Shown in pieces: positions 1 through 64,000 of a DNA stretch of 64,000 nt. The notes beneath the pieces were generated by a model. That model did no database searches, was not told where the DNA came from, and saw only the letters and a list, made by a program, of their open reading frames with translations. A program made the position numbers and the translations under genes. How positions within the stretch are numbered: the stretch's first letter is position 1; the number at the start of each line of letters is the position of its first letter. This DNA comes from Rhizobium gallicum bv. gallicum R602sp (GTDB taxonomy: Bacteria > Pseudomonadota > Alphaproteobacteria > Rhizobiales > Rhizobiaceae). Location: positions 1,369,501 to 1,433,500 of the forward strand of contig NZ_CP006877.1 in the NCBI RefSeq assembly GCF_000816845.1. The letters run 5' to 3'.

Positions 1-1401
1 AGCGCGGCGGCTGTCGATGTCCAGGTGGTTGGTCGGCTCGTCGAGAATGAGAAGGTTCGGCGCGTGGAATGCGGCAAGCCCCATCAGCAGGCGGGCCTTC
101 TCGCCACCAGAAAGATCCTTGGCAGCGGTTGACATCTTCTCCGTCGAAAGCCCCATCTGCGCCACGCGGGCGCGGACCTTGGCCTCGGGCGCTGCGGGCA
201 TCAGGCGGCGCACATGCTCGACCGGCGACTCGTTGGGGACGAGATCGTCGAGTTGGTGCTGGGCGAAAAAGCCGATCTTCAGGCTCGGTGCGAGTTTGAT
301 GTCGCCGCTTTCGGCCGAGAGCCGGCCGGCGATGAATTTTGCGAAGGTCGACTTGCCGTTGCCGTTGGCGCCGAGCAGCGCGATGCGGTCGTCGTTGTCG
401 ATGCGAAGGCTGATGTTCTTGAGGATCGGCTTGCCCGGTTGGTAACCGACGGCGCCGCTCTGGATGGCGACGATCGGCGATGCCGGCTGCTTTTCCGGTT
501 CCGGGAAAGTGATCGGCTGCACATGATTTTCGATCACCGCGGCGACCGTGCCCATGCGTTCCAGCGCCTTGACGCGGCTCTGCGCCTGGCGCGCCTTGGA
601 GGCCTTTGCCTTGAAGCGGTCGATGAAACTCTGCAGATGTTTGCGCGCGGCCTCGTTCTTGGCTTTCGCTTTCGTCTGCAATTCGTCGGCTTCCGCCTTC
701 TGCCGCTCGAACTGATCGTAGCCGCCGCGGTAGAAGGTCAGCTTCTTCTGGTCGAGATGGACGATCGAATTGACGGCATTGTTCAGAAGGTCGCGGTCAT
801 GGCTGATGATGATGACCGTGTGCGGATATCGCCGCACATAGTCTTCCAGCCAGAGCGTACCTTCGAGGTCGAGATAGTTCGTCGGCTCGTCGAGAAGCAG
901 CAGATCGGGTTCGGCAAAGAGCACTGAGGCAAGGGCCACGCGCATGCGCCAGCCGCCGGAGAAGGCCGAGGCAGGGCGCTGCTGGGCATCCTGATCGAAG
1001 CCGAGGCCGGCAAGAATGCTTGCCGCCCGCGCCTCTGCCGAATGCGCATCGATATCGACAAGGCGCATCTGGATTTCCGCAATCCGGTGCGCATCGGTCG
1101 CGAGCTCGGATTCGGCAAGCAGCGCGGCGCGCTCTTTGTCGGCGGATAGCACGATCTTGATCAGCGAATCTTCCGTGCCCGGTGCTTCCTGCGCCACCTG
1201 GCCGATGCGTGCGTTCTTCGGTATGGAAACTGAGCCTGTTTCTGCGCCGAGATCGCCCGTGATGATCCTGAAAAGCGTCGATTTGCCCGCGCCGTTCCGC
1301 CCCACAAGGCCAGCCTTCGTGCCCGCCGGAAGCGTCACGCTGGCATTGTCGAGGAGAAGGCGCCCGGCGATGCGGGCCGAAATGTCGGTAATCGTGATCA
1401 T
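1..1401 (-). CDS. ABC-F family ATP-binding protein, partial (3' end beyond window)
   Basis: Soluble tandem-ABC ATPase of the ABC-F type. This family acts on ribosomes in translation rather than in transport, and no membrane segment is visible. 467 codons can be read from an ATG at 1399-1401 (complement) and the frame runs off the left edge. The first ABC module has Walker A GRNGAGKS at residues 34-41, signature FSGGWRMRV and Walker B LLLLDEPTNYLD. A charged helical linker rich in K/A/E follows. The second module has GANGNGKS, LSGGEKARLL and LLILDEPTNHLD. The order and linker resemble YheS-like members, but the subgroup and the C-terminal extension cannot be judged because the end is missing. 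It is transcribed away from ndk. Confidence 0.9.
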   Translation of the reverse strand, partial: MITITDISARIAGRLLLDNASVTLPAGTKAGLVGRNGAGKSTLFRIITGDLGAETGSVSIPKNARIGQVAQEAPGTEDSLIKIVLSADKERAALLAESELATDAHRIAEIQMRLVDIDAHSAEARAASILAGLGFDQDAQQRPASAFSGGWRMRVALASVLFAEPDLLLLDEPTNYLDLEGTLWLEDYVRRYPHTVIIISHDRDLLNNAVNSIVHLDQKKLTFYRGGYDQFERQKAEADELQTKAKAKNEAARKHLQSFIDRFKAKASKARQAQSRVKALERMGTVAAVIENHVQPITFPEPEKQPASPIVAIQSGAVGYQPGKPILKNISLRIDNDDRIALLGANGNGKSTFAKFIAGRLSAESGDIKLAPSLKIGFFAQHQLDDLVPNESPVEHVRRLMPAAPEAKVRARVAQMGLSTEKMSTAAKDLSGGEKARLLMGLAAFHAPNLLILDEPTNHLDIDSRRA

Positions 1402-1459
1402 GCGCGGCGTTTTGGCCGAAAGCCGCGATCAAGGCAAGACCGTGGCGGCAACCTCGTGA

Positions 1460-1612
1460 ATGTCGATGCGAGATACACGTCCTGTGACCTGTTTCGAATG
1501 CGGGTCGAAGGACAAGGCAAACCGCGAAAACCAAGCGAAGTTCCTCTTCCTCTCCTGCCGACACGCAGACAGTGCCGACGTCAACGGGGCTGTCAACGTC
1601 CTGGCGGCTTGA
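1460..1612 (+). pseudogene. TnpB (IS200/IS605-type) C-terminal zinc-finger relic
   Basis: A 50-codon open stretch whose end matches the last part of TnpB, the RNA-guided nuclease of IS200/IS605-type elements. It has a CFECG knuckle, then NRENQAKF, then ADVNGAVNVLAA followed by a stop. In intact proteins the second knuckle reads C-x2-C-G; here it reads FLFLSCRH, so one cysteine and the glycine are lost. An in-frame stop lies just upstream (1457-1459), so the rest of the gene is gone. The RuvC-like catalytic part is absent and the fragment should be inactive. The element-end hairpin follows directly. Confidence 0.75.
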
Positions 1613-1658
1613 ACACGGCCATCGAAGGCGCTTAACCCGTCTCCCGAGAACGCGAAAG

Positions 1659-1703
1659 GGCGGCCTGGGCCGCCGCTGAAAATCCCCGTCCTTTCGGGCG
1701 GGG
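1659..1703 (+). repeat. Right-end hairpins of a decayed IS200/IS605-type element
   Basis: Two consecutive stem-loops follow the TnpB relic. The first is a perfect GGCGGCC/GGCCGCC stem at 1659-1674 with a very tight loop. The second pairs CCCCGTCC (1684-1691) with GGGCGGGG (1696-1703) around a TTTC loop, with one G-U pair. A strong hairpin of this type just behind the tnpB stop is typical of the right end of these elements, and in active ones it forms the 3' scaffold of the guide (omega) RNA. Assignment rests on position and shape only. Confidence 0.6.
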
Positions 1704-1860
1704 AAGATGTGAAGACTTGATTCGAGCGCTGCCTTGATCTTCATGAAGGCAGCGGCCGCACCATGACAACGGCGTGAAATTGCCGCGTCCCCCTTGTTTT
1801 CGGGACTAGGGGCGGATAAAGACCGCCCACTTTTCCCGCTAAACCAGAGGATTTGACCCA

Positions 1861-2283
1861 ATGGCGATTGAACGCACCTTTTCGATGATCAAGCCGGACG
1901 CAACGAAGCGCAACCTGACGGGCGCTATCACCAAGATGCTGGAAGATGCGGGCCTGCGCGTCGTTGCTTCCAAGCGCGTTTGGATGAGCAAGCGGGAAGC
2001 TGAAGGCTTCTACGCCGTTCACAAGGAGCGTCCGTTCTTCGGCGAACTCGTCGACACCATGACCTCCGGCCCGACCGTCGTGCAGGTTCTCGAAGGCGAA
2101 AACGCAATCCTCAAGAACCGCGAAATCATGGGTGCGACGAACCCGGCAAACGCTGACGAAGGCACGATCCGCAAGGTGCACGCCCTTTCGATCGGCGAAA
2201 ACTCCGTTCACGGCTCCGACGCTCCGGAAACGGCTGCGCAGGAAATCAAATACTGGTTCTCCGACACCGAAATCGTCGGCTGA
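1861..2283 (+). CDS. ndk: Nucleoside diphosphate kinase
   Basis: Transfers the terminal phosphate of ATP to other nucleoside diphosphates through a phosphohistidine, balancing NTP and dNTP pools in the cytoplasm. It has 140 residues, the usual length. The catalytic histidine is H117 in the motif NSVHGSD (residues 114-120), and the N-terminal [11 protein letters not shown] strand is typical. AGAGGA lies at a normal distance before the ATG at 1861. It is monocistronic: a strong intrinsic terminator follows at 2328. Confidence 0.97.
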
Positions 2284-2327
2284 ATCGGGATTTCAGCCGC
2301 GAAGCTGAAGCCTTTGAAATGTTTCTT

Positions 2328-2353
2328 AAAGCCGGAGCTTCGCTCCGGCTTTT
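2328..2353 (+). terminator. Intrinsic terminator of ndk
   Basis: Perfect 8-bp stem GCCGGAGC (2331-2338) / GCTCCGGC (2342-2349), loop TTC, flanked by an A run and followed by TTTT. It sits 45 bases after the ndk stop. The 5' end of the group II intron relic begins only a few bases further on. Confidence 0.9.
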
Positions 2354-2436
2354 GCGTGTGCGCCCAGCATGGGCGCATTCTTGTGGGTGAAAGTCCCACC
2401 GTAAGCTGGTCATGGCGAGCGAAGAGAAGCGCAAGA

Positions 2437-2924
2437 CTTCACCTGGCGGTGAACGAGACCAAGAGCGCCGTTGCCAGCGTCTTCGGCCGCAAGTTCCTCG
2501 GCTACGCCTTCTGGCGAACTCGGGGAGTGGTCAAGCGACGGGTGGCCGACAAGGCAATCAAGGCGTTCAAGGCTCGCATCCGCGAACTGACGTCCGCGTG
2601 ACGGGCCGGTCCTTGAAAGCCGTGATCGAACGGCTGAACCTCTTCGTGCGCGGATGGAAAGCTTACTTCAGGCTGGCGCAAACACCATCGGTCTGGCAAG
2701 CGCTGGACGAGTGGATGCGTCACCGCCTGAGGGCTATCCAGCTCAAGCAATGGAAGACAGGCAGGACTATCTCTCGGGAAATGACGGCCAGGGGAGCAAG
2801 CTTCGATGTGGCGAGCCAAGTGGCGGCAAATGCCCGCCGCTGGTGGCGCAACAGCGCAAAACTCCTAAACACCGCCCTCACGATCAAATGGGCCGACCGG
2901 CTCGGAATGCCCAGACTCGCCTGA
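2437..2924 (+). pseudogene. Group II intron maturase, C-terminal fragment with frameshift
   Basis: Remnant of the intron-encoded reverse transcriptase/maturase (LtrA type). From about 2437 one frame reads LAVNETKSAVASVFGRKFLG and runs to a stop at 2599-2601. The adjoining frame then carries GRSLKAVIERLN, FVRGWKAYF, WMRHRLR and the closing LGMPRLA before a stop at 2922-2924. These are the segments between the RT palm and the end of maturase domain X. The two halves are joined by a single-base frameshift near 2595. All catalytic RT blocks, including the YxDD motif, are deleted. Confidence 0.8.
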
Positions 2925-2936
2925 CCTCAATCTCTC

Positions 2937-3012
2937 GAACCGCCCGGTGCGGACCCGCATGCCGGGTGGTGTGGCAGGGGTGCGATCACATATGATCGCC
3001 CCCTATGCCGAT
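2937..3012 (+). ncRNA. Group II intron domain V and VI relic
   Basis: Starting at GAACCGCCCGGTGCGG (2937) and closing with GCATGCCGGGTGGTGT (about 2973), this forms the short two-part helix of a bacterial group II domain V. A second hairpin with arms GGGGTGCGATCA and TGATCGCCCCC around CATA (about 2977-3002) corresponds to domain VI, which holds the branch-point adenosine. The ending near CCGAT is typical of intron 3' termini. The element cannot splice on its own because most of domain I is missing. Confidence 0.7.
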
Positions 3013-3518
3013 TACGCGGCAGGGCACTTGTCTGTATTGCTGAAGTCCGTCGTTCCGTCCGGCTTGAAGACATCCGGGTTCTGTGTATAGAGCGGCCCGA
3101 CGACCAGCGGCTTGCTCGGCAGGATCGATTGATCGACGTCCGAGACCAGTTGTGTCTTCAGCTCCTGCAGGGTCGCGCCCTCGGCATCGACGAGACGGAT
3201 CTTTACGGAATAAGGTCTATCCTTGCGGATGCAGTGTACCTTTGGGCTCTGGAGAGTGATCTTGTCCCAGGCCGGGTAGATCTTCTCGGTGAGCACGATT
3301 GGGTCGCCGCCGGCCGGGTTCTCGAATTCCGCGATCGCCACCGCACCATCGGGAATGGCTGCAGTCTTCTTCAAGGTGACGAGGTAGGTCGCGCTTGCGA
3401 CGCGGTAGTTGAACACGAAAATATGGCCGCTCACTTCGACCATCTTCTCCATCTCGCGTTGGCAGCCGGCGAGCAGCGCGGCGCTCAGCGCCAGCGCCGT
3501 GATAACCTTGATCTTCAT
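3012..3518 (-). CDS. Putative lipoprotein, unknown function
   Basis: 168 residues. Starting at the ATG 3516-3518 gives a lipoprotein signal, MKIKVITALALSAALLAGC, with a LAGC lipobox. A longer frame to 3590 would bury the signal, so the shorter start was chosen. After the lipid cysteine comes a beta-rich domain without a motif I recognise, ending TDKCPAA. The start overlaps the stop of the upstream CGNR gene by four bases (ATGA), so the two are probably co-translated. The stop codon lies at the 3' boundary of the group II intron relic on the other strand, so the intron may have trimmed or replaced the original end. Confidence 0.75.
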   Translation of the reverse strand: MKIKVITALALSAALLAGCQREMEKMVEVSGHIFVFNYRVASATYLVTLKKTAAIPDGAVAIAEFENPAGGDPIVLTEKIYPAWDKITLQSPKVHCIRKDRPYSVKIRLVDAEGATLQELKTQLVSDVDQSILPSKPLVVGPLYTQNPDVFKPDGTTDFSNTDKCPAA

Positions 3519-4060
3519 GTCGCGTCCTCTTTCTTCCGGTGGTAGTGCCGGCTTGCCTTGGCGCGGTTGCCGCAGACGCCCATGTCGCACCAGGCACGGC
3601 TTTTATTCTTGCTGCGGTCTATGAACAGCCAGCCGCAATTGCGGCATATCTTCAAGCGCTCCGGATCAGGCATCGCGATCAGGCGAAGCACCGAATGCGC
3701 GGTCGCGGCGTCGAGCCCGTCGGGCCTGGCATTGCGGAGGGTTACGGCGAGTTTTCCAAGCAGGTCCGCGAGGAGGCGATCGTCATTGCCTGTTAAAACG
3801 CGTTGCCGGAAATAGCGGTCCGTCGCTTCGCGCAGCGCGATGAAATTCAGCCTGTCTTCTGGCGCCACCGGCAGAACTTCCCTGAAAAGGGCGCGCTCGG
3901 CGCAGAATTCCGCAGCCGCAAGCGAAAAGCTCGCGAGCTGTTCATCCGCCGCAAAGCGGTCGATGCTGCGCGCTATATCATGACGCAGAATGACGCTGTT
4001 TGCGACATCCAGCGCCAGCGCGCCGCCAGAGAAACGATGTGCGGTCCAGGCAAAGATCAT
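3515..4060 (-). CDS. CGNR zinc-finger transcriptional regulator (ABATE domain)
   Basis: 181 residues. The N-terminal part (HRFSGGALALDVANSV and following helices) matches the ABATE domain. The C-terminal part is the CGNR zinc finger: CRNCGWLFIDRSKNKSRAWC followed by CGNRAKASRHYHR, with the zinc ligands and the basic tail that defines the family. Such proteins are treated as small-molecule-responsive DNA-binding regulators. The ATG at 4058-4060 has no clear Shine-Dalgarno sequence, so translation may be leaderless. A 30-base palindrome lies immediately upstream, between this gene and the divergent permease. It overlaps the lipoprotein gene downstream by four bases. Confidence 0.85.
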   Translation of the reverse strand: MIFAWTAHRFSGGALALDVANSVILRHDIARSIDRFAADEQLASFSLAAAEFCAERALFREVLPVAPEDRLNFIALREATDRYFRQRVLTGNDDRLLADLLGKLAVTLRNARPDGLDAATAHSVLRLIAMPDPERLKICRNCGWLFIDRSKNKSRAWCDMGVCGNRAKASRHYHRKKEDAT

Positions 4061-4069
4061 GAAGAAAAT

Positions 4070-4099
4070 ATAACTGGTAAAATCGGTTTTGCCAGTTAT
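4070..4099. promoter_or_regulatory. Palindromic operator candidate between CGNR gene and permease
   Basis: A 30-base near-perfect dyad: outer arms ATAACTGG (4070-4077) and CCAGTTAT (4092-4099), inner AAAA/TTTT arms, 13 of 15 base pairs matching. It lies 10-39 bases before the CGNR start and 28-57 bases before the permease start, so a bound protein could control both promoters. The neighbouring CGNR regulator is the obvious candidate ligand. That link is inferred. Confidence 0.6.
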
Positions 4100-4126
4100 T
4101 GTTTGCAGAGGATCCGGAGTTTCCTG

Positions 4127-5023
4127 ATGGGTTATCTATTGCAGCAGCTGGCAAACGCCGTGCCGTTGGCAGCGCTCTACGCGGCGCTTGCCTTTGGCTA
4201 TGCGCTTGCCTTCGGCGTCACCAAGCGCGCCGATATCACCTATGGTGCGGTCTTCGCTTTCGCGGGACAGATCCTGCTGCTGTTCACCGATTTCGCCTAT
4301 AACCGCCTCTGGCTGGTCCTGCCCGCATCGCTCGCGATCGGCGCCGTCATGTCGTTCGCCTATTCGCTCGGCGCCGGCTTCTGGATCGGCCGCTCCGTCA
4401 TGCAGCCGCTCGTGCAACGTTCACCGAATACGGTCATCGTCGCAGCCCTCGGCGTGACCATCCTGCTCATGGAGACCGCGCGGTTGGCGTCCGATACGCG
4501 GGAGCTCTGGCTCTCGCCCTTTCTCAACCGCACCGTCGTTTTCTGGAGCGACGCATCCTTCAAGGTGACGCTGACTTATATCCAGCTTATCAATACCGGG
4601 CTGATGTGCGCGCTGATCGCGGTCGGCGGCCTAGTGCTGCGCCGCAGCGCCTGGGGTCGCGTCTGGCGCGCAGTGACGGACGATCCGCTCGCCGCTGAAC
4701 TCTGCGGCGTCAGTGCAATCCGCGTGTTCCTCGCTGCCTATGTGGCCGCCGTCTTCATCGCCACCTGCTGTGGCATCCTGACGACCTTCTATTACGGTTC
4801 GATGGATTTCGGTGCGGGTCTGCTCTTCGGCCTCAAGGTGCTGATGATCGCCGCTGCCGGCGGCTATTCCGATCCGCTGAAATCCGCAGGCGGTGCAGCA
4901 GGCATCGGCTTTGCCGAAACACTTTGGACCGCCTACGGCCCATTCCTCTGGCGGGATTTCGTCATCTTCTCGCTGCTGGTCTTCCTGTTGGTGCTGAGCC
5001 GGCGTGAGCGCGCCATTCCGTGA
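4127..5023 (+). CDS. LivH-like ABC transporter permease (orphan)
   Basis: 298-residue integral membrane protein of the branched-chain amino-acid permease family (LivH/LivM type). About eight hydrophobic segments are visible. The cytoplasmic loop GRVWRAVTDDPLAAELCGV is where this family contacts its ATPase. The ATG at 4127 is preceded by CGGAG at good spacing; longer frames to 3803 run through the promoter region and are not credible. No partner permease, ATPase or binding protein is nearby, so it either shares components encoded elsewhere or is a leftover. It is divergent from the CGNR regulator across a shared palindrome. The substrate cannot be told from sequence. Confidence 0.85.
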   Translation: MGYLLQQLANAVPLAALYAALAFGYALAFGVTKRADITYGAVFAFAGQILLLFTDFAYNRLWLVLPASLAIGAVMSFAYSLGAGFWIGRSVMQPLVQRSPNTVIVAALGVTILLMETARLASDTRELWLSPFLNRTVVFWSDASFKVTLTYIQLINTGLMCALIAVGGLVLRRSAWGRVWRAVTDDPLAAELCGVSAIRVFLAAYVAAVFIATCCGILTTFYYGSMDFGAGLLFGLKVLMIAAAGGYSDPLKSAGGAAGIGFAETLWTAYGPFLWRDFVIFSLLVFLLVLSRRERAIP

Positions 5024-5488
5024 CTACTTCCATTTGTCGCGCGCAGCGTCGTCTGCGTCCTTGGCAGAGACCCAATCGCCATCCGAGCCATCCGAGCCAT
5101 GTTCCCTCTTCCAGAAGGGCGCGGAGGTCTTTAGATAATCCATGACGAAGCTCGCGCCGTCGAATGCCGCCTGCCTGTGCGGCGCCGCGGCAATCACCAG
5201 CACGATATTTTCTCTTGCGGCGATTTTTCCGAAGCGGTGGATGGCGGTGAGCCCAAGCAGGCCAAAACGCTCGATCGCCAACTCGGCGATGCGCGCCATC
5301 TCCGCCTCGGCCATGCCCGGATAATGTTCCAGTTCCAGCGCTGCCAATGTGCCGCCTTCGTCGCGGCAGAGGCCGGAGAATGTCACGATCGCTCCAACGC
5401 CGGGCGCGGCCTTTTTCAGCCGGTCGACCTCAGTCTGCAGGTCGAAATCTTCGCGCTGGACGCGGATGGTGGGGGCTGGGCTCACCAT
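5024..5488 (-). CDS. moaE: Molybdopterin synthase catalytic subunit
   Basis: Large subunit of molybdopterin synthase. With the thiocarboxylated MoaD it inserts the dithiolene sulfurs into cyclic pyranopterin monophosphate. 154 residues, normal for MoaE. Family features are GAIVTFSGLCRDE near residue 32, LELEHYPGMAE, IHRFGKI and the catalytic-lysine region DYLKTSAPFWKRE. The C-terminal tail is acidic. The start at 5488 overlaps the upstream 67-codon ORF by seven bases, and moaD lies just beyond, so both synthase subunits are probably made from one transcript. Confidence 0.95.
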   Translation of the reverse strand: MVSPAPTIRVQREDFDLQTEVDRLKKAAPGVGAIVTFSGLCRDEGGTLAALELEHYPGMAEAEMARIAELAIERFGLLGLTAIHRFGKIAARENIVLVIAAAPHRQAAFDGASFVMDYLKTSAPFWKREHGSDGSDGDWVSAKDADDAARDKWK

Positions 5489-5685
5489 ATGCTTGCCCTT
5501 TGCTGATGCGCGATCACCTCAAAACGCACTCCCTCATCGATGTGCGTGTCGCAGCCAGGGGGTGCGCCCAACGCAAGACAAAGAGAGTTATTCACGGCCT
5601 GGACGCGTCGTGGCTCGGCTCCGGTGACAAGCACAGCAATGACGGACAAGCGTGGAAAAGCCGGCTCCATACGCAGTGTTTCCAT
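5482..5685 (-). CDS. Small ORF between moaD and moaE, unknown
   Basis: 67 codons filling the gap between moaD and moaE. Its ATG lies 25 bases behind the moaD stop and is preceded by GAGAAG. Its stop overlaps the moaE start by seven bases, the tight packing expected of an operon member. The product (METLRMEPAFPRLSVIAVLV at the start, ending HQQRASIW) has one mildly hydrophobic strand and two cysteines, and I do not recognise it. It could be spurious; the case rests on packing and on an unbroken frame across the whole gap. Confidence 0.45.
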   Translation of the reverse strand: METLRMEPAFPRLSVIAVLVTGAEPRRVQAVNNSLCLALGAPPGCDTHIDEGVRFEVIAHQQRASIW

Positions 5686-5710
5686 TTGTCTTCTCGCGAG
5701 CGTGCGTCCG

Positions 5711-5965
5711 TCATCCGCCCGTCATCGGCGGAAAAATCCCGATCTCCCGGGCATTGCCGACCGGTTCGTCGTGTTCGGCGTGTTCCTGATCGAGCGCCAC
5801 GCGGATAACGTTTTCGTATTGAAGCGCCGTCTCGTATTCTTCGCCCAGGGTCTTCAAGTGACCGAGAAGATCGGCAACGGTGACGACGGAGGCGGGAAGG
5901 GCGATGTCTTCCTCACTCTTGCCGATCCGTTCCCGCACCCAGGCAAAATAGACGAGACGCGTCAT
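5711..5965 (-). CDS. moaD: Molybdopterin synthase sulfur carrier subunit
   Basis: 84-residue ubiquitin-like protein ending in the diagnostic Gly-Gly (FPPMTGG). That end is adenylated and thiocarboxylated so that MoaD can give sulfur to MoaE. The N-terminal strand LVYFAWVRERIG is typical. Its ATG overlaps the pgsA stop by four bases (ATGA), indicating translational coupling to phospholipid synthesis, an arrangement common in rhizobia. Confidence 0.95.
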   Translation of the reverse strand: MTRLVYFAWVRERIGKSEEDIALPASVVTVADLLGHLKTLGEEYETALQYENVIRVALDQEHAEHDEPVGNAREIGIFPPMTGG

Positions 5966-6552
5966 TCTTCGTCATCCACGATATGCTTCAAGCCGGCGCG
6001 GAAATAGTCATAGCCGGTATATATGGTCAAAATGGCCGCGATCCAAAGGAGGGCGATGCCGATCTGCGTCGTATAGGGAAAAATCTCGTCGCCCGCAGGA
6101 CCGGCAAGCAGGAACGCGATAGCCACCAGTTGCAGCGTCGTTTTCCATTTGGCGATCCGTGTGACGGGAACGCTGACTTTGAGGGCGGCGAGATATTCCC
6201 GCAGTCCCGAAACGAGGATTTCGCGGCACAGGATGGTGATTGCCGCCCAGATCGACCAACCGGCGATTGTTTGGTCCGCGGCAACCAGGAGCAGGATCGA
6301 GGCGACCAGGAGCTTGTCGGCGATCGGGTCGAGCATGCGGCCGATATTCGAAGTCTGGTTCCAGATGCGCGCCAGATAGCCGTCCAGGAAATCGGTGAGA
6401 GAAGCGATGATGAATATCCAAAGGGCGACCCATCGCGCCGTGTTGCTGATCGCAAGCCGTCCCTCGACAAAGAAGCACAGGACAATCAGCGGTACCGCGA
6501 GAATGCGGCCGTAGGTCAGCAAATTGGGAATATTATACGCGCGCGATGCCAT
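5962..6552 (-). CDS. pgsA: CDP-diacylglycerol--glycerol-3-phosphate 3-phosphatidyltransferase
   Basis: Inner-membrane enzyme making phosphatidylglycerol phosphate from CDP-diacylglycerol and glycerol-3-phosphate. 196 residues with several membrane helices. The CDP-alcohol phosphotransferase signature is complete: D54, D57-G58, A61-R62, G71, D75 and D79, read in SLTDFLDGYLAR and GRMLDPIADK. It heads the pgsA-moaD-moaE run, 110 bases behind uvrC on the same strand. Confidence 0.95.
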   Translation of the reverse strand: MASRAYNIPNLLTYGRILAVPLIVLCFFVEGRLAISNTARWVALWIFIIASLTDFLDGYLARIWNQTSNIGRMLDPIADKLLVASILLLVAADQTIAGWSIWAAITILCREILVSGLREYLAALKVSVPVTRIAKWKTTLQLVAIAFLLAGPAGDEIFPYTTQIGIALLWIAAILTIYTGYDYFRAGLKHIVDDEE

Positions 6553-6662
6553 GAAACCGTTCTCTGAATTTATGTGCTTGTAGATGACGGGTTTGACCGC
6601 AAGCCGTCAACGTTCTTTCTGTTTTTCTGCCGCCTTTGCGTGGAATTTGCGACGTTAGCCGC

Positions 6663-8702
6663 CTATTTCGCGGCATCGTCGTGAAAATGGTTATAGACCT
6701 GCTTTGCGACGGTTTCGGAAATACCCTCGACTGCCATGAGATCGGAAAGCGCTGCCCGCGAAACGGCCTTTGCGGTGCCGAAATGCTGCAGCAGCGCCCG
6801 CTTGCGCGACGGGCCGATGCCGCCAATCTCGTCGAGCGGGTTCTTCACCATCTCCTTCTTGCGTCGCGCGCGATGCGAGCCGATGGCGAAGCGGTGCGCT
6901 TCGTCCCGCATGCGCTGGATGAAATAGAGCACGGGATCGCGTGGCGGCAGCGTAAAGCTTTCGCGCCCCGGCGGGAAGAAACGCTCGCGCCCCGCATCGC
7001 GGTCGACGCCCTTGGCAACGCCGATGGCAATGACGCTGTCGGTGATGGCGAGTTCCTCGAGGATGGCGCGCACCGCCGTCATCTGACCCTGGCCACCGTC
7101 GATCAGGATCACGTCCGGCCAAACAGGGAAAGGCAGATCGGCGGCCTCAGCGCTCGATACTGTCTGCGTCCGGTCCGGAATGCCTTCCTCCTTGATGAGC
7201 CGCGAGAAGCGCCGGGTCATCACCTCGCGCATCATGCCGAAGTCGTCTCCGGGCGTGATGTCGGTCGATTTGATGTTGAACTTGCGGTACTGGCTCTTCA
7301 CGAAGCCTTCTGGCCCCGCCACGACCATGCCGCCCACCGCATTCGTGCCCATGATATGCGAGTTGTCGTAGATCTCGATCCGCTGCGGCGCATAGGGTAG
7401 ACCGAACGTTTCCTTGAAACCCTCGAGCAGGCGCGATTGCGAAGCAGTCTCGGCGAGCTTGCGGCCATGTGCCTCGCGGGCATTGGCAACGACATGGTCG
7501 ACCAAATCGCGCTTTTCGCCGCGCTGCGGCACCAGAATCGAAACCTTGTGTCCGGTCTTTTCGCCGAGCGCTGCCGCCAGCAGCGCCATTTCCTCGACTG
7601 CTTCCGACAGCATGATCTGCTTCGGCACCGGCTTGTCGTCATAGAACTGCGCGAGGAAGGCATTCAGAACCTCGGCGCCCGAAAGCTGCGGGTCGGCCTT
7701 TGGGAAATAGGCGCGATTGCCCCAGTTCTGGCCGGTGCGAAAGAAGAAGACCTGGATGCAGGAAATCCCGCCCTCGTGGTGGATCGCGAAGACATCCGCC
7801 TCCTCGACGCCTGCCGGATTGATGCCCTGATGGCTCTGGACGTGCGACAGCGCGGCAAGGCGATCGCGATAGATCGCCGCACGCTCGAAATCGAGATCTT
7901 CGGCGGCGGCGTTCATTTCCTCCGCCATGTGCGCCTTCACCTTCTGGCTTTTGCCGGAAAGGAAATCCTTCGCCTCCTGCACCAGTTGCGCATAGTCTTC
8001 GTCGCTGATCTCCCGGGTGCAGGGGCCAGAACAGCGCTTGATTTGATAAAGCAGGCAGGGGCGCGTGCGCGTCTCGAAAACGCTGTCCGTGCAGGTGCGG
8101 ATCAAGAAGGCGCGCTGCAGCGAATTGATCGTGCGGCCGACTGCGCCGGCGGAAGCGAAGGGACCGAAATAATCGCCCTTGCGGGCGCGGGCGCCGCGAT
8201 GCTTGAAGATCGACGGGGCGCGATGATCGCCGGTGATGAGGATATAGGGAAACGACTTGTCGTCGCGTAAAAGCACGTTAAAGCGCGGCCGCAAGCGCTT
8301 GATCAGATTCGCTTCCAGGAGCAGCGCCTCGGTCTCCGTGCGCGTCGTCACGAATTCCATATGCGAGGTCAGCCGCACCATCTGCGCGATCCGGTTGGAA
8401 TGGACCCGGCCCATCGCATAGTTGCCGACGCGCTTCTTGAGGCTGCGCGCTTTGCCGACATAGAGCACGTCGCCATCGGCATTGAACATGCGGTAGACGC
8501 CGGGGCTGTTCGGCAGCCGCTTGACGAATTCGCCGATCAGTTCCGCGCCGGCAAGCCCGCTCTCGTTGCCGCCGCCTTCATTCCAGTCGATCACAGCCGG
8601 AAGCGGCGAGGCGGAAGGTTCGCTTTCCACCTCGATTTCGTCTTCGTTTTCATCGGTTTCATCATAAAGAACACCGCCATCGGGCAGCTTCTTGGCATTC
8701 AT
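6663..8702 (-). CDS. uvrC: Excinuclease ABC subunit C
   Basis: Nuclease of nucleotide excision repair that makes both incisions once UvrB marks a lesion. 679 residues from the ATG at 8700-8702, which overlaps the SDR stop (ATGA). Domains in order: an acidic N-terminal extension of about 50 residues ([16 protein letters not shown]), GIY-YIG nuclease (GVY at 68-70, YVG at 81-83), UVR helix pair ([14 protein letters not shown]), RNase H-like endonuclease region ([27 protein letters not shown]), and C-terminal helix-hairpin-helix ([15 protein letters not shown]). Frames reaching 8978 overlap the SDR gene and were rejected. Confidence 0.96.
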
Positions 8703-9466
8703 TCCTTGATCTCCAGCACATCCGGCGTCTGCCACGCGAGATGCTGGCCGCCGTCGAGTGCAATCATCTGACCCGTGATCGAAGGCGTCTCGAACAGAAA
8801 ACGAATCGTTCGGCCGAATTCCTCCAACGCAGGTCCTTGCTTCAAGATAAGCGCTGCGACCTGCGCTTGGAAGTCTTCCTGCAACTGCCGTTCGCTTGGG
8901 ATCGAGGGGCCAGGACCGATGGCGTTGACACGAATCTTCGGAGCAAGCGCCTGCGCCATCGTCTGCGTTGCGGTCCAAAGCGCCGACTTCGACAGGGTGT
9001 AGGAATAGAAGCTCGGCCGCAGCGCCCAGACGCGTTGGTCGATGACATTGACAATGAGGCCAGTGGACGTTTCCGGTAGCTGGGCGGCGAATTGGGCGGC
9101 GAGGATCGACGGCGCCCGGACATGCACGGCAAAATGCTCGTCCCAGACACCGGCATCCATCTTTCGCACCGAATCTTCGCGGAAGACGGAGGCATTGTTG
9201 ACAAGCAGATCGATGGGGCCAAGCCGGTCTGCGGCCCTTTTTACCAGGGTTTCCGTTTCGTTTATTTTCATGAGGTCGCCTTGCACTGCGACGGCGTATT
9301 TGCCTTTTTGCCGCAATTGCGCCGCAACCGCCTCCGCCTCGTCGATCGAGCTATTGGCATGAATGGCAACGGAAAAGCCGTTCTCCGCCAAATCCTCGAC
9401 TATTGCCCGGCCTATTCTCTTGGCAGCCCCGGTTATGAGCGCGGCCTTAAGTCTTTTCTCGTTCAA
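8699..9466 (-). CDS. SDR family oxidoreductase, pteridine-reductase (FolM)-like
   Basis: 255 residues if read from a TTG at 9464-9466, which has GAAGG eight bases upstream. A longer ATG-initiated frame (to 9544) adds a tail without similarity. The Rossmann motif is TGAAKRIG (residues 12-19); its arginine is typical of pteridine reductase/dihydromonapterin reductase (FolM) rather than generic SDRs. NNAS, the catalytic Y-x3-K (YTLSK) and a GPG loop follow. It is translationally coupled to uvrC. The assignment to a pteridine substrate is by family resemblance only. Confidence 0.8.
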
Positions 9467-9832
9467 AAGCGTGCCTTCTGGTCCTGCGGGTCTAAGTGCG
9501 TTTCTATATAGGGGCAGGCACAAACTATATAAATAGGGTGTCACGATTGCCTTTGTGGCAGATCTATTCTATGTATTATTTGAGAAATAAAGTTCTTAGA
9601 ATTAGTATTGGCAATTTAACACATCGTTATGGTTAACAAATATTCTGTTGCGCTATAGCAACATCCAATTTCAGCCGCTTCGCTGCCTCAATCATTTCAC
9701 AATTTGGCTCTCTCAAATCCGCAATTGCGCTCCACTTTCGACCTCGATCCGAGAGGGACATCTTGTAATTTCTCGCGAATGCTTCGGCGTAGGACAGTTA
9801 CGAAGGGCGCGAGATCGAAAGGAGAAATGAGT
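9467..9832 (+). promoter_or_regulatory. Long AT-rich upstream region of ropB
   Basis: 366 bases without a credible gene, clearly richer in AT than the flanks, between two divergent genes. It holds a small perfect dyad TGTTGC/GCAACA (9646-9651 and 9658-9663) and the strong ribosome site AAAGGAG at 9818-9824. Outer membrane protein genes of this type usually have long untranslated leaders and envelope-stress control. I see no clear -35/-10 pair that I would commit to. Confidence 0.5.
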
Positions 9833-10468
9833 ATGCGTACATTTATTGCTAGTCTGATGGCGTCCGCCTTCGTGATCGCCGGCTTTTCCGCCGCCAACGC
9901 CGCCGATGCAGTGGACCAGGTTCCGGAAGCTCCGGTAGCACAGGCCGAGCCGGCCGCTCCTGCAGGTAACTGGGAAGGCTTTTACCTCGGCGGCGCGGGC
10001 ACCTATAACAAGGGCAACTTCGGTGCAGACCGCGACGGTTACGCCATGGGCGGCCAGCTCTACACGGGCTACAACTGGCAGAGCGGCCAGATCGTCTACG
10101 GTGTCGAAGCCGATCTCGGTTATTCCGGCCTCGACAGCACGTCTGACGGCATCACCAACAAGAACCGATTCAACGGCTCTGTTCGCGGCCGTGTCGGTTA
10201 CGACCTGAACCCGTTCCTGCTCTACGCGACGGCTGGTGCCGCTGCGGCGAACAACAAGGTCAGCGGCTTCGGTGAATCCGATTCCAATACAGCTTTCGGT
10301 TACACCGTCGGCGCCGGTGCCGAAGCTATGGTGACGAACAACATCACGGCACGTGTCGAATATCGGTTCAGCGACTATCAGAACAAGGACTTCGATCTCG
10401 GCGCCACGAACGTATCCCGCGGCTATGACGAACACAGCGTCAAGGTCGGTATCGGCGTCAAGTTCTAA
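9833..10468 (+). CDS. ropB: RopB-type outer membrane beta-barrel protein
   Basis: 211-residue outer membrane protein. The signal peptide is MRTFIASLMASAFVIAGF with an ANAAD cleavage site, then a proline/alanine-rich spacer (VPEAPVAQAEPAAPAG), then an eight-strand Omp25/31-like barrel beginning NWEGFYLGGAG and ending in an aromatic, KVGIGVKF. Two ATGs lie in frame at 9827 and 9833. The second has the better spacing (8 bases) to AAAGGAG and was chosen. Relatives in Rhizobium and Agrobacterium (RopB/AopB) are abundant surface proteins responsive to envelope conditions. Confidence 0.92.
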   Translation: MRTFIASLMASAFVIAGFSAANAADAVDQVPEAPVAQAEPAAPAGNWEGFYLGGAGTYNKGNFGADRDGYAMGGQLYTGYNWQSGQIVYGVEADLGYSGLDSTSDGITNKNRFNGSVRGRVGYDLNPFLLYATAGAAAANNKVSGFGESDSNTAFGYTVGAGAEAMVTNNITARVEYRFSDYQNKDFDLGATNVSRGYDEHSVKVGIGVKF

Positions 10469-10490
10469 GTCTGCCGAACAAACCTGATGA

Positions 10491-10517
10491 AAGCCGGGCC
10501 TCGCGCCCGGCTTTTTT
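10491..10517 (+). terminator. Intrinsic terminator of ropB
   Basis: Stem GCCGGGC (10493-10499) / GCCCGGC (10505-10511) with a CTCGC loop and a run of six T. It sits between the convergent ropB and GST genes, and with A residues on its left side could also act on the reverse strand. Confidence 0.9.
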
Positions 10518-10522
10518 GTTTC

Positions 10523-11119
10523 TCAGCCGTGCGCCTTGAGTTCCTGATAGGCAGGAAATTTCTTCTCGAATTTGCGTGCCCAGTCGATCAGTTCCGGATG
10601 CTCGGCTTCCCACTGGCCCTTGAAGCGCAATTCCAGATAGCCGATCGTCGCAGCAAGCGCGAAGTGACCGCCATTCAGCCTCCGGCCGATCTTCGGTGGA
10701 TGCGCGCTGATGTGGTTCAGGCCGCTGACGGCCTTCTTCCACTGCCGGTCGATCCAGGGCTGGTGCACCTTCTCCTCGTCGCGGAAGCGGCGCTCGTAAA
10801 CGATCGCCAGCAGGCAGTCGCAGATGCCGTCGCAGAGTGCTTCCAGAATTTCAGCATCGGTTCGCTTGCCGTTCTTCGAAGGGTAGAGCTTCCTGTTCTT
10901 GAGCCGCCCGAAATAATGCATGATCGCCACGCTGTCGAAGACCGAAACCCCGTCGTCGGTCAAAAGCGTGGGGATTTTGCCGAGCGGGTTGTTGTCGACG
11001 AGGATTGCCGGGCCGGCATTGGTATCGACGCGGATTTCGGTGACGCCGAGTTCCAGATAATGCGCGGCCATCAGCACCTTGCTGGAATAGGGCGATGTCG
11101 GGGAGCAGAGCAGCTTCAT
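10523..11119 (-). CDS. Glutathione S-transferase family protein
   Basis: 198 residues. The N-terminal thioredoxin-fold domain (MKLLCSPTSPYSSKVLMAAH) carries SPYS at the catalytic serine position, the cis-proline element NPLGKIPTLL, and the glutathione-binding VFDSVAIMHYF. An all-helical C-terminal domain follows. Probably cytoplasmic. The substrate is not predictable. It is monocistronic and convergent with ropB. Confidence 0.9.
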   Translation of the reverse strand: MKLLCSPTSPYSSKVLMAAHYLELGVTEIRVDTNAGPAILVDNNPLGKIPTLLTDDGVSVFDSVAIMHYFGRLKNRKLYPSKNGKRTDAEILEALCDGICDCLLAIVYERRFRDEEKVHQPWIDRQWKKAVSGLNHISAHPPKIGRRLNGGHFALAATIGYLELRFKGQWEAEHPELIDWARKFEKKFPAYQELKAHG

Positions 11120-11174
11120 GTTTCACCTCGAAAGCGGTTTCGGCGCGGACAAATTTCGCACGTGCAGCAAGCGG

Positions 11175-12044
11175 TCAATCGGCGTTTACGGTCTTCGCTT
11201 CGGCGCGCAGCCAGAAGGCGCGCTGTGAGGCGAATCGATCTTGGGCGAGATGATCCTTGAGCGCCGGCAGCAGCGCGTGCAACTCGTCCTTCAGCGTGAA
11301 GGGCGGGTTGACGATGATGAGACCGGAGCCTGTCAACCCGGTAACGCCGCGGTCGCTGCGCACGCTGAGTTCAGCGCACAGCATCTTCGGAATCTGGGTC
11401 ACCTGCAGCGCCTCGTGAAATTCCTTGATGGGAGCGCCTCTCTTCAGCGGATACCAAAGGCAATAGGTGCCGCCCGGAAACCGCCGGTGGGCCCTCGCCA
11501 GGCCGTCAACCAGACGATCGTATTCGCCGTCCTCCTCGAACGGCGGATCGACAAGCACGATGCCGCGTTTTTCCTTCGGCGGCAGATGCGCGCCGAGCGC
11601 CAGCCAGCCGTCGAGCTCGGTGATGCGGGCATGGTGATCGCCTTCGAACAGCCGGTGAAGGCGGATATAGTCCTCCGGATGCAGTTCCATCGCCGAAAGC
11701 CTGTCCTGTGGGCGAAAGAGCATGCGCGAAAGCTTCGGCGAACCGGGATAAAAGCGCACGCCGCCATCCGGGTTGAGTTCCCGGACCGCGGAGAGATAGG
11801 GCTCGAGCAGTCCGGCCACCTGCGGCGCAAGCTCGGCCTCCATGATCCTGCCGATTCCGTCCTGCCACTCGCCGGTCTTTTGCGCCTCTTCCGAGGAGAG
11901 GTCGTAAAGCCCGACGCCGGCATGCGTGTCGAGGACTCGGAAAGCGGCGTCCTTTTTTTGCAGATAGCGGATGAGACGCGCCAGAACGGCGTGCTTCAGC
12001 ACATCGGCAAAATTGCCCGCGTGATAGATGTGGCGGTAGTTCAT
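11175..12044 (-). CDS. rlmJ: 23S rRNA (adenine(2030)-N6)-methyltransferase
   Basis: Methylates A2030 of 23S rRNA; the family was formerly called YhiR/ComJ. 289 residues. The diagnostic start MNYRHIYHAGNFADVLKH, the SAM-binding VLDTHAGVGLYDL and the catalytic IVLVDPPFEE (N6-methylase DPPF) are all present. It faces away from the molybdo-oxidoreductase; the 83 bases between them would hold both promoters. Confidence 0.95.
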   Translation of the reverse strand: MNYRHIYHAGNFADVLKHAVLARLIRYLQKKDAAFRVLDTHAGVGLYDLSSEEAQKTGEWQDGIGRIMEAELAPQVAGLLEPYLSAVRELNPDGGVRFYPGSPKLSRMLFRPQDRLSAMELHPEDYIRLHRLFEGDHHARITELDGWLALGAHLPPKEKRGIVLVDPPFEEDGEYDRLVDGLARAHRRFPGGTYCLWYPLKRGAPIKEFHEALQVTQIPKMLCAELSVRSDRGVTGLTGSGLIIVNPPFTLKDELHALLPALKDHLAQDRFASQRAFWLRAEAKTVNAD

Positions 12045-12127
12045 TTTCGCTGATGCCTGTTATGAATTCATGTCATAGCCGTCATTTCCGGCTTTTGGCG
12101 GATGACGGCTTGGAATATAGAAAAGCC

Positions 12128-14266
12128 ATGAACATTGCGACCCCCATTCACGCCAAATCCGCCGATCCCGGCAAGAAGGTCGGGCACACCGCGTGTCCCC
12201 ACGACTGTCCCTCCACCTGCGCGCTGGAAGTGGAGATTGCGCAGGACGGCCGCATCGGCCGTGTGCGCGGTGCCAACGATCACACCTATACGTCCGGCGT
12301 CATCTGCGCCAAGGTCGCGCGCTATGCCGAACGCCTCTACCATCCGGACCGGCTGATGCACCCTGTGCGCCGCATCGGCGCGAAAGGCGAGGGGCGCTGG
12401 CAGCAGATTTCTTGGGAGGAGGCTCTGGACGAGATCGCCGAAGCCTTCATGAAGGCCGAAGGGAAGGATGGCTGCGAGGCGGTCTGGCCTTACTACTATG
12501 CCGGCACCATGGGCTTGGTGCAGCGCGACAGCATCGAGCGCCTGCGCCACGCCAAACGCTATTCCGGCTTCTTCTCGTCGATCTGTACCAACCCGGCCTG
12601 GACCGGCTTCACGATGGCAACGGGCACGCTCCGCGGTCCCGATCCGCGCGAGATGGGCCGCACCGATTGCGTCGTCATCTGGGGTACGAACGCGGTCGCG
12701 ACGCAGGTCAATGTGATGACGCATGCAATTAAGTCGCGCAAGGAACGCCGCGCGAAGATCGTCGTCGTCGATATCTACGACAATCCGACGATGAAGCAGG
12801 CCGACATGGCGCTGATCGTCAGGCCTGGCACCGATGCGGCGCTCGCCTGCGCCGTCATGCACATCGCCTTCCGTGACGGCTACGCCGACCGGGCCTATAT
12901 GGCAAAATATGCCGACGATCCGGCAGGTCTTGAAGCGCATCTCAAGACGAAGACGCCGGAATGGGCGGCCGCGATCACCGGTCTGTCGGTGGATGAGATC
13001 GAAGCCTTCGCAAAGCTCGTCGGTACGACGAAGAAAACCTATTTCCGCCTCGGCTACGGTTTCACCCGCCAGCGCAACGGCGCGGTCGCCATGCATGCCG
13101 CAGCCTCGATTGCCACCGTGCTCGGCTCCTGGCAGTATGAGGGCGGCGGCGCCTTTCATTCGAACAGTGACATCTTCCGCATGAACAACGCGGAGCTGAC
13201 CGGCAAATCGATGAAGGATCCGGATATCCGCATGCTCGACCAGTCGCAGATCGGCCGCGTGCTGACGGGTGATGCCGCATCACTCCGCCATCGCGGACCA
13301 GTCACCGCCATGCTTATTCAAAATACCAATCCGGTGAACATCGCGCCTGAGCAACGCCTGGTGAAGGGCGGCTTTGCGCGGAGCGATCTCTTCGTGGCCG
13401 TCCATGAGCAGTTCATGACCGAGACGGCGGAATTGGCCGATATCGTCATTCCCGCCACGATGTTCGTCGAGCATGACGACATCTACCGCGCCGGCGGCCA
13501 GAACCATATCCTGCTCGGCCCGAAACTCGTCGAACCGCCGCCGACGGTGCGGACCAACCTTTTCGTTATCGAGGAGCTCGCAAAGCGCCTCGGCGTTGCG
13601 GATCAGCCAGGCTTCGGCTTTAGCGCCCGGGAAATGGTTGACCGCATTCTCGAAACAAGCGGCCTGCCGGACTACGACCACTTCCTCGAGCATAAATGGT
13701 TCGACCGCCAGCCTGACTTCGAAGATGCACATTTCCTCAACGGTTTCGCGCATACGGACGGCAAGTTCCGCTTTCGGCCGGATTGGGCGAACCAGCCGGC
13801 GCCTAACCGTCCACCGGAATCCGTCGGCCTGCTCGGCCCGCATCCCGAGCTGCCGGCTTTTCCCGATCAGGTGGATGTCATCGAAATGGCCGATGCCGAA
13901 CATCCCTTCCGGCTGGCAACCTCGCCCGCGCGCAACTTCCTGAATTCCAGCTTTTCCGAAACAAAGACCTCGCGGCAGAAGGAGGGGCGTCCCGAACTGA
14001 TGATCAATCCGCAGGATGCCGAGATAAACGGCATTGCCCACGGCGATCTCGTCCAGATCGGAAACCGGCGCGGCGAGGTGCGCCTGCACGCCCACGTTAC
14101 GACCGAGGTCAAGCCGGGCGTTCTGATCGCCGAAGGCTTGTGGCCAAACAAGGCGCATGTCGACGGCGAGGGCATCAATGTGCTCACCGGCGCAGACCCC
14201 GTCGCGCCCTATGGCGGTGCGGCGGTCCACGACAACAAGGTCTGGCTGCGCAAGGATGACGTATGA
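12128..14266 (+). CDS. Molybdopterin-dependent oxidoreductase, cytoplasmic
   Basis: 712-residue single-subunit enzyme of the DMSO-reductase superfamily. A 4Fe-4S site is formed by C23, C27, C31 and C60 (HTACPHDCPSTC and GVICAK). Molybdopterin-binding blocks follow, including CVVIWGTNAVATQ and MLIQNTNPVNIAPEQ, and a C-terminal dinucleotide-binding domain (LMINPQDAEINGIAHGDLV). There is no Tat signal, so it works in the cytoplasm. The ATG at 12128 was preferred to one at 12053 because the extra 25 residues look like read-through of the intergenic region. The gene overlaps the Nudix gene by four bases. The substrate is unknown. Confidence 0.88.
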   Translation: MNIATPIHAKSADPGKKVGHTACPHDCPSTCALEVEIAQDGRIGRVRGANDHTYTSGVICAKVARYAERLYHPDRLMHPVRRIGAKGEGRWQQISWEEALDEIAEAFMKAEGKDGCEAVWPYYYAGTMGLVQRDSIERLRHAKRYSGFFSSICTNPAWTGFTMATGTLRGPDPREMGRTDCVVIWGTNAVATQVNVMTHAIKSRKERRAKIVVVDIYDNPTMKQADMALIVRPGTDAALACAVMHIAFRDGYADRAYMAKYADDPAGLEAHLKTKTPEWAAAITGLSVDEIEAFAKLVGTTKKTYFRLGYGFTRQRNGAVAMHAAASIATVLGSWQYEGGGAFHSNSDIFRMNNAELTGKSMKDPDIRMLDQSQIGRVLTGDAASLRHRGPVTAMLIQNTNPVNIAPEQRLVKGGFARSDLFVAVHEQFMTETAELADIVIPATMFVEHDDIYRAGGQNHILLGPKLVEPPPTVRTNLFVIEELAKRLGVADQPGFGFSAREMVDRILETSGLPDYDHFLEHKWFDRQPDFEDAHFLNGFAHTDGKFRFRPDWANQPAPNRPPESVGLLGPHPELPAFPDQVDVIEMADAEHPFRLATSPARNFLNSSFSETKTSRQKEGRPELMINPQDAEINGIAHGDLVQIGNRRGEVRLHAHVTTEVKPGVLIAEGLWPNKAHVDGEGINVLTGADPVAPYGGAAVHDNKVWLRKDDV

Positions 14267-14856
14267 CGAAGTTCGCGAAGGCAAGGGCGGAGGTCGTCGA
14301 GGAAACGACGCTCGCGGAAGGCTGGACGCGGCTGAGTGTTTATAAGCTCGATTACACGGATTCGAACGGCCTTACCCATCGCCTCCATCGCGAGGTCTAT
14401 CACCGCTCGCCGGCCGCGACGATCCTGCTCTACGATCCGAAACGCGGCTCGGTCGTGCTCGTCAAACAGTTCCGCCTGCCGCCCGATCTTCGGGGCGAGC
14501 CCGCCTTCATGATCGAAACGCCGGCCGGCCTTCTGGACGGCGAGGAGCCGGAAGCAGCGATCCGTCGCGAAGCGATGGAAGAGACGGGCTTCCGCGTCCG
14601 CGACGTCCGGTTCCTCTTCAGGGCCTACAGCTCGCCGGGTTCGAACAGCGAAGTCGTGCATTTCTTCGCCGCGCCGATCGATACGTCCGACCGCGTCTCG
14701 AACGGTGGTGGCCTGGACGAAGAGCATGAGGATATCGAAGTGCTGGACGTGCCGCTCGACACGGCAATCGCCATGATCGAAAGCGGTGATATCCGCGACA
14801 TGAAGACCATCATCCTTCTGCAATGGGCGGCGATGAACAGGGATAGCTTGATCTAA
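14263..14856 (+). CDS. Nudix hydrolase, NudK/ADP-sugar pyrophosphatase-like
   Basis: 197 residues. The Nudix box spans about residues 89-110: GLLDGEEPEAAIRR then EAMEETGF, with the metal-binding REAMEE at 102-107. Flanking features (REVYHRSPAATILLYD before it, YSSPGSNSEVVHFF after it) are those of GDP-mannose/ADP-ribose pyrophosphatases such as NudK. Its ATG overlaps the molybdo-oxidoreductase stop by four bases, so the two are translated together. Whether they share a pathway is unclear. Confidence 0.88.
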   Translation: MTKFAKARAEVVEETTLAEGWTRLSVYKLDYTDSNGLTHRLHREVYHRSPAATILLYDPKRGSVVLVKQFRLPPDLRGEPAFMIETPAGLLDGEEPEAAIRREAMEETGFRVRDVRFLFRAYSSPGSNSEVVHFFAAPIDTSDRVSNGGGLDEEHEDIEVLDVPLDTAIAMIESGDIRDMKTIILLQWAAMNRDSLI

Positions 14857-14975
14857 TCGACATTTGCGTGCTTCGGGTTGATGGTCGCAGCAGTATCCAA
14901 GTTCATACCGTTGTCACGAATCCCGCCTAAGCGCTGCAGTTTATCAAATCATGGAATGCCGACAGGAGAGTGCCT

Positions 14976-16139
14976 ATGTGGCTCAGCAATTTCACGCTCG
15001 TCCTTCGCGAAGAGGTGGTGAGCCGGGGCGCAATCCGGATCGAGGATGGGGCGATTGCCGAGATACGGCCGGAGCCGGTCGGCAATGCCGCCATCGACGG
15101 TGGCGGCCGGTTGCTGATGCCGGGTTTTGTTGATCTGCATGGCGACATGGTCGAGCGCGAGATCGCCCCGCGCCCGAACGCCATGATGCCGATTGATTTC
15201 GGCATCCATGAACTCGACAAGAAACTCGCGGCCGCCGGCGTGACGACGGCTTTTGCGGCGATTTCCTTTGCGACCGAGAGCGTCTACGGCTATGTCCGCT
15301 CACTCGAAACAACGGGTGCGATCATCGAGGGGATCAACCGGCTCAAGCACGATCTGCTGATCGACCATCGCGTCCATGCGCGCTATGAGATCACCAATCT
15401 GGGTGCCGCGCCCGCGCTCGAAAAGCTGCTAGAAGCCGGTCATATCGATATGGTGTCGCTGACCGACCATACGCCGGGGCAGGGGCAGTACAACAACATC
15501 CAGAGCTACATATTGAGCATCGCCGAGCGCCGGGCGATCTCCGAGGAAATGGCAGCGGAAATGGTCGCCAAGCGCATTGCGATGCGCAACAATCCGGAGA
15601 TCGAGGCAAAGCTGAAAGAGATCGTCGCCCTCTCGCTCAAGTGGAAGCTGTCGCTTGCTTCCCACGATGACGATAGTGCTGAAAAGGTCGCCGAGATGCA
15701 TGACCTCGGTGTGACGATCAGCGAGTTTCCGGTCACGCTACCAGCTGCCGTGGAGGCCCGCCGCCGCGGGCTCTGGACGCTTATGGGAGCGCCCAATGCG
15801 CTTCGCGGCCAGTCAATGTCGGGCAATCTGAGTGCGCTCGATGCCGCCAAGGCCGGGCTCCTGACGGTGATTGCTGCCGATTATCACCCGGCGGCTTTCG
15901 TGCCCGGCATCTTCAAGATCGCCGATTACACCGCAATGCCGGCCGCGGTCGCCATGGCGACCAGGAATGCCGCCCGTTCCGCAGGTCTGACGGACCGCGG
16001 CGAGATCGCCGTCGGTCAGCGCGCCGATCTGGTCGTCGTCGAGCCGGGCGATGTGCACCGCATCCGCGCCACCTTCTGCGGCGGACGCTTCGTTTACAGC
16101 GACGGCACCTTGCATCAGCTTCGGGCGCTCGTTGCCTGA
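14976..16139 (+). CDS. phnM: Alpha-D-ribose 1-methylphosphonate 5-triphosphate diphosphatase (PhnM-like)
   Basis: 387-residue amidohydrolase-fold enzyme. In the C-P lyase pathway PhnM removes pyrophosphate from the ribose-triphosphate intermediate. Visible markers: metal-binding H55 and D57 in PGFVDLHGDMVE, DHTPGQGQYNN, LSLASHDDDS and SGNLSALDAAKAG. The ATG at 14976 has AGGAG seven bases upstream; the in-frame GTG at 14970 lies too close to it. No other phn gene is in the window, so this is a stand-alone copy. It ends four bases from purN, tail to tail. Confidence 0.88.
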   Translation: MWLSNFTLVLREEVVSRGAIRIEDGAIAEIRPEPVGNAAIDGGGRLLMPGFVDLHGDMVEREIAPRPNAMMPIDFGIHELDKKLAAAGVTTAFAAISFATESVYGYVRSLETTGAIIEGINRLKHDLLIDHRVHARYEITNLGAAPALEKLLEAGHIDMVSLTDHTPGQGQYNNIQSYILSIAERRAISEEMAAEMVAKRIAMRNNPEIEAKLKEIVALSLKWKLSLASHDDDSAEKVAEMHDLGVTISEFPVTLPAAVEARRRGLWTLMGAPNALRGQSMSGNLSALDAAKAGLLTVIAADYHPAAFVPGIFKIADYTAMPAAVAMATRNAARSAGLTDRGEIAVGQRADLVVVEPGDVHRIRATFCGGRFVYSDGTLHQLRALVA

Positions 16140-16143
16140 AGGA

Positions 16144-16806
16144 TCAGGCGATCAGGGAAATGATGTGATTGGCATTGGGGCGGGCGGATATCTCTGCGCC
16201 CACCGCCCTGCCGCCTTCCATCCGCACCTTGCCTTCGGCAAAGAGCCGCAGCGCTTGCGGATAGAGCTGATGCTCGACCGTGAGGACGCGCGCGGCGAGC
16301 GTCTCGGCGGTATCGCCGGACAGAACCGGTACGGCGGCCTGTCCGATCACCGGTCCTTCATCCATGCCTTCGGTCACGAAATGCACCGTGCACCCTGCTA
16401 TCCGCATGCCGGCGTCGATGGCGCGCTGATGCGTGTGGAGGCCCGGGAAGAGCGGCAGAAGGGAAGGGTGGATGTTGATCATCCGGCCCTCGTACCGTTG
16501 GATGAAGTTCGCGCTCAGAAGCCGCATATAGCCCGCAAGGCAGAGAATATCCGGCGAGAGCCGGTCGAGCGCTTCAAAGATCGTCGCCTCGTGGGCTTCC
16601 TTACTGGCATAATCCTTGCGAACGAAAGCGAACGAGGAAATGCCTTCCGCGGCGGCTTTCGCAAGGCCGCCCGCATCCGCCTTGTCGGAAATCACGCCGA
16701 CGATTTCAGCGGGAAAGTCCGGAGCTTTCGCCGCCGCGACGAGCGCCATCATGTTGGAGCCGCCGCCGGAAATGAAGACAACGACGCGTTTGCGCGGCAT
16801 GGTCAT
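16144..16806 (-). CDS. purN: Phosphoribosylglycinamide formyltransferase
   Basis: Third step of purine synthesis: formyl transfer from 10-formyltetrahydrofolate to GAR. 220 residues. The phosphate loop FISGGGSN (11-18), the catalytic asparagine/histidine segment [14 protein letters not shown] and the aspartate in [11 protein letters not shown] are present. The start overlaps the purM stop (ATGA), so purM and purN are translationally coupled. Confidence 0.96.
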
Positions 16807-17876
16807 AGAGCGAGCGTGCCCTTATAAACCGTTCCCGGCGCACCTTCTGCGCGGCCGATCATCCGGCCGAGCGTGATGATCTTCTCGCCTTCCGATTCCA
16901 GGACGACGGTCACCGCAGCGGCATTTTCAGCCGAGACGACGGCGATCATGCCGACTCCGCAGTTGAAGGTGCGCAGCATTTCCTTCGCCTCGACGCCGCC
17001 CGTCTTGGCAAGCCAGGAGAAGACCGGCGGAACCTTGACCGCGGCAAGATCGATCTCGGCGGCAAGATGCTTCGGCAGCACGCGCGGGATATTTTCGGGG
17101 AAGCCGCCGCCGGTGATGTGCGCGAGCGCCTTGACGGCGCCGGTTTCGCGGATCGCCTTCAGAAGCGGCTTCACATAAATGCGGGTCGGCGTCAGCAGCG
17201 CTTCGCCGAGAGCCGTGCCTTCGGCGAAAGGCGCCGGCGCCTCCCAGCCGAGACCCGAAAGCTCAACGATCTTGCGCACCAGCGAAAAGCCGTTCGAGTG
17301 AACGCCGGAGGAGGCGAGGCCGAGGATGATATCGCCCTCGGCAATATCGCCTGCAGGCAGAAGCCGGCCGCGCTCGGCGGCGCCAACGGCAAAGCCTGCC
17401 AGATCGTAATCGCCGGAAGAATACATGCCCGGCATTTCCGCCGTCTCGCCACCGATCAATGCACAGCCCGCCTCGCGGCACCCGGCAGCAATACCGCCAA
17501 CGATCGCCGCACCCTGTTCCGGATCGAGCTTGCCGGTCGCGAAATAGTCGAGGAAGAAGAGCGGCTCAGCACCTTGCACGACGAGGTCGTTGACGCACAT
17601 GGCAACGAGGTCGATGCCGACCGTTTCGTGGTAATCCGCGTCGATGGCGATCTTCAGCTTGGTGCCGACGCCGTCATTGGCGGCGACGAGAACCGGATCG
17701 GTGAAGCCGGCGGCCTTGAGATCGAACAGGCCGCCGAAGCCTCCTATTTCGCCATCGGCGCCAGGCCGCCTCGTGGAGCGCACGGCAGGCTTGATCTTCT
17801 CAACCAGAAGATTTCCGGCATCAATATCGACGCCTGCGTCGCTATAGGTCAGGCCGTTTCGTCCAGACTGGCTCAT
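16803..17876 (-). CDS. purM: Phosphoribosylformylglycinamidine cyclo-ligase
   Basis: AIR synthetase; closes the imidazole ring in purine synthesis using ATP. 357 residues, normal length. Family markers: [14 protein letters not shown], the ATP-binding [35 protein letters not shown] and [13 protein letters not shown]. First gene of a purM-purN operon that diverges from the AI-2E transporter gene. Confidence 0.97.
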
Positions 17877-18114
17877 GCTGATCTCCGATGGCTGGTTCGG
17901 GCGGTATAATGGACCGCGTCACATGCGGGTCGCAATTGCATGAGAGTGCGCTTTATGCAAGGCGGCGATGGAGAAAAGCCCCAATTTCCCGCTCTTTCCA
18001 TAGGGGAGGGTTGGATTTTCCGCCGCAGGGTTGACCATCTTCGGGCCCGCATCCTATGTGCTTCGAGTAGCGGCGCGAAAAGACTGCGTCACGGGCGGAC
18101 GAACGGGGAAAGCG

Positions 18115-19236
18115 ATGCCACATCAGGTCAGTGGAGCAAGTCTCAAACGGCAGGTCTTCTTCTGGCTGGGCGTGCTCGTCTTCTTCATCGTCTTTCTCTA
18201 TATCTTCAGCTCCATCCTGCTGCCCTTTGTCGCCGGCATGGCGATCGCCTATTTCCTTGATCCCGTGGCCGACCGTTTGCAGCGTCTGGGGCTCAGCCGC
18301 CTGATGGCAACAATCGGCATCCTGGTCGCCTTCGTCATCATCTTCGCGCTGGCGCTGATGATCCTCATTCCGGTCCTGATCAATCAGTTCAACGATTTCG
18401 CCCAGCGGCTCCCCGGATATATCAGCCAGCTGCAGGCCTTCATCGCCAATGTACAGGATTCCGTGCTTCCGGGTTGGATCAGGAACCAGCTCGGCACGAT
18501 CAAGGACAATTTCTCCGGCATATTGTCGGAAGGCATGGGCTTCCTGACCGGCCTCTTTGGCCAGATCTGGAATTCCGGCAAGGCCATCGTCGACGTCATC
18601 TCGCTGCTGGTGGTGACGCCGGTCGTTGCTTTTTACATCCTGCTCGACTGGGACCGCATGATTTCCAAGGTCGATCAGTGGATTCCGCGCGATTATGTCC
18701 GCGACGTTCGCCAGATCGCTCATGAGATCGATCAGGCGATCGCCGGCTTCATTCGCGGGCAGGGCTCTCTCTGCCTGATCCTCGGAATCTACTACGCCGT
18801 CGGTCTGTCGCTCGTCGGCTTGAACTTCGGCCTGCTCATCGGACTCTTTGCCGGCATGATAAGCTTCATCCCCTATGTCGGCTCGCTGGTCGGGCTGGTC
18901 CTTGCGGTCGGCGTGGCGCTCGTTCAGTTCTGGCCGGATTATCTCTGGGTCGGCGCCGTGCTCGTTGTGTTCTTCAGCGGCCAGTTCCTGGAAGGCAATA
19001 TCCTGCAGCCAAAACTCGTCGGCCACAGCGTCGGACTTCACCCGGTCTGGCTGATGTTCGCGCTCTTTGCGTTCGGCGCGCTCTTCGGCTTCGTCGGCCT
19101 GCTCGTTGCCGTGCCGGCGGCTGCCGCCGTCGGCGTCCTTGTCCGCTTTGCACTCTCGCGCTACCTTCAGAGCGATCTTTATGCGGGCCGTTCGCAACCT
19201 GCCGACGCCCGGAAGACAAAAGCCGATTCCAAATGA
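18115..19236 (+). CDS. AI-2E family transporter (PerM-like)
   Basis: 373 residues from the ATG at 18115 with about seven or eight hydrophobic segments. Family marks are PFVAGMAIAYFLDPVADRL near the start, the SKVDQWIPRDY loop, GQGSLCLILGIYYAVGLSL, FIPYVGSLVG and GNILQPKLVGHSVGLHP. The family includes exporters and antiporters, so the AI-2 label need not hold here. The stop overlaps hdaA by four bases, a linkage seen widely in rhizobia. Confidence 0.88.
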   Translation: MPHQVSGASLKRQVFFWLGVLVFFIVFLYIFSSILLPFVAGMAIAYFLDPVADRLQRLGLSRLMATIGILVAFVIIFALALMILIPVLINQFNDFAQRLPGYISQLQAFIANVQDSVLPGWIRNQLGTIKDNFSGILSEGMGFLTGLFGQIWNSGKAIVDVISLLVVTPVVAFYILLDWDRMISKVDQWIPRDYVRDVRQIAHEIDQAIAGFIRGQGSLCLILGIYYAVGLSLVGLNFGLLIGLFAGMISFIPYVGSLVGLVLAVGVALVQFWPDYLWVGAVLVVFFSGQFLEGNILQPKLVGHSVGLHPVWLMFALFAFGALFGFVGLLVAVPAAAAVGVLVRFALSRYLQSDLYAGRSQPADARKTKADSK

Positions 19237-19931
19237 ACGACGTGAAGCGCAAGGCGGGGGAACAGCTCCCGCTGGTCTTTTCCCATGATGCGGCAAGCGG
19301 CCGAGACGACCTGCTGGTCTCCGACCGGCTGAGCGCTGCGGTGACCATCATCGACGCGTGGCCGCAATGGCCGTCGCCGGTCGTCATTCTGGCCGGGCCT
19401 GTCGGTTCCGGAAAGTCGCATCTTGCAAGCATCTGGAAAGAGCATAGCGGTGCCGTCGGCATCCATCCGAAGCGAGGATCGGATACCGCCGTTACTGCGG
19501 CAAACGGGCCTGTCCTTTTCGAGGATGTCGACCGCCTCGGCTTCGATGACACCGAACTTTTTCACGTCATCAACAGCGTGCGCGAAAACGGCAACAGCCT
19601 GTTGATGACGAGCCGCCTGTGGCCGATGTCGTGGCCGGTTGAGCTTCCCGACCTGCGCTCGAGGCTCAAGGCTGCGACCGTCGTCGAAATCGGCGAGCCG
19701 GACGAGGAACTGCTGTCGCAGGTTATCGTCAAGCTCTTCTCCGACCGGCAGCTTAATATAGATGACAAACTCGTCCTTTATATCGTGAACCGGATGGAGC
19801 GGTCGCTAAACGCGGCCCAGACGATCGTCGAAAGGCTCGACCGGCTGGCCCTTGCGCGGGGCACGAAAATCACCCGGTCTCTCGCTGCCGAAGTGTTGAA
19901 TGAATTGGGTAATTCGGCGTCGTCCGATTGA
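19233..19931 (+). CDS. hdaA: DnaA inactivator HdaA (Hda-like)
   Basis: 232-residue AAA+ protein of the regulatory inactivation of DnaA pathway. The N-terminal clamp-binding motif QLPLVF (residues 11-16) would bind DnaN. A P-loop GPVGSGKS (55-62) and the Walker B region VLFEDVDRLGF follow, and no DnaA domain IV is present. It thus links replication-clamp loading to ATP hydrolysis by DnaA. It is coupled to the upstream transporter gene and lies ahead of ppk. Confidence 0.92.
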   Translation: MNDVKRKAGEQLPLVFSHDAASGRDDLLVSDRLSAAVTIIDAWPQWPSPVVILAGPVGSGKSHLASIWKEHSGAVGIHPKRGSDTAVTAANGPVLFEDVDRLGFDDTELFHVINSVRENGNSLLMTSRLWPMSWPVELPDLRSRLKAATVVEIGEPDEELLSQVIVKLFSDRQLNIDDKLVLYIVNRMERSLNAAQTIVERLDRLALARGTKITRSLAAEVLNELGNSASSD

Positions 19932-19996
19932 CTGTCACAGTTCCGTCGTGAAACTGATATACTGCGCATGGACGAGTAAAACGGGGTGATCGGAAC

Positions 19997-22201
19997 ATGG
20001 ACAGTGCGGTAGCAGAGCATCAGGAACCCATTCCGCAAACAGCGGCAGCAGTCCTGCCGCTGGAAGACCTGCTCGCTAGTCCCGAACGTTTCATCAACCG
20101 TGAATTTTCCTGGCTGCAGTTCAACCGTCGCGTTCTCGAGGAAACGCTGAACACTGAGCACCCGCTGCTCGAGCGCGTCCGTTTCCTGTCGATTTCCGCA
20201 GCCAATCTCGACGAATTCTTCATGGTGCGCGTCGCGGGCCTCGAAGGCCAGGTACGCCAGAACATCGTGGTTCGCACGCCGGACGGGAAGACGCCCGCCG
20301 AACAGCTCGATGCAATCCTGCAGGAGATCGACAATCTGCAGATGGAGCAGCAGGCTTCGCTTGCCGTCCTGCAGCAGTATCTCGCGAAGGAAGACATCCT
20401 GTTCGTCCGTCCCGGCGCTCTCAGCGACGCCGACCGGCAGTGGCTGGCCGCAGAGTTCGAGCAGGCGATCTTTCCGGTTTTGACGCCACTGTCGATCGAC
20501 CCGGCTCACCCGTTCCCGTTCATCCCGAACCTCGGTTTCTCGATCGGCCTGCAGCTTACCAGCAAGCACGGGCGCGAGCCGATGACGGCGCTGCTTCGCC
20601 TGCCGCCTGCGCTCGATCGCTTCGTGCGCTTGCCGGATGACGCCGGCACGATCCGCTATATCACGCTGGAGGATGTCGCGAACATCTTCATTCACCGGCT
20701 CTATCCCGGTTACGAGGTGCAGGGCTCCGGTACATTTCGCCTCATCCGCGACAGCGATATCGAAGTAGAGGAAGAAGCCGAAGACCTCGTGCGCTTCTTT
20801 GAAACCGCGTTGAAGCGCCGCCGCCGCGGCAAGGTGATCCGCATCGAGACGGATTCCGAGATGCCGGCATCGCTGCGCCAGTTCGTAGTGCAGGCGTTGA
20901 ACGTTCCAGACAATCGCGTCGCCGTTTTGCCGGGCCTGCTCGCGCTCAATACGGTCTCCGAGATCACCAAGGCGCCGCGCGACGACCTTCGGTTTCCGCC
21001 CTACAATGCGCGATTTCCCGAACGCGTTCGCGAGCATGCCGGAGACTGCTTCGCGGCCATTCGCGAAAAGGACATGGTGGTTCATCACCCCTACGAGTCT
21101 TTCGACGTGGTGGTCCAGTTTCTTCTCCAGGCTGCGCGCGATCCTGATGTTCTGGCGATAAAGCAGACCCTTTACCGCACTTCGAACGACAGCCCGATCG
21201 TCCGGGCTCTCATCGATGCTGCCGAAGCCGGCAAGTCGGTGACGGCCCTCGTCGAGCTCAAGGCCCGTTTCGACGAAGAGGCCAACATCCGTTGGGCACG
21301 CGACCTCGAACGCGCCGGCGTGCAGGTCGTCTTCGGCTTCATCGAGCTCAAGACACACGCAAAGATGTCGTTGGTCGTTCGCCGCGAGGAGGGCAGACTC
21401 CGCAGCTACTGCCACCTTGGCACCGGCAACTACCATCCGGTCACCGCGAAGATCTATACCGACCTCTCGTTCTTCACCTGCAATCAGGTGATCGCCCACG
21501 ATATGGCGAACATCTTCAACTTCATCACCGGCTACGGCGAACCGGAGGAGAGCATGAAGCTCGCCGTTTCGCCTTATACGCTGCGCTCGCGCATCCTCCG
21601 TCACATCGACGAGGAGATCAAACATGCCAAGAACGGTGCGCCAGCAGCGATCTGGATGAAGATGAACTCGCTCGTCGATCCGGAGATTATCGACGCCCTC
21701 TATACGGCAAGCCGGGCAGGCGTTGAGATCGATCTGGTCATTCGCGGTATCTGCTGCCTACGCCCGCAGGTGCCGGGCCTCTCCGACAATATTCGCGTCA
21801 AGTCGATCGTCGGCCGTTTCCTGGAGCACAGCCGCATCTTCTGCTTCGGGAATGGACATGGCCTGCCCTCCGACAAGGCGCTCGTCTATATCGGCTCCGC
21901 CGACATGATGCCAAGAAACCTCGACCGCCGCGTCGAGACGCTCGTCCCGCTCATCAATCCGACTGTGCACGAGCAGGTTTTGTCCCAGATCATGCTAGGC
22001 AATATCATTGACAATCAGCAGAGCTACGAGATATTGCCCGACGGCACGTCTCGGCGCATGGAAGTGCGCAAAGGCGAAGAGCCGTTCAATGCGCAGCAGT
22101 ATTTCATGACCAATCCCAGCCTTTCCGGCCGTGGTGAAGCCCTGAAATCCAGTGCGCCCAAGCTGATCGCCGGCCTGCTTTCCGGCTGGACCAAGAGATA
22201 A
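19997..22201 (+). CDS. ppk: Polyphosphate kinase 1
   Basis: Makes polyphosphate reversibly from ATP through a phosphohistidine. 734 residues. The N-terminal domain carries [18 protein letters not shown], and the catalytic domains carry LFYRTS-like [25 protein letters not shown], and the active-site histidines in [11 protein letters not shown]. ppx follows 12 bases after the stop, so synthesis and breakdown of polyphosphate are co-expressed. Confidence 0.97.
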
Positions 22202-22213
22202 AACTGGACCTGC

Positions 22214-23737
22214 ATGGTTGAATCAGAAGCCCAGGGGCGCCTTCCAGGGATTGCTCCGGTCTCCGTCGTCGATATCGGGTCGAATTCGATCCGCGTGGTG
22301 ATCTACGAAGGCATGTCCCGGTCGCCGGCGATCCTTTTCAACGAAAAGGTGCTTTGCGGCCTCGGTAAGGGCATCGCGCTGAACGGCAGGATGGATGAGG
22401 AAAGCGTCGCCCGCGCGCTGGCCGCCCTGCATCGTTTCAAGGCCCTTTCCGACCAGGCCCGCGCGGCGACCATGTATGTGCTGGCGACGGCTGCCGCGCG
22501 CGAAGCCTCCAACGGGCCCGATTTCATCCACCAAGCCGAGACGATCCTCCAGCGCAAGGTTCGCGTGCTTTCCGGCGAGGAGGAGGCGAAGTTTTCCGCG
22601 CTCGGCGTCATCAGCGGCTTCTTCCATCCGGACGGCATCGCGGGCGACCTCGGCGGCGGCTCGCTGGAACTCATCGACATCAAGGAGCGCGAGATCGGCA
22701 GGGGGATCACCCTGCCGCTTGGAGGGCTTCGCCTTTCGGAATATGCCGGCGGCTCCCTCCCAAAAGCCCGCACTTTCGCTCGCAAGCATGTTCGAAGCGC
22801 CACGAAAATCCTGGAAAAGGGGGCCGGGCGAACCTTCTACGCGGTTGGTGGCACCTGGCGTAACATCGCCAAGCTGCACATGGAACTTACCCAATATCCG
22901 CTTCACATGATGCAGGGCTATGAGGTCTCTCTCGAAGCGATGATGCAGTTCCTCGACCAGGTGGAAGTAGCCAGGGACTCCAAGGATCCGGCCTTCCAGG
23001 CGGTCTCGAAGCATCGCCGTGCGTTGCTGCCCTTCGGCGCCGTTGCCATGAAGGAAGTGTTGAGCGCGATGAATCCCGGTGTCATTTCCTTCTCGGCGCA
23101 GGGCGTTCGCGAAGGCTATCTCTACTCGCTGCTGTCGGAGGGCGAGCGGCGCGCCGATCCGCTGCTTTCAGCGGCCGGCGAGCTTGCCATCCTGCGCGCG
23201 CGTTCTCCTGAGCATGCGCGCGAGCTTGCGCGATGGACCGGCTTCATGATGCCGTATTTCGGCGTTGTGGAAACGGAAGAGGAAGCCCGCTACCGCCAGG
23301 CGGCGTGCCTGCTCGCCGACATCAGCTGGCGCGCGCATCCGGACTACCGCGGCCTGCAGGCGCTGAACCTGATTGCCCATTCCTCCTTCGTCGGGATCAG
23401 CCATCCCGGCCGGGCCTTTATCGCGCTCGCCAATTACTACCGCTTCCAAGGCCTACATGACGACGGCTCGACGGCACCGCTCGCCACGATCGCCGGCCCG
23501 CAATATGTCGAGCGCGCCAAGCTGCTCGGCGGCATGCTGCGCGTCGTCTATCTCTTCTCGGCCTCCATGCCGGGCCTGGTGAAGAATCTGACATTCCGCA
23601 AGTCCTCCAATCCAAGCATCGACCTCGAATTCGTCGTGCCATCGGAATATCGCGACTTCGCGGGAGAACGCCTCGACGGCCGCCTGCAGCAGCTCTCGCG
23701 GCTGACGAACAGGCGGCTGGCGTTCAGGTTCGAGTAG
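22214..23737 (+). CDS. ppx: Exopolyphosphatase
   Basis: 507-residue Ppx/GppA phosphatase. The two ASKHA phosphate loops are visible as VVDIGSNSIRVVIYE near residue 18 and GDLGGGSLELIDI near residue 150; the acid EEEAKFSALGV lies between them. A C-terminal HD-like helical region follows. It removes phosphate from polyphosphate chain ends or from pppGpp. It is second in the ppk-ppx operon. Confidence 0.95.
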   Translation: MVESEAQGRLPGIAPVSVVDIGSNSIRVVIYEGMSRSPAILFNEKVLCGLGKGIALNGRMDEESVARALAALHRFKALSDQARAATMYVLATAAAREASNGPDFIHQAETILQRKVRVLSGEEEAKFSALGVISGFFHPDGIAGDLGGGSLELIDIKEREIGRGITLPLGGLRLSEYAGGSLPKARTFARKHVRSATKILEKGAGRTFYAVGGTWRNIAKLHMELTQYPLHMMQGYEVSLEAMMQFLDQVEVARDSKDPAFQAVSKHRRALLPFGAVAMKEVLSAMNPGVISFSAQGVREGYLYSLLSEGERRADPLLSAAGELAILRARSPEHARELARWTGFMMPYFGVVETEEEARYRQAACLLADISWRAHPDYRGLQALNLIAHSSFVGISHPGRAFIALANYYRFQGLHDDGSTAPLATIAGPQYVERAKLLGGMLRVVYLFSASMPGLVKNLTFRKSSNPSIDLEFVVPSEYRDFAGERLDGRLQQLSRLTNRRLAFRFE

Positions 23738-24010
23738 GGGGCATTCGTGGTTTTTGTTCTGCGGTGGAACGCCCCTTGAACACCGTCATTCCTGTGCTCA
23801 GAATCCAGCCACGGCGAATAACTCTCCCGCAAATCAAAATGAGCCTCCCGCGCCTCAAGGACTTTGGCGCACCGGATTCCGTGGCAGACACAGGCATGAG
23901 GCGGGAGAACGAAAAAACGGTCTGCCGAGCAACGCCTCATCCGCAGTCAGCCGCAAGGAAGGGGACGATAGCACTCACGCGCCACCCTCTCCATCCCCAA
24001 GAGCGTCTGT
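23738..24010. repeat. Intergenic region with dispersed-repeat fragment
   Basis: 273 bases between the convergent ppx and phytase-like genes. On the reverse strand the sequence around 23790-23815 reads as the 'CTGGATTC...CACAGGAATGACGG' type of fragment seen repeatedly between genes in rhizobia. No credible start with ribosome site, no RNA gene and no clear terminator were found. Confidence 0.35.
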
Positions 24011-25369
24011 CTATTTCGCACTCAAAAAATCACCCACTTCCAGCAGGCTGAACTCGTTGTCATCTGCCTTGTCGACGGCGCGGCCGGCGGAGAAGGGAAG
24101 GTTGTTGTCGTTGCCGACGATGATATGCGTGGCATCGACGCGGTCGACATTCTCGATCGTCACGAAGGGCATGTCGTAGAAGCCTTCGCGGCCGCCCTGT
24201 TTCTTCTTGTTGTCCGGGTCTTCGATGCGCATCAGGTCGATGTAACCGATCTTGCGCACGCCCTTGCCGGCGTTGGCGTCGTCGAGCTCGATTTTGTAGA
24301 TGCGCTTGAACTCCGCCGGAGCTTGGAAGCAGTCCGGCTTGGGCTCCTTGGGATCGGCACAGACCTTGTCCTTCGTACCGGCGCCATTATCGCGCTCGAT
24401 GACGAGGGCGGTCGTGTCGTCCAGCATGTTGAAGTCGCCGATCGCCGCACCCTTGTCCTCGAATGGATAGAACCAGCTGCGGCCCGTCCATTTCTTGGAG
24501 GTCACGTCGAACTCGATGACGCGGATGGCGGTGTGGCCGTCAACGGATTCCATCTTGCCGTCATCCCGATAGAGCGCGCCTTCCAGAAGGCCGTAAAGCT
24601 TGGTTCCGTCCTTCGACATGGCAAGACCTTCGAAGCCACCGGAGCGCTTGAGGTTGAAGGCAGGCATCTTGGCGGCCGGATTTGCCGGAACCGAGAGCAG
24701 CGGGTTGTCGGGCGACATCACCAGCTTGCCATCGGCCGTGGTGGCGATCACGTCGGTCAACCGGCCTTCGGTATCGACTTTCAAAAGATAGGGACCGAAC
24801 TCATCGCCGAGCCAGAAGCCGTCGGCGACCGGCTGGATGGATTCGATGTCGAAATCCCCGCCGGTCAGATAGCGTTTTTCGGCACCTTCGAGAGTAATCG
24901 GGAAGGGCGCGATCTTGTTCGGATCGGAGAGGAAGATATTCTTGACGACGTCGGCCTTGCCGGTCGTCCAGTCGAATTTCATCTGGTGCAGGAAGAGCAT
25001 GGCGTCGCTGGAGTTGCCCTTGGTGCCGAAACCGTTGTCGGAGAGCGTCCAGAACGTGCCGTCGTCCATCGTCTTGATGCCGGAAAAGCCTTGGACAGGC
25101 TGGCCGTCGAGCGGCAGCTTGATGTCGGTGATGCGCTGTCCGTCCTTGCCGGGAACGGAGCCGAGCGCTTCAGTGCGCTTGCGGTCCGGGGTGGTGAACT
25201 TGCCGGCGTGCTTCAGGAATTCGGGCGCGTCGACGGGTGCCGGAACCAGCGTGTTGGCAGGCAGGATCGCCTGACCGGCGAGCTTGGCGGGAAAAGCCTG
25301 CTGGTCGGCGGAAGCGGAGGCGGCGACGAGGAAGAAGAGGGAGACGGAACTGAAAAGCGCAGCTTTCAT
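24011..25369 (-). CDS. Esterase-like activity of phytase family protein, secreted
   Basis: 452 residues with a clear signal peptide (MKAALFSSVSLFFLVAASASAD). The mature part is the 'phytase-like' beta-propeller domain: GQPVQGFSGIKTMDDGTFW, LSDNGFGTK, FDIESIQPVADGFWLGDEFG, SGGFEGLAMSKDGTKLYGLL, VIERDNG and HIIVGNDNNLPFS. The family is periplasmic and binds calcium in characterised relatives; enzymatic activity is often assumed but rarely shown. Monocistronic. Confidence 0.88.
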   Translation of the reverse strand: MKAALFSSVSLFFLVAASASADQQAFPAKLAGQAILPANTLVPAPVDAPEFLKHAGKFTTPDRKRTEALGSVPGKDGQRITDIKLPLDGQPVQGFSGIKTMDDGTFWTLSDNGFGTKGNSSDAMLFLHQMKFDWTTGKADVVKNIFLSDPNKIAPFPITLEGAEKRYLTGGDFDIESIQPVADGFWLGDEFGPYLLKVDTEGRLTDVIATTADGKLVMSPDNPLLSVPANPAAKMPAFNLKRSGGFEGLAMSKDGTKLYGLLEGALYRDDGKMESVDGHTAIRVIEFDVTSKKWTGRSWFYPFEDKGAAIGDFNMLDDTTALVIERDNGAGTKDKVCADPKEPKPDCFQAPAEFKRIYKIELDDANAGKGVRKIGYIDLMRIEDPDNKKKQGGREGFYDMPFVTIENVDRVDATHIIVGNDNNLPFSAGRAVDKADDNEFSLLEVGDFLSAK

Positions 25370-25424
25370 GGAAACCTCCAGTAAAATGAAATGGCGGTTT
25401 CGCTTAGCAGTCCATTGATGGCGA

Positions 25425-26489
25425 CTAATTGAAGGTTGAATGAAGCTTTGGTGACGCTGCCGACTTGGGCAGGGCCTGTGCCAGCGTCATGACACCGAGT
25501 CCCTGGCCCCGGCCCTTGAGCGCATGAACACCCAGGTCCTGCGCGCTGATCCTTTCAGGCAGCGTCAGGCGCTGGGCCAGCTCGCTCGAGATCAGCACCG
25601 GCCGGTTCAGTGTCTTGCAAAGGGACTCAAGCCTTGAAGTTGTATTCACAGTGTCGCCGAAATAGGTGATCTTGTGGTGATCGACGCCGATTTCTGCTGT
25701 GATGACAAAGCCGCCATGGAGGGCTGCGCGCAGGCGGGGCACCTGTCCATATTGCTTCAGCCAGCTTTCCGCATCGGCTTCGATATCGTTCAGGATGTCG
25801 AAGATACAGCGCACGCAGCGGCCATCCTTCAGCCCGCGCGCGAGCGGCCAGGTTATGATCGCCGAATCGCCGACGTAATCATCAATCGCCCCCTTGTTCC
25901 GCCGCACGGGTTCGGCAAAAGCGGCGAACAGCGAGTTCAGCAATTGCTGCGCTCGAAGATCTCCGTGCTTTTCGGCAAAAGGGGTCGAATCGACGAGGTC
26001 GATAAAGAGGAAGATGCGTTCTTCCTGGACGGGGGTCCGGTAGCGGCCGGAAAACATGCTGAGAAAAACATCGCGGCCGAGCAGTTCGCGCACGCGCAAC
26101 ACGAAGATGACGACAGCGCAGACCCCCAGCGCATACATGAAGACGTTGAACGGCATCACAAGGATGTTCAAGAGCGACACAGGCTTGATCAGCCCGATCG
26201 CCGACAGCAGCGAGGCGGCCAGCGCGTAGCCGATGTTCATGAGGGCTTCATAAATCAGCAAAGCTGAAATGATGAACGACGCCGTCGGAAGTTTCTGGAG
26301 CCGCCGGTAGAGCGGGCGCAGGAAGGCTCTCCGCTCGAAGGCCAAAATCGGCATGCCGATAAAGACCGCAAAGACCGCGCCGATGATGACCGGTTCATCG
26401 GGATAGATCACCAGGCTATAGGCTACACCGCTTGCAGCCATCACGGCCGTTAAGAGAAGCCAGTTCTGCGCTGGAGAAATCTCTTTCAT
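25425..26489 (-). CDS. Membrane-anchored class III adenylate/guanylate cyclase
   Basis: 354 residues. The first 150 contain about four hydrophobic segments. A class III cyclase catalytic domain follows: metal site FLFIDLVDST, DDYVGDSAIITWP, and the substrate/transition-state region HHKITYFGDTVNTTSRLE. The motif VNTTSR carries the conserved asparagine and arginine. The first metal aspartate (FIDLVDS) and the second (YVGDS) are both present, so the enzyme should be active. The nucleotide (ATP or GTP) cannot be told. Confidence 0.9.
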   Translation of the reverse strand: MKEISPAQNWLLLTAVMAASGVAYSLVIYPDEPVIIGAVFAVFIGMPILAFERRAFLRPLYRRLQKLPTASFIISALLIYEALMNIGYALAASLLSAIGLIKPVSLLNILVMPFNVFMYALGVCAVVIFVLRVRELLGRDVFLSMFSGRYRTPVQEERIFLFIDLVDSTPFAEKHGDLRAQQLLNSLFAAFAEPVRRNKGAIDDYVGDSAIITWPLARGLKDGRCVRCIFDILNDIEADAESWLKQYGQVPRLRAALHGGFVITAEIGVDHHKITYFGDTVNTTSRLESLCKTLNRPVLISSELAQRLTLPERISAQDLGVHALKGRGQGLGVMTLAQALPKSAASPKLHSTFN

Positions 26490-26582
26490 GACATCTGACC
26501 TGTGTTGGCACCGGCGCGCATTTTTCCACGCGAGACGCTTCGGTCAAGCGATTTCGCAAGCCGGCTCAAGGGGCAAGGACCA

Positions 26583-27728
26583 TCAAAGCGAAACGGTATC
26601 GACTTTCTTGCCGACGAAACGAAGCGCGATCTCGCCCTTGATAAGCTGCAGCGCGGGCGCACCGAACAATTCGCGGCGCCAACCGCTGAGTGCCGCCACC
26701 TCCGCCTTCTCGCCGTCCGCGGCAATCTTGTCGAGGTCTTCGCTGTTGGCGATGACTTTCGGCGCGACGCCGTGTTTTTCCGAAATCAGCTTCAACAGTA
26801 CCTTGAGCAATTCCACCGCCGCGGCAGCACCCTCAGGCGCCTGCGTGTGGCGGGGCACATGGGGCATCTCGGCTTTCGGCAGGGCAAGGGCCGCATTGAC
26901 GGCTTCGAGAACCGCCGTACCGGCGGCAGAACGCTCCCATCCCTTCGGGATCGTGCGCAGGCGGCTCAGGGCCTCGGTGTCTTTCGGCTGCTGCTGGGCG
27001 ATCTCGTAGATCGCATCGTCCTTCAATACGCGTGAACGCGGCACGTTGCGGGATCGCGCCTCCCGCTCGCGCCAGGCCGCGACATATTTAACGGTCGCAA
27101 GTTCCTGCGGTTTGCGCAGCCGCATCTTCAAACGTTGCCATGCGTCATCCGGATGCATGTCGTAGGTCTCGCGCGATTCGAGAATATCCATCTCCTCCGA
27201 GAGCCAGGACGAGCGGCCTTCGCGCTCCAGTTCGGCCTTGAGATAAATATAGGCGTCGCGCAGATGTGTGACGTCTGCCAACGCATAATCGAGCTGCTTT
27301 TCGGAAAGCGGCCGGCGGCTCCAGTCGGTGAAGCGGGAGGATTTATCGATTTGCACGCCCTTTGTCCGGCTGATGAGCTGGTCATAGGAAACGCTGTCGC
27401 CGAAGCCGCAGACCATGGCGGCGACCTGCGTGTCGAAGATTGGATGCGGGATCAGCCCGCCGCGATGGAAGATGATTTCGATGTCCTGGCGCGCCGCATG
27501 AAAAACCTTCAGCACATTCGGGTTGGCCATCAACTCGAAAAAGGGTGCAAGGTCTATGCCCTTAGCAAGTGGGTCGATGATGACTTCCGTCGTCAAGCTC
27601 GCCATCTGTATCAGGCAAAGCTCCGGCCAGAATGTCGTCTCACGCAGGAATTCAGTGTCGATTGTAATGAAGTCGGACGTGGCCAGCTCTTTGCAGGCGG
27701 CCGCCAATTCGGCGGTTGTTTCTATCAT
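26583..27728 (-). CDS. rnd: Ribonuclease D
   Basis: 3'-5' exoribonuclease for tRNA maturation. 381 residues. The DEDDy exonuclease starts with D24 and E26 in ITIDTEF, continues with KVFHAARQDIEI and ends with the LDYALADVTHL aspartate block. An HRDC domain follows (KMRLRKPQELATVKYVAAWREREA and ALSRLRTIPKG). It lies alone between the cyclase and a small ORF on the same strand. Confidence 0.95.
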   Translation of the reverse strand: MIETTAELAAACKELATSDFITIDTEFLRETTFWPELCLIQMASLTTEVIIDPLAKGIDLAPFFELMANPNVLKVFHAARQDIEIIFHRGGLIPHPIFDTQVAAMVCGFGDSVSYDQLISRTKGVQIDKSSRFTDWSRRPLSEKQLDYALADVTHLRDAYIYLKAELEREGRSSWLSEEMDILESRETYDMHPDDAWQRLKMRLRKPQELATVKYVAAWREREARSRNVPRSRVLKDDAIYEIAQQQPKDTEALSRLRTIPKGWERSAAGTAVLEAVNAALALPKAEMPHVPRHTQAPEGAAAAVELLKVLLKLISEKHGVAPKVIANSEDLDKIAADGEKAEVAALSGWRRELFGAPALQLIKGEIALRFVGKKVDTVSL

Positions 27729-27828
27729 GTCAATTCATTCGCAAGGAAAAAGGTCGGTTAACCTTCCTTCTCCTTTACGCTCGATATGTCAATACATTGA
27801 AGGTGCCTATGCGGGCGTGGCCGGCGGG

Positions 27829-27954
27829 TTATTCGCCGGGATCGATACGGCGCGTCGCACGATTGCTGTATTCGTTGGCGAGCACGGCAATCCAGCCTCC
27901 GGCAGCGATCATCGCAGGCAGACCAATGAAAGCGAAGATTTCGATGCCGCTTAT
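27829..27954 (-). CDS. 41-codon membrane ORF with ATA at the start position
   Basis: Reading the reverse strand gives ISGIEIFAFIGLPAMIAAGG, then WIAVLANEYSNRATR, ending RIDPGE and TAA. It has one hydrophobic segment followed by a polar positively charged tail, typical of a small single-pass membrane protein. The frame has no ATG, GTG or TTG in front. The codon where a start is expected is ATA (27952-27954), with AGAAGG eight bases upstream. It is either a gene that lost its start by one base change, a non-canonical start, or a chance frame. No family recognised. Confidence 0.4.
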   Translation of the reverse strand: MSGIEIFAFIGLPAMIAAGGWIAVLANEYSNRATRRIDPGE

Positions 27955-28120
27955 GGGGAGGGCCTTCTCAGTGCACGTCCTCCTGCTAGAGGCAGTGCAA
28001 TTGCCGAGGAACCGGATGCAGGAGGCTACGTCATGCCGTAGCCCTTCACCCTAACCGCCTCCCCGCCAGTGTGGGCTTGCCTCGCGAATGGCTGAGAAGG
28101 ATGGAGGGGTTGCGGCATAT

Positions 28121-28152
28121 CACCTTTTCCCGGTTAAAGCCGGAAGAAGGTG
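28121..28152. repeat. Imperfect palindrome of an intergenic repeat
   Basis: Arms CACCTTTTCCCGG (28121-28133) and CCGGAAGAAGGTG (28140-28152), 11 of 13 pairs, with further partly complementary GCGGCA/TGCGGC sequence outside. The composition (CACCTTCTCC-type arms, and CTTCACCCTAACCGCCTCCCC at about 28043) is that of RIME-like rhizobial intergenic elements in decay. It lies 30 bases behind the multicopper oxidase stop and may protect or end that transcript. Confidence 0.5.
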
Positions 28153-28181
28153 CGGCAGGCGGACGAGGACTTTATCCTACC

Positions 28182-29573
28182 TCAAACAACCCGCACATAA
28201 CTCGTCATTCCCGTCTTCTGGTGCTCGATGATATGGCAATGAAGCACCCAGTTGCCCGGGTTGTCGGCGACGAGGGCAAGCTGGACCTTCTCATCGGGCT
28301 GGACGAGATAGGTGTCGGAAACGAGCGGCATCACCTCGCGTGTCGAGGACGAAACGACCGTGAAGCTCATGCCGTGCAGATGGATCGGATGCAGGTGCGG
28401 CGTCACGTTCTCGAGCTGGAAGATGTAGCTCTTGCCAAGCTTCAGTTCGGCAAGCGGGGCGGTCGGATCGGCAATATCGCCCGGCCACGGCAGCCTGTTG
28501 ATCGCCCAGAAACTGTAACCGAGTGTGCCGCATATGCTGTCGACGGAGGCGTTTTGCGCCGTGGCGCTGAGCACCAGTGGTATCTTCTCGGCGGCGGTAA
28601 GATCGGCCTGCGGGACCGGATTGGCGGCAAGCGGGGCAAGGTCGCCCGCGTTGCGTTTCAGCGACTGACCGACGGCGCGCAGGCTCGCGATCGTTTTGGG
28701 CCCGGTCCCCCGGATATCCTCCAGTATCGCTATACCGCCTTCGCTGTCCGGCATCCGCACGGCAAGGTCCAGCCGCTGCCCGGGACCGATCTGGAGCAAG
28801 TCAAGCGCAAAGCGCTGCGGCACCGGATTGCCGTCGATGGCGATGACCGTCGCCTTGGCGCCTTCCATCCGCAGCGAGAAGACGCGGGTAACATCCGTCA
28901 CTGCGATGCGCAGGCGGACAAGGCCGCCGGCCGGCGCATCATATTGCGGCTCCTGCTGCCAGTTCGCCGTGCGCACCGTTCCATGGGTGCCGGTCTTTGC
29001 CGCGTCGCGCGGACGAAACGGAGCGATGAATTGCCCATCTCCGCCAAGCCGCCAGTCGCGCATGTTGAGCACGATCTCGGCATCGAAAGTCGGATCGGCA
29101 GGATCCTCGACGACGATCACGCCGGTCATGCCACGGCTCATCTGGGTCAGCGTGTTGCAATGCGGGTGATACCAGAAGGTGCCGGCATCCGGCGGCGTGA
29201 AGGCGTAGTCAAAGCTGTCACCCGTATAGACGTAGGGCTGCGTCATGAAGGGCACGCCGTCCATCCTGTTGTCGATGCGAAGGCCGTGCCAGTGGATCGT
29301 CGTCGGCTCGTCGAGAGCATTGGTCAGGCGTGCGGCATAGGGCCTGCCGCGGGTCATGCGAAGCACCGGCGGCGGGCCGCCGTCGCCCCAGGTCATGACA
29401 TCCCTCGTCGGTCCGGCAGCGGTAAGCGAAGCCTCGGTCTTCACCGCCTTCAGCACCTGCGGTCCGGGCGCCGAGCCGGCAAAGCCGAACTTGCCGGCAA
29501 TGCCCATGCCGGCACTGTAGGCGCCGGCGACGGCGGACGCCTTCAACAGATTGCGGCGGGTGAGTAGGGGCAT
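28182..29573 (-). CDS. Multicopper oxidase, Tat-exported
   Basis: 463 residues from the ATG at 29571-29573, which has GGAG at good spacing; an upstream ATG (29603) lacks a ribosome site. The twin-arginine signal TRRNLLKASAVAGAYSAG is at the N-terminus. All copper motifs are present: HWHG, WYHPHC, HLHPIHLHG and HCHIIEHQKTGM, giving one type 1 site with an axial methionine and a trinuclear cluster. Relatives act in copper tolerance or as periplasmic phenol/metal oxidases. No Met-rich insert typical of CueO is seen. Confidence 0.92.
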   Translation of the reverse strand: MPLLTRRNLLKASAVAGAYSAGMGIAGKFGFAGSAPGPQVLKAVKTEASLTAAGPTRDVMTWGDGGPPPVLRMTRGRPYAARLTNALDEPTTIHWHGLRIDNRMDGVPFMTQPYVYTGDSFDYAFTPPDAGTFWYHPHCNTLTQMSRGMTGVIVVEDPADPTFDAEIVLNMRDWRLGGDGQFIAPFRPRDAAKTGTHGTVRTANWQQEPQYDAPAGGLVRLRIAVTDVTRVFSLRMEGAKATVIAIDGNPVPQRFALDLLQIGPGQRLDLAVRMPDSEGGIAILEDIRGTGPKTIASLRAVGQSLKRNAGDLAPLAANPVPQADLTAAEKIPLVLSATAQNASVDSICGTLGYSFWAINRLPWPGDIADPTAPLAELKLGKSYIFQLENVTPHLHPIHLHGMSFTVVSSSTREVMPLVSDTYLVQPDEKVQLALVADNPGNWVLHCHIIEHQKTGMTSYVRVV

Positions 29574-29831
29574 CTGGCGCTCCGGCAACAACAATGGCGC
29601 CATCTTTAAAGTTGACTGCGCCTTTCATCAATAAGGAAGTGAGGGCCAAACTGCCGCAGTTGCCTTGCATGACGCGCCCGAATAAACCGCGTCAAAGTGG
29701 TGCTCAATGCGGCCCAAGCCTTGACAAATCAGACCGTCCATGCGCTTTTCCGCCCGATTTTCTTGTCGGCACCGGAGAGCCATTCGAGCCCCTTGCTGCC
29801 GTCTCAAGCCAAAATACCAGGATTAGACATT

Positions 29832-31622
29832 ATGCATCGCTACCGCAGCCACACATGTGCAGCCCTCCGGAAGTCGGATGTTGGCTCGAATGTCCGGATT
29901 TCCGGCTGGGTCCACCGCGTTCGCGACCATGGAGGCGTTCTTTTCATCGACCTTCGCGACCATTACGGCATCACCCAGGTTGTTGCCGATCCGGATTCGC
30001 CGGCTTTCAAGATCGCTGAAACCGTTCGCGGCGAATGGGTCATCCGCATCGACGGCCTCGTGAAGGCGCGTACTGAAGACACCGTCAACAAGGCGATGGC
30101 GACCGGCGAGATCGAGCTCTACGCCCAGGAGATCGAAATCCTCTCCGCCGCCAAGGAACTGCCGCTGCCGGTCTTCGGCGAGCCGGATTATCCGGAAGAC
30201 GTCCGCCTCAAATACCGCTTCCTCGACCTTCGCCGCGAGACGCTGCACAAGAACATCGTCAAGCGCACGCAGATCATCTCTGCCATGCGCCGTGAAATGG
30301 GCAATATCGGCTTCACCGAATATTCGACGCCGATCCTGACGGCCTCCTCGCCAGAAGGGGCGCGTGACTTCCTCGTGCCGAGCCGCATCCATCCCGGCAC
30401 CTTCTACGCTCTGCCGCAGGCGCCGCAGCTGTACAAGCAGCTTTTGATGGTTGCCGGTTTCGACCGCTATTTCCAGATCGCGCCCTGCTTCCGTGATGAA
30501 GACCCGCGAGCCGACCGCCTGCCTGGCGAGTTTTATCAGCTCGACCTCGAAATGAGCTTCGTGACCCAGGAAGACGTCTGGAACGCCACGGGTCCGCTGA
30601 TGACCAAAGTGTTCGAGGAGTTTGCCGAAGGTAAGCCGGTGACGAAGGAATGGCCACGCATTCCTTATGACGAGGCAATTCGCAAATACGGCTCCGATAA
30701 GCCGGACCTGCGCAACCCGATCGTCATGGAGGCCGTGACCGAACACTTCGCCGGCTCCGGCTTCAAGGTCTTCGCGAACATGATCGCGTCCAACCCGAAG
30801 GTCCAAGTCTGGGCGATCCCGGCAAAGACCGGCGGCTCCCGCGCCTTCTGCGACCGCATGAACGCTTGGGCGCAGAGCCAGGGCCAGCCCGGCCTCGGCT
30901 ACATCTTCTGGCGCAAGGAAGGCGAAAAGCTCGAAGGAGCCGGTCCGCTCGCCAAGAACATCGGCGAAGAGCGCACGGATGCGATCCGCACCCAGCTCGG
31001 CCTCGATGACGGCGATGCCTGTTTCTTCGTCGCCGGCGAGCCCGACAAGTTCTACAAGTTCGCAGGCGAAGCGCGCAACCGCGCTGGCGACGAGCTGAAC
31101 CTCATCGACCGCGACCGTTTCGAACTCTGCTGGATCGTCGACTTCCCGTTCTTCGAATGGAACGAGGACGAGAAGAAGGTCGACTTCGCGCACAACCCCT
31201 TCTCCATGCCGCAGGGCGGCTTGGAGGCGCTGCAGAACCAGGATCCGCTGACGATCAAGGCCTTCCAGTACGACGCCGTCTGCAATGGCTTCGAGATCGC
31301 TTCGGGCTCGATCCGTAACCAGTCGCCGGAACTGATGGTCCAGGCCTTCGAAAAGGTGGGGCTCAGCCAGGCGGACGTCGAGGATCGCTTCGGCGGTCTC
31401 TATCGCGCCTTCCAGTACGGCGCACCGCCGCATGGTGGCGCCGCCTTCGGCATCGACCGGATCGTAATGCTGCTCGCGGGCGCGAAGAACCTGCGCGAAA
31501 TCTCGCTCTTCCCGATGAACCAGCAGGCCCAGGACCTTCTGATGGGCGCACCGTCGTCGGCAACGCCTGCGCAGCTGCGCGAACTGGCGATCCGCCCGAT
31601 CCCGCCGGTCAACAAAGACTGA
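29832..31622 (+). CDS. aspS: Aspartate--tRNA ligase
   Basis: 596-residue class IIb synthetase. An OB-fold anticodon-binding domain ([20 protein letters not shown]) is followed by the catalytic core with [12 protein letters not shown], motif 2 [10 protein letters not shown], the bacterial GAD insertion in the middle, and motif 3 [15 protein letters not shown]. The ATG at 29832 gives the normal N-terminus; the frame upstream to 29697 is not conserved-looking. It is followed by a terminator with a duplicated stem. Confidence 0.97.
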
Positions 31623-31637
31623 GTTCTTCCAATGCGA

Positions 31638-31682
31638 CAAGCCCGGTGCGTTACCGGGTCCCGGTGCGTTACCGGGCTTATT
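31638..31682 (+). terminator. aspS terminator with tandemly duplicated stem
   Basis: The stem sequence CCCGGTGCGTTACCGGG occurs twice in a row, at 31642-31658 and 31660-31676 (18-base period). Each copy can form its own 6-bp hairpin, or the outer AAGCCCGG and CCGGGCTT can pair across both. TTATTTG follows. The two copies are identical, so the duplication is recent or maintained. Confidence 0.75.
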
Positions 31683-31701
31683 TGTTGGTGAAGTTCAAAT
31701 C

Positions 31702-32889
31702 TTACTGGTTCGCCGTCACCTTCACGCCGAGCACGCCGGGCAGCGTGTTCGGAGCGCCCATGGCAGCACCCATGATGGTCGGGAAGGGGACAGGCTTGGC
31801 CGGTGCGGCGCTGACAGCGAAGTTTTTCGGGTCGTCGAGATAGGTGTTGACCGCTGCCGAAATCGCGTTCTGCAGTTCCGGGATGTTGAGCTGAGCCAGC
31901 GCAATCGGCGCCATAGCCTTCAGCGCATCCGCCATCTGCTGTGCCGAGATGTTCTGCTTGGAGCCAGCATATTCCAGCGCACGCTTCGTGATCGATGCGT
32001 CATCGAAGCGGATTTCGGCGCCGTTGAACGAAAGTTGCTGCATCAGGCCGAGCATGGCAAGGCCAAGCGCCTGCTGGGCTTCTTCCTTGTTCGGGTTCGC
32101 TTCAGAGGCCTTGGCCGCTTCTTGCAGCGACTTCATGAAAGGCAGAGTGTATCCCGAAATCTTGAAGGCAAGGTTTAGGCGGCCGACATTTGTCACGTCG
32201 AGGGCAAATTCGGAGATGTCGATCGTGCCGGGGCCGAGATCCCAAGCGCCCTTCATCGTGATGTCGCCGTTGACGTGCTGCAGGGCTAGCTTCTCGATTG
32301 CTTCCTTCGCCTGCGGGTCCGGAGCATCGCTAAGGTCCGCCTTCATGCTCTTGAATGCGCCGTCGAAGTCGAAGCCGGATTCGTCTTCACGAAGCGACAG
32401 GTTCATCTGGGTTTCGCCGAGCGAGAAGACTTCCTTGCCATTCTTGGTGACCTTGAACGGGCCGACATGCGCCGTTTCGTAAAGCAATATGGAGTCGAGG
32501 CCGTCACCGCTGGCATCAGCAGGAATGGATATGCCGCCGAGCGTCATTTCGGAGGCGCTGACGGTCGCCCCGTCCTCGGTGATGTTGATGTCGGGAAAGG
32601 CTGCTTCCTCGATGTAGTAACCGCCGTCTTCGTCTTCCTCGACGCCGGTCATCGTGATGTCACCGATGTTGAGGGGCCCGCTGCCGGTCGGCTTGAAGCT
32701 CGCGTTCTTCAGCGTCACCGTCGTGTCGTCGACATCGACGCCATCGGCAGTGATCGTTCCGCCTTGGGCGCTATAGGCGGCATTGAGCTTCTTCAGGAGA
32801 TCCTGCCCGTCGAGGGCAAACGCGGAGCCGGCGAGTGACAGGAACGCGGCGCCAGACAGCATCAGCCGGGTTGTCCGGTAAAAGGTCAT
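31702..32889 (-). CDS. Conserved-type secreted protein, unknown function
   Basis: 395 residues. The ATG at 32887-32889 has AAGGA seven bases upstream and gives a signal peptide (MTFYRTTRLMLSGAAFLSLA, cleavage near AFA). The mature part alternates short polar strands with aspartate/glycine turns (TADGVDVDDTTVTLKNASFK, MTGVEEDEDGGYYIEEAAF), suggesting a long beta structure, and ends in an alanine-rich helical region. The repeated use of 'I(T)ADG' and acidic turns hints at a periplasmic or outer-membrane-associated beta-helix or lipid-transfer-like fold. No family is recognised. Confidence 0.7.
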   Translation of the reverse strand: MTFYRTTRLMLSGAAFLSLAGSAFALDGQDLLKKLNAAYSAQGGTITADGVDVDDTTVTLKNASFKPTGSGPLNIGDITMTGVEEDEDGGYYIEEAAFPDINITEDGATVSASEMTLGGISIPADASGDGLDSILLYETAHVGPFKVTKNGKEVFSLGETQMNLSLREDESGFDFDGAFKSMKADLSDAPDPQAKEAIEKLALQHVNGDITMKGAWDLGPGTIDISEFALDVTNVGRLNLAFKISGYTLPFMKSLQEAAKASEANPNKEEAQQALGLAMLGLMQQLSFNGAEIRFDDASITKRALEYAGSKQNISAQQMADALKAMAPIALAQLNIPELQNAISAAVNTYLDDPKNFAVSAAPAKPVPFPTIMGAAMGAPNTLPGVLGVKVTANQ

Positions 32890-33109
32890 GGGTAAGTCCT
32901 TTGGTGGTGGTTGCAAATTGCAGTGAAATTACTGCGAATCGAACGCAGTTTATATTTGCAGCTGTATAAATTTCTGTTGAAGGGGAAAGCAAACAAAGTC
33001 CAAATTGGTGGCGATGCTTGATGACCTTTTCATGGCGTTCCAGCGCGTCATCCACAGGGCCACCCCCTCATTCCTTGCCGTGAATCGCCTTCTGGGCTAG
33101 GCAAGGCTC

Positions 33110-35362
33110 ATGGGACAAGAGATTTTGCCGCCTTCCGGCGGAGACGACAGCATTCACCCGGTTGATCTGAAGGCCGCGCTCGAGGAGCGTTACTTGGCCT
33201 ATGCACTTTCGACCATCATGCACCGCGCGCTTCCAGACGTCCGCGACGGTCTGAAGCCGGTTCATCGGCGCATCATTCATGCCATGAGCGAGATGGGCAT
33301 ACGCCCGAACGCGGCCTTTAAGAAATGCGCCCGCATTGTCGGCGACGTCATTGGTAAGTTCCACCCGCATGGAGACCAGTCCGTCTACGATGCGCTGGTG
33401 CGTCTGGCGCAGGATTTCTCCCAGCGTTATCCGCTCGTCGACGGGCAGGGAAACTTCGGCAATATCGACGGTGATAACGCCGCCGCCTACCGTTATACCG
33501 AAGCTCGCATGACGGAGGTCACGGCGCTGCTTCTCGAAGGCATCGAGCAGGATGCCGTCGATTTCCGCCTGACCTATAACGAGGAAGACGAGGAACCGAC
33601 CGTTCTTCCGGGGTCTTTCCCGAACCTGCTCGCGAACGGCTCCTCCGGCATCGCCGTCGGCATGGCGACTTCCATTCCTTCGCATAACGCCCATGAGCTT
33701 TGCGATGCGGCACTGCACTTGATCAAGCATCCGGATGCGACCGTCGAAAAGCTCGTCGAGTTCATTCCGGGCCCGGATTTTCCGACCGGTGGCATCATCA
33801 TCGACGGTCGCGAAAGCATCATCGAAAGCTACCGCACCGGCCGCGGCGGCTTCCGCGTACGCGCCAAGTGGCAGATCGAAGATCTCGGTCGCGGCGGCTA
33901 TCAGATCATCGTCACCGAAATCCCCTTCCAGGTACAGAAGTCGCGATTGATCGAAAAGATCGCCGAGCTGCTGATCGCCCGCAAACTGCCGCTGCTGGAA
34001 GACATACGCGACGAGTCGGCCGAAGACGTCCGAGTCGTGCTGGTGCCGAAGAGCCGTACCGTCGATCCGACGATCCTGATGGAATCGATGTTCAAGTTGA
34101 CGGAGCTGGAGAGCCGCTTCCCGCTGAACATGAACGTTCTGTCCATGGGCCGCATTCCGCGCGTCATGGCGCTGAACGAGGTGCTGAAGGAGTGGCTGAA
34201 TCACCGCCGCGAGGTCCTGCAGCGCCGTTCACGCTTCCGCCTTGCCGCAATCGACAGACGCCTCGAAATCCTCGGCGGCTTGCTCATTGCCTACCTGAAC
34301 ATCGACGAGGTGATCCGCATCATCCGCGAGGAGGACGAACCGAAGCCGGTGATGGTGGCCCGCTGGGGACTGACCGACAACCAGGTCGAGGCGATCCTCA
34401 ACATGCGGCTGCGCTCTTTGCGCAAGCTCGAAGAGTTCGAAATCCGAACCGAGTTTGACGAACTCACAAAGGAGAAGACCGGCATCGAGGCGCTGCTCGC
34501 CTCCGAGGAAAAGCAGTGGCAGACGGTCGCCTGGGAAATTGGCGAGGTGAAGAAGAAGTTCGCCAAGGCAACCGAAATCGGCCGCCGCCGCACCCAGTTC
34601 GCCGAGGCGCCCGAAGCCGACGAACAAGCCATCCAGCACGCGATGATCGAGAAGGAACCGATCACCGTCGTCGTTTCCGAAAAAGGCTGGATCCGTGCGC
34701 TGAAGGGCCACATCGCTGACACCGCGAGCCTGACCTTCAAGGAGGGCGATGCGCTGAAGATAGCCTTCCCGGCACAGACGACGGACAAGATCCTTGTCGT
34801 CACCACCGGCGGCAAGGTCTTCACGCTCGGCGGCGACAAGCTGCCCGGCGGGCGCGGCCATGGCGAGCCGCTGCGCATCATGGTCGACATGGATAACGAT
34901 CAGGCTGTGCTGACGGCCTTCGTCCACGATCCGGCGCGCAAGCAGCTGATCGTCTCGACGGCCGGCAACGGCTTCATTGTGGCGGAATCCGAAATGGCTG
35001 CCAACACCCGCAAGGGCAAGCAGATCATGAATGTTGCGATGCCGGACGAGACCAAGCTCATCGTGCCCGTCAGCGGTGATCACGTCGCTGTCGTCGGCGA
35101 GAACCGCAAGATGCTGGTCTTCCCGCTGGCCCAGGTTCCGGAGATGGGCCGCGGCAAGGGCGTGCGTCTGCAGCGATACAAGGATGGCGGCATTTCCGAC
35201 GTCCGTTGTTTCGCGATCGCCGACGGTCTCGTCTGGGAAGACAGCGCAGGTCGTACTTTCACAAAAAACAAGGAAGAACTGGCCGAATGGTTGGGCGACC
35301 GCGCTTCTGCGGGCCGCACGGTTCCAAAGGGCTTCCCGCGCAGCGGCAAATTTGCCGGCTGA
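33110..35362 (+). CDS. parC: DNA topoisomerase IV subunit A
   Basis: Breakage-reunion subunit that decatenates daughter chromosomes with ParE. 750 residues. The winged-helix domain has [20 protein letters not shown], with catalytic Tyr in the [11 protein letters not shown] segment. The quinolone-determining region reads [15 protein letters not shown], with wild-type-looking aspartate/serine positions. A C-terminal beta-pinwheel domain with degenerate GyrA-box-like repeats follows. The length and GDQSVYD favour ParC over GyrA. Confidence 0.94.
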
Positions 35363-35516
35363 GGCGATAACAAATTGGCGATCCGCTCTTGGCGAGCGGG
35401 TCGTATCCTCTATTTCATTCCTGTTATCAAAATTGGGAACAGGTTCATTCCGAGGACGGACGGAATGGCCGTTGGGCATTGCGCTCGCAGCGCAGCCCCC
35501 AAACGGAGGAGCATCA

Positions 35517-35972
35517 ATGTCTGCCAATACCATCAAGCTGCATGTCGATCACACTTATAATGCGCCGCCTTCCGTCGTCTACGACGCATGGCTCAACCCG
35601 CAAATCGCCAGGCGCTTCCTTTTCGCGGCGAAGGATGGCCATGTTATCCGCGCCGAAATCGCTCCCCATGTCGGCGGCCGCTTTCTGATCATCGACAGGC
35701 GCCCAACCGGCGACGCATGCCACTGCGGCATATTTCTCGAACTTCGCAGGCCGAGACACATGGCCTTCAGCTTCTCGGCGGAGGAGCACGACCACAATCC
35801 CGACCGCGTCGAGATCGACATCGAGCCGCTGGGTGCCGGCAGCCGCCTGACGCTCTCCCACGAAATGTGCGCCGAATGGGGGGCGTTCGAAGAAAAGACC
35901 CGTCAGGGTTGGAAGCATGTGATGGACGGCCTGGAACGGGTGCTGGAACAGACGGACCGGCTAGCGAGCTGA
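35517..35972 (+). CDS. SRPBCC/AHSA1-like domain protein
   Basis: 151 residues from the ATG at 35517, preceded by ACGGAGGAGC. The fold is the START-like (Aha1 C-terminal type) hydrophobic pocket: YNAPPSVVYDAWLNPQIARRF, VGGRFLIIDRRP, SRLTLSHEM and the closing helix GWKHVMDGLERVLEQ. Proteins of this group bind small hydrophobic ligands or act as hydrolase-like or stress proteins, with no specific function predictable. Confidence 0.85.
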   Translation: MSANTIKLHVDHTYNAPPSVVYDAWLNPQIARRFLFAAKDGHVIRAEIAPHVGGRFLIIDRRPTGDACHCGIFLELRRPRHMAFSFSAEEHDHNPDRVEIDIEPLGAGSRLTLSHEMCAEWGAFEEKTRQGWKHVMDGLERVLEQTDRLAS

Positions 35973-35975
35973 GGA

Positions 35976-36203
35976 TACGCTGAAAGCGCGTCACGCCCGC
36001 GTCGTCTATTTCGCCGGCGGCGACGGAGGCGAGGAAGACAACGATCTGGCGTTGTCGGCATCAATGAGACAGCCGTTTACATATGGGAAGGCGAACGCAG
36101 CGAGGTAACCGGTCTGCTTGTTGCCGTCGATCAAAGGATGGTTTCGGATGATCCCATGAAGATATGCAGCGGGAAGGATAAAGATATCGTCCTCGCTAAA
36201 CAC
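35976..36203 (-). pseudogene. Doc/Fic-type toxin relic, truncated and frameshifted
   Basis: The reverse strand from 36203 reads SEDDIFILPAAYLHGIIRN, then the Fic/Doc core HPLIDGNKQTGYLAAFAF, where HPF(I/V)DGNKRT is expected; the arginine is Gln. The frame then stops at 36006-36008, but the neighbouring frame continues with the usual C-terminus (QIVVFLASVAAGEIDDAG), so one base has been lost or gained near 36050. The first 45 or so residues are missing at the junction with the DMT transporter gene. No Phd-type antitoxin is visible. Confidence 0.75.
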
Positions 36204-37084
36204 TATCGTCGCTGTCGAACACCGCCTCCGCGTGCCATCCAGAGCGAATGCGTCATGATCACTATAATGAGGATGGCGCCGCCCATGAGTGTCATCGCCG
36301 TCGGAACTTCAGCGAAGATGAACCAGACCCAGATCGGGGCAAGTACCGTCTCCAGCAGGTAGAACATGCCGACTTCGGGGGCCGAGAGATAGCGCGGGCC
36401 GGTTGCCAGACACCAGAAGGCAACGGGCATCACGATGGCGCCGTTGAAGATGATCCAGCCGGGATGATCGATCGAAACGCCCGCAGGCAGCGCCATGGCA
36501 AAGCCGAGGATTGCCGGGAACATCGCGGCAAGGAGCGGCACGAAGCCCATGTCGCGCCGAGAGGCCCGGCCGACCGTGATTGCCGCGCCGAGGATGAGCG
36601 CGCTCAGAAGCGCCATCGCGTCGCCGAAGATGTGGCCGCTCGAAATTCCGTCATGCACGATCAGCCCGACGCCGACGATCATGGCGGCCATCGCCACCAA
36701 GGTCGAAACCGGCGGCCGCTCTTTCAGAAATATCCACGAAAGCAGCGCGCCGAACATCGGATTGAAGGCAACGATGAAGACGACGTTGGCCGTGGCCGTG
36801 TTGAAGACTGAAAGCAGGAAGGTCAGTGTGGACAGGCCGTAAAGCAGTCCCGCAGCGATGCCGTGCCGTCCCGGGATCAAGATCGGCCATTTTCCTTTCA
36901 GCACGCGGATCGCTGCGACGATAAGCAGCGTCACCAGAACCGTCGTGATGCTGCGAAGGCCGAGGATCGGCCACATCTTTCCCTCGGCGAGTCGCACGAG
37001 CGGAATGTCCATGGAAAGGGCCAGGCCACCGATTGCCGTCAGGGCAAGGCCTTTCCGGTGACCGGAAAGGGAAGGAAGGGACAT
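36203..37084 (-). CDS. DMT-family (EamA) transporter
   Basis: 293 residues, ten predicted membrane helices in two EamA repeats of five. The first repeat ends NVVFIVAFNPMFGALLSWIF then LKERP, the hallmark position of the family. The second ends PEVGMFYLLETVLAPIWVWF. Substrate not predictable; relatives export amino acids or metabolites. It starts directly behind the bpt stop, so the two may share a transcript. Its stop overlaps the Doc relic by one base. Confidence 0.88.
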   Translation of the reverse strand: MSLPSLSGHRKGLALTAIGGLALSMDIPLVRLAEGKMWPILGLRSITTVLVTLLIVAAIRVLKGKWPILIPGRHGIAAGLLYGLSTLTFLLSVFNTATANVVFIVAFNPMFGALLSWIFLKERPPVSTLVAMAAMIVGVGLIVHDGISSGHIFGDAMALLSALILGAAITVGRASRRDMGFVPLLAAMFPAILGFAMALPAGVSIDHPGWIIFNGAIVMPVAFWCLATGPRYLSAPEVGMFYLLETVLAPIWVWFIFAEVPTAMTLMGGAILIIVIMTHSLWMARGGGVRQRR

Positions 37085-37861
37085 TTAGTCGTGCGTGCCT
37101 TCGGCCATCATGGAGGGATCGAAGCGTTCCCAGCCGCGCGGCGTCAGGTGCTCTTGCGGCTGGAAGCGCGTCTTGTAATCCATTTTGCGCGATCCCTGAA
37201 CCCAGTAGCCGAGATAGACATGGGGAAGGCCGAGCGCCTTCGTGCGCTTCACATGATCGAGGATCATGAAGGTGCCGAGCGAGCGCTTGTCATATTCCGG
37301 ATTGAAATAGGAATAGACCATGGAAAGGCCGTCGCTCATCGTGTCGGTCAGCGCCGCGGCCAGGAGCTCGCCGCGCGGACGGGTCTCCAGGCCCGAACCT
37401 TCCTCGCGTTTGCGATATTCGATGATCTTGGTGTTCACATGCGTATCTTCCACCATGATCGCATAGTCGAGCACGGTCATGTCGGACATGCCGCCTTGCT
37501 GATGGCGGTCGTCGAGATAGCGGCGGAAGAGTGAATACTGCTCGCTGGAAGGCTGCGCCGGAAATTCGGTCGCAACGACGTCGACGTTGTGGGCGAGCAC
37601 CCGTTTCATTGAATTCGTCGGCTGGAACTCCTGCGCGAGGATACGCACCGAGACGCAGGCACGGCAGGCTTCGCAGGCGGGGCGGTAGGCGATGTTCTGC
37701 GAACGGCGGAAGCCGCCTTGTGTCAGGATGTCGTTCATTTCTGCAGCCCGCGGACCGACGAGATGCGTGAAGACCTTACGCTCCATCTCATGCGGCAAAT
37801 ACGGACATGCAGCCGGAGCCGTCAGATAAAACTGCGGTGATGGCGAGGCCTGCGTATTCAT
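37085..37861 (-). CDS. bpt: Aspartate/glutamate leucyltransferase (Bpt; arginyl-tRNA-protein transferase family)
   Basis: Adds leucine from Leu-tRNA to N-terminal Asp/Glu, marking proteins for ClpS/ClpAP by the N-end rule. 258 residues. Family marks: [19 protein letters not shown], the cysteine cluster [26 protein letters not shown], and the GNAT-like core [20 protein letters not shown] with [15 protein letters not shown]. Followed without gap by the DMT transporter gene. Confidence 0.92.
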
Positions 37862-38030
37862 CTGCCGGGGAAATGTCCTTTCGCACTGACTATTTCAAGA
37901 CAGCATGAACTAAGAATAGAAAACGTCAACAGCGCGGCTGGTCTATCCGCGCTATCAATTTTTCTGTTCTTTTTTGATATGGCGCCGCGGGCCGGCCGGC
38001 AAAGACCGGCGGCGGATTTAATTTGCCGCC

Positions 38031-38489
38031 TCAGTCGGTGCGAACGGTAACCGTGCCGACGAGCAGGTCGTGAATCAGCCGGCTGCGCTCGGTAAAAAGA
38101 CCAGCAAGCAGAATCAGCGGCGTCAACAGCGAATTAAGGATCCAGAAAAGCGCCAGATGAGCGATCGCCAAAAGGAAATCCATCGGGCGGCCATCGACGC
38201 GCACGATTGCGATCCCCATCGCCCGCATGCCGGGCGAAGCCTGGCTCGGCCCGCCGACCGTAAAGCCGAAATAAAGGCCGGCAACCAGCACGAAGAGCGC
38301 CGGATAGAGTAAGAAGCCGAGGCCGAGCGTCAGAATCGACAGAAAAAACAGCACGACTGCCGCGGGAATGCACAGAAGCAGCACAATGATGTAGTCGAGA
38401 ATGAACGCGAAGACTCGCCGGCTCAGCGTGCCGCTATAGGCGCGCCAGTCTTCCGGTGCGGCATAAAGCGGGTTCGGATTAAGGCTCAT
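38031..38489 (-). CDS. RDD family membrane protein
   Basis: 152 residues. The RDD motif is seen as RRVFAFILDYIIVLLLCI (arginine and aspartate in helix 1). Two more helices and the loop SPGMRAMGIAIVRVDG are typical. Function of RDD proteins is largely unknown; some act as Na+(K+)/H+ antiporters. It lies upstream of nothing on its strand and downstream of hemB. Confidence 0.85.
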   Translation of the reverse strand: MSLNPNPLYAAPEDWRAYSGTLSRRVFAFILDYIIVLLLCIPAAVVLFFLSILTLGLGFLLYPALFVLVAGLYFGFTVGGPSQASPGMRAMGIAIVRVDGRPMDFLLAIAHLALFWILNSLLTPLILLAGLFTERSRLIHDLLVGTVTVRTD

Positions 38490-38560
38490 CTGCGGTCTCC
38501 CTTGGAAATCGATGCCACTGATATGGTGTCGGCCGCCGAAGATACAATAATGCGTGAAGA

Positions 38561-39574
38561 TCAGCGCTTTGCCAGCAGTCTGGCGACCTCGATCGCGAAA
38601 TAGGTCAGGATCCCGTCGCAGCCGGCCCGCTTGAAGGCCAGCAGCGTTTCCAGCATCGCCCGTTCGCCGTCGATCCAGCCATTCATCGCTGCAGCCTTGA
38701 TCTGTGTATATTCCCCGGAAACCTGATAGGCGAAGGTCGGAAGTCCGAAGGCCTCTTTCATGCGCCAGCAGATGTCGAGATAGGGCAGGCCAGGCTTGAC
38801 CATCAGCATGTCCGCACCTTCTTCGACATCGAGTGCCGCATCGCGGATAGCCTCGGTGCCATTGGAAGGATCGATATAGTAGGTCTTCTTGTCACCCTTC
38901 AGCAGGCCGCCGGTTGAGATCGCCTCGCGATAAGGCCCGTAGAATGCCGACGCGAACTTGGTGGCATAGCTCATGATCCCGACATTCTGGTGCCCTGCAG
39001 CATCGAGCGCCCGCCGGATCGCGCCGATGCGGCCGTCCATCATTTCCGACGGGGCAATGATATCGGAACCGGCATCAGCCTGCATGACGGCGGCGCGCGC
39101 GACCTGATCGACGGTCTCGTCGTTGACGATTTCGCCACCGTTGAGGATGCCGTCATGGCCGTGACTGGTGAAAGGGTCGAGAGCCACGTCGGTGATCACG
39201 CCGATGTTCGCAACGGCTTTCTTGATGGCGATCGTCGCCTGATTGATAAGATTGTTGGCCTCCAGGCTGTTCGAGCCTGTTTCGTCACGGAGTGCCATCT
39301 CGATGTTCGGGAAGGTGGCGATTGCCGGGACGCCGAGGTCAGCCGCTTCCCTGGCTGCATCCGCCAGCTTGTCGATGCTCATGCGGTTGACGCCGGGCAT
39401 GGCGGGGATCGGTTCCACGATTCCGGAACCGGGGATCACGAAGACCGGCCATATCAGGTCGTCCACCGTCAGCCGGTTTTCCTGCACCAGCCGGCGCGTC
39501 CAGTCCGCCTTGCGATTGCGGCGCATGCGGCGGTGCCCGGTGATCTCGTCGACGAGGTGCGTCTTGTCCTGCAT
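38561..39574 (-). CDS. hemB: Delta-aminolevulinic acid dehydratase (porphobilinogen synthase)
   Basis: Condenses two 5-aminolevulinate molecules to porphobilinogen for heme and tetrapyrroles. 337 residues from the ATG at 39572-39574; the longer frame to 39811 runs into the promoter. Schiff-base lysines lie in MSYATKFAS and LMVKPGLPYLD. The metal-site loop reads DVALDPFTSHGHDG, with Ala/Asp/Asp where zinc enzymes have cysteines, so this is the magnesium-type enzyme. It diverges from the DUF6163-like gene. Confidence 0.96.
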   Translation of the reverse strand: MQDKTHLVDEITGHRRMRRNRKADWTRRLVQENRLTVDDLIWPVFVIPGSGIVEPIPAMPGVNRMSIDKLADAAREAADLGVPAIATFPNIEMALRDETGSNSLEANNLINQATIAIKKAVANIGVITDVALDPFTSHGHDGILNGGEIVNDETVDQVARAAVMQADAGSDIIAPSEMMDGRIGAIRRALDAAGHQNVGIMSYATKFASAFYGPYREAISTGGLLKGDKKTYYIDPSNGTEAIRDAALDVEEGADMLMVKPGLPYLDICWRMKEAFGLPTFAYQVSGEYTQIKAAAMNGWIDGERAMLETLLAFKRAGCDGILTYFAIEVARLLAKR

Positions 39575-39706
39575 TGTCTTTCGTTCCTGGCCATTCCATT
39601 TCTTGGTCCGCTCATTATCATGACGGACCGGAAAACCAAACCGGGCGATTGGCCGCGGCGGATCAGCCGCTGGTGGAGCCGCAACGGGAACCCTAAAGTC
39701 TGCGCC

Positions 39707-40144
39707 ATGGAAAATGATTCTCCGACGATGCCGAAGCGGACGCTGATAGACATCCTGTTCATCCTCTTTCTGAGGCTGATCGCGATCTCCTGCTTCTGGT
39801 TCGGCCTGCAATATTGGGCGATGCTTGTTGGCTATTCACTGGTGGGGGCAGGGCGCTTCGATCTTCTGAGCTTGCCGTGGAAGGTTGCGGCCACAAGCCT
39901 TGCCGTCCTCTTCCCCGTCGCTTCGCTCGGCCTCTGGCTGACGGTATCCTGGGGCCCGGTCGTTTGGGTGCTCGCCGCAGGCGGACAAATCCTGATGTAT
40001 GGCCTGCTGCCGCAGACCTTCGGGTCCAACCGGCTCATCCTTTTGATGCATGGCGCAGTGGCCTCGGTCTATCTGGTTTTCCGCCTGGCGCTCTGGCTGG
40101 AAAAACGCCGCCAGCGCCGCAAAGTAAGCGTTGATTTACCCTGA
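39707..40144 (+). CDS. DUF6163-like membrane protein
   Basis: 145 residues from the ATG at 39707 (MENDSPTMPKRTLIDILFIL), with four hydrophobic segments and a basic tail (EKRRQRRKVSVDLP). An ATG at 39620 would add 29 basic residues, and neither start has a strong ribosome site. The shorter one leaves room for a divergent promoter with hemB. The overall shape and the position next to hemB match a rhizobial protein of unknown function that I associate with DUF6163. Confidence 0.65.
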   Translation: MENDSPTMPKRTLIDILFILFLRLIAISCFWFGLQYWAMLVGYSLVGAGRFDLLSLPWKVAATSLAVLFPVASLGLWLTVSWGPVVWVLAAGGQILMYGLLPQTFGSNRLILLMHGAVASVYLVFRLALWLEKRRQRRKVSVDLP

Positions 40145-40274
40145 TACAACGCGGAGTTTCCGGTAAGGTGCTGTTAAGCCTGCAGTTTAAGTAGAATTTT
40201 ATTTGTATTCGATAGGGTCTGTCTCAAGGCGGGAAGAAAACCAACACCGCCAAACAAACAGTGAGGCAGTCATC

Positions 40275-40790
40275 ATGAATACGAAAATCAAGCCGCAGGC
40301 GGTATCGAACTTCCGTGATCAGCAGGACCAGGACATCCGTGATCTTTACATGGAATCCCTTCACCTTGTTGAACGTCTTCACCGCCGCCTTCTGGATGTC
40401 ATCAAGGACGAGTTCGACCGTCAGGGCCGCAGCGACGTCAACGCCATCCAGGCTCTGCTCCTTTTCAACATCGGCAATTCCGAGCTGACCGCCGGCGAGC
40501 TGCGCTCGCGTGGCTACTATCTCGGCTCGAACGTGTCCTACAACGTTAAGAAGCTGGTCGATCTCGGCTTCATCAACCACCAGCGCTCGCGCATCGACCG
40601 CCGCTCCGTCCGCATCAGCCTGACGGAAACCGGCACTGAGGTCGCCGAAACAGTCGCCAAGCTCTACGAGCGCCACATCGCCTCGATCGACAAGGTCGGC
40701 GGCATCGGCACGGACGAGTTCACCCAGATGAACAGGCTCCTGCAGCGCCTCGACCGTTTCTGGAACGACCAGATCCTTTACCGGCTCTAA
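40275..40790 (+). CDS. ldtR: MarR-family regulator LdtR
   Basis: 171 residues. A winged-helix MarR fold is seen: dimerisation helix LYMESLHLVERLHRRLLDVI, recognition region LTAGELRSRGYYLGSNVSYN then VKKLVDLGFINHQRS, and wing RIDRRSVRISLTETG. The RGYYLGSNVSYNVKKLV block is characteristic of rhizobial and Liberibacter LdtR, which controls the L,D-transpeptidase gene ldtP and osmotic tolerance. ldtP lies next in the same direction, 463 bases on, with its own promoter space. Confidence 0.9.
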   Translation: MNTKIKPQAVSNFRDQQDQDIRDLYMESLHLVERLHRRLLDVIKDEFDRQGRSDVNAIQALLLFNIGNSELTAGELRSRGYYLGSNVSYNVKKLVDLGFINHQRSRIDRRSVRISLTETGTEVAETVAKLYERHIASIDKVGGIGTDEFTQMNRLLQRLDRFWNDQILYRL

Positions 40791-40816
40791 GGTAAGAGAC
40801 CTCCTCCAAGGTCGAA

Positions 40817-40850
40817 GAAAACCGGATGCGTCCCTGCGCGTCCGGTTTTG
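40817..40850 (+). terminator. Intrinsic terminator of ldtR
   Basis: Stem AAAACCGGA (40818-40826) / TCCGGTTTT (40841-40849) with a 14-base loop that can itself pair TGCG/CGCG. The T run is part of the arm. It separates ldtR from ldtP. Confidence 0.8.
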
Positions 40851-40905
40851 CCGTTCCGGGGCCAAGCGTGTCATCTTTGCAACGCGTCGCACCCAAGCAC
40901 AGCGG

Positions 40906-40929
40906 CCTGTATTCAGCACCTGTATTCAG
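40906..40929. repeat. Tandem 11-base direct repeat upstream of ldtP
   Basis: CCTGTATTCAG occurs at 40906-40916 and again at 40919-40929, a 13-base period (slightly over one helical turn), flanked by GG and GG/CC so that GGCC-type ends also mirror. It lies about 330 bases before the ldtP start and just behind the ldtR terminator. Either a pair of regulator sites or a slippage duplication. Confidence 0.45.
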
Positions 40930-41253
40930 GCCGTTTTTTAGCCGCTATTAACCAGCACCGTTTACGATGGATCGATAGGTTTCGTCCGTGCCGCTCCCGA
41001 CGATCGGTAGGCCTCTTGGCCGTCGGCGACACGAATTGGCCATATTGGTATGACAGCGGACATGCACGGCAAGCGGCGCTTCTCATATGATAGTTCAAGG
41101 TCGTCCGCGCTTCCGGCTCGCAATCTTGTGATGGCCCGGCGCGGAAACCTGTGATGCGCCGGAAAACGGAATGGTAGTGATCTGCGCCGTGGCGCAGTGA
41201 ATCGCAAAGCCCGCGGTTTTCCTTTCAAGCTGCGGCATTGAGTGGTTGGGATT

Positions 41254-42555
41254 ATGTCGAAGAAAAACCGAATTGAAGCTCTTTCGCGCCGCGCTTTTCT
41301 TGCGTCTGCGGCAACCGTCGGCGCCAGTGCAATCGCCGCCCCGGCATTTGCGCAGTCCGCGCTCGATGCGCTGATCAACGCACCGCGCCGCGGCGCGTGG
41401 GATGATCAGTTCGATGCCAAGGCTGCCTCGCGCACGGCGAGTGCCGCCGTCTCCAATACCCCGATCCTCAGCCCGCAATCGGTTCCGAGCATCCAGCAGG
41501 CGATCATGGAGTATCAGCAGATCGCCTCCGCAGGCGGTTGGCCTGAGGTCAATCCGGCTGGCCTGCGTCTCCAGCTCGGCGTGACTGATCCTTCCGTTCA
41601 GGCCCTGCGCCAGCGCCTTGCCATTACCGGCGACCTGCCGCGCGAAGCAGGCATGTCGTCCGCCTTCGATTCCTATGTCGATGGTGCGGTCAAGCGCTTC
41701 CAGGCTCGTCATGGCCTTCCGGCAGACGGCGTCATTGGCGAATTCACGCTGAAGGCGATGAACATTCCGGTTGATGTGCGCCTGCAGCAGCTGAACACCA
41801 ACCTTATCCGCCTGCAGACCTTCCCGGAAGATCTCGGCCGGCGCCATGTCATGGTCAATATTCCGGCCGCCTATGTCGAGGCGGTCGAGGACGGCAGTGT
41901 GGCGACACGTCATGCGGCGGTCGTCGGACGTATCAGCCGCCCGACGCATATCGTCAACTCGAAGATTTACGAGGTCATCCTCAATCCCTATTGGACTGCG
42001 CCGCGCTCGATCGTCGAGAAGGACATCATGCCGCTGATGCGCAAGGATCCGACTTATCTCGAGAAGAACGCCATTCGCCTGATCGATGGCAAAGGCAACG
42101 AAGTCGCCCCGGAAACCATCGACTGGAATGGCGAGGCGCCGAACCTGATGTTCCGTCAGGATCCAGGCAAGATCAACGCCATGGCCTCGGCGAAGATCAA
42201 TTTCCATAACAAGAACGGCGAGTACATGCACGACACGCCGCAGCAGGGCCTGTTCAACAAGCTGATGCGCTTTGAGTCGTCCGGCTGCGTTCGCGTCCAG
42301 AACGTCCGCGACCTGACGACTTGGTTGCTGCGCGACACCCCGCCGTGGTCGCGCCAGCAGATGGAGCAGGTGATTGCCAGCCGGGTCAACACGCCGATTA
42401 CGCTCGCCGAGGAAATCCCGGTCTATTTCGTCTACATCTCCGCCTGGGGCATGCCGGACGGCCTCGTGCAGTTCCGCGACGACATCTACCAGATGGACGG
42501 CAACGCCGAGCTTGCTCTCGATACGACCGCTGGAATGGAGCAGCCGGTTCAGTAA
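41254..42555 (+). CDS. ldtP: L,D-transpeptidase LdtP, Tat-exported
   Basis: 433 residues from the ATG at 41254. A twin-arginine signal (SRRAFLASAATVGASAIAAP) is followed by a peptidoglycan-binding domain (YVDGAVKRFQARHGLPADG, VIGEFTLKAMNIP), then a YkuD catalytic domain with YMHDTPQQGLF and the nucleophile motif SSGCVRVQN. It makes 3-3 cross-links in peptidoglycan or links proteins to it. Regulation by the neighbouring LdtR is known for this gene pair in related bacteria. Confidence 0.93.
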   Translation: MSKKNRIEALSRRAFLASAATVGASAIAAPAFAQSALDALINAPRRGAWDDQFDAKAASRTASAAVSNTPILSPQSVPSIQQAIMEYQQIASAGGWPEVNPAGLRLQLGVTDPSVQALRQRLAITGDLPREAGMSSAFDSYVDGAVKRFQARHGLPADGVIGEFTLKAMNIPVDVRLQQLNTNLIRLQTFPEDLGRRHVMVNIPAAYVEAVEDGSVATRHAAVVGRISRPTHIVNSKIYEVILNPYWTAPRSIVEKDIMPLMRKDPTYLEKNAIRLIDGKGNEVAPETIDWNGEAPNLMFRQDPGKINAMASAKINFHNKNGEYMHDTPQQGLFNKLMRFESSGCVRVQNVRDLTTWLLRDTPPWSRQQMEQVIASRVNTPITLAEEIPVYFVYISAWGMPDGLVQFRDDIYQMDGNAELALDTTAGMEQPVQ

Positions 42556-42578
42556 GCGTCATGCGTCTGAATTGAGAA

Positions 42579-42628
42579 AACCGCGCTGGAAGGCGAACCG
42601 CGCTGGAAGGCGCGGTTTTTATTTTTTG
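42579..42628 (+). terminator. ldtP terminator with duplicated stem segment
   Basis: The 17-base unit AACCGCGCTGGAAGGCG is present twice without gap (42579-42595 and 42596-42612). The second copy continues into CGGTT to form an 8-bp stem AACCGCGC/GCGCGGTT followed by TTTTATTTTTT. The first copy lacks its partner arm and competes for it. This is the second terminator in the window with an exact tandem duplication. Confidence 0.8.
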
Positions 42629-42899
42629 CAAGCGGTTGCCCTTCATGCGTTTGCCGGGATCTTCTTTCGGTAAACGAGGCGAAGGGGATATGTCGCAGCG
42701 CTTCGGTTAATCTCTAAGTTTTGCGAGGCATGTCCCCTCCAAGCTGGCGCAGAGAGGATCAGGGTGAGGGGCATCCCACGACAATGCCAAGTCCACGACA
42801 CTCCTGCGCGTAGATTGCCCAGCAAATGTCGTTCTTCGTATTGCTCTCGGCAGGGCGGAACGCTAATACCTTCGCGCATTCCAGTTGAGGAGCCCGCCC
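42629..42899. promoter_or_regulatory. glyA upstream region with decayed repeat
   Basis: 271 bases. Around 42729-42780 an imperfect palindrome (ATGTCCCCTC ... GAGGGGCAT) with GGATCAGGGTGAGGGG inside is of the CCCTCACCCT repeat type common between rhizobial genes. The glyA ribosome site TTGAGGAG lies at its right end. I do not see a riboswitch fold that I would name. Confidence 0.4.
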
Positions 42900-44198
42900 A
42901 TGACAAATGCTTCCACGCAGACCTTCTTCAATCGCTCGCTTGCCGACACCGATCCGGATATCTTCGGCGCGATTGAAAAGGAACTCGGCCGCCAGCGGCA
43001 TGAGATCGAATTGATCGCATCGGAGAACATCGTTTCGCGCGCGGTGCTGGAAGCCCAGGGCTCCATCATGACGAACAAATATGCGGAAGGTTATCCGGGC
43101 AAGCGCTACTACGGCGGCTGCCAGTTCGTCGATATTGCTGAAGAACTGGCGATCGAACGCGCCAAGAAGCTCTTCGGCGTGAACTTCGCCAACGTCCAGC
43201 CGAATTCCGGCTCGCAGATGAACCAGGCGGTCTTCCTGGCTCTGCTGCAGCCGGGCGATACCTTTATGGGCCTCGACCTGAACTCGGGCGGTCACCTAAC
43301 GCACGGTTCGCCAGTCAACATGTCCGGCAAGTGGTTCAACGTCGTGTCCTACGGCGTTCGCGAAGGCGACAACCTGCTCGACATGGACGAAGTCGCCCGC
43401 AAGGCCGAAGAGCACAAGCCGAAGCTGATCATCGCCGGCGGCACCGCTTATTCCCGTGTCTGGGACTGGAAGCGTTTCCGCGAGATTGCCGATTCGGTCG
43501 GCGCCTATCTCATGGTCGACATGGCTCATATCGCCGGCCTCGTTGCCGGCGGCCAGCATCCGTCGCCGTTCCCGCACTGCCACGTCGCAACGACCACGAC
43601 CCACAAGTCGCTTCGCGGCCCGCGCGGCGGCGTCATCCTGACGAACGACGAGGATCTGGCGAAGAAGTTCAACTCGGCTGTTTTCCCGGGCCTCCAAGGT
43701 GGTCCGCTGATGCACATCATCGCCGCCAAGGCCGTCGCCTTCGGCGAAGCGCTGCAGCCGGATTTCAAGGACTACGCCGCGCAGATCGTCAAGAACGCTA
43801 AAGCGCTTGCCGAGACGCTGATGGCAGGCGGACTCGATGTCGTCTCCGGCGGTACCGACAACCACCTGATGCTCGTCGATCTTCGGAAGAAGAACGCGAC
43901 CGGAAAGCGCGCCGAAGCAGCGCTCGGGCGCGCCTACATCACCTGCAACAAGAACGGTATTCCGTTCGATCCGGAAAAGCCCTTTGTCACCTCCGGCGTC
44001 CGTCTCGGCGTTCCGGCAGGCACGACGCGCGGCTTCAAGGAAGCGGAATTCAAGGAAATCGGCAACCTCATAGTTGAGGTTCTCGACGGCCTCAAGGTCG
44101 CCAATTCCGATGAAGGCAACGCTGCAGTCGAAGCAGCCGTTCGTGGCAAGGTGGTCGACCTTACCGGCCGCTTCCCAATGTACGATTACATCGGCTAA
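42900..44198 (+). CDS. glyA: Serine hydroxymethyltransferase
   Basis: PLP enzyme converting serine and tetrahydrofolate to glycine and methylene-THF, the main one-carbon source. 432 residues. [45 protein letters not shown] and the PLP lysine in [16 protein letters not shown] are present. The ATG at 42900 has TTGAGGAG upstream. nrdR follows nine bases after the stop, starting a conserved block running to ribE. Confidence 0.97.
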
Positions 44199-44207
44199 GG
44201 ATAGCGC

Positions 44208-44684
44208 ATGCGCTGCCCATTCTGCGGATCGGAAGACACCCAGGTCAAGGATTCACGTCCGGCGGAGGACAATACGTCCATCCGCCGCAGACGGATCTGT
44301 CCCGATTGCGGCGGCCGCTTCACGACCTTCGAGCGCGTGCAACTGCGCGAGCTGATGGTCGTCAAGAAGACCGGCCGCAAGGTGCCTTTCGACCGCGACA
44401 AGCTGGTGCGGTCCTTCGAGATCGCGCTGCGCAAGCGTCCGGTCGACCGTGACCGCATCGAAAGGGCTGTTTCCGGCATCGTCCGCCGCCTCGAAAGCTC
44501 CGGCGAAGTCGAAATCAGCTCCGAGGCCATCGGCCTTCAAGTGCTGGAAGCTCTCAAGAGTCTCGATGACGTTGGCTTTGTTCGGTATGCCTCGGTCTAT
44601 CGGGATTTCTCGCATGCCGAGGATTTCGAAAAGGTCATCTCCGAAATCAACGCCAAGATCAGCCGCGACAGTTTGGAGACCTGA
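44208..44684 (+). CDS. nrdR: Transcriptional repressor NrdR
   Basis: 158-residue repressor of ribonucleotide reductase genes. The N-terminal zinc ribbon is [17 protein letters not shown] then [17 protein letters not shown], and the ATP-cone domain that senses dATP/ATP begins [19 protein letters not shown]. It lies between glyA and ribD, the usual alphaproteobacterial position, and is cotranscribed with both by spacing. Confidence 0.97.
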
Positions 44685-44687
44685 GCC

Positions 44688-45944
44688 TTGAGCGCCGGAC
44701 CGCATGACAGGCGTTTCATGGCCGAGGCAATCCGTCTTGGCCTTCTGCATCTCGGCCAGACCTCCACAAATCCTTCCGTCGGCTGCGTCATCGTCAAGGA
44801 CGGCGAAATCGTCGGCCGCGGCACGACGGCGATCGGCGGGCGCCCGCATGCCGAGCCGCAGGCGCTCACCGAGGCAGGCGAACTGGCTCGCGGCGCCACC
44901 GCCTATGTGACGCTCGAACCCTGCTCTCATCACGGCAAGACGCCGCCCTGCGCCGACGCGCTGATTGCCTCCAGTGTCGCGCGCGTCGTCATCAGCGTGA
45001 CCGATCCTGATCCTCGTGTCTCCGGCCGCGGCATCGCGCTTCTGCGCGAAGCCGGCATCGAGGTTGATATCGGCGTGCTCGAAGAGGAGGGCAGGCGCTC
45101 GCTCGCCGGCTATCTCACGCGGCAAACGAAGAACCGGCCCTATGTGACTCTGAAGCTTGCGGTTTCCGCCGACGGCATGATCGGCCGCAAAGGCGAGGGA
45201 CAGATCGCCATCACCAGTCCACTCGCCCGCGCACAGGTCCAGGCGCTCCGCGCTGAAACCGACGCCATCCTCGTCGGCATCGGCACGGCGATCGCCGACG
45301 ACCCGGAACTCACGGTGCGGGTGCCGGGCCTGCAATCGCTGTCGCCGGTGCGTGTCGTGCTTGATCCGCGGCTTGATTTGCCGCTCGGCAGTAAACTTGT
45401 GCGTTCAGCACGAGAGGTGCCGACCATTGCCGTTGCAGGCGAGGCCGCCCCCTTTATCCTGCCGGACATCTCTCCCACGTGGGGCGAGATAGATGGGGTG
45501 AACGCTCGCCCGCATTCTTCCGCCGGGATCGACGCCACCACTGATGAGGTGCCGGTAGACGCGAGCTGCGGCAACCTGCCGATCCCTCCCCTGGTGGGGG
45601 AGATGCCCGGCAGGATAAAGGGGGGTGAGGCCCGCGCCGAAGCCCTGCGGGCTGCAGGCGTTGAAATCCTATACTGCCATCCTTACCATCCCGAAGTGCT
45701 GCTTCCGGCGCTCGCCTCGCGCGGCATATCCTCGCTCCTGGTCGAAGGCGGTGCGAAGACGGCACAGCTTTTCCTCGACGCCGGTCTCGTCGATCGAATC
45801 CAGCTTTACCAGGGCCAGATCATCATCGGCGAGGGCGGTATTGAATCGCCTTTGACGAAGTCCGATATGCCATCCGGTTTTGCCCATAGAGGCACATTCA
45901 TGTTCGGCGACGACCGGCTGGACGAATACGAAAGAGAATTTTGA
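44688..45944 (+). CDS. ribD: Riboflavin biosynthesis protein RibD with in-frame repeat insertion
   Basis: Bifunctional deaminase/reductase for the second and third riboflavin steps. 418 residues, about 60 more than usual. TTG start at 44688 with GGAG upstream, four bases after nrdR. Deaminase domain: zinc ligands H54 (HAE), C79 and C88 in PCSHHGKTPPC. Reductase domain: KLAVSADGMIG, VGIGTAIADDPELTVR, SLLVEGG. Residues 254-313 come from a palindromic intergenic repeat inserted between a strand (TIAVAGEA) and the next helix (RAEALRAAGVEIL). The frame is intact before and after, so the protein is probably made with an extra loop. Confidence 0.95.
   Translation: MSAGPHDRRFMAEAIRLGLLHLGQTSTNPSVGCVIVKDGEIVGRGTTAIGGRPHAEPQALTEAGELARGATAYVTLEPCSHHGKTPPCADALIASSVARVVISVTDPDPRVSGRGIALLREAGIEVDIGVLEEEGRRSLAGYLTRQTKNRPYVTLKLAVSADGMIGRKGEGQIAITSPLARAQVQALRAETDAILVGIGTAIADDPELTVRVPGLQSLSPVRVVLDPRLDLPLGSKLVRSAREVPTIAVAGEAAPFILPDISPTWGEIDGVNARPHSSAGIDATTDEVPVDASCGNLPIPPLVGEMPGRIKGGEARAEALRAAGVEILYCHPYHPEVLLPALASRGISSLLVEGGAKTAQLFLDAGLVDRIQLYQGQIIIGEGGIESPLTKSDMPSGFAHRGTFMFGDDRLDEYEREF
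45447..45626. repeat. RIME-like palindromic element inside ribD
   Basis: 180 bases. The left arm (45448-45478, CCCCCTTTATCCTGCCGG then ACATCTCTCCCAC) is the inverse complement of the right arm (45594-45624) at 29 of 31 positions. Inner arms are less similar. GAGGCC flanks both sides (45441-45446 and 45627-45632), as a short target duplication would. The arm type (CCTGCCGGACATCTCCCCCAC) is that of intergenic RIME-like repeats in Rhizobiaceae. The inserted length, 180 bases or 186 including one flank copy, is a multiple of three. Confidence 0.85.
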
Positions 45945-46564
45945 TGTTCACCGGAATTGTCACGGATATCGGCATGATTGAATCCGTTTCTGCCATGAAC
46001 GAGGGTGTGAAGCTCCGCGTCGTGAGCAATTACGACCCTAAGACCATCGATATGGGCGCGTCGATTTCCCATTCGGGCATCTGCCTGACGGTGACCGGCC
46101 TGCCGGACGAAGGCAACAACGGGCGTTGGTTCGAGGTGGAGGCTTGGGAAGAGGCTTTAAGGCTCACGACGCTTGCAAGCTGGAAGGAAGGCACCCGCGT
46201 CAATCTCGAGCGTCCTCTGAAGATCGGCGACGAACTCGGCGGCCACATCGTCTCAGGGCATGTCGACGGCAAGGCAGAAATCCTGTCGGTGACTACGGAA
46301 GGCGATGCGACCCGCTTCCGTCTGCGCGCCCCGGAGCATCTTGCGAAATTCGTGGCGCCCAAAGGCTCGATCGCGCTCGATGGTACGTCGCTGACGGTCA
46401 ACGCCATCGAAGGCACGGATTTCGATGTGCTTCTCATTCGCCATACTTTGGAAGTCACGACATGGGGCGAGCGAGAGGCCGGTGATTTCGTCAATTTCGA
46501 GGTTGATACGATGGCGCGCTATGCAGCTAGGCTGGCTGAATTCCCTGCCGCGAAAGCAGAATGA
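45944..46564 (+). CDS. ribE: Riboflavin synthase
   Basis: Dismutates two lumazines to riboflavin and pyrimidinedione. 206 residues in two lumazine-binding repeats: MFTGIVTDIG at the start, IDMGASISHSGICLTVTG in the first and GSIALDGTSLTVNAIEG in the second. The ATG at 45944 shares a base with the ribD stop (TGATG). The 3' end overlaps the opposing GNAT gene by 38 bases. Confidence 0.95.
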   Translation: MFTGIVTDIGMIESVSAMNEGVKLRVVSNYDPKTIDMGASISHSGICLTVTGLPDEGNNGRWFEVEAWEEALRLTTLASWKEGTRVNLERPLKIGDELGGHIVSGHVDGKAEILSVTTEGDATRFRLRAPEHLAKFVAPKGSIALDGTSLTVNAIEGTDFDVLLIRHTLEVTTWGEREAGDFVNFEVDTMARYAARLAEFPAAKAE

Positions 46565-47060
46565 TTTCGCCGTGATAATCGGTACGCGCCACCTCGCGGA
46601 AGCCGAGCTTTTCCGCCACCCGTAGCGAAGCTGCGTTTTCCGGGCTGACGATACAGGTCATCTCCTTGCCGGGGAAATGACAGTCAGCCCATGCGATCAG
46701 CGCCGTGAGTGCTTCTGTCGCATAGCCCCGTCCTTGTGCGGAAGGCAGCAACACCCATCCGGTTTCCAGTGTTTCCTCGATTGGTGGAGACATCTCACGT
46801 CGGGCTTCATGGAAGCCTGCTTCGCCGATCAGCCGCCCGCTTTGCTTTTCCTCGATGATCAGAAAGCCAAAACCCATATGATGCCACATGCCACTCGCCC
46901 TTAGGAGGCGGGACCATGTCTGCTCGCGTGTCGATGGCACGCCGCTGATATAGCGAACGACGTCCGCATCTGCCCATAAGTGTATGTAGGCATCGAAATC
47001 GTCGAGCCGGTGCGGCCGCAGAATCAACCGTTTCGTTTCGATGGTCGGAACATTGATCAT
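46527..47060 (-). CDS. GNAT family N-acetyltransferase (RimJ/RimL-like)
   Basis: 177 residues. The start TIETKRLILRPHRLDDFDAY is that of the RimJ/RimL group. The acetyl-CoA loop is SAQGRGYATEALTALIAWA and the last part is NAASLRVAEKLGFREVART. Substrate may be a protein N-terminus or a small amine. Convergent and overlapping with ribE; it may be cotranscribed with the cupin gene upstream, 25 bases away. Confidence 0.88.
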   Translation of the reverse strand: MINVPTIETKRLILRPHRLDDFDAYIHLWADADVVRYISGVPSTREQTWSRLLRASGMWHHMGFGFLIIEEKQSGRLIGEAGFHEARREMSPPIEETLETGWVLLPSAQGRGYATEALTALIAWADCHFPGKEMTCIVSPENAASLRVAEKLGFREVARTDYHGEIILLSRQGIQPA

Positions 47061-47085
47061 CTTGGATATTTTCTGACCACCTGTC

Positions 47086-47580
47086 TCACGCGCCTGCTTC
47101 GCCGTCCCAGTAGTCGAGATCGTTCTCCGCGCGCCCGATGAAGCGGAAGCGCCCGACGTGATGATCTGTCTTGGCGAGGAATTTTTGGGAATCCGGGTAT
47201 TCGACGATCTCCGTCTTCGCCATCGTGGAGATGCCGAGATAGATCAGCGTCGTGCTGCCGGTATTGAGGATCTGATGGGCCGTTTCCTTGCCGCCGGCAG
47301 GCGCGCCGAGCGTGTCGCCTTTCCTGATGGGGTAACGTTCGCTTCCAAAACGGTATTCGCCCGTCCCTTCGATGACGAAGAACAGCTCATCCTCGACATG
47401 GTGATTGTGAAACGGACAGCTCGATTTGCCGGGCGGCACCTCGTTGTAGCTGATCCCGAGGTTGGAGAGTCCAAGCAGACGGCCGAAAGATGTGTCGGCG
47501 CCCTCGTAGAGCGAGCCCTGTTGCCACCGCTCCAGCGCCAGGTCGGCAATATTGAGAACCGGTTTGATATCCCGTGGCAT
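47086..47580 (-). CDS. Cupin domain protein
   Basis: 164 residues with a single cupin barrel. Motif 1 reads CPFHNHHVEDELFFVIEGTG, giving metal ligands H, H, E. Motif 2 is GDTLGAPAGGKETAHQILN, giving the last histidine. The group resembles sugar-binding or dioxygenase-like cupins of unknown role. 25 bases ahead of the GNAT gene on the same strand. Confidence 0.85.
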   Translation of the reverse strand: MPRDIKPVLNIADLALERWQQGSLYEGADTSFGRLLGLSNLGISYNEVPPGKSSCPFHNHHVEDELFFVIEGTGEYRFGSERYPIRKGDTLGAPAGGKETAHQILNTGSTTLIYLGISTMAKTEIVEYPDSQKFLAKTDHHVGRFRFIGRAENDLDYWDGEAGA

Positions 47581-47693
47581 GTCTTGTCCCCTTTTGCAGG
47601 GACAAACAGACCATCAATTCGGGATGGTTTTCAATAGGCGTCAGTAGAATTGTCGGGCAGGGCGGCGCAGCGATCTGCGCCGCCCTGCGCCGA

Positions 47694-48053
47694 TCAGTCG
47701 GTATAGAAGGTAATGCTGCCATCGGCCGCCTGTTCGGCATTGATGACGTTGCGGACATTGACTCCGTCATTGCCGAGCTTGCGCGTCAGCATCTTGTTGG
47801 CGTCGATCGATGCCTGAATCTGGCGCACTTCCTGGGCCGAGCGTGGCGGAGCGGAGCGCGGACCGTATGCTTCGGGGCTTGCGTCGTGCCAGTTGTAGAA
47901 ATGCTTTACGTTGAAGTCATTACCCCGGAAATTACGGAGCGTTTGTTCGATGCCCGATGGGCTGTTCATGCCAAAGCTTTCCGCACGGCTGACGCCGGCA
48001 AGCGCGAGGGAGGGCAAGACGGAAACGATGGCGATTGTAGCAACGCGGTTCAT
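47694..48053 (-). CDS. Small secreted protein, unknown function
   Basis: 119 residues with a signal peptide (MNRVATIAIVSVLPSLALAG, cleavage near SRA-ES). The mature part is polar (RNFRGNDFNVKHFYNWHDAS, QIQASIDANKMLTRKLGNDG) and ends FYTD. It resembles short periplasmic proteins found only in Rhizobiales, but I cannot name a family. Monocistronic. Confidence 0.6.
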   Translation of the reverse strand: MNRVATIAIVSVLPSLALAGVSRAESFGMNSPSGIEQTLRNFRGNDFNVKHFYNWHDASPEAYGPRSAPPRSAQEVRQIQASIDANKMLTRKLGNDGVNVRNVINAEQAADGSITFYTD

Positions 48054-48374
48054 GATGGTATCCTTTCATCTGCTATGACGGTCGGCTGTCGTGCAGGGGA
48101 TCGTCGGCGTTACGCTTGTTGAGTTGGGTCGGCCGCAGCGTGGAATCAATAGCTAAACACCTGAAATAACATTACAAATTGTTCATAACGATTGCCTTCG
48201 ATTTGCCGTTTTCAAGGTGCTTGCGAGCGTGCATGGCAAACGGCCGGCGTATATTTCTGCTATCCTCTTGCAGAGATTTCCGGCCATGATCCGAATTTGC
48301 TTGCCATTCATCGAAAGGCATGTTTTGACCGCGGCCTGCCAAAAGGCAAAGTCCTCAGAAACCGAAGGTGATGC
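48054..48374. promoter_or_regulatory. Gap upstream of ribH
   Basis: 321 bases between the divergent small secreted-protein gene and ribH. It must hold both promoters. I looked for the FMN riboswitch that precedes riboflavin genes in many bacteria (conserved AGGGGCAGGGTG-type core) and did not see it. No other named element found. Confidence 0.4.
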
Positions 48375-48836
48375 ATGGCGCGAGATAACGCTCCCCATAT
48401 TTTGATCGTCGAAGCCCGCTTCTACGACGACATGGCCGACGCTCTTCTGGAAGGGGCAACCTTTGCGCTCAAGGAAGCCGGCGCGAGCTACGATGTCGTC
48501 ACCGTTGCAGGAGCCCTGGAGATTCCGCCGGCGATTGCCATGGCGCTTGACGGCGCCGACAATGGCGGCACGCAATATGACGGCTATGTCGCTCTCGGCA
48601 TGGTCATCCGCGGCGAGACCTACCACTTCGAGGTCGTGTCGAACGAATCCTCCCGCGCATTGATGGATCTCGCCGTCAGCGAATCCCTTGCCATCGGCAA
48701 CGGCATCCTGACGGTCGAAAACGATGAGCAGGCATGGGCACGCGCCCGCCGCTCGGACAAAGACAAGGGCGGCTTTGCCGCTCGCGCAGCTCTCACGATG
48801 ATCGAGCTGAAGAAGAAACTGGGTGCATACGAATGA
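48375..48836 (+). CDS. ribH: 6,7-dimethyl-8-ribityllumazine synthase
   Basis: Condenses the RibD product (after dephosphorylation) with dihydroxybutanone phosphate. 153 residues. [52 protein letters not shown] and [20 protein letters not shown] are all in place; the histidine in ETYHFE is catalytic. It overlaps nusB by four bases, a common pairing. Confidence 0.96.
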
Positions 48837-49315
48837 CTAGTGAAAATCCGGAGCGTCAGATAAAGACGGCAAACCAGCGCGGCGCTGCGCGTCTGGCTGC
48901 TGTTCAGGCGCTCTACCAGATGGATATCGGCGGCACCGGTGTTCTGGAAATCGTCGCCGAATATGAGGCTCACCGCCTCGGTCAAGAAATCGACGGCGAG
49001 ACCTATCTCAAGGCCGATGCCGCGTGGTTCCGTTCCATCGTTTCCGGCGTGGTGCGCGAGCAGCTTCGTCTGGATCCGTTGATCGCCTCTGCCCTGCAGG
49101 ACGACTGGGCCTTGTCGCGCCTCGACAGCACCGTGCGCGCGATCTTGCGCGCCGGCGTTTTCGAACTTCTCGACCGCAAAGACGTGCCGGTGGCCGTGAT
49201 CGTTACGGAATATGTCGAGATCGCCCAGGCTTTCTTCGAGGATGACGAGCCGAAGCTCGTCAATGCCGTGCTCGACCGCATCGCCAAACAGGTGCGCGGC
49301 GAAATGAAGAAGTAA
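48833..49315 (+). CDS. nusB: Transcription antitermination factor NusB
   Basis: 160-residue all-helical protein that binds boxA RNA with NusE(S10) for rRNA antitermination. [19 protein letters not shown] near the N-terminus, [20 protein letters not shown] and [11 protein letters not shown] are typical. The ATG overlaps the ribH stop (ATGA). Confidence 0.95.
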
Positions 49316-49513
49316 GCCTTCCGTCCGCTATCGGACCATTTTGCGCTTTACGCTGCGCTGCAAGGGTTTTCGTCCGTTGCGGTCTTGACGTCGTGTTTCC
49401 CACCCCGCAATCTCCGCACGCAAAGCTAGAGCGTTTCTGTGGAGAGAAGACGATTCGGCTGCGTTCGTGGCCGGAGGGGGGAGTGCTCTGGCACTTTTGG
49501 AGGAAAGAGCGAA

Positions 49514-51649
49514 ATGATAATTCTTTTGTGCGTAATTGCATGCGGTCTGCTCTCGGTGGTTTATGCCGTCTGGGCAACCCGCTCGGTACTGGCGGCCGAT
49601 CAGGGAAACAGCCGCATGCAGGAAATCGCGGGTTACATCCGTGAAGGCGCGCAGGCCTATCTCATGCGCCAGTACAAGACGATTGCGATTGTCGGCATCG
49701 TTGTTTTCATCGCAGCCTGGCTGCTTCTCTCCGGCATGGCCGCCATCGGCTTTCTGATCGGCGCCGTGCTTTCCGGTGCCGCCGGCTTTATCGGCATGCA
49801 CGTCTCCGTTCGCGCCAACGTCCGCACGGCGCAGGCCGCATCTCACAGCCTCTCGGCCGGCCTCGATATCGCCTTCAAATCCGGTGCCATCACCGGCATG
49901 CTCGTCGCCGGTTTGGCACTGCTCGGCGTATCCATCTATTATTTCATCCTGACCAGCCTGCTCGGCCATGAAAGTGGTTCGCGCGAAGTCATCGATGCGC
50001 TCGTCGCGCTCGGCTTCGGTGCCTCGCTGATTTCGATCTTCGCTCGTCTGGGCGGCGGCATCTTCACCAAGGGCGCCGATGTCGGCGGGGATCTCGTCGG
50101 CAAGGTCGAGGCAGGCATTCCGGAAGACGATCCGCGCAACCCGGCGACGATCGCAGATAATGTCGGCGACAATGTCGGCGACTGCGCCGGCATGGCCGCC
50201 GACCTTTTCGAAACCTATGCCGTTTCCGTCGTCGCAACCATGGTTCTCGCCTCAATCTTCTTTGCCGGGGCACCGATCCTGCAGTCGGCGATGGTCTATC
50301 CGCTGGCAATCTGCGGCGCCTGCATCCTCACCTCGATCGTCGGTACCTTTTTCGTCAAGCTTGGAACCAACGGCTCGATCATGGGCGCACTCTATAAGGG
50401 CCTTATCGTCACCGGCCTCCTTTCGATCGTCGGCCTAGGCGCTGCGACATCGTTGACGGTGGGCTGGGGGTCGCTCGGACAGGCCGGCGGTGTGGATGTT
50501 ACCGGTACCAATCTCTTCTTCTGCGGCCTCGTCGGCCTCTTGGTTACGGCGCTCATTGTCGTCATCACCGAATATTATACCGGCACCAACAAACGCCCTG
50601 TCAATTCGATCGCCCAGGCATCCGTGACCGGCCACGGCACCAACGTCATCCAAGGCCTTGCGGTCTCGCTGGAATCGACGGCGCTGCCTGCGATCGTCAT
50701 CGTTGCCGGTATTATCGGCACCTACCAGCTCGCCGGCCTCTTCGGCACCGGCATCGCCGTCACCGCCATGCTCGGCCTTGCCGGTATGATCGTTGCACTC
50801 GATGCCTTCGGTCCCGTGACCGACAACGCCGGCGGCATTGCCGAAATGTCCCATCTGCCGCCGGAAGTCCGGAAGTCGACGGACGCGCTCGACGCCGTCG
50901 GCAATACGACGAAAGCCGTGACAAAAGGCTACGCGATCGGCTCTGCCGGACTCGGCGCGCTGGTGCTTTTTGCGGCCTATTCCTATGACCTCAAATATTT
51001 TGCGGCAAATGGCGACAAGTTTCCCTACTTCGCAGGCATAGGGGAGATTTCATTCGATCTCTCCAACCCCTACGTGGTGGCCGGATTGATCTTCGGTGGG
51101 CTCATTCCCTACCTCTTCGGCGGTATCGCCATGACGGCTGTCGGCCGAGCCGCCGGCGCAATCGTCGAGGAAGTGCGCCGTCAGTTCAAGGAAAAGCCGG
51201 GCATCATGCAGGGCACGGAAAAGCCGGACTACGGCAAGGCCGTCGACCTTCTGACCAAGGCCGCAATCCGCGAGATGATCATCCCCTCGCTATTGCCGGT
51301 CCTAGCTCCGATCGTCGTTTATTTCGGTGTTCTGCTGGTCTCCGGCTCCAAGGCCTCGGCCTTCGCCGCACTCGGCGCATCGCTCCTCGGCGTCATTATC
51401 AACGGCCTGTTCGTCGCCATCTCGATGACATCGGGCGGCGGTGCATGGGACAACGCGAAGAAGTCATTCGAGGACGGATTCGTCGACAAGGACGGCGTAC
51501 GCCACATGAAGGGCTCGGACGCACACAAGGCCTCCGTGACCGGCGATACGGTCGGCGATCCTTACAAGGACACCGCAGGTCCAGCCGTCAATCCGGCAAT
51601 CAAGATCACAAACATCGTCGCCTTGCTGCTCTTGGCGGTCTTGGCCTGA
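49514..51649 (+). CDS. hppA: Membrane-bound proton-translocating pyrophosphatase (K+-independent type)
   Basis: Couples pyrophosphate hydrolysis to proton export across the inner membrane. 711 residues, about 16 membrane helices. The substrate site is [20 protein letters not shown] and [20 protein letters not shown]. The determinant [14 protein letters not shown] carries lysine where K+-dependent enzymes carry alanine, so it should be K+-independent. ATG at 49514 with GGAGGA; frames upstream start in the leader. A strong terminator follows. Confidence 0.96.
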
Positions 51650-51656
51650 TCGAAGA

Positions 51657-51690
51657 AGAAACCCGCCGGAGCGATCCGGCGGGTTTGTCT
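51657..51690. terminator. Bidirectional intrinsic terminator, hppA/bamE
   Basis: Perfect 12-bp stem AAACCCGCCGGA (51659-51670) / TCCGGCGGGTTT (51675-51686), loop GCGA, with T residues to the right and A residues to the left. It lies between two convergent genes and suits both. Confidence 0.9.
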
Positions 51691-51704
51691 GTTGGGGCGG
51701 ATAT

Positions 51705-52229
51705 TTATCGGATACTTGCAGGATTCTGCGGATTGCCTGAAGGCGTTCCGAACAGGCTCTTTGCTGCACCGCCCGCGCCGCCTGCCAGAACCTGCTGCAG
51801 GAAGGTCAGTTCGCGGCCGCCGGTCGGGGTCACGCGCGAAATCGTATCGAAGACCCTGCCGTCCTGGAGCGTGTAATTCGCGCGGCGCGCGACGACGCCG
51901 TCCTTATCGAAGTAGATCGCAAGCACGCTCTGGTCGACGACCTTCAGTTTCTGGAAGGCGACGGAGCGCGTGCGCCTCTGCGAGATGTAATAGAAGACCT
52001 CGGTGTCGAACGTTGCCGTCGTCGAAGGCGTGCCGAGCGACAGAAGCACCTGTTCGCGGCTCGAGCCTTCCGGAACGAGATTGAGGGATTGCTCGTCGAC
52101 AATATAGCCGCCGTTAAGCACTGTTCCCGTTTGGCAACCTGTGAGGCCTGCTGAGGCAATCATGATGGCGATGGCTGCGCTGCTGAAGAATTTTATGTCA
52201 GACTTGAAATACCGTTTCTTCAACGACAT
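51705..52229 (-). CDS. bamE: Outer membrane assembly lipoprotein BamE/SmpA/OmlA
   Basis: 174 residues. Lipoprotein signal with lipobox LTGC, then the compact SmpA/OmlA domain: LVPEGSSREQVLLSLGTPST, then FDTEVFYYISQRR and VLAIYFDKDGVVARRANYTL. It should sit on the inner face of the outer membrane in the BAM complex. The glycine/alanine-rich tail is longer than in enteric BamE, as usual in alphaproteobacteria. Confidence 0.9.
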   Translation of the reverse strand: MSLKKRYFKSDIKFFSSAAIAIMIASAGLTGCQTGTVLNGGYIVDEQSLNLVPEGSSREQVLLSLGTPSTTATFDTEVFYYISQRRTRSVAFQKLKVVDQSVLAIYFDKDGVVARRANYTLQDGRVFDTISRVTPTGGRELTFLQQVLAGGAGGAAKSLFGTPSGNPQNPASIR

Positions 52230-52474
52230 CTACTCCCTTGAGGTCTCGATAGGCAGCTTTCCGGCCCTGCAATCACCGCTGATGCAAAACCTTTGTGGCC
52301 TTTCCGGGGTCGAATACTCCCAATTCCCCGAGATCGGGCCGACAAGGGCACTGTCCCGAAAGTGGCCACCTTCGGCATTGCAATTCGCGCCTGCTTCGGT
52401 AAACCAGCTTTCGAAATCATGCAACACGGCCCACGCAACTCCGCGTGAAGAACGAGGCTTTTCCGGAAGAAACA

Positions 52475-53008
52475 ATGATCTTCGGGCTCTTTCGAAAGAA
52501 AAACAACAATCAGGCGATCGTCGGACGGCAGTATTCGGTGCTGACTGCCGCAGCCCGTATGCCGCAATTCTACGAGACCATGCATGTTCCGGACACCGTG
52601 ATGGGCCGTTTCGAGATGCTGTCGCTGGTAATGATCCTCTTCTTCCGCCGCACACGCTCCTGCCAAACCAGTGGACAGGAAATTGCCCAGGAGATCGTCG
52701 ATGCCTTCTTTGAGGATATCGACCATTCGATCCGCGAACTCGGCATCAGCGACAACGGGGTTCCGAAACGCATGAAGAAGCTTGCCGGCATGTTCTACGG
52801 ACGTCTCGAATCCTATTCGGCGGCAATCGACAGCGGCGACCGCGCGGCCCTTGCCGCAGCCCTTAACCGCAATATCCATCCACAAGCCGCCGACGCTTAC
52901 GACATGACGGCGCTTGCCAACTGGATGTTTGGCGCCGAAGCCGATCTGTCGGCCCAGTCCGAGGAGCGGATCGCCACCGGCTCGGCGACGCTGCCACAGG
53001 CAGCGTAA
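52475..53008 (+). CDS. Ubiquinol-cytochrome c chaperone family protein (CBP3-like)
   Basis: 177 residues from the ATG at 52475; an in-frame GTG thirty bases earlier is less likely. The domain is the CBP3/UQCC fold: VLTAAARMPQFYETMHVPDT near the start, SGQEIAQEIVDAFFEDIDHS and GVPKRMKKLAGMFYGRLESY in the middle. It probably assists assembly of the bc1 complex. DUF177 follows 11 bases on. Confidence 0.88.
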   Translation: MIFGLFRKKNNNQAIVGRQYSVLTAAARMPQFYETMHVPDTVMGRFEMLSLVMILFFRRTRSCQTSGQEIAQEIVDAFFEDIDHSIRELGISDNGVPKRMKKLAGMFYGRLESYSAAIDSGDRAALAAALNRNIHPQAADAYDMTALANWMFGAEADLSAQSEERIATGSATLPQAA

Positions 53009-53019
53009 GGAGGACCCCA

Positions 53020-53574
53020 ATGAAACATCGCAAAGACGACATTCCATTTTCTTACCTAGTCAAGGTCGGCCATATCTCCGCAAACCCTGTCGAAGTGCAC
53101 CTCAAAGCGGACGAGAAAGAGCGCAAAGCGCTTGCCCAACGCTGGGATGTACTGTCCGTCGACGATCTGCGTGCGGACCTGCAGATTAATCGCTGGAAGA
53201 AGGATGGCGTCCGCGTGAAGGGCAGGGTGCAGGCAAAGATCGTTCAGGCCTGCGTGGTGACGCTCGACCCGGTACCTGCCGATATCGACGAGCAGTTCGA
53301 GCAGATCTACGTGCCCGAGAATTCGAAACTCGCCCGGCACCCGGCCAATGATGCCGGCGAAATGGTTCTCGATCCTGACGGATCGGACCTGCCTGACACC
53401 TTCGTTGGCGACACGATCGACGCGGGAGAAGTGGTGATGGAATTCGCCGCGCTGGCGATCGATCCCTATCCCCGCAAGAAGGGTGTCGAGTTCTCCGGCC
53501 ATATCGAAGATACGGGTGAAAACGATAAGAAGCCTTCTGCCTTTGGGGTACTCAAGGATTGGCAGAAGGACTGA
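53020..53574 (+). CDS. YceD/DUF177 family protein
   Basis: 184 residues. The C-terminal half is the DUF177 domain (VQAKIVQACVVTLDPVPADI, ALAIDPYPRKKGVEF), with one of the usual metal-binding cysteines kept (QACVV). In bacteria where it has been studied, the family is linked to 23S rRNA accumulation and lies near rpmF and plsX; here plsX follows 105 bases on. Confidence 0.88.
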   Translation: MKHRKDDIPFSYLVKVGHISANPVEVHLKADEKERKALAQRWDVLSVDDLRADLQINRWKKDGVRVKGRVQAKIVQACVVTLDPVPADIDEQFEQIYVPENSKLARHPANDAGEMVLDPDGSDLPDTFVGDTIDAGEVVMEFAALAIDPYPRKKGVEFSGHIEDTGENDKKPSAFGVLKDWQKD

Positions 53575-53679
53575 ACACCCGTGGGGTATTTGACACAATT
53601 CAGTTGTAAGCGATAGGAAAACCGGTATTTTGGCCGAAATTTTCGCTCCCCTCAGGCGAAAGAAAAGGATCAGGGACGC

Positions 53680-54726
53680 GTGATCAGAATATCTCTCGAC
53701 CTCATGGGTGGCGACTTTGGTCCCCAGGTTGTCATCCCCGGTGCCGCGAAAGCATTGGAAAGGCACCCGGATATCTCCTTCGTCTTTTTTGGACTGAAAG
53801 AGCAGTGCGATCCGGTTCTCGCCAAGTTTCCGAAGGTGAGGGAAAAGTCCGTCTTCCACGATTGCGAACTTGCCGTTCGCATGGACGAGAAGCCCAGCCA
53901 GGCGCTGCGCCGCGGCCGATATATTTCCACCATGTGGCGCTCGATCGAGGCCGTGAAGACGGGCGACGCTGATGTCGCCGTTTCCGCGGGAAACACCGGC
54001 GCTCTGATGGCCATGGCAAAGTTCTGTCTGCGCACGATGGCCAATATCGAGCGCCCGGCGATTGCGGCCATTTGGCCGACGCTGCGAGGCGAGAGCATCG
54101 TTCTCGATGTTGGCGCGACGATCGGCGCTGATTCTCAGCAGCTGATGGACTTCGCCCTGATGGGCGGCGCCATGGCGCGCGCCCTCTTCGAACTCGAACG
54201 GCCGACGATCGGCCTGCTGAACGTCGGCGTCGAAGAGATGAAAGGCCAGGAAGAAGTCAAGGAAGCAGGCCGGCTGCTTCGCGAGGCCAATATCGATTCG
54301 CTCGAATATTCCGGTTTCGTCGAAGGCGACGACATCGGGAAAGGCACCGTCGATGTCGTCGTGACCGAAGGCTTTTCGGGCAATATCGCCTTGAAGGCGG
54401 CAGAAGGTACGGCAAAACAGATTGCCGCATACCTGCGTGCTGCGATGTCCCGCACGCTGCTTGCCAGGATCGGCTATCTCTTTGCCAAGAGCGCCTTCGA
54501 CATGCTTCGCGAAAAGATGGACCCGAGCAAGGTCAATGGCGGCGTATTCCTTGGTCTCAACGGCATCGTCATCAAGAGCCATGGCGGCGCCAATGCAGAC
54601 GGCATCGCTGCTGCCATCGAGGTCGGCTATGATATGGCCAAGAATGGCCTCAATCAGAAAATAGAAAACGATCTCAAGAAATATCATGCCAAGCGGTTAC
54701 CCCCGATGGGGCCGGAAGCCGCATGA
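53680..54726 (+). CDS. plsX: Phosphate acyltransferase PlsX
   Basis: Makes acyl-phosphate from acyl-ACP, the first step of phospholipid synthesis. 348 residues from a GTG at 53680, preceded by AGGGA. Start [19 protein letters not shown], then [17 protein letters not shown] and [19 protein letters not shown] are conserved. fabH follows 19 bases on, the usual plsX-fabH pair. Confidence 0.96.
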
Positions 54727-54745
54727 GCAACGAGGTTTAACCAGA

Positions 54746-55717
54746 ATGATCCGTTCAGTGGTTCGCGGGTTCGGAGCCGCACTTCCGAAACGCGTAATGA
54801 CCAATCGCGAGTTGGAAGATGTCGTCGATACGTCTGACGAGTGGATTGTCCAACGCACCGGCATCCGCCAGCGACATATCGCAAGCGATGACGAGACCAC
54901 GTCTTCGCTCGGCGAGCGGGCTGCGCGTGCGGCGCTCGACAAGGCAGGGCTGACGCCTGCCGACATCGATCTCATCATCTGCGCCACCTCGACGCCGGAC
55001 AACACTTTCCCGGCGACGGCGGTCAATATCCAGAACCGTCTCGGCATGCACCACGGCTTCGCCTTCGACGTTCAGGCGGTCTGCACCGGCTTCGTCTATG
55101 CCGTGACGACGGCCGACGCCTATATCCGTGGCGGCCTCGCCAGGCGTGCCCTCGTGATCGGTGCGGAAACCTTCTCGCGCATCCTCGATTGGAACGACCG
55201 CACCACCTGCGTGCTTTTCGGCGACGGCGCCGGCGCGATCGTGATCGAGGCTGCCGAAGGTGAGGGTACGACAGCCGATCGCGGCATCCTGACGGCGCAT
55301 CTTCGCTCCGATGGCTCGCACAAGGAGAAACTCTTCGTCGATGGCGGCCCGTCCACCACCGGCACCGTCGGCAAGCTGCGCATGGAAGGCCGCGAGGTCT
55401 TCAAATATGCCGTTGGCATGATCACCGACGTAATCCAGGCCGCCTTCGATTCGACGGGTACGACCGCCGAAGATCTCGACTGGCTTGTGCCGCACCAGGC
55501 GAACCGCCGCATCATCGACGGCTCCGCCAAGAAGCTGCATATCGCCCCCGAGAAGGTCGTCATCACTGTCGACCTGCACGGCAACACCTCAGCCGCCTCG
55601 ATCCCGCTCGCACTTGCCACTGCAGCAGGCGATGGACGCATCAAGAAAGGCGATCTGGTGATGCTGGAGGCGATGGGCGGCGGCTTCACCTGGGGTGCTT
55701 TGCTGCTGCGCTGGTGA
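54746..55717 (+). CDS. fabH: Beta-ketoacyl-ACP synthase III
   Basis: Starts fatty acid synthesis by condensing acetyl-CoA with malonyl-ACP. 323 residues. The Cys-His-Asn triad is visible in [24 protein letters not shown] and [12 protein letters not shown]. The start [20 protein letters not shown] at 54746 is normal; the longer frame to 54686 overlaps plsX. Confidence 0.97.
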
Positions 55718-55828
55718 CGGCGAAGAATCGCAAAAAACTGGCGACGAACAAGAGCTTGACCGTAAGGCGCAAGACAAATAGTCTTTGCTCGCTTTTAAAA
55801 AATATTTTGTAGAATTGGCGGGGAGACC

Positions 55829-56167
55829 ATGACCGGAAAGACAGTGACGCGAGCAGACCTGGCGGAATCGGTTTTCCGGAAGGTCGGTCTCTCCAGGACC
55901 GAATCCGCCGAACTCGTCGAGACCGTGCTCGACGAAATCTGCAACGCCATCGTCCGCGGCGAAACCGTCAAGCTTTCCTCCTTCGCCACCTTCCAGGTCC
56001 GCGATAAGAATGAGCGCATCGGCCGCAACCCCAAGACGGGCGAAGAAGTGCCGATCTCGCCCCGCCGGGTGATGACCTTCAAGGCTTCGAACGTCCTGAA
56101 GACCCGTATTCTCAAGGCGCACACCCTGCGCAAGGTCAAGCAGAAGCCCGCAAATCCGGCCATGTAA
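55829..56167 (+). CDS. ihfA: Integration host factor subunit alpha
   Basis: 112-residue DNA-bending protein of the HU/IHF family. [20 protein letters not shown] at the start and the DNA-intercalating arm [20 protein letters not shown] are clear. The ATG at 55829 follows GGGGAGA. The C-terminal tail ([13 protein letters not shown]) is basic. The merR gene follows. Confidence 0.95.
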
Positions 56168-56348
56168 GGGTGCAATGGGATAAGTTGAATATCTGTCCCT
56201 GATTGCTGCCTCCTGATCATTTTTCTCCAACCGCGCTTTCGGGCTTGTGGGTACGCGAAGACATGACTTGAATTCAACGCCGCAAACCGTTGAAATATGA
56301 TGAGTCGCGGTTTGGACCGCCACCGGTGATCGCGTAGGGAGTACGACC

Positions 56349-56885
56349 TTGGACAAGAGCCCCGATGCCTTCCGAACAATCAGCGAAGTCGCTGACGACC
56401 TCGATCTGCCGCAACACGTTCTGCGTTTTTGGGAAACGCGCTTTCCGCAGATAAAGCCAATGAAGAGGGGCGGCGGGCGCCGCTATTACCGGCCGGAAGA
56501 CGTGGATCTGCTGAAGGGCATCCGCCATCTCCTTTACGACCATGGCTATACGATCAAGGGCGTTCAGAAGCTCCTGAAGACCAACGGCAACAAGTTCGTC
56601 GTCGCTGTCGCGCAAGGCGATCTCGCCAGCGTCGAGGCGCTTGCCGCGGGTGGCAGGGACAGCGCTCCGGGTGAACCGCGCGTCGGCATTGCGGAGGAGG
56701 ATCAGCTGGTCGGCCGCGCAAAGCCGCCGATTACCCGCCGCTTCTTCAATTTCGTCGCCGGCGACGACGATCAGTCTGAAGTCTCGATCGGCAAGTCGAG
56801 CGTCAGCAAGGAGGACAGGGCGCTTCTGCAGGAGGCGCTCTACGATCTTCTGGAATGCAAGCGCCTTCTCGATCAAGTGCGCTAA
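56349..56885 (+). CDS. MerR family transcriptional regulator
   Basis: 178 residues from a TTG at 56349 with GGGAG upstream. Mer[24 protein letters not shown] and wing [19 protein letters not shown] are clear. The C-terminal part lacks metal-binding cysteines and ends in a coiled region [20 protein letters not shown]. The gene lies next to ihfA in many alphaproteobacteria; its targets are not known to me. Confidence 0.88.
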
Positions 56886-57222
56886 AAATCCTTGTGCCTT
56901 AGGAATGCGGCCCGTGACCGGGCACTGGACGGTGACAGACGGGGTGACGAAGGTCGGCCAATTCCAGGCGGTATCGTCGACGCCGATTGCCGTCTCCCAT
57001 GGAAAATTTCGCCGGAAGCAGCGTCTTTTCCGACGGGAGGGTAGGCGAATCCGGCGCTCGCAGCGGTGGTGCTCGCATGCGGCTGGCGGTAGCTGCACCC
57101 GTCATGCGCCGGGAAGGCTGATCATCGCCGGCTCTGGACCAAGGCTTCCTGAGGATGAGATGCCTGTGTCTTGCTCTCGGAGGACATGGGCGCGAAGCTT
57201 TTGAGCTTCGCGCCTAATCTGA
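56886..57222. other. Gap behind merR with a perfect 11-bp hairpin
   Basis: 337 bases without a credible gene. At 57189-57214 GGCGCGAAGCT pairs perfectly with AGCTTCGCGCC around a TTTG loop, 8 bases from the stop of the opposing DUF1236-like gene. No T run follows on either strand, so it may slow decay or end transcription with help. I found no tRNA and no further element. Confidence 0.45.
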
Positions 57223-57537
57223 TCACTCAAGGATTTGAATGACGCGGTGCGTCTGAGGTTCGACGATCACTCTGCGATTGTTGACGACGGTATAAGCATA
57301 ACCGTCCATATCCGGGACCTCGTGGATTTCAACCGTCTCCGGAAGCGTCGTTCCGACGACGACATCGCCCTCATAGACGACGGAAGGTACCTGCTGCTCC
57401 ATCACATAGGTGCGAACTTCCCCCGGCAAGACGATGGAGCCGGTGGGTGCAGGGTCGACGATTACCGTACTCTGCGCGAAGGCGGTAGAGCAGACCGTCA
57501 GCGTTACGGCGGCCGTAGCCAGCATGGTCTTGCGCAT
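57223..57537 (-). CDS. DUF1236-type secreted protein
   Basis: 104 residues from the ATG at 57535-57537 with a signal peptide (MRKTMLATAAVTLTVCSTAFA). The mature part contains IVLPGEVRTYVMEQQVPSVV then VVGTTLPETVEIHEVPDMDG and YAYTVVNNRRVIVEP, which fits the small DUF1236 domain of Rhizobiales periplasmic proteins. The ending EPQTHRVIQILE is typical. Function unknown. Confidence 0.8.
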   Translation of the reverse strand: MRKTMLATAAVTLTVCSTAFAQSTVIVDPAPTGSIVLPGEVRTYVMEQQVPSVVYEGDVVVGTTLPETVEIHEVPDMDGYAYTVVNNRRVIVEPQTHRVIQILE

Positions 57538-57785
57538 AGTGCAAACTCCTTTTCCTACCCAGCCTTGATCAAAAAACGCCCCCACGGGTCCGTTGTTCCG
57601 GAAAAGGTCGCAGCCGCCTGCTGCTTCGCTGACGAGGCACCGACCTTGGCAAAGCCGCCGGCATCTGTTTAGAGAGGATCGCACGAAAGGACTCGTGCAC
57701 AGAGAATCGACAGAAAACAGAGAGACAATCCTGATCTCCGTCCGCCTTTCTGCTTACAAAGCCCGTTTTCACAAGGAATTCCCCT

Positions 57786-58451
57786 GTGTCCTCACTCAAT
57801 GTACCCGGCAAAGCCTACGATGCATTCCTCTTCGACATGGACGGCACGCTGCTTAACTCCATAGCGGTCGTTGAGCGTATCTGGGGCGATTGGGCAAAGG
57901 ATCACGGCCTCGAGCCGGAAGTGTTCCTGAAGACGATACACGGCGTCCGTGCCAGCGACACCATCCGTCAACTGGCACTTCCCGGTGTGGATCCGATGCT
58001 TGAAGCGAAAAAACTCCTGATCGAGGAAATGGAAGACGTCGACGGCATCGTGCAGATCCCCGGCGCAGTCCGCTTTCTGAACGGCATTCCCGCCAACAGA
58101 TGGGCGATCGTCACCTCCGCCCCATTTGAACTCGCCAAGCGACGCATGGCCGCCGCCGGCATCCCGATGCCGAAGGTCATCGTCACCGGCGAGGAAGTCC
58201 AGGCAGGCAAGCCTAGCCCGGAATGCTACCTGCTCGGCGCCAGCCGCCTGGGTGTCGATCCGAAACGCTGCTTGGTCTTCGAAGACGCGGTTGCGGGCAT
58301 ACTTGCGGGAGAAGGAGCAGGAGCCGATGTCACCGTCATTACCACGACACATGCCACGCCCTTCGAAACACCGCACTTCTCGATTTCGGACTACGAGGCA
58401 TGGACCGTGACGACAATCGGAGGCATCGGAATCGGAATCGTCGGAGCATAA
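57786..58451 (+). CDS. HAD-superfamily sugar phosphatase
   Basis: 221 residues from a GTG at 57786 with AAGGAA upstream. HAD motifs: I FLFDMDGTLLNS, II TSAPF (serine/threonine), III lysine in GEEVQAGKPSPECYLLGA, IV VFEDAVAGILAG. The cap belongs to the group that includes glycerol-3-phosphate and 2-deoxyglucose-6-phosphate phosphatases. The last residues (TIGGIGIGIVGA) come from a short GGAATC repeat and look unlike relatives; the original end may have been altered, since the accessory patch begins just beyond. Confidence 0.85.
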   Translation: MSSLNVPGKAYDAFLFDMDGTLLNSIAVVERIWGDWAKDHGLEPEVFLKTIHGVRASDTIRQLALPGVDPMLEAKKLLIEEMEDVDGIVQIPGAVRFLNGIPANRWAIVTSAPFELAKRRMAAAGIPMPKVIVTGEEVQAGKPSPECYLLGASRLGVDPKRCLVFEDAVAGILAGEGAGADVTVITTTHATPFETPHFSISDYEAWTVTTIGGIGIGIVGA

Positions 58452-58543
58452 GTGGCACATCGGCTTTTTGCGCGGAGTACGGCTTTTTCCGCTTGCATTG
58501 GGCGACACGAAAAAACTAAACGAAACAAGCTGTTTCGGCAGGT

Positions 58544-58608
58544 CGAGGCGTAGCGCAACCAGGTAGCGCACTTGACTGGATCAAGGGCGCTGGTTCGATA
58601 TAGGGATC
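58544..58608 (+). pseudogene. tRNA-Pro-like relic 1
   Basis: The sequence carries a tRNA-Pro D-arm (TAGCGCAACCAGGTAGCGC), the anticodon arm ACTTGACTGG-ATCAAG and a T-arm start CGCTGGTTCGA. The anticodon loop is two bases short and the T-stem does not close, so it cannot be a working tRNA. It lies 93 bases behind the HAD gene and 38 bases before a second, better-preserved relic. Confidence 0.65.
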
Positions 58609-58645
58609 AGCGAAATTGTTGAGGCCTAGCGAATGAGGCATGTGA

Positions 58646-58684
58646 CGGAATGTAGCGCAGTCTGGTAGCGCACTTGACTGGGGG
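58646..58684 (+). pseudogene. tRNA-Pro(GGG) 5' half
   Basis: 39 bases matching the first half of a tRNA-Pro: acceptor start CGGAATG, D-arm TAGCGCAGTCTGGTAGCGC and anticodon strand ACTTGACTGGGGG, where homology stops inside the anticodon loop. What follows (AAATGGTCCTC) is unrelated. A clean break in the anticodon loop is what one expects at the junction of an integrated element that used this tRNA as its target. No intact copy is in the window. Confidence 0.75.
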
Positions 58685-58712
58685 AAATGGTCCTCTAGTC
58701 CAAATTTTCGCC

Positions 58713-59063
58713 TTATTTCAATACCTTAGAAGTGCTACTTGAATCTCTCGTGGGACTTTTGGTGGGACTTGCTGTCATCTCCAATGCGTTCCGCAGATCG
58801 TCGCCCAGAGCGTGCGCATAGCCGGCTGCGACCACGTCTTCTATCGTCTTATTGTCGTCGACGAAGCGGCCGATATCGGCGCGTATGGCCGATTTCAGGC
58901 CAGGCGGAAGTTGCTCCCATGGACGCTGCGTCATGCCGGCGACCAGCTTGCGAGCGACCGTCTTGTCCGGCCCGTCACCCGCGGTGCGAAGGTCGCGATA
59001 GAGCTTGGCAACAGGATCCTCGCGGACGACCTTCGCTTCTTCGATCTGATCGGTCTTGCTCAT
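58713..59063 (-). CDS. Hypothetical protein in phage-like patch
   Basis: 116 residues from the ATG at 59061-59063 (MSKTDQIEEAKVVREDPVAK). Mostly helical and charged, no cysteine, with a serine/threonine-rich end (SPTKSPTRDSSSTSKVLK). I do not recognise it. The ATG overlaps the end of the broken phage-like frame upstream (TGACATG), so the two were once a unit. Confidence 0.5.
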   Translation of the reverse strand: MSKTDQIEEAKVVREDPVAKLYRDLRTAGDGPDKTVARKLVAGMTQRPWEQLPPGLKSAIRADIGRFVDDNKTIEDVVAAGYAHALGDDLRNALEMTASPTKSPTRDSSSTSKVLK

Positions 59064-59064
59064 G

Positions 59065-59397
59065 TCAGATGTCTCCCGAGAGATAGATGCGGAGCATCGA
59101 GCGCGCATCGTCGGCGTGGTTCTTGATTTGAAAGGTGCTGCCGGGCTCGATCCGCTACTGCAGGGCGTCGAGTTCGAAGATCGTCACGCTGTCGCGCTGG
59201 CTGACGAGATCGGGCACCTTTGAATGCGCGACGGAAAGCAGGTGTGTTGTGCCTTCGACGGCCTGCCCCTGCTCTTCGCCTTCATCGACGTCCCGCCACT
59301 TCCGGAAGATGGCGCGCACGCCTGAGCGCGGTCTGCCCGGACCAGGTGCCCGGCTTCCACTTGGCGAAGTTCGGATGATCGTAGGAGGCGCCGACAT
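59065..59397 (-). pseudogene. Phage-like small gene with internal stop
   Basis: Reverse-strand reading gives VRAIFRKWRDVDEGEEQG, HLLSVAHSKVPDLVSQRDSV and DALQ, then a TAG at 59155-59157, then RIEPGSTFQIKNHADDARSM and LRIYLSGDI before a proper stop at 59065. The single stop in an otherwise unbroken frame marks a pseudogene. Size, order and the small beta-rich composition resemble head-tail joining proteins of lambdoid prophages, but the match is weak. Confidence 0.45.
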
Positions 59398-59509
59398 AGG
59401 CCGCCGAAGACATGGCCCGGTTCTTTGCCATCTGCAGGCGCACAGCCGCCCTCACTTGTGGAGCAAGCGGCTTTGCATCGGGACCGAGGATCTGCATCTG
59501 CGCGCTCAT
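59282..59509 (-). pseudogene. N-terminal fragment of a phage-like gene
   Basis: 75 codons: MSAQMQILGPDAKPLAPQVR, then AYVGASYDHPNFAKWKPGTW, then loss of frame. The 'YxGAS...W.P' pattern is reminiscent of the N-terminus of lambda-type portal proteins. It runs into the preceding pseudogene in another frame, so an internal deletion probably fused two phage genes. Confidence 0.35.
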
Positions 59510-59516
59510 CCGAAGA

Positions 59517-60058
59517 TCACGCCGCGGCTGCGCGCACGAGCCAACGAACGCAGTCCAAGCTGCGCTTCGAGCTGACGGATGTCATCAGCTTGATTTTGTC
59601 GGCCAGCGCCGCTGGCTCGCCCGGCTTTCTCGTCTCCGCATAGGCAAGCTCCCAATGCGCGGGCACATCAATCACGTAGTTAAGCCAGTTCTCCCGCATA
59701 AGCTCTAAGTCTTCCGGACACCTGATAAGCAAGCCGACGATATACTGAGCCCACGCCTCGCGGAAGTTGTCCTTGTATATCGTGCGACCGCTGCCGAGGG
59801 CATGCATTGCCTTCTCGGCAAGAGTGTCGGCTGGCGCAAAGAACTCCTTCTCGATGTCTGCTGCCTCCTCAGGTGGCACGCTCTTCATGGAGTAAAGCTT
59901 ACTGAGATAGCCCGTCGTTTAGGCGAACCCTCCCGGATATGCAGACCATTTTCCGTCAGCTCGTATATCGTGAGCAGGCCGTTTGTCGTCCATCGCTTCC
60001 TGTAGAATTTTGGGATGTAATGGTGGGCCTCGGCGGTGTTCTGAATCGGCTGGCTCAT
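59517..60058 (-). pseudogene. DUF4238 family gene, frameshifted
   Basis: From the ATG at 60056-60058 the protein begins MSQPIQNTAEAHHYIPKFYR, then LLTIYELTENG and SPKR, the DUF4238 N-terminus (HHYxPKFYL type). One base missing near 59920 ends the frame at 59885. The neighbouring frame continues with YLSKLYSMKSVPPEEAADIE, RTIYKDNFREAWAQYIVGLL and ends RAAAA at 59517. Restoring one base would give a continuous protein of about 180 residues. Function of the family is unknown; members often sit on mobile islands. Confidence 0.7.
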
Positions 60059-60162
60059 GCCAAGATTCTGCACTGTTGCGTTGCAGAAGGAAGAGCTGCG
60101 CCTTGCTAGCCCACAGCTAGGCTATTAGATTGTATTCGCCGCGACGACCGCTTTTGATGCTG

Positions 60163-60239
60163 TGGACGGCTCCTCCGCCGGCATCGCGATGTGCCATATT
60201 TGCGGTGTTGTTCAGGAACCGCATGGGAGGAGCCATCCA
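60163..60239. promoter_or_regulatory. Inverted repeat enclosing the transposase ribosome site
   Basis: TGGACGGCTCCTCC (60163-60176) and GGAGGAGCCATCCA (60226-60239) pair at 13 of 14 positions. The right arm contains the Shine-Dalgarno GGAGGAG and the first base of the transposase ATG. In a transcript that covers both arms the start site would be hidden. It could also be a subterminal repeat of the element. Confidence 0.6.
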
Positions 60240-61273
60240 TGGAAGAGATTACCACGATTGGACTCGACATTGCTAAGTCGGTGTTCCAGGTGCACGCCAT
60301 TTCCGCGACCGGCACGGTCGTCATCCGCCGACAGTTGAAGCGCCGCTTTGTTCTTCAGTTCTTCGCGAGCCTCAAACCCTGCCTCGTGGGCATAGAAGCC
60401 TGCGCAACCGCGCATCATTGGGGTCGAGAGCTGGCAAATCTCGGGCACGAGGTCCGGCTGATGCCGCCGCGCTATGTGAAGCCTTACGTCAAACGCAACA
60501 AGAACGATGCGGCGGATGCAGAGGCAATATGCGAGGCGGTGACACGGCCGAACATGCGGTTTGTGCCGATCAAGACAGCCGATCAACAATCGATCCTGAT
60601 GCTTCATCGGACCCGCATGCTGTTCATTCGCCAGCGGACTATGACCATCAATGCTGTTCGCGCCCATCTCGCCGAGTTCGGCATTGTTGCGGGGATCGGT
60701 CGTAATGGACTGCTTGAGCTTCTCCATCTCATTCGGAAGGGCGAGAAACCTGAGATACCGGCGGAGGCATGTTTATGTCTTGCCGCTTTAGCGGACCAAG
60801 TCGACCTCTTGAAGCAGCGTATACTGGAAATGGATCGGCAAATCATGAGGTGGCACCGCGCTCACGAACTCAGTCGTAAGCTCGAAGGAATTCCAGGTGT
60901 TGGTCCATTGGTGGCAACAGCACTGGCTGCCAGTATTCCCGATCCCAGCGTCTTTCGTTCCGGTCGTGATCTGAGTGCCTGGATTGGCTTAGTCCCGAAA
61001 CAAAACTCTAGTGGAGGCAAGGAGAAACTCGGTGGGATCAGCAAGGCCGGGAATCGATATCTGAGGCAGCTATTGGTGGTCGGCGCGTTGGCGGTGATCA
61101 AGAGAGCGAAGCTATTGGGCTACGCCCGCCATCCTTGGCTGGTCTCACTGATGGAGCGCCGTTCGGCAAAGGTCGCGGCGGTAGCACTCGCCAACAAGAT
61201 AGCGCGGATTGCCTGGGCGATGATGAGCCGCAACGAACCCTATCGAGCAATCCCGGTCACCGCCGAAAGGTGA
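60239..61273 (+). CDS. IS110-family transposase
   Basis: 344 residues. The N-terminal DEDD (RuvC-like) domain has TIGLDIAKSVFQVHAI, CLVGIEACATAHHW, YVKRNKNDAADAEAI. The C-terminal Tnp_IS116-type domain has LEGIPGVGPLVATALAASIP, RDLSAWIGLVPKQNSSGGKE and KLGGISKAGNRYLRQL, with the serine in NSSGGK being the second active-site residue. The GLVPKQ/SSGGK-type end suggests the IS1111 group. All catalytic residues are present, so the enzyme is probably active. Element ends were not found. Confidence 0.92.
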   Translation: MEEITTIGLDIAKSVFQVHAISATGTVVIRRQLKRRFVLQFFASLKPCLVGIEACATAHHWGRELANLGHEVRLMPPRYVKPYVKRNKNDAADAEAICEAVTRPNMRFVPIKTADQQSILMLHRTRMLFIRQRTMTINAVRAHLAEFGIVAGIGRNGLLELLHLIRKGEKPEIPAEACLCLAALADQVDLLKQRILEMDRQIMRWHRAHELSRKLEGIPGVGPLVATALAASIPDPSVFRSGRDLSAWIGLVPKQNSSGGKEKLGGISKAGNRYLRQLLVVGALAVIKRAKLLGYARHPWLVSLMERRSAKVAAVALANKIARIAWAMMSRNEPYRAIPVTAER

Positions 61274-61664
61274 AACACGGCGCAAGCGTCGTGAACGTCT
61301 TTGGTAAGAGCAGGAGACTTATAACGCACCTACGCCAGTCGGCCCAAGGACAGCCTTCGGCCCGTAGCTGCCGCTCGCCGATACCGCCGGTATGTCCGTG
61401 CATGGCTCGCGACGCGGACGTTTACCTTTCCTGGCAAGGTTCGGCCTTGAACAACTGCCGGTGCAGCGGTGTGCTAATCGCACCCGGGACTGCAAACCCG
61501 TCTCCCCTCATGCATAGACGCCTGCGCATTGTATCTAATTTCGAGACAATGCGGTCCGTTTTCATCGCCTACTGCGATTATCCGAACCCGATTAGATTTC
61601 TGCTCACACCAGTTAGCCATCAACATGGAAACGGTGGACGAAACGTCAAACACGGAGAACTGCC
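61274..61664. other. Gap behind the transposase; possible element end and hydrolase promoter
   Basis: 391 bases without a gene. The first half keeps the composition of the IS and should contain its right end; in IS1111-type elements this part encodes the bridge RNA that pairs with target and donor. The second half (from about 61520) is AT-richer and should hold the promoter of the MBL hydrolase. Boundaries were not identified. Confidence 0.35.
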
Positions 61665-62630
61665 ATGCTCACCCGTAGAGGCCTCATCAAGAGCGCAGCG
61701 GCGCTTTTTGCAGCGGGAACCGTTTCGGGCGGCTTCACCCCGGCCCTCGCGAAGGCACCCTTTCAGCCTTTCCAGGCTCCCGGCTTTTACAGAATGAAGC
61801 TTGGGAACTTCGAACTGACGGCGCTTTCGGATGGTACTATTCCGTTGCCGCTTCCGGAGCTTTACACAAACACCGACGCCGAAGATGCGCGCAGAGCGCT
61901 GGCTGCGGCGTTCATGGGCACGCCCACAGATACGTCGGTCAACGCCTTCCTCGTCAACACGGGGGACAGGCTGGTGCTGATCGACGCCGGCACAGGCGCC
62001 TATCTCGATGGTGCGCTCGGCGAGCTCGTCGCCAATCTCGAGGCGGCCGGCTACAAAGCGGACCAGATTGACGACATCATCCTGACGCATATCCATACCG
62101 ACCATTCCGGCGGGCTGACGATCAAGGGCAAGCCGGTGTTCGCCAACGCGACCGTTCACGTCAACAAGCGTGAACATGATTTCTGGATGGAAACGCCTGG
62201 GGAAAGCCGATCGGCCAACGTGCCGCTAAGCTATTTCGTCGAGGCGCATGAGAGTCTGGGGCCCTATGCCGAAGCCGGCAGGGTTCGCACCTTCGCCGAT
62301 AATGCCGGAATCCTGCCGGGCATCGGCTCGATCCTGCGGGCCGGGCACACGCCGGGGCACAGCTCGATAGTCGTGGAAAGCGCAGGCGCAAAGATCGTTT
62401 TCTGGGGCGACATTACCCATGGAAACGTGCTTCAGTTCGACGAGCCGGACGTGGCGATCCAGTTCGATACGGATCAGGCCGAGGCGATTCGTGCCAGGGA
62501 GGCGGCCTTCGCGGATGCGACCGACGGCAAATACCTGGTGGCCGGCGCTCACATTGCCTTTCCGGGCATCGGCCATGTTCGCCGCGATGCGACGAATTAC
62601 GAATGGGTTCCCGTCAATTATGCCTCTTGA
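61665..62630 (+). CDS. MBL-fold metallo-hydrolase, Tat-exported
   Basis: 321 residues. Tat signal LTRRGLIKSAAALFAAGTVS, then the metallo-beta-lactamase fold: LVNTGDRLVLIDAGTGAYLD, zinc motif ILTHIHTDHSGGL, GHTPGHSS, KIVFWGDITHG and the last histidine in AGAHIAFPG. The arrangement is that of quinolone-lactonase/arylsulfatase-like periplasmic hydrolases, substrate unknown. The convergent LysR regulator may belong with it. Confidence 0.9.
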   Translation: MLTRRGLIKSAAALFAAGTVSGGFTPALAKAPFQPFQAPGFYRMKLGNFELTALSDGTIPLPLPELYTNTDAEDARRALAAAFMGTPTDTSVNAFLVNTGDRLVLIDAGTGAYLDGALGELVANLEAAGYKADQIDDIILTHIHTDHSGGLTIKGKPVFANATVHVNKREHDFWMETPGESRSANVPLSYFVEAHESLGPYAEAGRVRTFADNAGILPGIGSILRAGHTPGHSSIVVESAGAKIVFWGDITHGNVLQFDEPDVAIQFDTDQAEAIRAREAAFADATDGKYLVAGAHIAFPGIGHVRRDATNYEWVPVNYAS

Positions 62631-62644
62631 AAACGACCCATCGC

Positions 62645-62676
62645 GGCGCAACGGAGCGGAGCCCGTTGCGCCGGTT
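62645..62676 (+). terminator. Probable terminator behind the MBL hydrolase
   Basis: Perfect 10-bp stem GGCGCAACGG (62645-62654) / CCGTTGCGCC (62663-62672), 8-base loop, followed by GGTTT. The T run is short, so the call is moderate. It lies between two convergent genes. Confidence 0.55.
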
Positions 62677-62797
62677 TCATGTCCGGGCGGCACCGGTCGC
62701 GATCAGTCCCGGCTTCAATAGGCCCCGTGCGACCAGCGAACTGCTTGCGACCACCCGGAACAAGAAGCCTCCTCACCACGCCCTGCCGCAGAGCCGT

Positions 62798-63733
62798 TCA
62801 GTGCGAAGCAGCAGCATTCTCGTCGCGGATCTCAGCAAGCTTCAGCCTCGGCACCAGAAAGTCGAGAAACGCCCTGACCTTTGGCGGCTGGATACGTCCG
62901 CCTGCTCTCATCGCGTAAAGCGTGGGGGCCGGTCCGGACCATTCGGGCAGCACGTGGACGAGGCGTCCTGCCGCGACGTCCGCCCTGACACGGAGATGAC
63001 TGGTCATTTGCAGGCCTTCGCCGGCCAGCAGAAAGCCGTGCAACCCTTCGGGATCGCTGGCCACCGCAACGGGCCGTACCGGAAACTCGTTGCACCGCCC
63101 CTCGCGCGTCAGAGGCCAGGCGTGGACCGGCTTGTCGAAATAGAACTGTGTCAACAGGCAAGCGTGATCTGCGAGCTCTGCCGGATTCGAAGGGCTTCCG
63201 TGCCTTTCAAGATAAGCGGGAGCCGCATATATGCCCATTGGCAGATCGCCAAGTCGGCGGGCAGTGAGCGAGGAATCGGGCATGGGTCCCTCCCACAGAC
63301 GCAGGGCGATATCAATATCCTTGGCAACGACATCCAGCACCTCATGGGCCAGAAGCAACTGTGGATAGACATCCGGGTAGAACCTTCTGAATTCGCTGAG
63401 CACCGGCGCTAAAATGCGGGTCGACAACCAATGTGGAGATGTGATCCTGAGCCAGCCCTTGGGATGTTGCTGCAGCTCGGCCACAGCGTTTTCGGCATCT
63501 TCGATATCTTTGACCAAGCCCTCGCAACGCTGGAAGTAGATCGTGCCGGCTTCGGTGAGCTTCAGGCTGCGCGTTGTCCTGTGGAGAAGCTGGGCCCCTA
63601 ACCGCGCCTCCAATTCCTGAACTTTGCGGCTGATCCGCGTCTTCGGCGTTCGCAGCGCCCGTGCGGCACCGGTGAAGCTGCCCTCCTGCACGACCTTTAC
63701 GAACGCCGCCGTGTCGCTGAAGTCACGCAGCAT
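62798..63733 (-). CDS. LysR-family transcriptional regulator
   Basis: 311 residues from the ATG at 63731-63733; a start 60 bases earlier would read through a palindrome and is unlikely. HTH: FVKVVQEGSFTGAARALRTP then KTRISRKVQELEARLGAQLL. The effector domain follows (RITSPHWLSTRILAPVLSEF, IDIALRLWEGPMPDSSLTAR). The subgroup is like those controlling oxidoreductases or hydrolases next door; here the MBL hydrolase is convergent, not divergent, so the link is uncertain. Confidence 0.9.
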   Translation of the reverse strand: MLRDFSDTAAFVKVVQEGSFTGAARALRTPKTRISRKVQELEARLGAQLLHRTTRSLKLTEAGTIYFQRCEGLVKDIEDAENAVAELQQHPKGWLRITSPHWLSTRILAPVLSEFRRFYPDVYPQLLLAHEVLDVVAKDIDIALRLWEGPMPDSSLTARRLGDLPMGIYAAPAYLERHGSPSNPAELADHACLLTQFYFDKPVHAWPLTREGRCNEFPVRPVAVASDPEGLHGFLLAGEGLQMTSHLRVRADVAAGRLVHVLPEWSGPAPTLYAMRAGGRIQPPKVRAFLDFLVPRLKLAEIRDENAAASH

Positions 63734-63746
63734 GGACCACCCCCAT

Positions 63747-63766
63747 TTATCCTGAATTCGGGACAA
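63747..63766. promoter_or_regulatory. Dyad upstream of the LysR gene
   Basis: TTATCCTGAATTCGGGACAA has dyad symmetry around GAATTC with 8 of 10 pairs. It starts 14 bases before the LysR start codon, where an autoregulatory site is common. It is centred too close for a classical LysR activation site. Function inferred from position. Confidence 0.4.
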
Positions 63767-64000
63767 TGAAGACCGATCTCGCCGGATAATCAAGCCAATT
63801 CAATTCCTCTATTTCTCGCATCGATCGCTGCCAAAAAGGGATTCCCGGTTGATCTCCTTGCGCGCCATTGCTTCTCCTAAGCTTACTAAAACCTCGTCGC
63901 GTTCATCCTCGTCTAGGCGTGTTAGCTTGCGTGGGCTTATCGTCCGTTAACCTTGTGGGGGTAAGGGCTGCCGAACGCTAAGTGAACGCCCGGGGACTCT
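63767..64000. other. Right-end region without recognised gene
   Basis: 234 bases to the window end. No frame with a credible start, no RNA fold and no repeat that I can name. It may hold promoters for LysR and for a gene beyond the edge. Confidence 0.4.

Follow-up and report, generated by a model that had tools for sequence, protein, structure and literature searches.

The window analysed here, a stretch of 64,000 nucleotides from Rhizobium gallicum bv. gallicum R602sp, carries ribD on its forward strand (44688–45944). This ORF is open over its full length and encodes a bifunctional deaminase/reductase of 418 amino acids with an in-frame insertion. By the ORF list and gene order, an ORF at the nrdR place (44208–44684, forward strand) lies directly upstream, and an ORF at the riboflavin synthase place (45941–46564, forward strand) follows downstream; in the annotation of the S. 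meliloti record CP090106.1, the gene order is serine hydroxymethyltransferase, nrdR, ribD and riboflavin synthase. That record, 3.7 Mb long and titled pSymB, has glyA-type, nrdR and ribD genes and is possibly a chromosome under a plasmid name. Pfam detects PF00383 and PF01872 in the RibD of the window, with PF01872 split into two stretches, and the single RibD match at E ≤ 1e-60 in its own genome is the window ribD itself. The closest named relative of this RibD is that of Rhizobium mongolense (L010, 93% RibD identity), and the host is neither Rickettsia nor Wolbachia.

Inside ribD, the inverted-repeat search, the fold and the structural model delimit a palindromic element of 177 bases (45448–45624), which codes for approximately residues 254–313. 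The left arm (45448–45490, forward strand) and the right arm (45582–45624, forward strand) are 43 nt each and 86% complementary, and they enclose a variable middle of 91 nt (45491–45581, forward strand), whose counterpart in relatives evolves almost freely by pN/pS. The 31-base arms given in the preliminary description are the outer part of these arms. The element has terminal inverted repeats, a trait of MITEs, and is flanked on the left (45441–45446) and on the right (45627–45632) by two forward copies of GAGGCC, 186 bases apart. The element strand folds at -112.9 kcal/mol, compared with a mean of -81.2 kcal/mol (sd 4.5) for 200 dinucleotide shuffles, none of which was as good as the real strand (z -7.0). 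An Rfam search gave no match above the gathering score of any family. The coordinates, arms, flanking GAGGCC copies and open ribD frame of the preliminary description are all borne out, and the roughly 60 extra residues that it noted in RibD are indeed the element read in frame (45448–45624).

In the AlphaFold model of the window RibD (mean pLDDT 85.2), the sole run below 50 comprises residues 254–310, and the insert sits between a strand and a helix. The three best structural matches of the model are solved RibD chains, with TM scores by target length of 0.86–0.88; the solved RibD chains matched are about 350–370 residues long. Chains of PDB entries 8dq9, 8dqb and 8dqc resemble RibD in both sequence and fold; their label, 3-dehydroquinate dehydratase I, looks wrong. 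At the protein level, dN/dS is 0.29–1.24 in the insert and 0.05–0.20 elsewhere in RibD (17 pairs, which overlap and share sequences). When 17 genes are pooled, the RibD core has a pS of 0.428 and a pN of 0.101, and the middle of the element has a pS of 0.498 and a pN of 0.417; the arms have a pS of 0.057 and a pN of 0.060, in genes picked for recognisable arms, a choice that lowers arm pN and should not lower pS this far. The insert evolves nearly freely as protein, and the constraint on it is weak.

The preliminary description had proposed to align RibD from related strains and to search for further copies of the arms, and it would have been contradicted if all related RibD proteins carried the insert or if the arms occurred nowhere else in rhizobial genomes. 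Neither was found. Among 120 genomes of the genus, the RibD match spans the insert in 49 and does not in 71, and other copies of the arms are common, some of them in coding frames. The ribD gene was fetched for 80 genomes (G031–G110), one of which was cut by a contig end, leaving 79 orthologues with loops of 73–114 residues in 36, 34–56 residues in 13 and 30 residues or fewer in 30. In a tree of 88 ribD genes from which the loop had been removed, 38 of the 56 rows in one Rhizobium clade (support 98) carry the element, and the others are scattered losses and remnants. Occupancy, labelled by loop length and with L011 taken as a full-length insert, requires 14 changes in all on this tree. Near relatives often differ, such as G031 with the element and G098 without it (pair support 99), and further differing pairs are G084/G068 (support 99) and G095/G038 (support 91).

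The tree by itself cannot separate gain from loss of the element. One old insertion in the Rhizobium clade with repeated in-frame deletion would fit it best, because similar middles are found in many occupied genes and element ends are found in several short loops; the ribD genes compared were taken from ORFs, so that an open frame in all of them follows from the choice of data. In the Agrobacterium rows (L032 and L040) and in L060, the insert joins the protein at other residues, which makes separate insertions likely there. Some ribD genes contain further palindromes nested within the element. A similar nested palindrome replaces the arm tip in ribD, cobN and other copies from different genomes (L014:2810, L189:1460, L201:1367, and L145:1362 on the minus strand).

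The flanks give some indication of how copies may be lost. When some genes, such as L022 or L025, are placed beside occupied relatives, their junctions resemble a deletion running from a G-rich CAGAGG or GAGGGG of the left flank to the right end of the element, and from these few junctions, read by eye, we infer a deletion mechanism. When deletion junctions were sought automatically in 12 pairs, the split spans came out at 0–19 bases, often with poor identity. The loop-free G078, which stands next to the clade of the window on the tree, has GAGGCC and GAGGCT 16 bases apart, so the GAGGCC pair of the window may predate the insertion and need not be a target duplication.

A constant target duplication was sought in 65 copies, of which 47 had no direct repeat of 2–11 bases and 18 had an identical dinucleotide on both sides. 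GTAG lies within 8 bases of an end in just 4 of the 65 copies and CGTC in 3, so there is no constant tag. The search for a mobilising partner covered one transposase family (Y1_Tnp) and found none. The own genome has three Y1_Tnp matches, two of them over the cut-off, and neither of these two has an inverted repeat beside it with an arm spacing of 60 bases or less. Arm matches near the Y1_Tnp genes are of 12 bases or fewer, and the best of them (E 0.019) lies at the third, weak match.

The repeat is dispersed well beyond ribD. The window element as query gives 9 match rows in its own genome, and the better-preserved ribD copy of R. hidalgonense (L021) gives 41 own-genome rows at E ≤ 10, of which 20, falling at 10 places, have E ≤ 1e-3. 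The L021 query matches 18 of 31 genomes, comprising 18 of the 19 in the genus (own included) and none of the 12 in other families. The repeat was matched in 112 of the 120 genus genomes and, in a draw of 150 genomes across the order, in 7 (own included; 4 of 89 genera), and the E. coli genomes searched gave no match. Plasmid records matching the window element number 117, all from genera of the order as judged by record names. In the 60 plasmid records listed, some of them unannotated and their gene table incomplete, no gene was found under the match, and the S. meliloti plasmid records among those listed have only one or two places each.

A DNA-first sample, which was not random, comprised 100 stretches fetched of 101 sites among the best matches listed from 11 genomes. 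A codon-position G+C test placed 16 of the 100 sampled copies in a coding frame, namely six in RibD, four in CobN (two sites), two in FtsY and four doubtful ones, with the RibD and FtsY copies L141 and L205 just below the threshold, and other copies may have been missed. Most of the sampled copies lie outside clear coding frames. The four doubtful ones (L168, L174, L214 and L216) look like chance open frames and were left uncounted. Some copies outside clear coding frames (L136, L142 and L202) have an outer inverted repeat of the GTGCCGTG type beyond C/G runs; given this, the full element may exceed the core seen in ribD.

Another finding is that two further protein genes of the own genome, ftsY and a UvrD-type helicase gene, carry the repeat in frame. 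The ftsY copy lies in the N-terminal region (G000:C1:3922327-3922530; L007/L124) of a gene named by its likeness to FtsY proteins from the protein search, and one of its arms is partly in another frame. The copy in the UvrD-type helicase, identified by Pfam (G000:C1:2444940-2445056; L122/L311), adds 44 residues net, and its arms come in the opposite order. All 15 genomes searched gave a reading of the UvrD site, with the insert in 4, which all belong to the RibD clade of the window, and an empty site in 11, for example AQRPKGEPQNVCCVGDDDQ. All 11 empty orthologues are 44 residues shorter than the own copy and 38 residues shorter than that of G070, whose insert is six residues shorter.

In a protein search with the RibD loop, 216 of 233 candidates had E ≤ 1, and the 120 of these that were listed are mostly RibD, together with FtsY, precorrin-3B synthase, CobC, CobN, MutY, aminodeoxychorismate lyase, ABC transporter ATPases and a PF12974 protein. 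Among shorter proteins, 42 of 154 candidates are listed at E ≤ 10; many are of the aminodeoxychorismate lyase (PabC-like) type, and others are named or classed as uracil-DNA glycosylase, acetyltransferase, hydantoinase/oxoprolinase, glycyl-tRNA synthetase beta, terminase-like or lipoyl-binding, among further kinds; several of these are fragments or have the repeat at the N-terminus, and the contexts of 16 proteins were examined. The names of matched proteins are those given by the sources. The UvrD insert as protein query returned two proteins of 18 candidates.

The clear in-frame copies mostly read PPSVLPDISPTRGEIG..ISPLVGEMPGRAEGG (frame A), and the exceptions are single arms, namely the RibD right arm in L167 and the FtsY left arm in L204 and in the own genome. 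Most clear in-frame arms use frame A, a preference seen at only five insertion sites. The availability of open frames does not account for it: of 118 readings of copies outside the coding count, 61 are open in frame A, 59 in frame B and 78 in frame C.

A puzzle is that the arms are uniform at the DNA level while the middle drifts. Where identical residues can be written with several codons, the same codon is used in 0.88–0.89 of the arm cases versus 0.66 in the core, and the best core block of ten reaches an agreement of 0.85. The small hairpin of each arm undergoes paired changes: its variable pair is complementary in 76 readings out of 78 for ribD loci, 20 out of 21 for coding loci and 146 out of 150 for loci outside the coding count; these readings comprise both strands and include kin, and hence they are not independent. 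The same pairing appears as linked residues in proteins, where V goes with D (72) and A with G (52) in 124 of 126 proteins (2 exceptions), and P goes with A (116) and S with T (23) in 139 of 141 proteins (2 exceptions), counts that include many orthologues and hence are not independent. The resemblance of the arms to the reference is poorer in the clade of the window (G000, G085 and G070) than in most relatives. Across 37 genomes, this resemblance rises with the abundance of the repeat (Spearman 0.51, kinship uncorrected), abundance being gauged by a rough copy proxy, the number of first-look candidates, and some scores being lowered by nested inserts.

Two processes could each account for this uniformity: selection on a hairpin, and exchange among copies of the family. 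We put forward tentatively that the arms in RibD, CobN, FtsY and other proteins might be kept uniform by gene conversion or renewed insertion, with copies elsewhere in the genome as the source, so that segments of these enzymes evolve in concert. This possibility fits the low synonymous divergence of the arms, the linked residues, the common nested palindrome and the correlation with abundance. If it is true, changes in a DNA hairpin appear as linked amino acid changes in different proteins.

Dispersed copies, their reading in frame, occupied and empty orthologues, the modelled position of the loop and the weak protein constraint were observed directly. The stretch in the window is very probably one copy of a dispersed Rhizobiaceae palindromic repeat, which was inserted long ago and is tolerated as a disordered RibD loop; the analysis supports the preliminary description in that a dispersed palindromic repeat lies in frame in ribD and adds a loop between a strand and a helix. 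The proposed repeat would be modular: a variable middle flanked by two arms of roughly 50 bases, in each of which a small hairpin forms. Its spread may be due to a transposase acting in trans, and an old insertion would have brought it into the RibD reductase domain, at a surface loop that tolerates extra sequence. Because the entered frame is free of stops, translation of the element would give RibD a disordered loop with which it can cope, and the insertion is presumed to be close to neutral for RibD. Copies would then be lost by deletion, perhaps between short G-rich end repeats, and only in-frame products would survive. The loop-bearing enzymes appear to keep working. One observation counts against a mere passenger, namely that synonymous positions in the arms show far more conservation than would be expected of a neutral insert.

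Another explanation is that the hairpin in the messenger or the DNA, and not the peptide, is selected, for pausing, mRNA stability or as a protein binding site. The fold (z -7.0), the contrast between arm pS (0.057) and core pS (0.428), and the complementary variable pair in 76 of 78 ribD readings and 146 of 150 readings not counted as coding, which are not independent, all agree with it. We nevertheless consider it rather unlikely: the element has been lost from ribD repeatedly, and the arms of G000, G085 and G070 match the reference worse than those of most relatives. Since the same arms also occur outside genes and in unrelated genes, their conservation need not concern ribD. A smaller chance is given to the loop having been put to use in RibD, for stability, partner binding or control, and kept by selection. 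Such a use would suit an old insertion kept in many species, with well-conserved arm residues and dN/dS below 1 in 15 of 17 pairs (lowest 0.29); on the other hand, several genes in well-supported pairs lack all or part of the loop, 13 of 79 loops are intermediate, the pN of the middle (0.417) is close to its pS (0.498), the peptide is common to unrelated proteins, and pLDDT in the model is below 50.

An origin of the loop within RibD itself, with a chance likeness to the repeat or with the loop as its seed, is extremely improbable. Such an origin has in its favour how old the loop is in the Rhizobium clade; against it, 71 of 120 genus genomes lack an insert-spanning RibD match, solved RibD chains have about 350–370 residues, other copies match the arms at the DNA level on either strand, and in-frame copies occur in UvrD, FtsY and CobN, with the occupied and empty UvrD sites contradicting it directly. 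Removal of the stretch after transcription or translation, in the manner of an intron or intein, would account for an insertion in a conserved enzyme whose sequence resumes on both sides. We give it scarcely any credence, as Rfam returned no match over a gathering score, no intein domain is among the Pfam hits, and in relatives the reading frame stays open through both the length variants and the remnants, which is what translation of the loop demands.

The best-known protein-coding palindromes are those of the obligate intracellular Rickettsia and Wolbachia. Rhizobia are free-living and genetically tractable, and close relatives hold occupied, partly deleted and empty versions of one gene, which makes old questions testable, namely whether such a loop is useful or only tolerated, how it can be lost without breaking the frame, and by what means the repeats spread. 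For annotation, peptides of the PPSVLPDISPTRGEIG..ISPLVGEMPGRAEGG type should be taken as translated repeat and not as a domain. In a literature search, no title or abstract dealt with palindromes lying in frame in rhizobial genes, a weak negative, with subscription papers thinly covered.

The palindromic elements of Rickettsia (RPE) and Wolbachia are described as about 100–150 bases long, with many in frame in conserved genes and with sites common to orthologues and at exposed positions (PMC3767692, PMC2229807, PMC10969869). Set against these descriptions, the ribD element is likewise palindromic, with 177 bases able to form a long stem-loop, and the rhizobial repeat likewise lies in frame inside the conserved genes ribD, ftsY and that of the UvrD-type helicase. 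Unlike the RPE so described, most sampled rhizobial copies are outside clear coding frames, and the ribD copy has a record of in-frame loss. The hosts of the RPE and Wolbachia elements are obligate intracellular, and the rhizobial repeat is likened to them by features and not by sequence. In this sense, as a likeness of features, the suggestion of a rhizobial counterpart of RPE stands for the in-frame palindromes in ribD, ftsY and the UvrD-type helicase.

MITEs of Coxiella are likewise described as palindromes read in frame (PMC5896051). Intragenic REPs with GTAG/CGTC tags are described as small palindromes, single or paired, within ORFs including those of UvrD/REP helicases, and they occur in several bacteria that are not intracellular (PMC3733652). 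The rhizobial repeat differs from REPs of this description in having no constant tag and no close inverted repeat beside the two Y1 transposase matches over the cut-off. RIME are repeats dispersed between rhizobial genes and described as intergenic (PMC2573895); the window copy, compared with them by description only, lies within ribD. In Sinorhizobium/Ensifer ribD, another dispersed palindromic repeat occupies the same RibD loop in frame (L033:2754-2830; L042; L334:1501-1569), and in S. meliloti CP090106.1 it lies under the annotated ribD. It differs from the window element in its sequence and its shorter insert, and it is found at 769 places in 176 plasmid records. The rhizobial repeat is a further member of the known class of in-frame palindromes.
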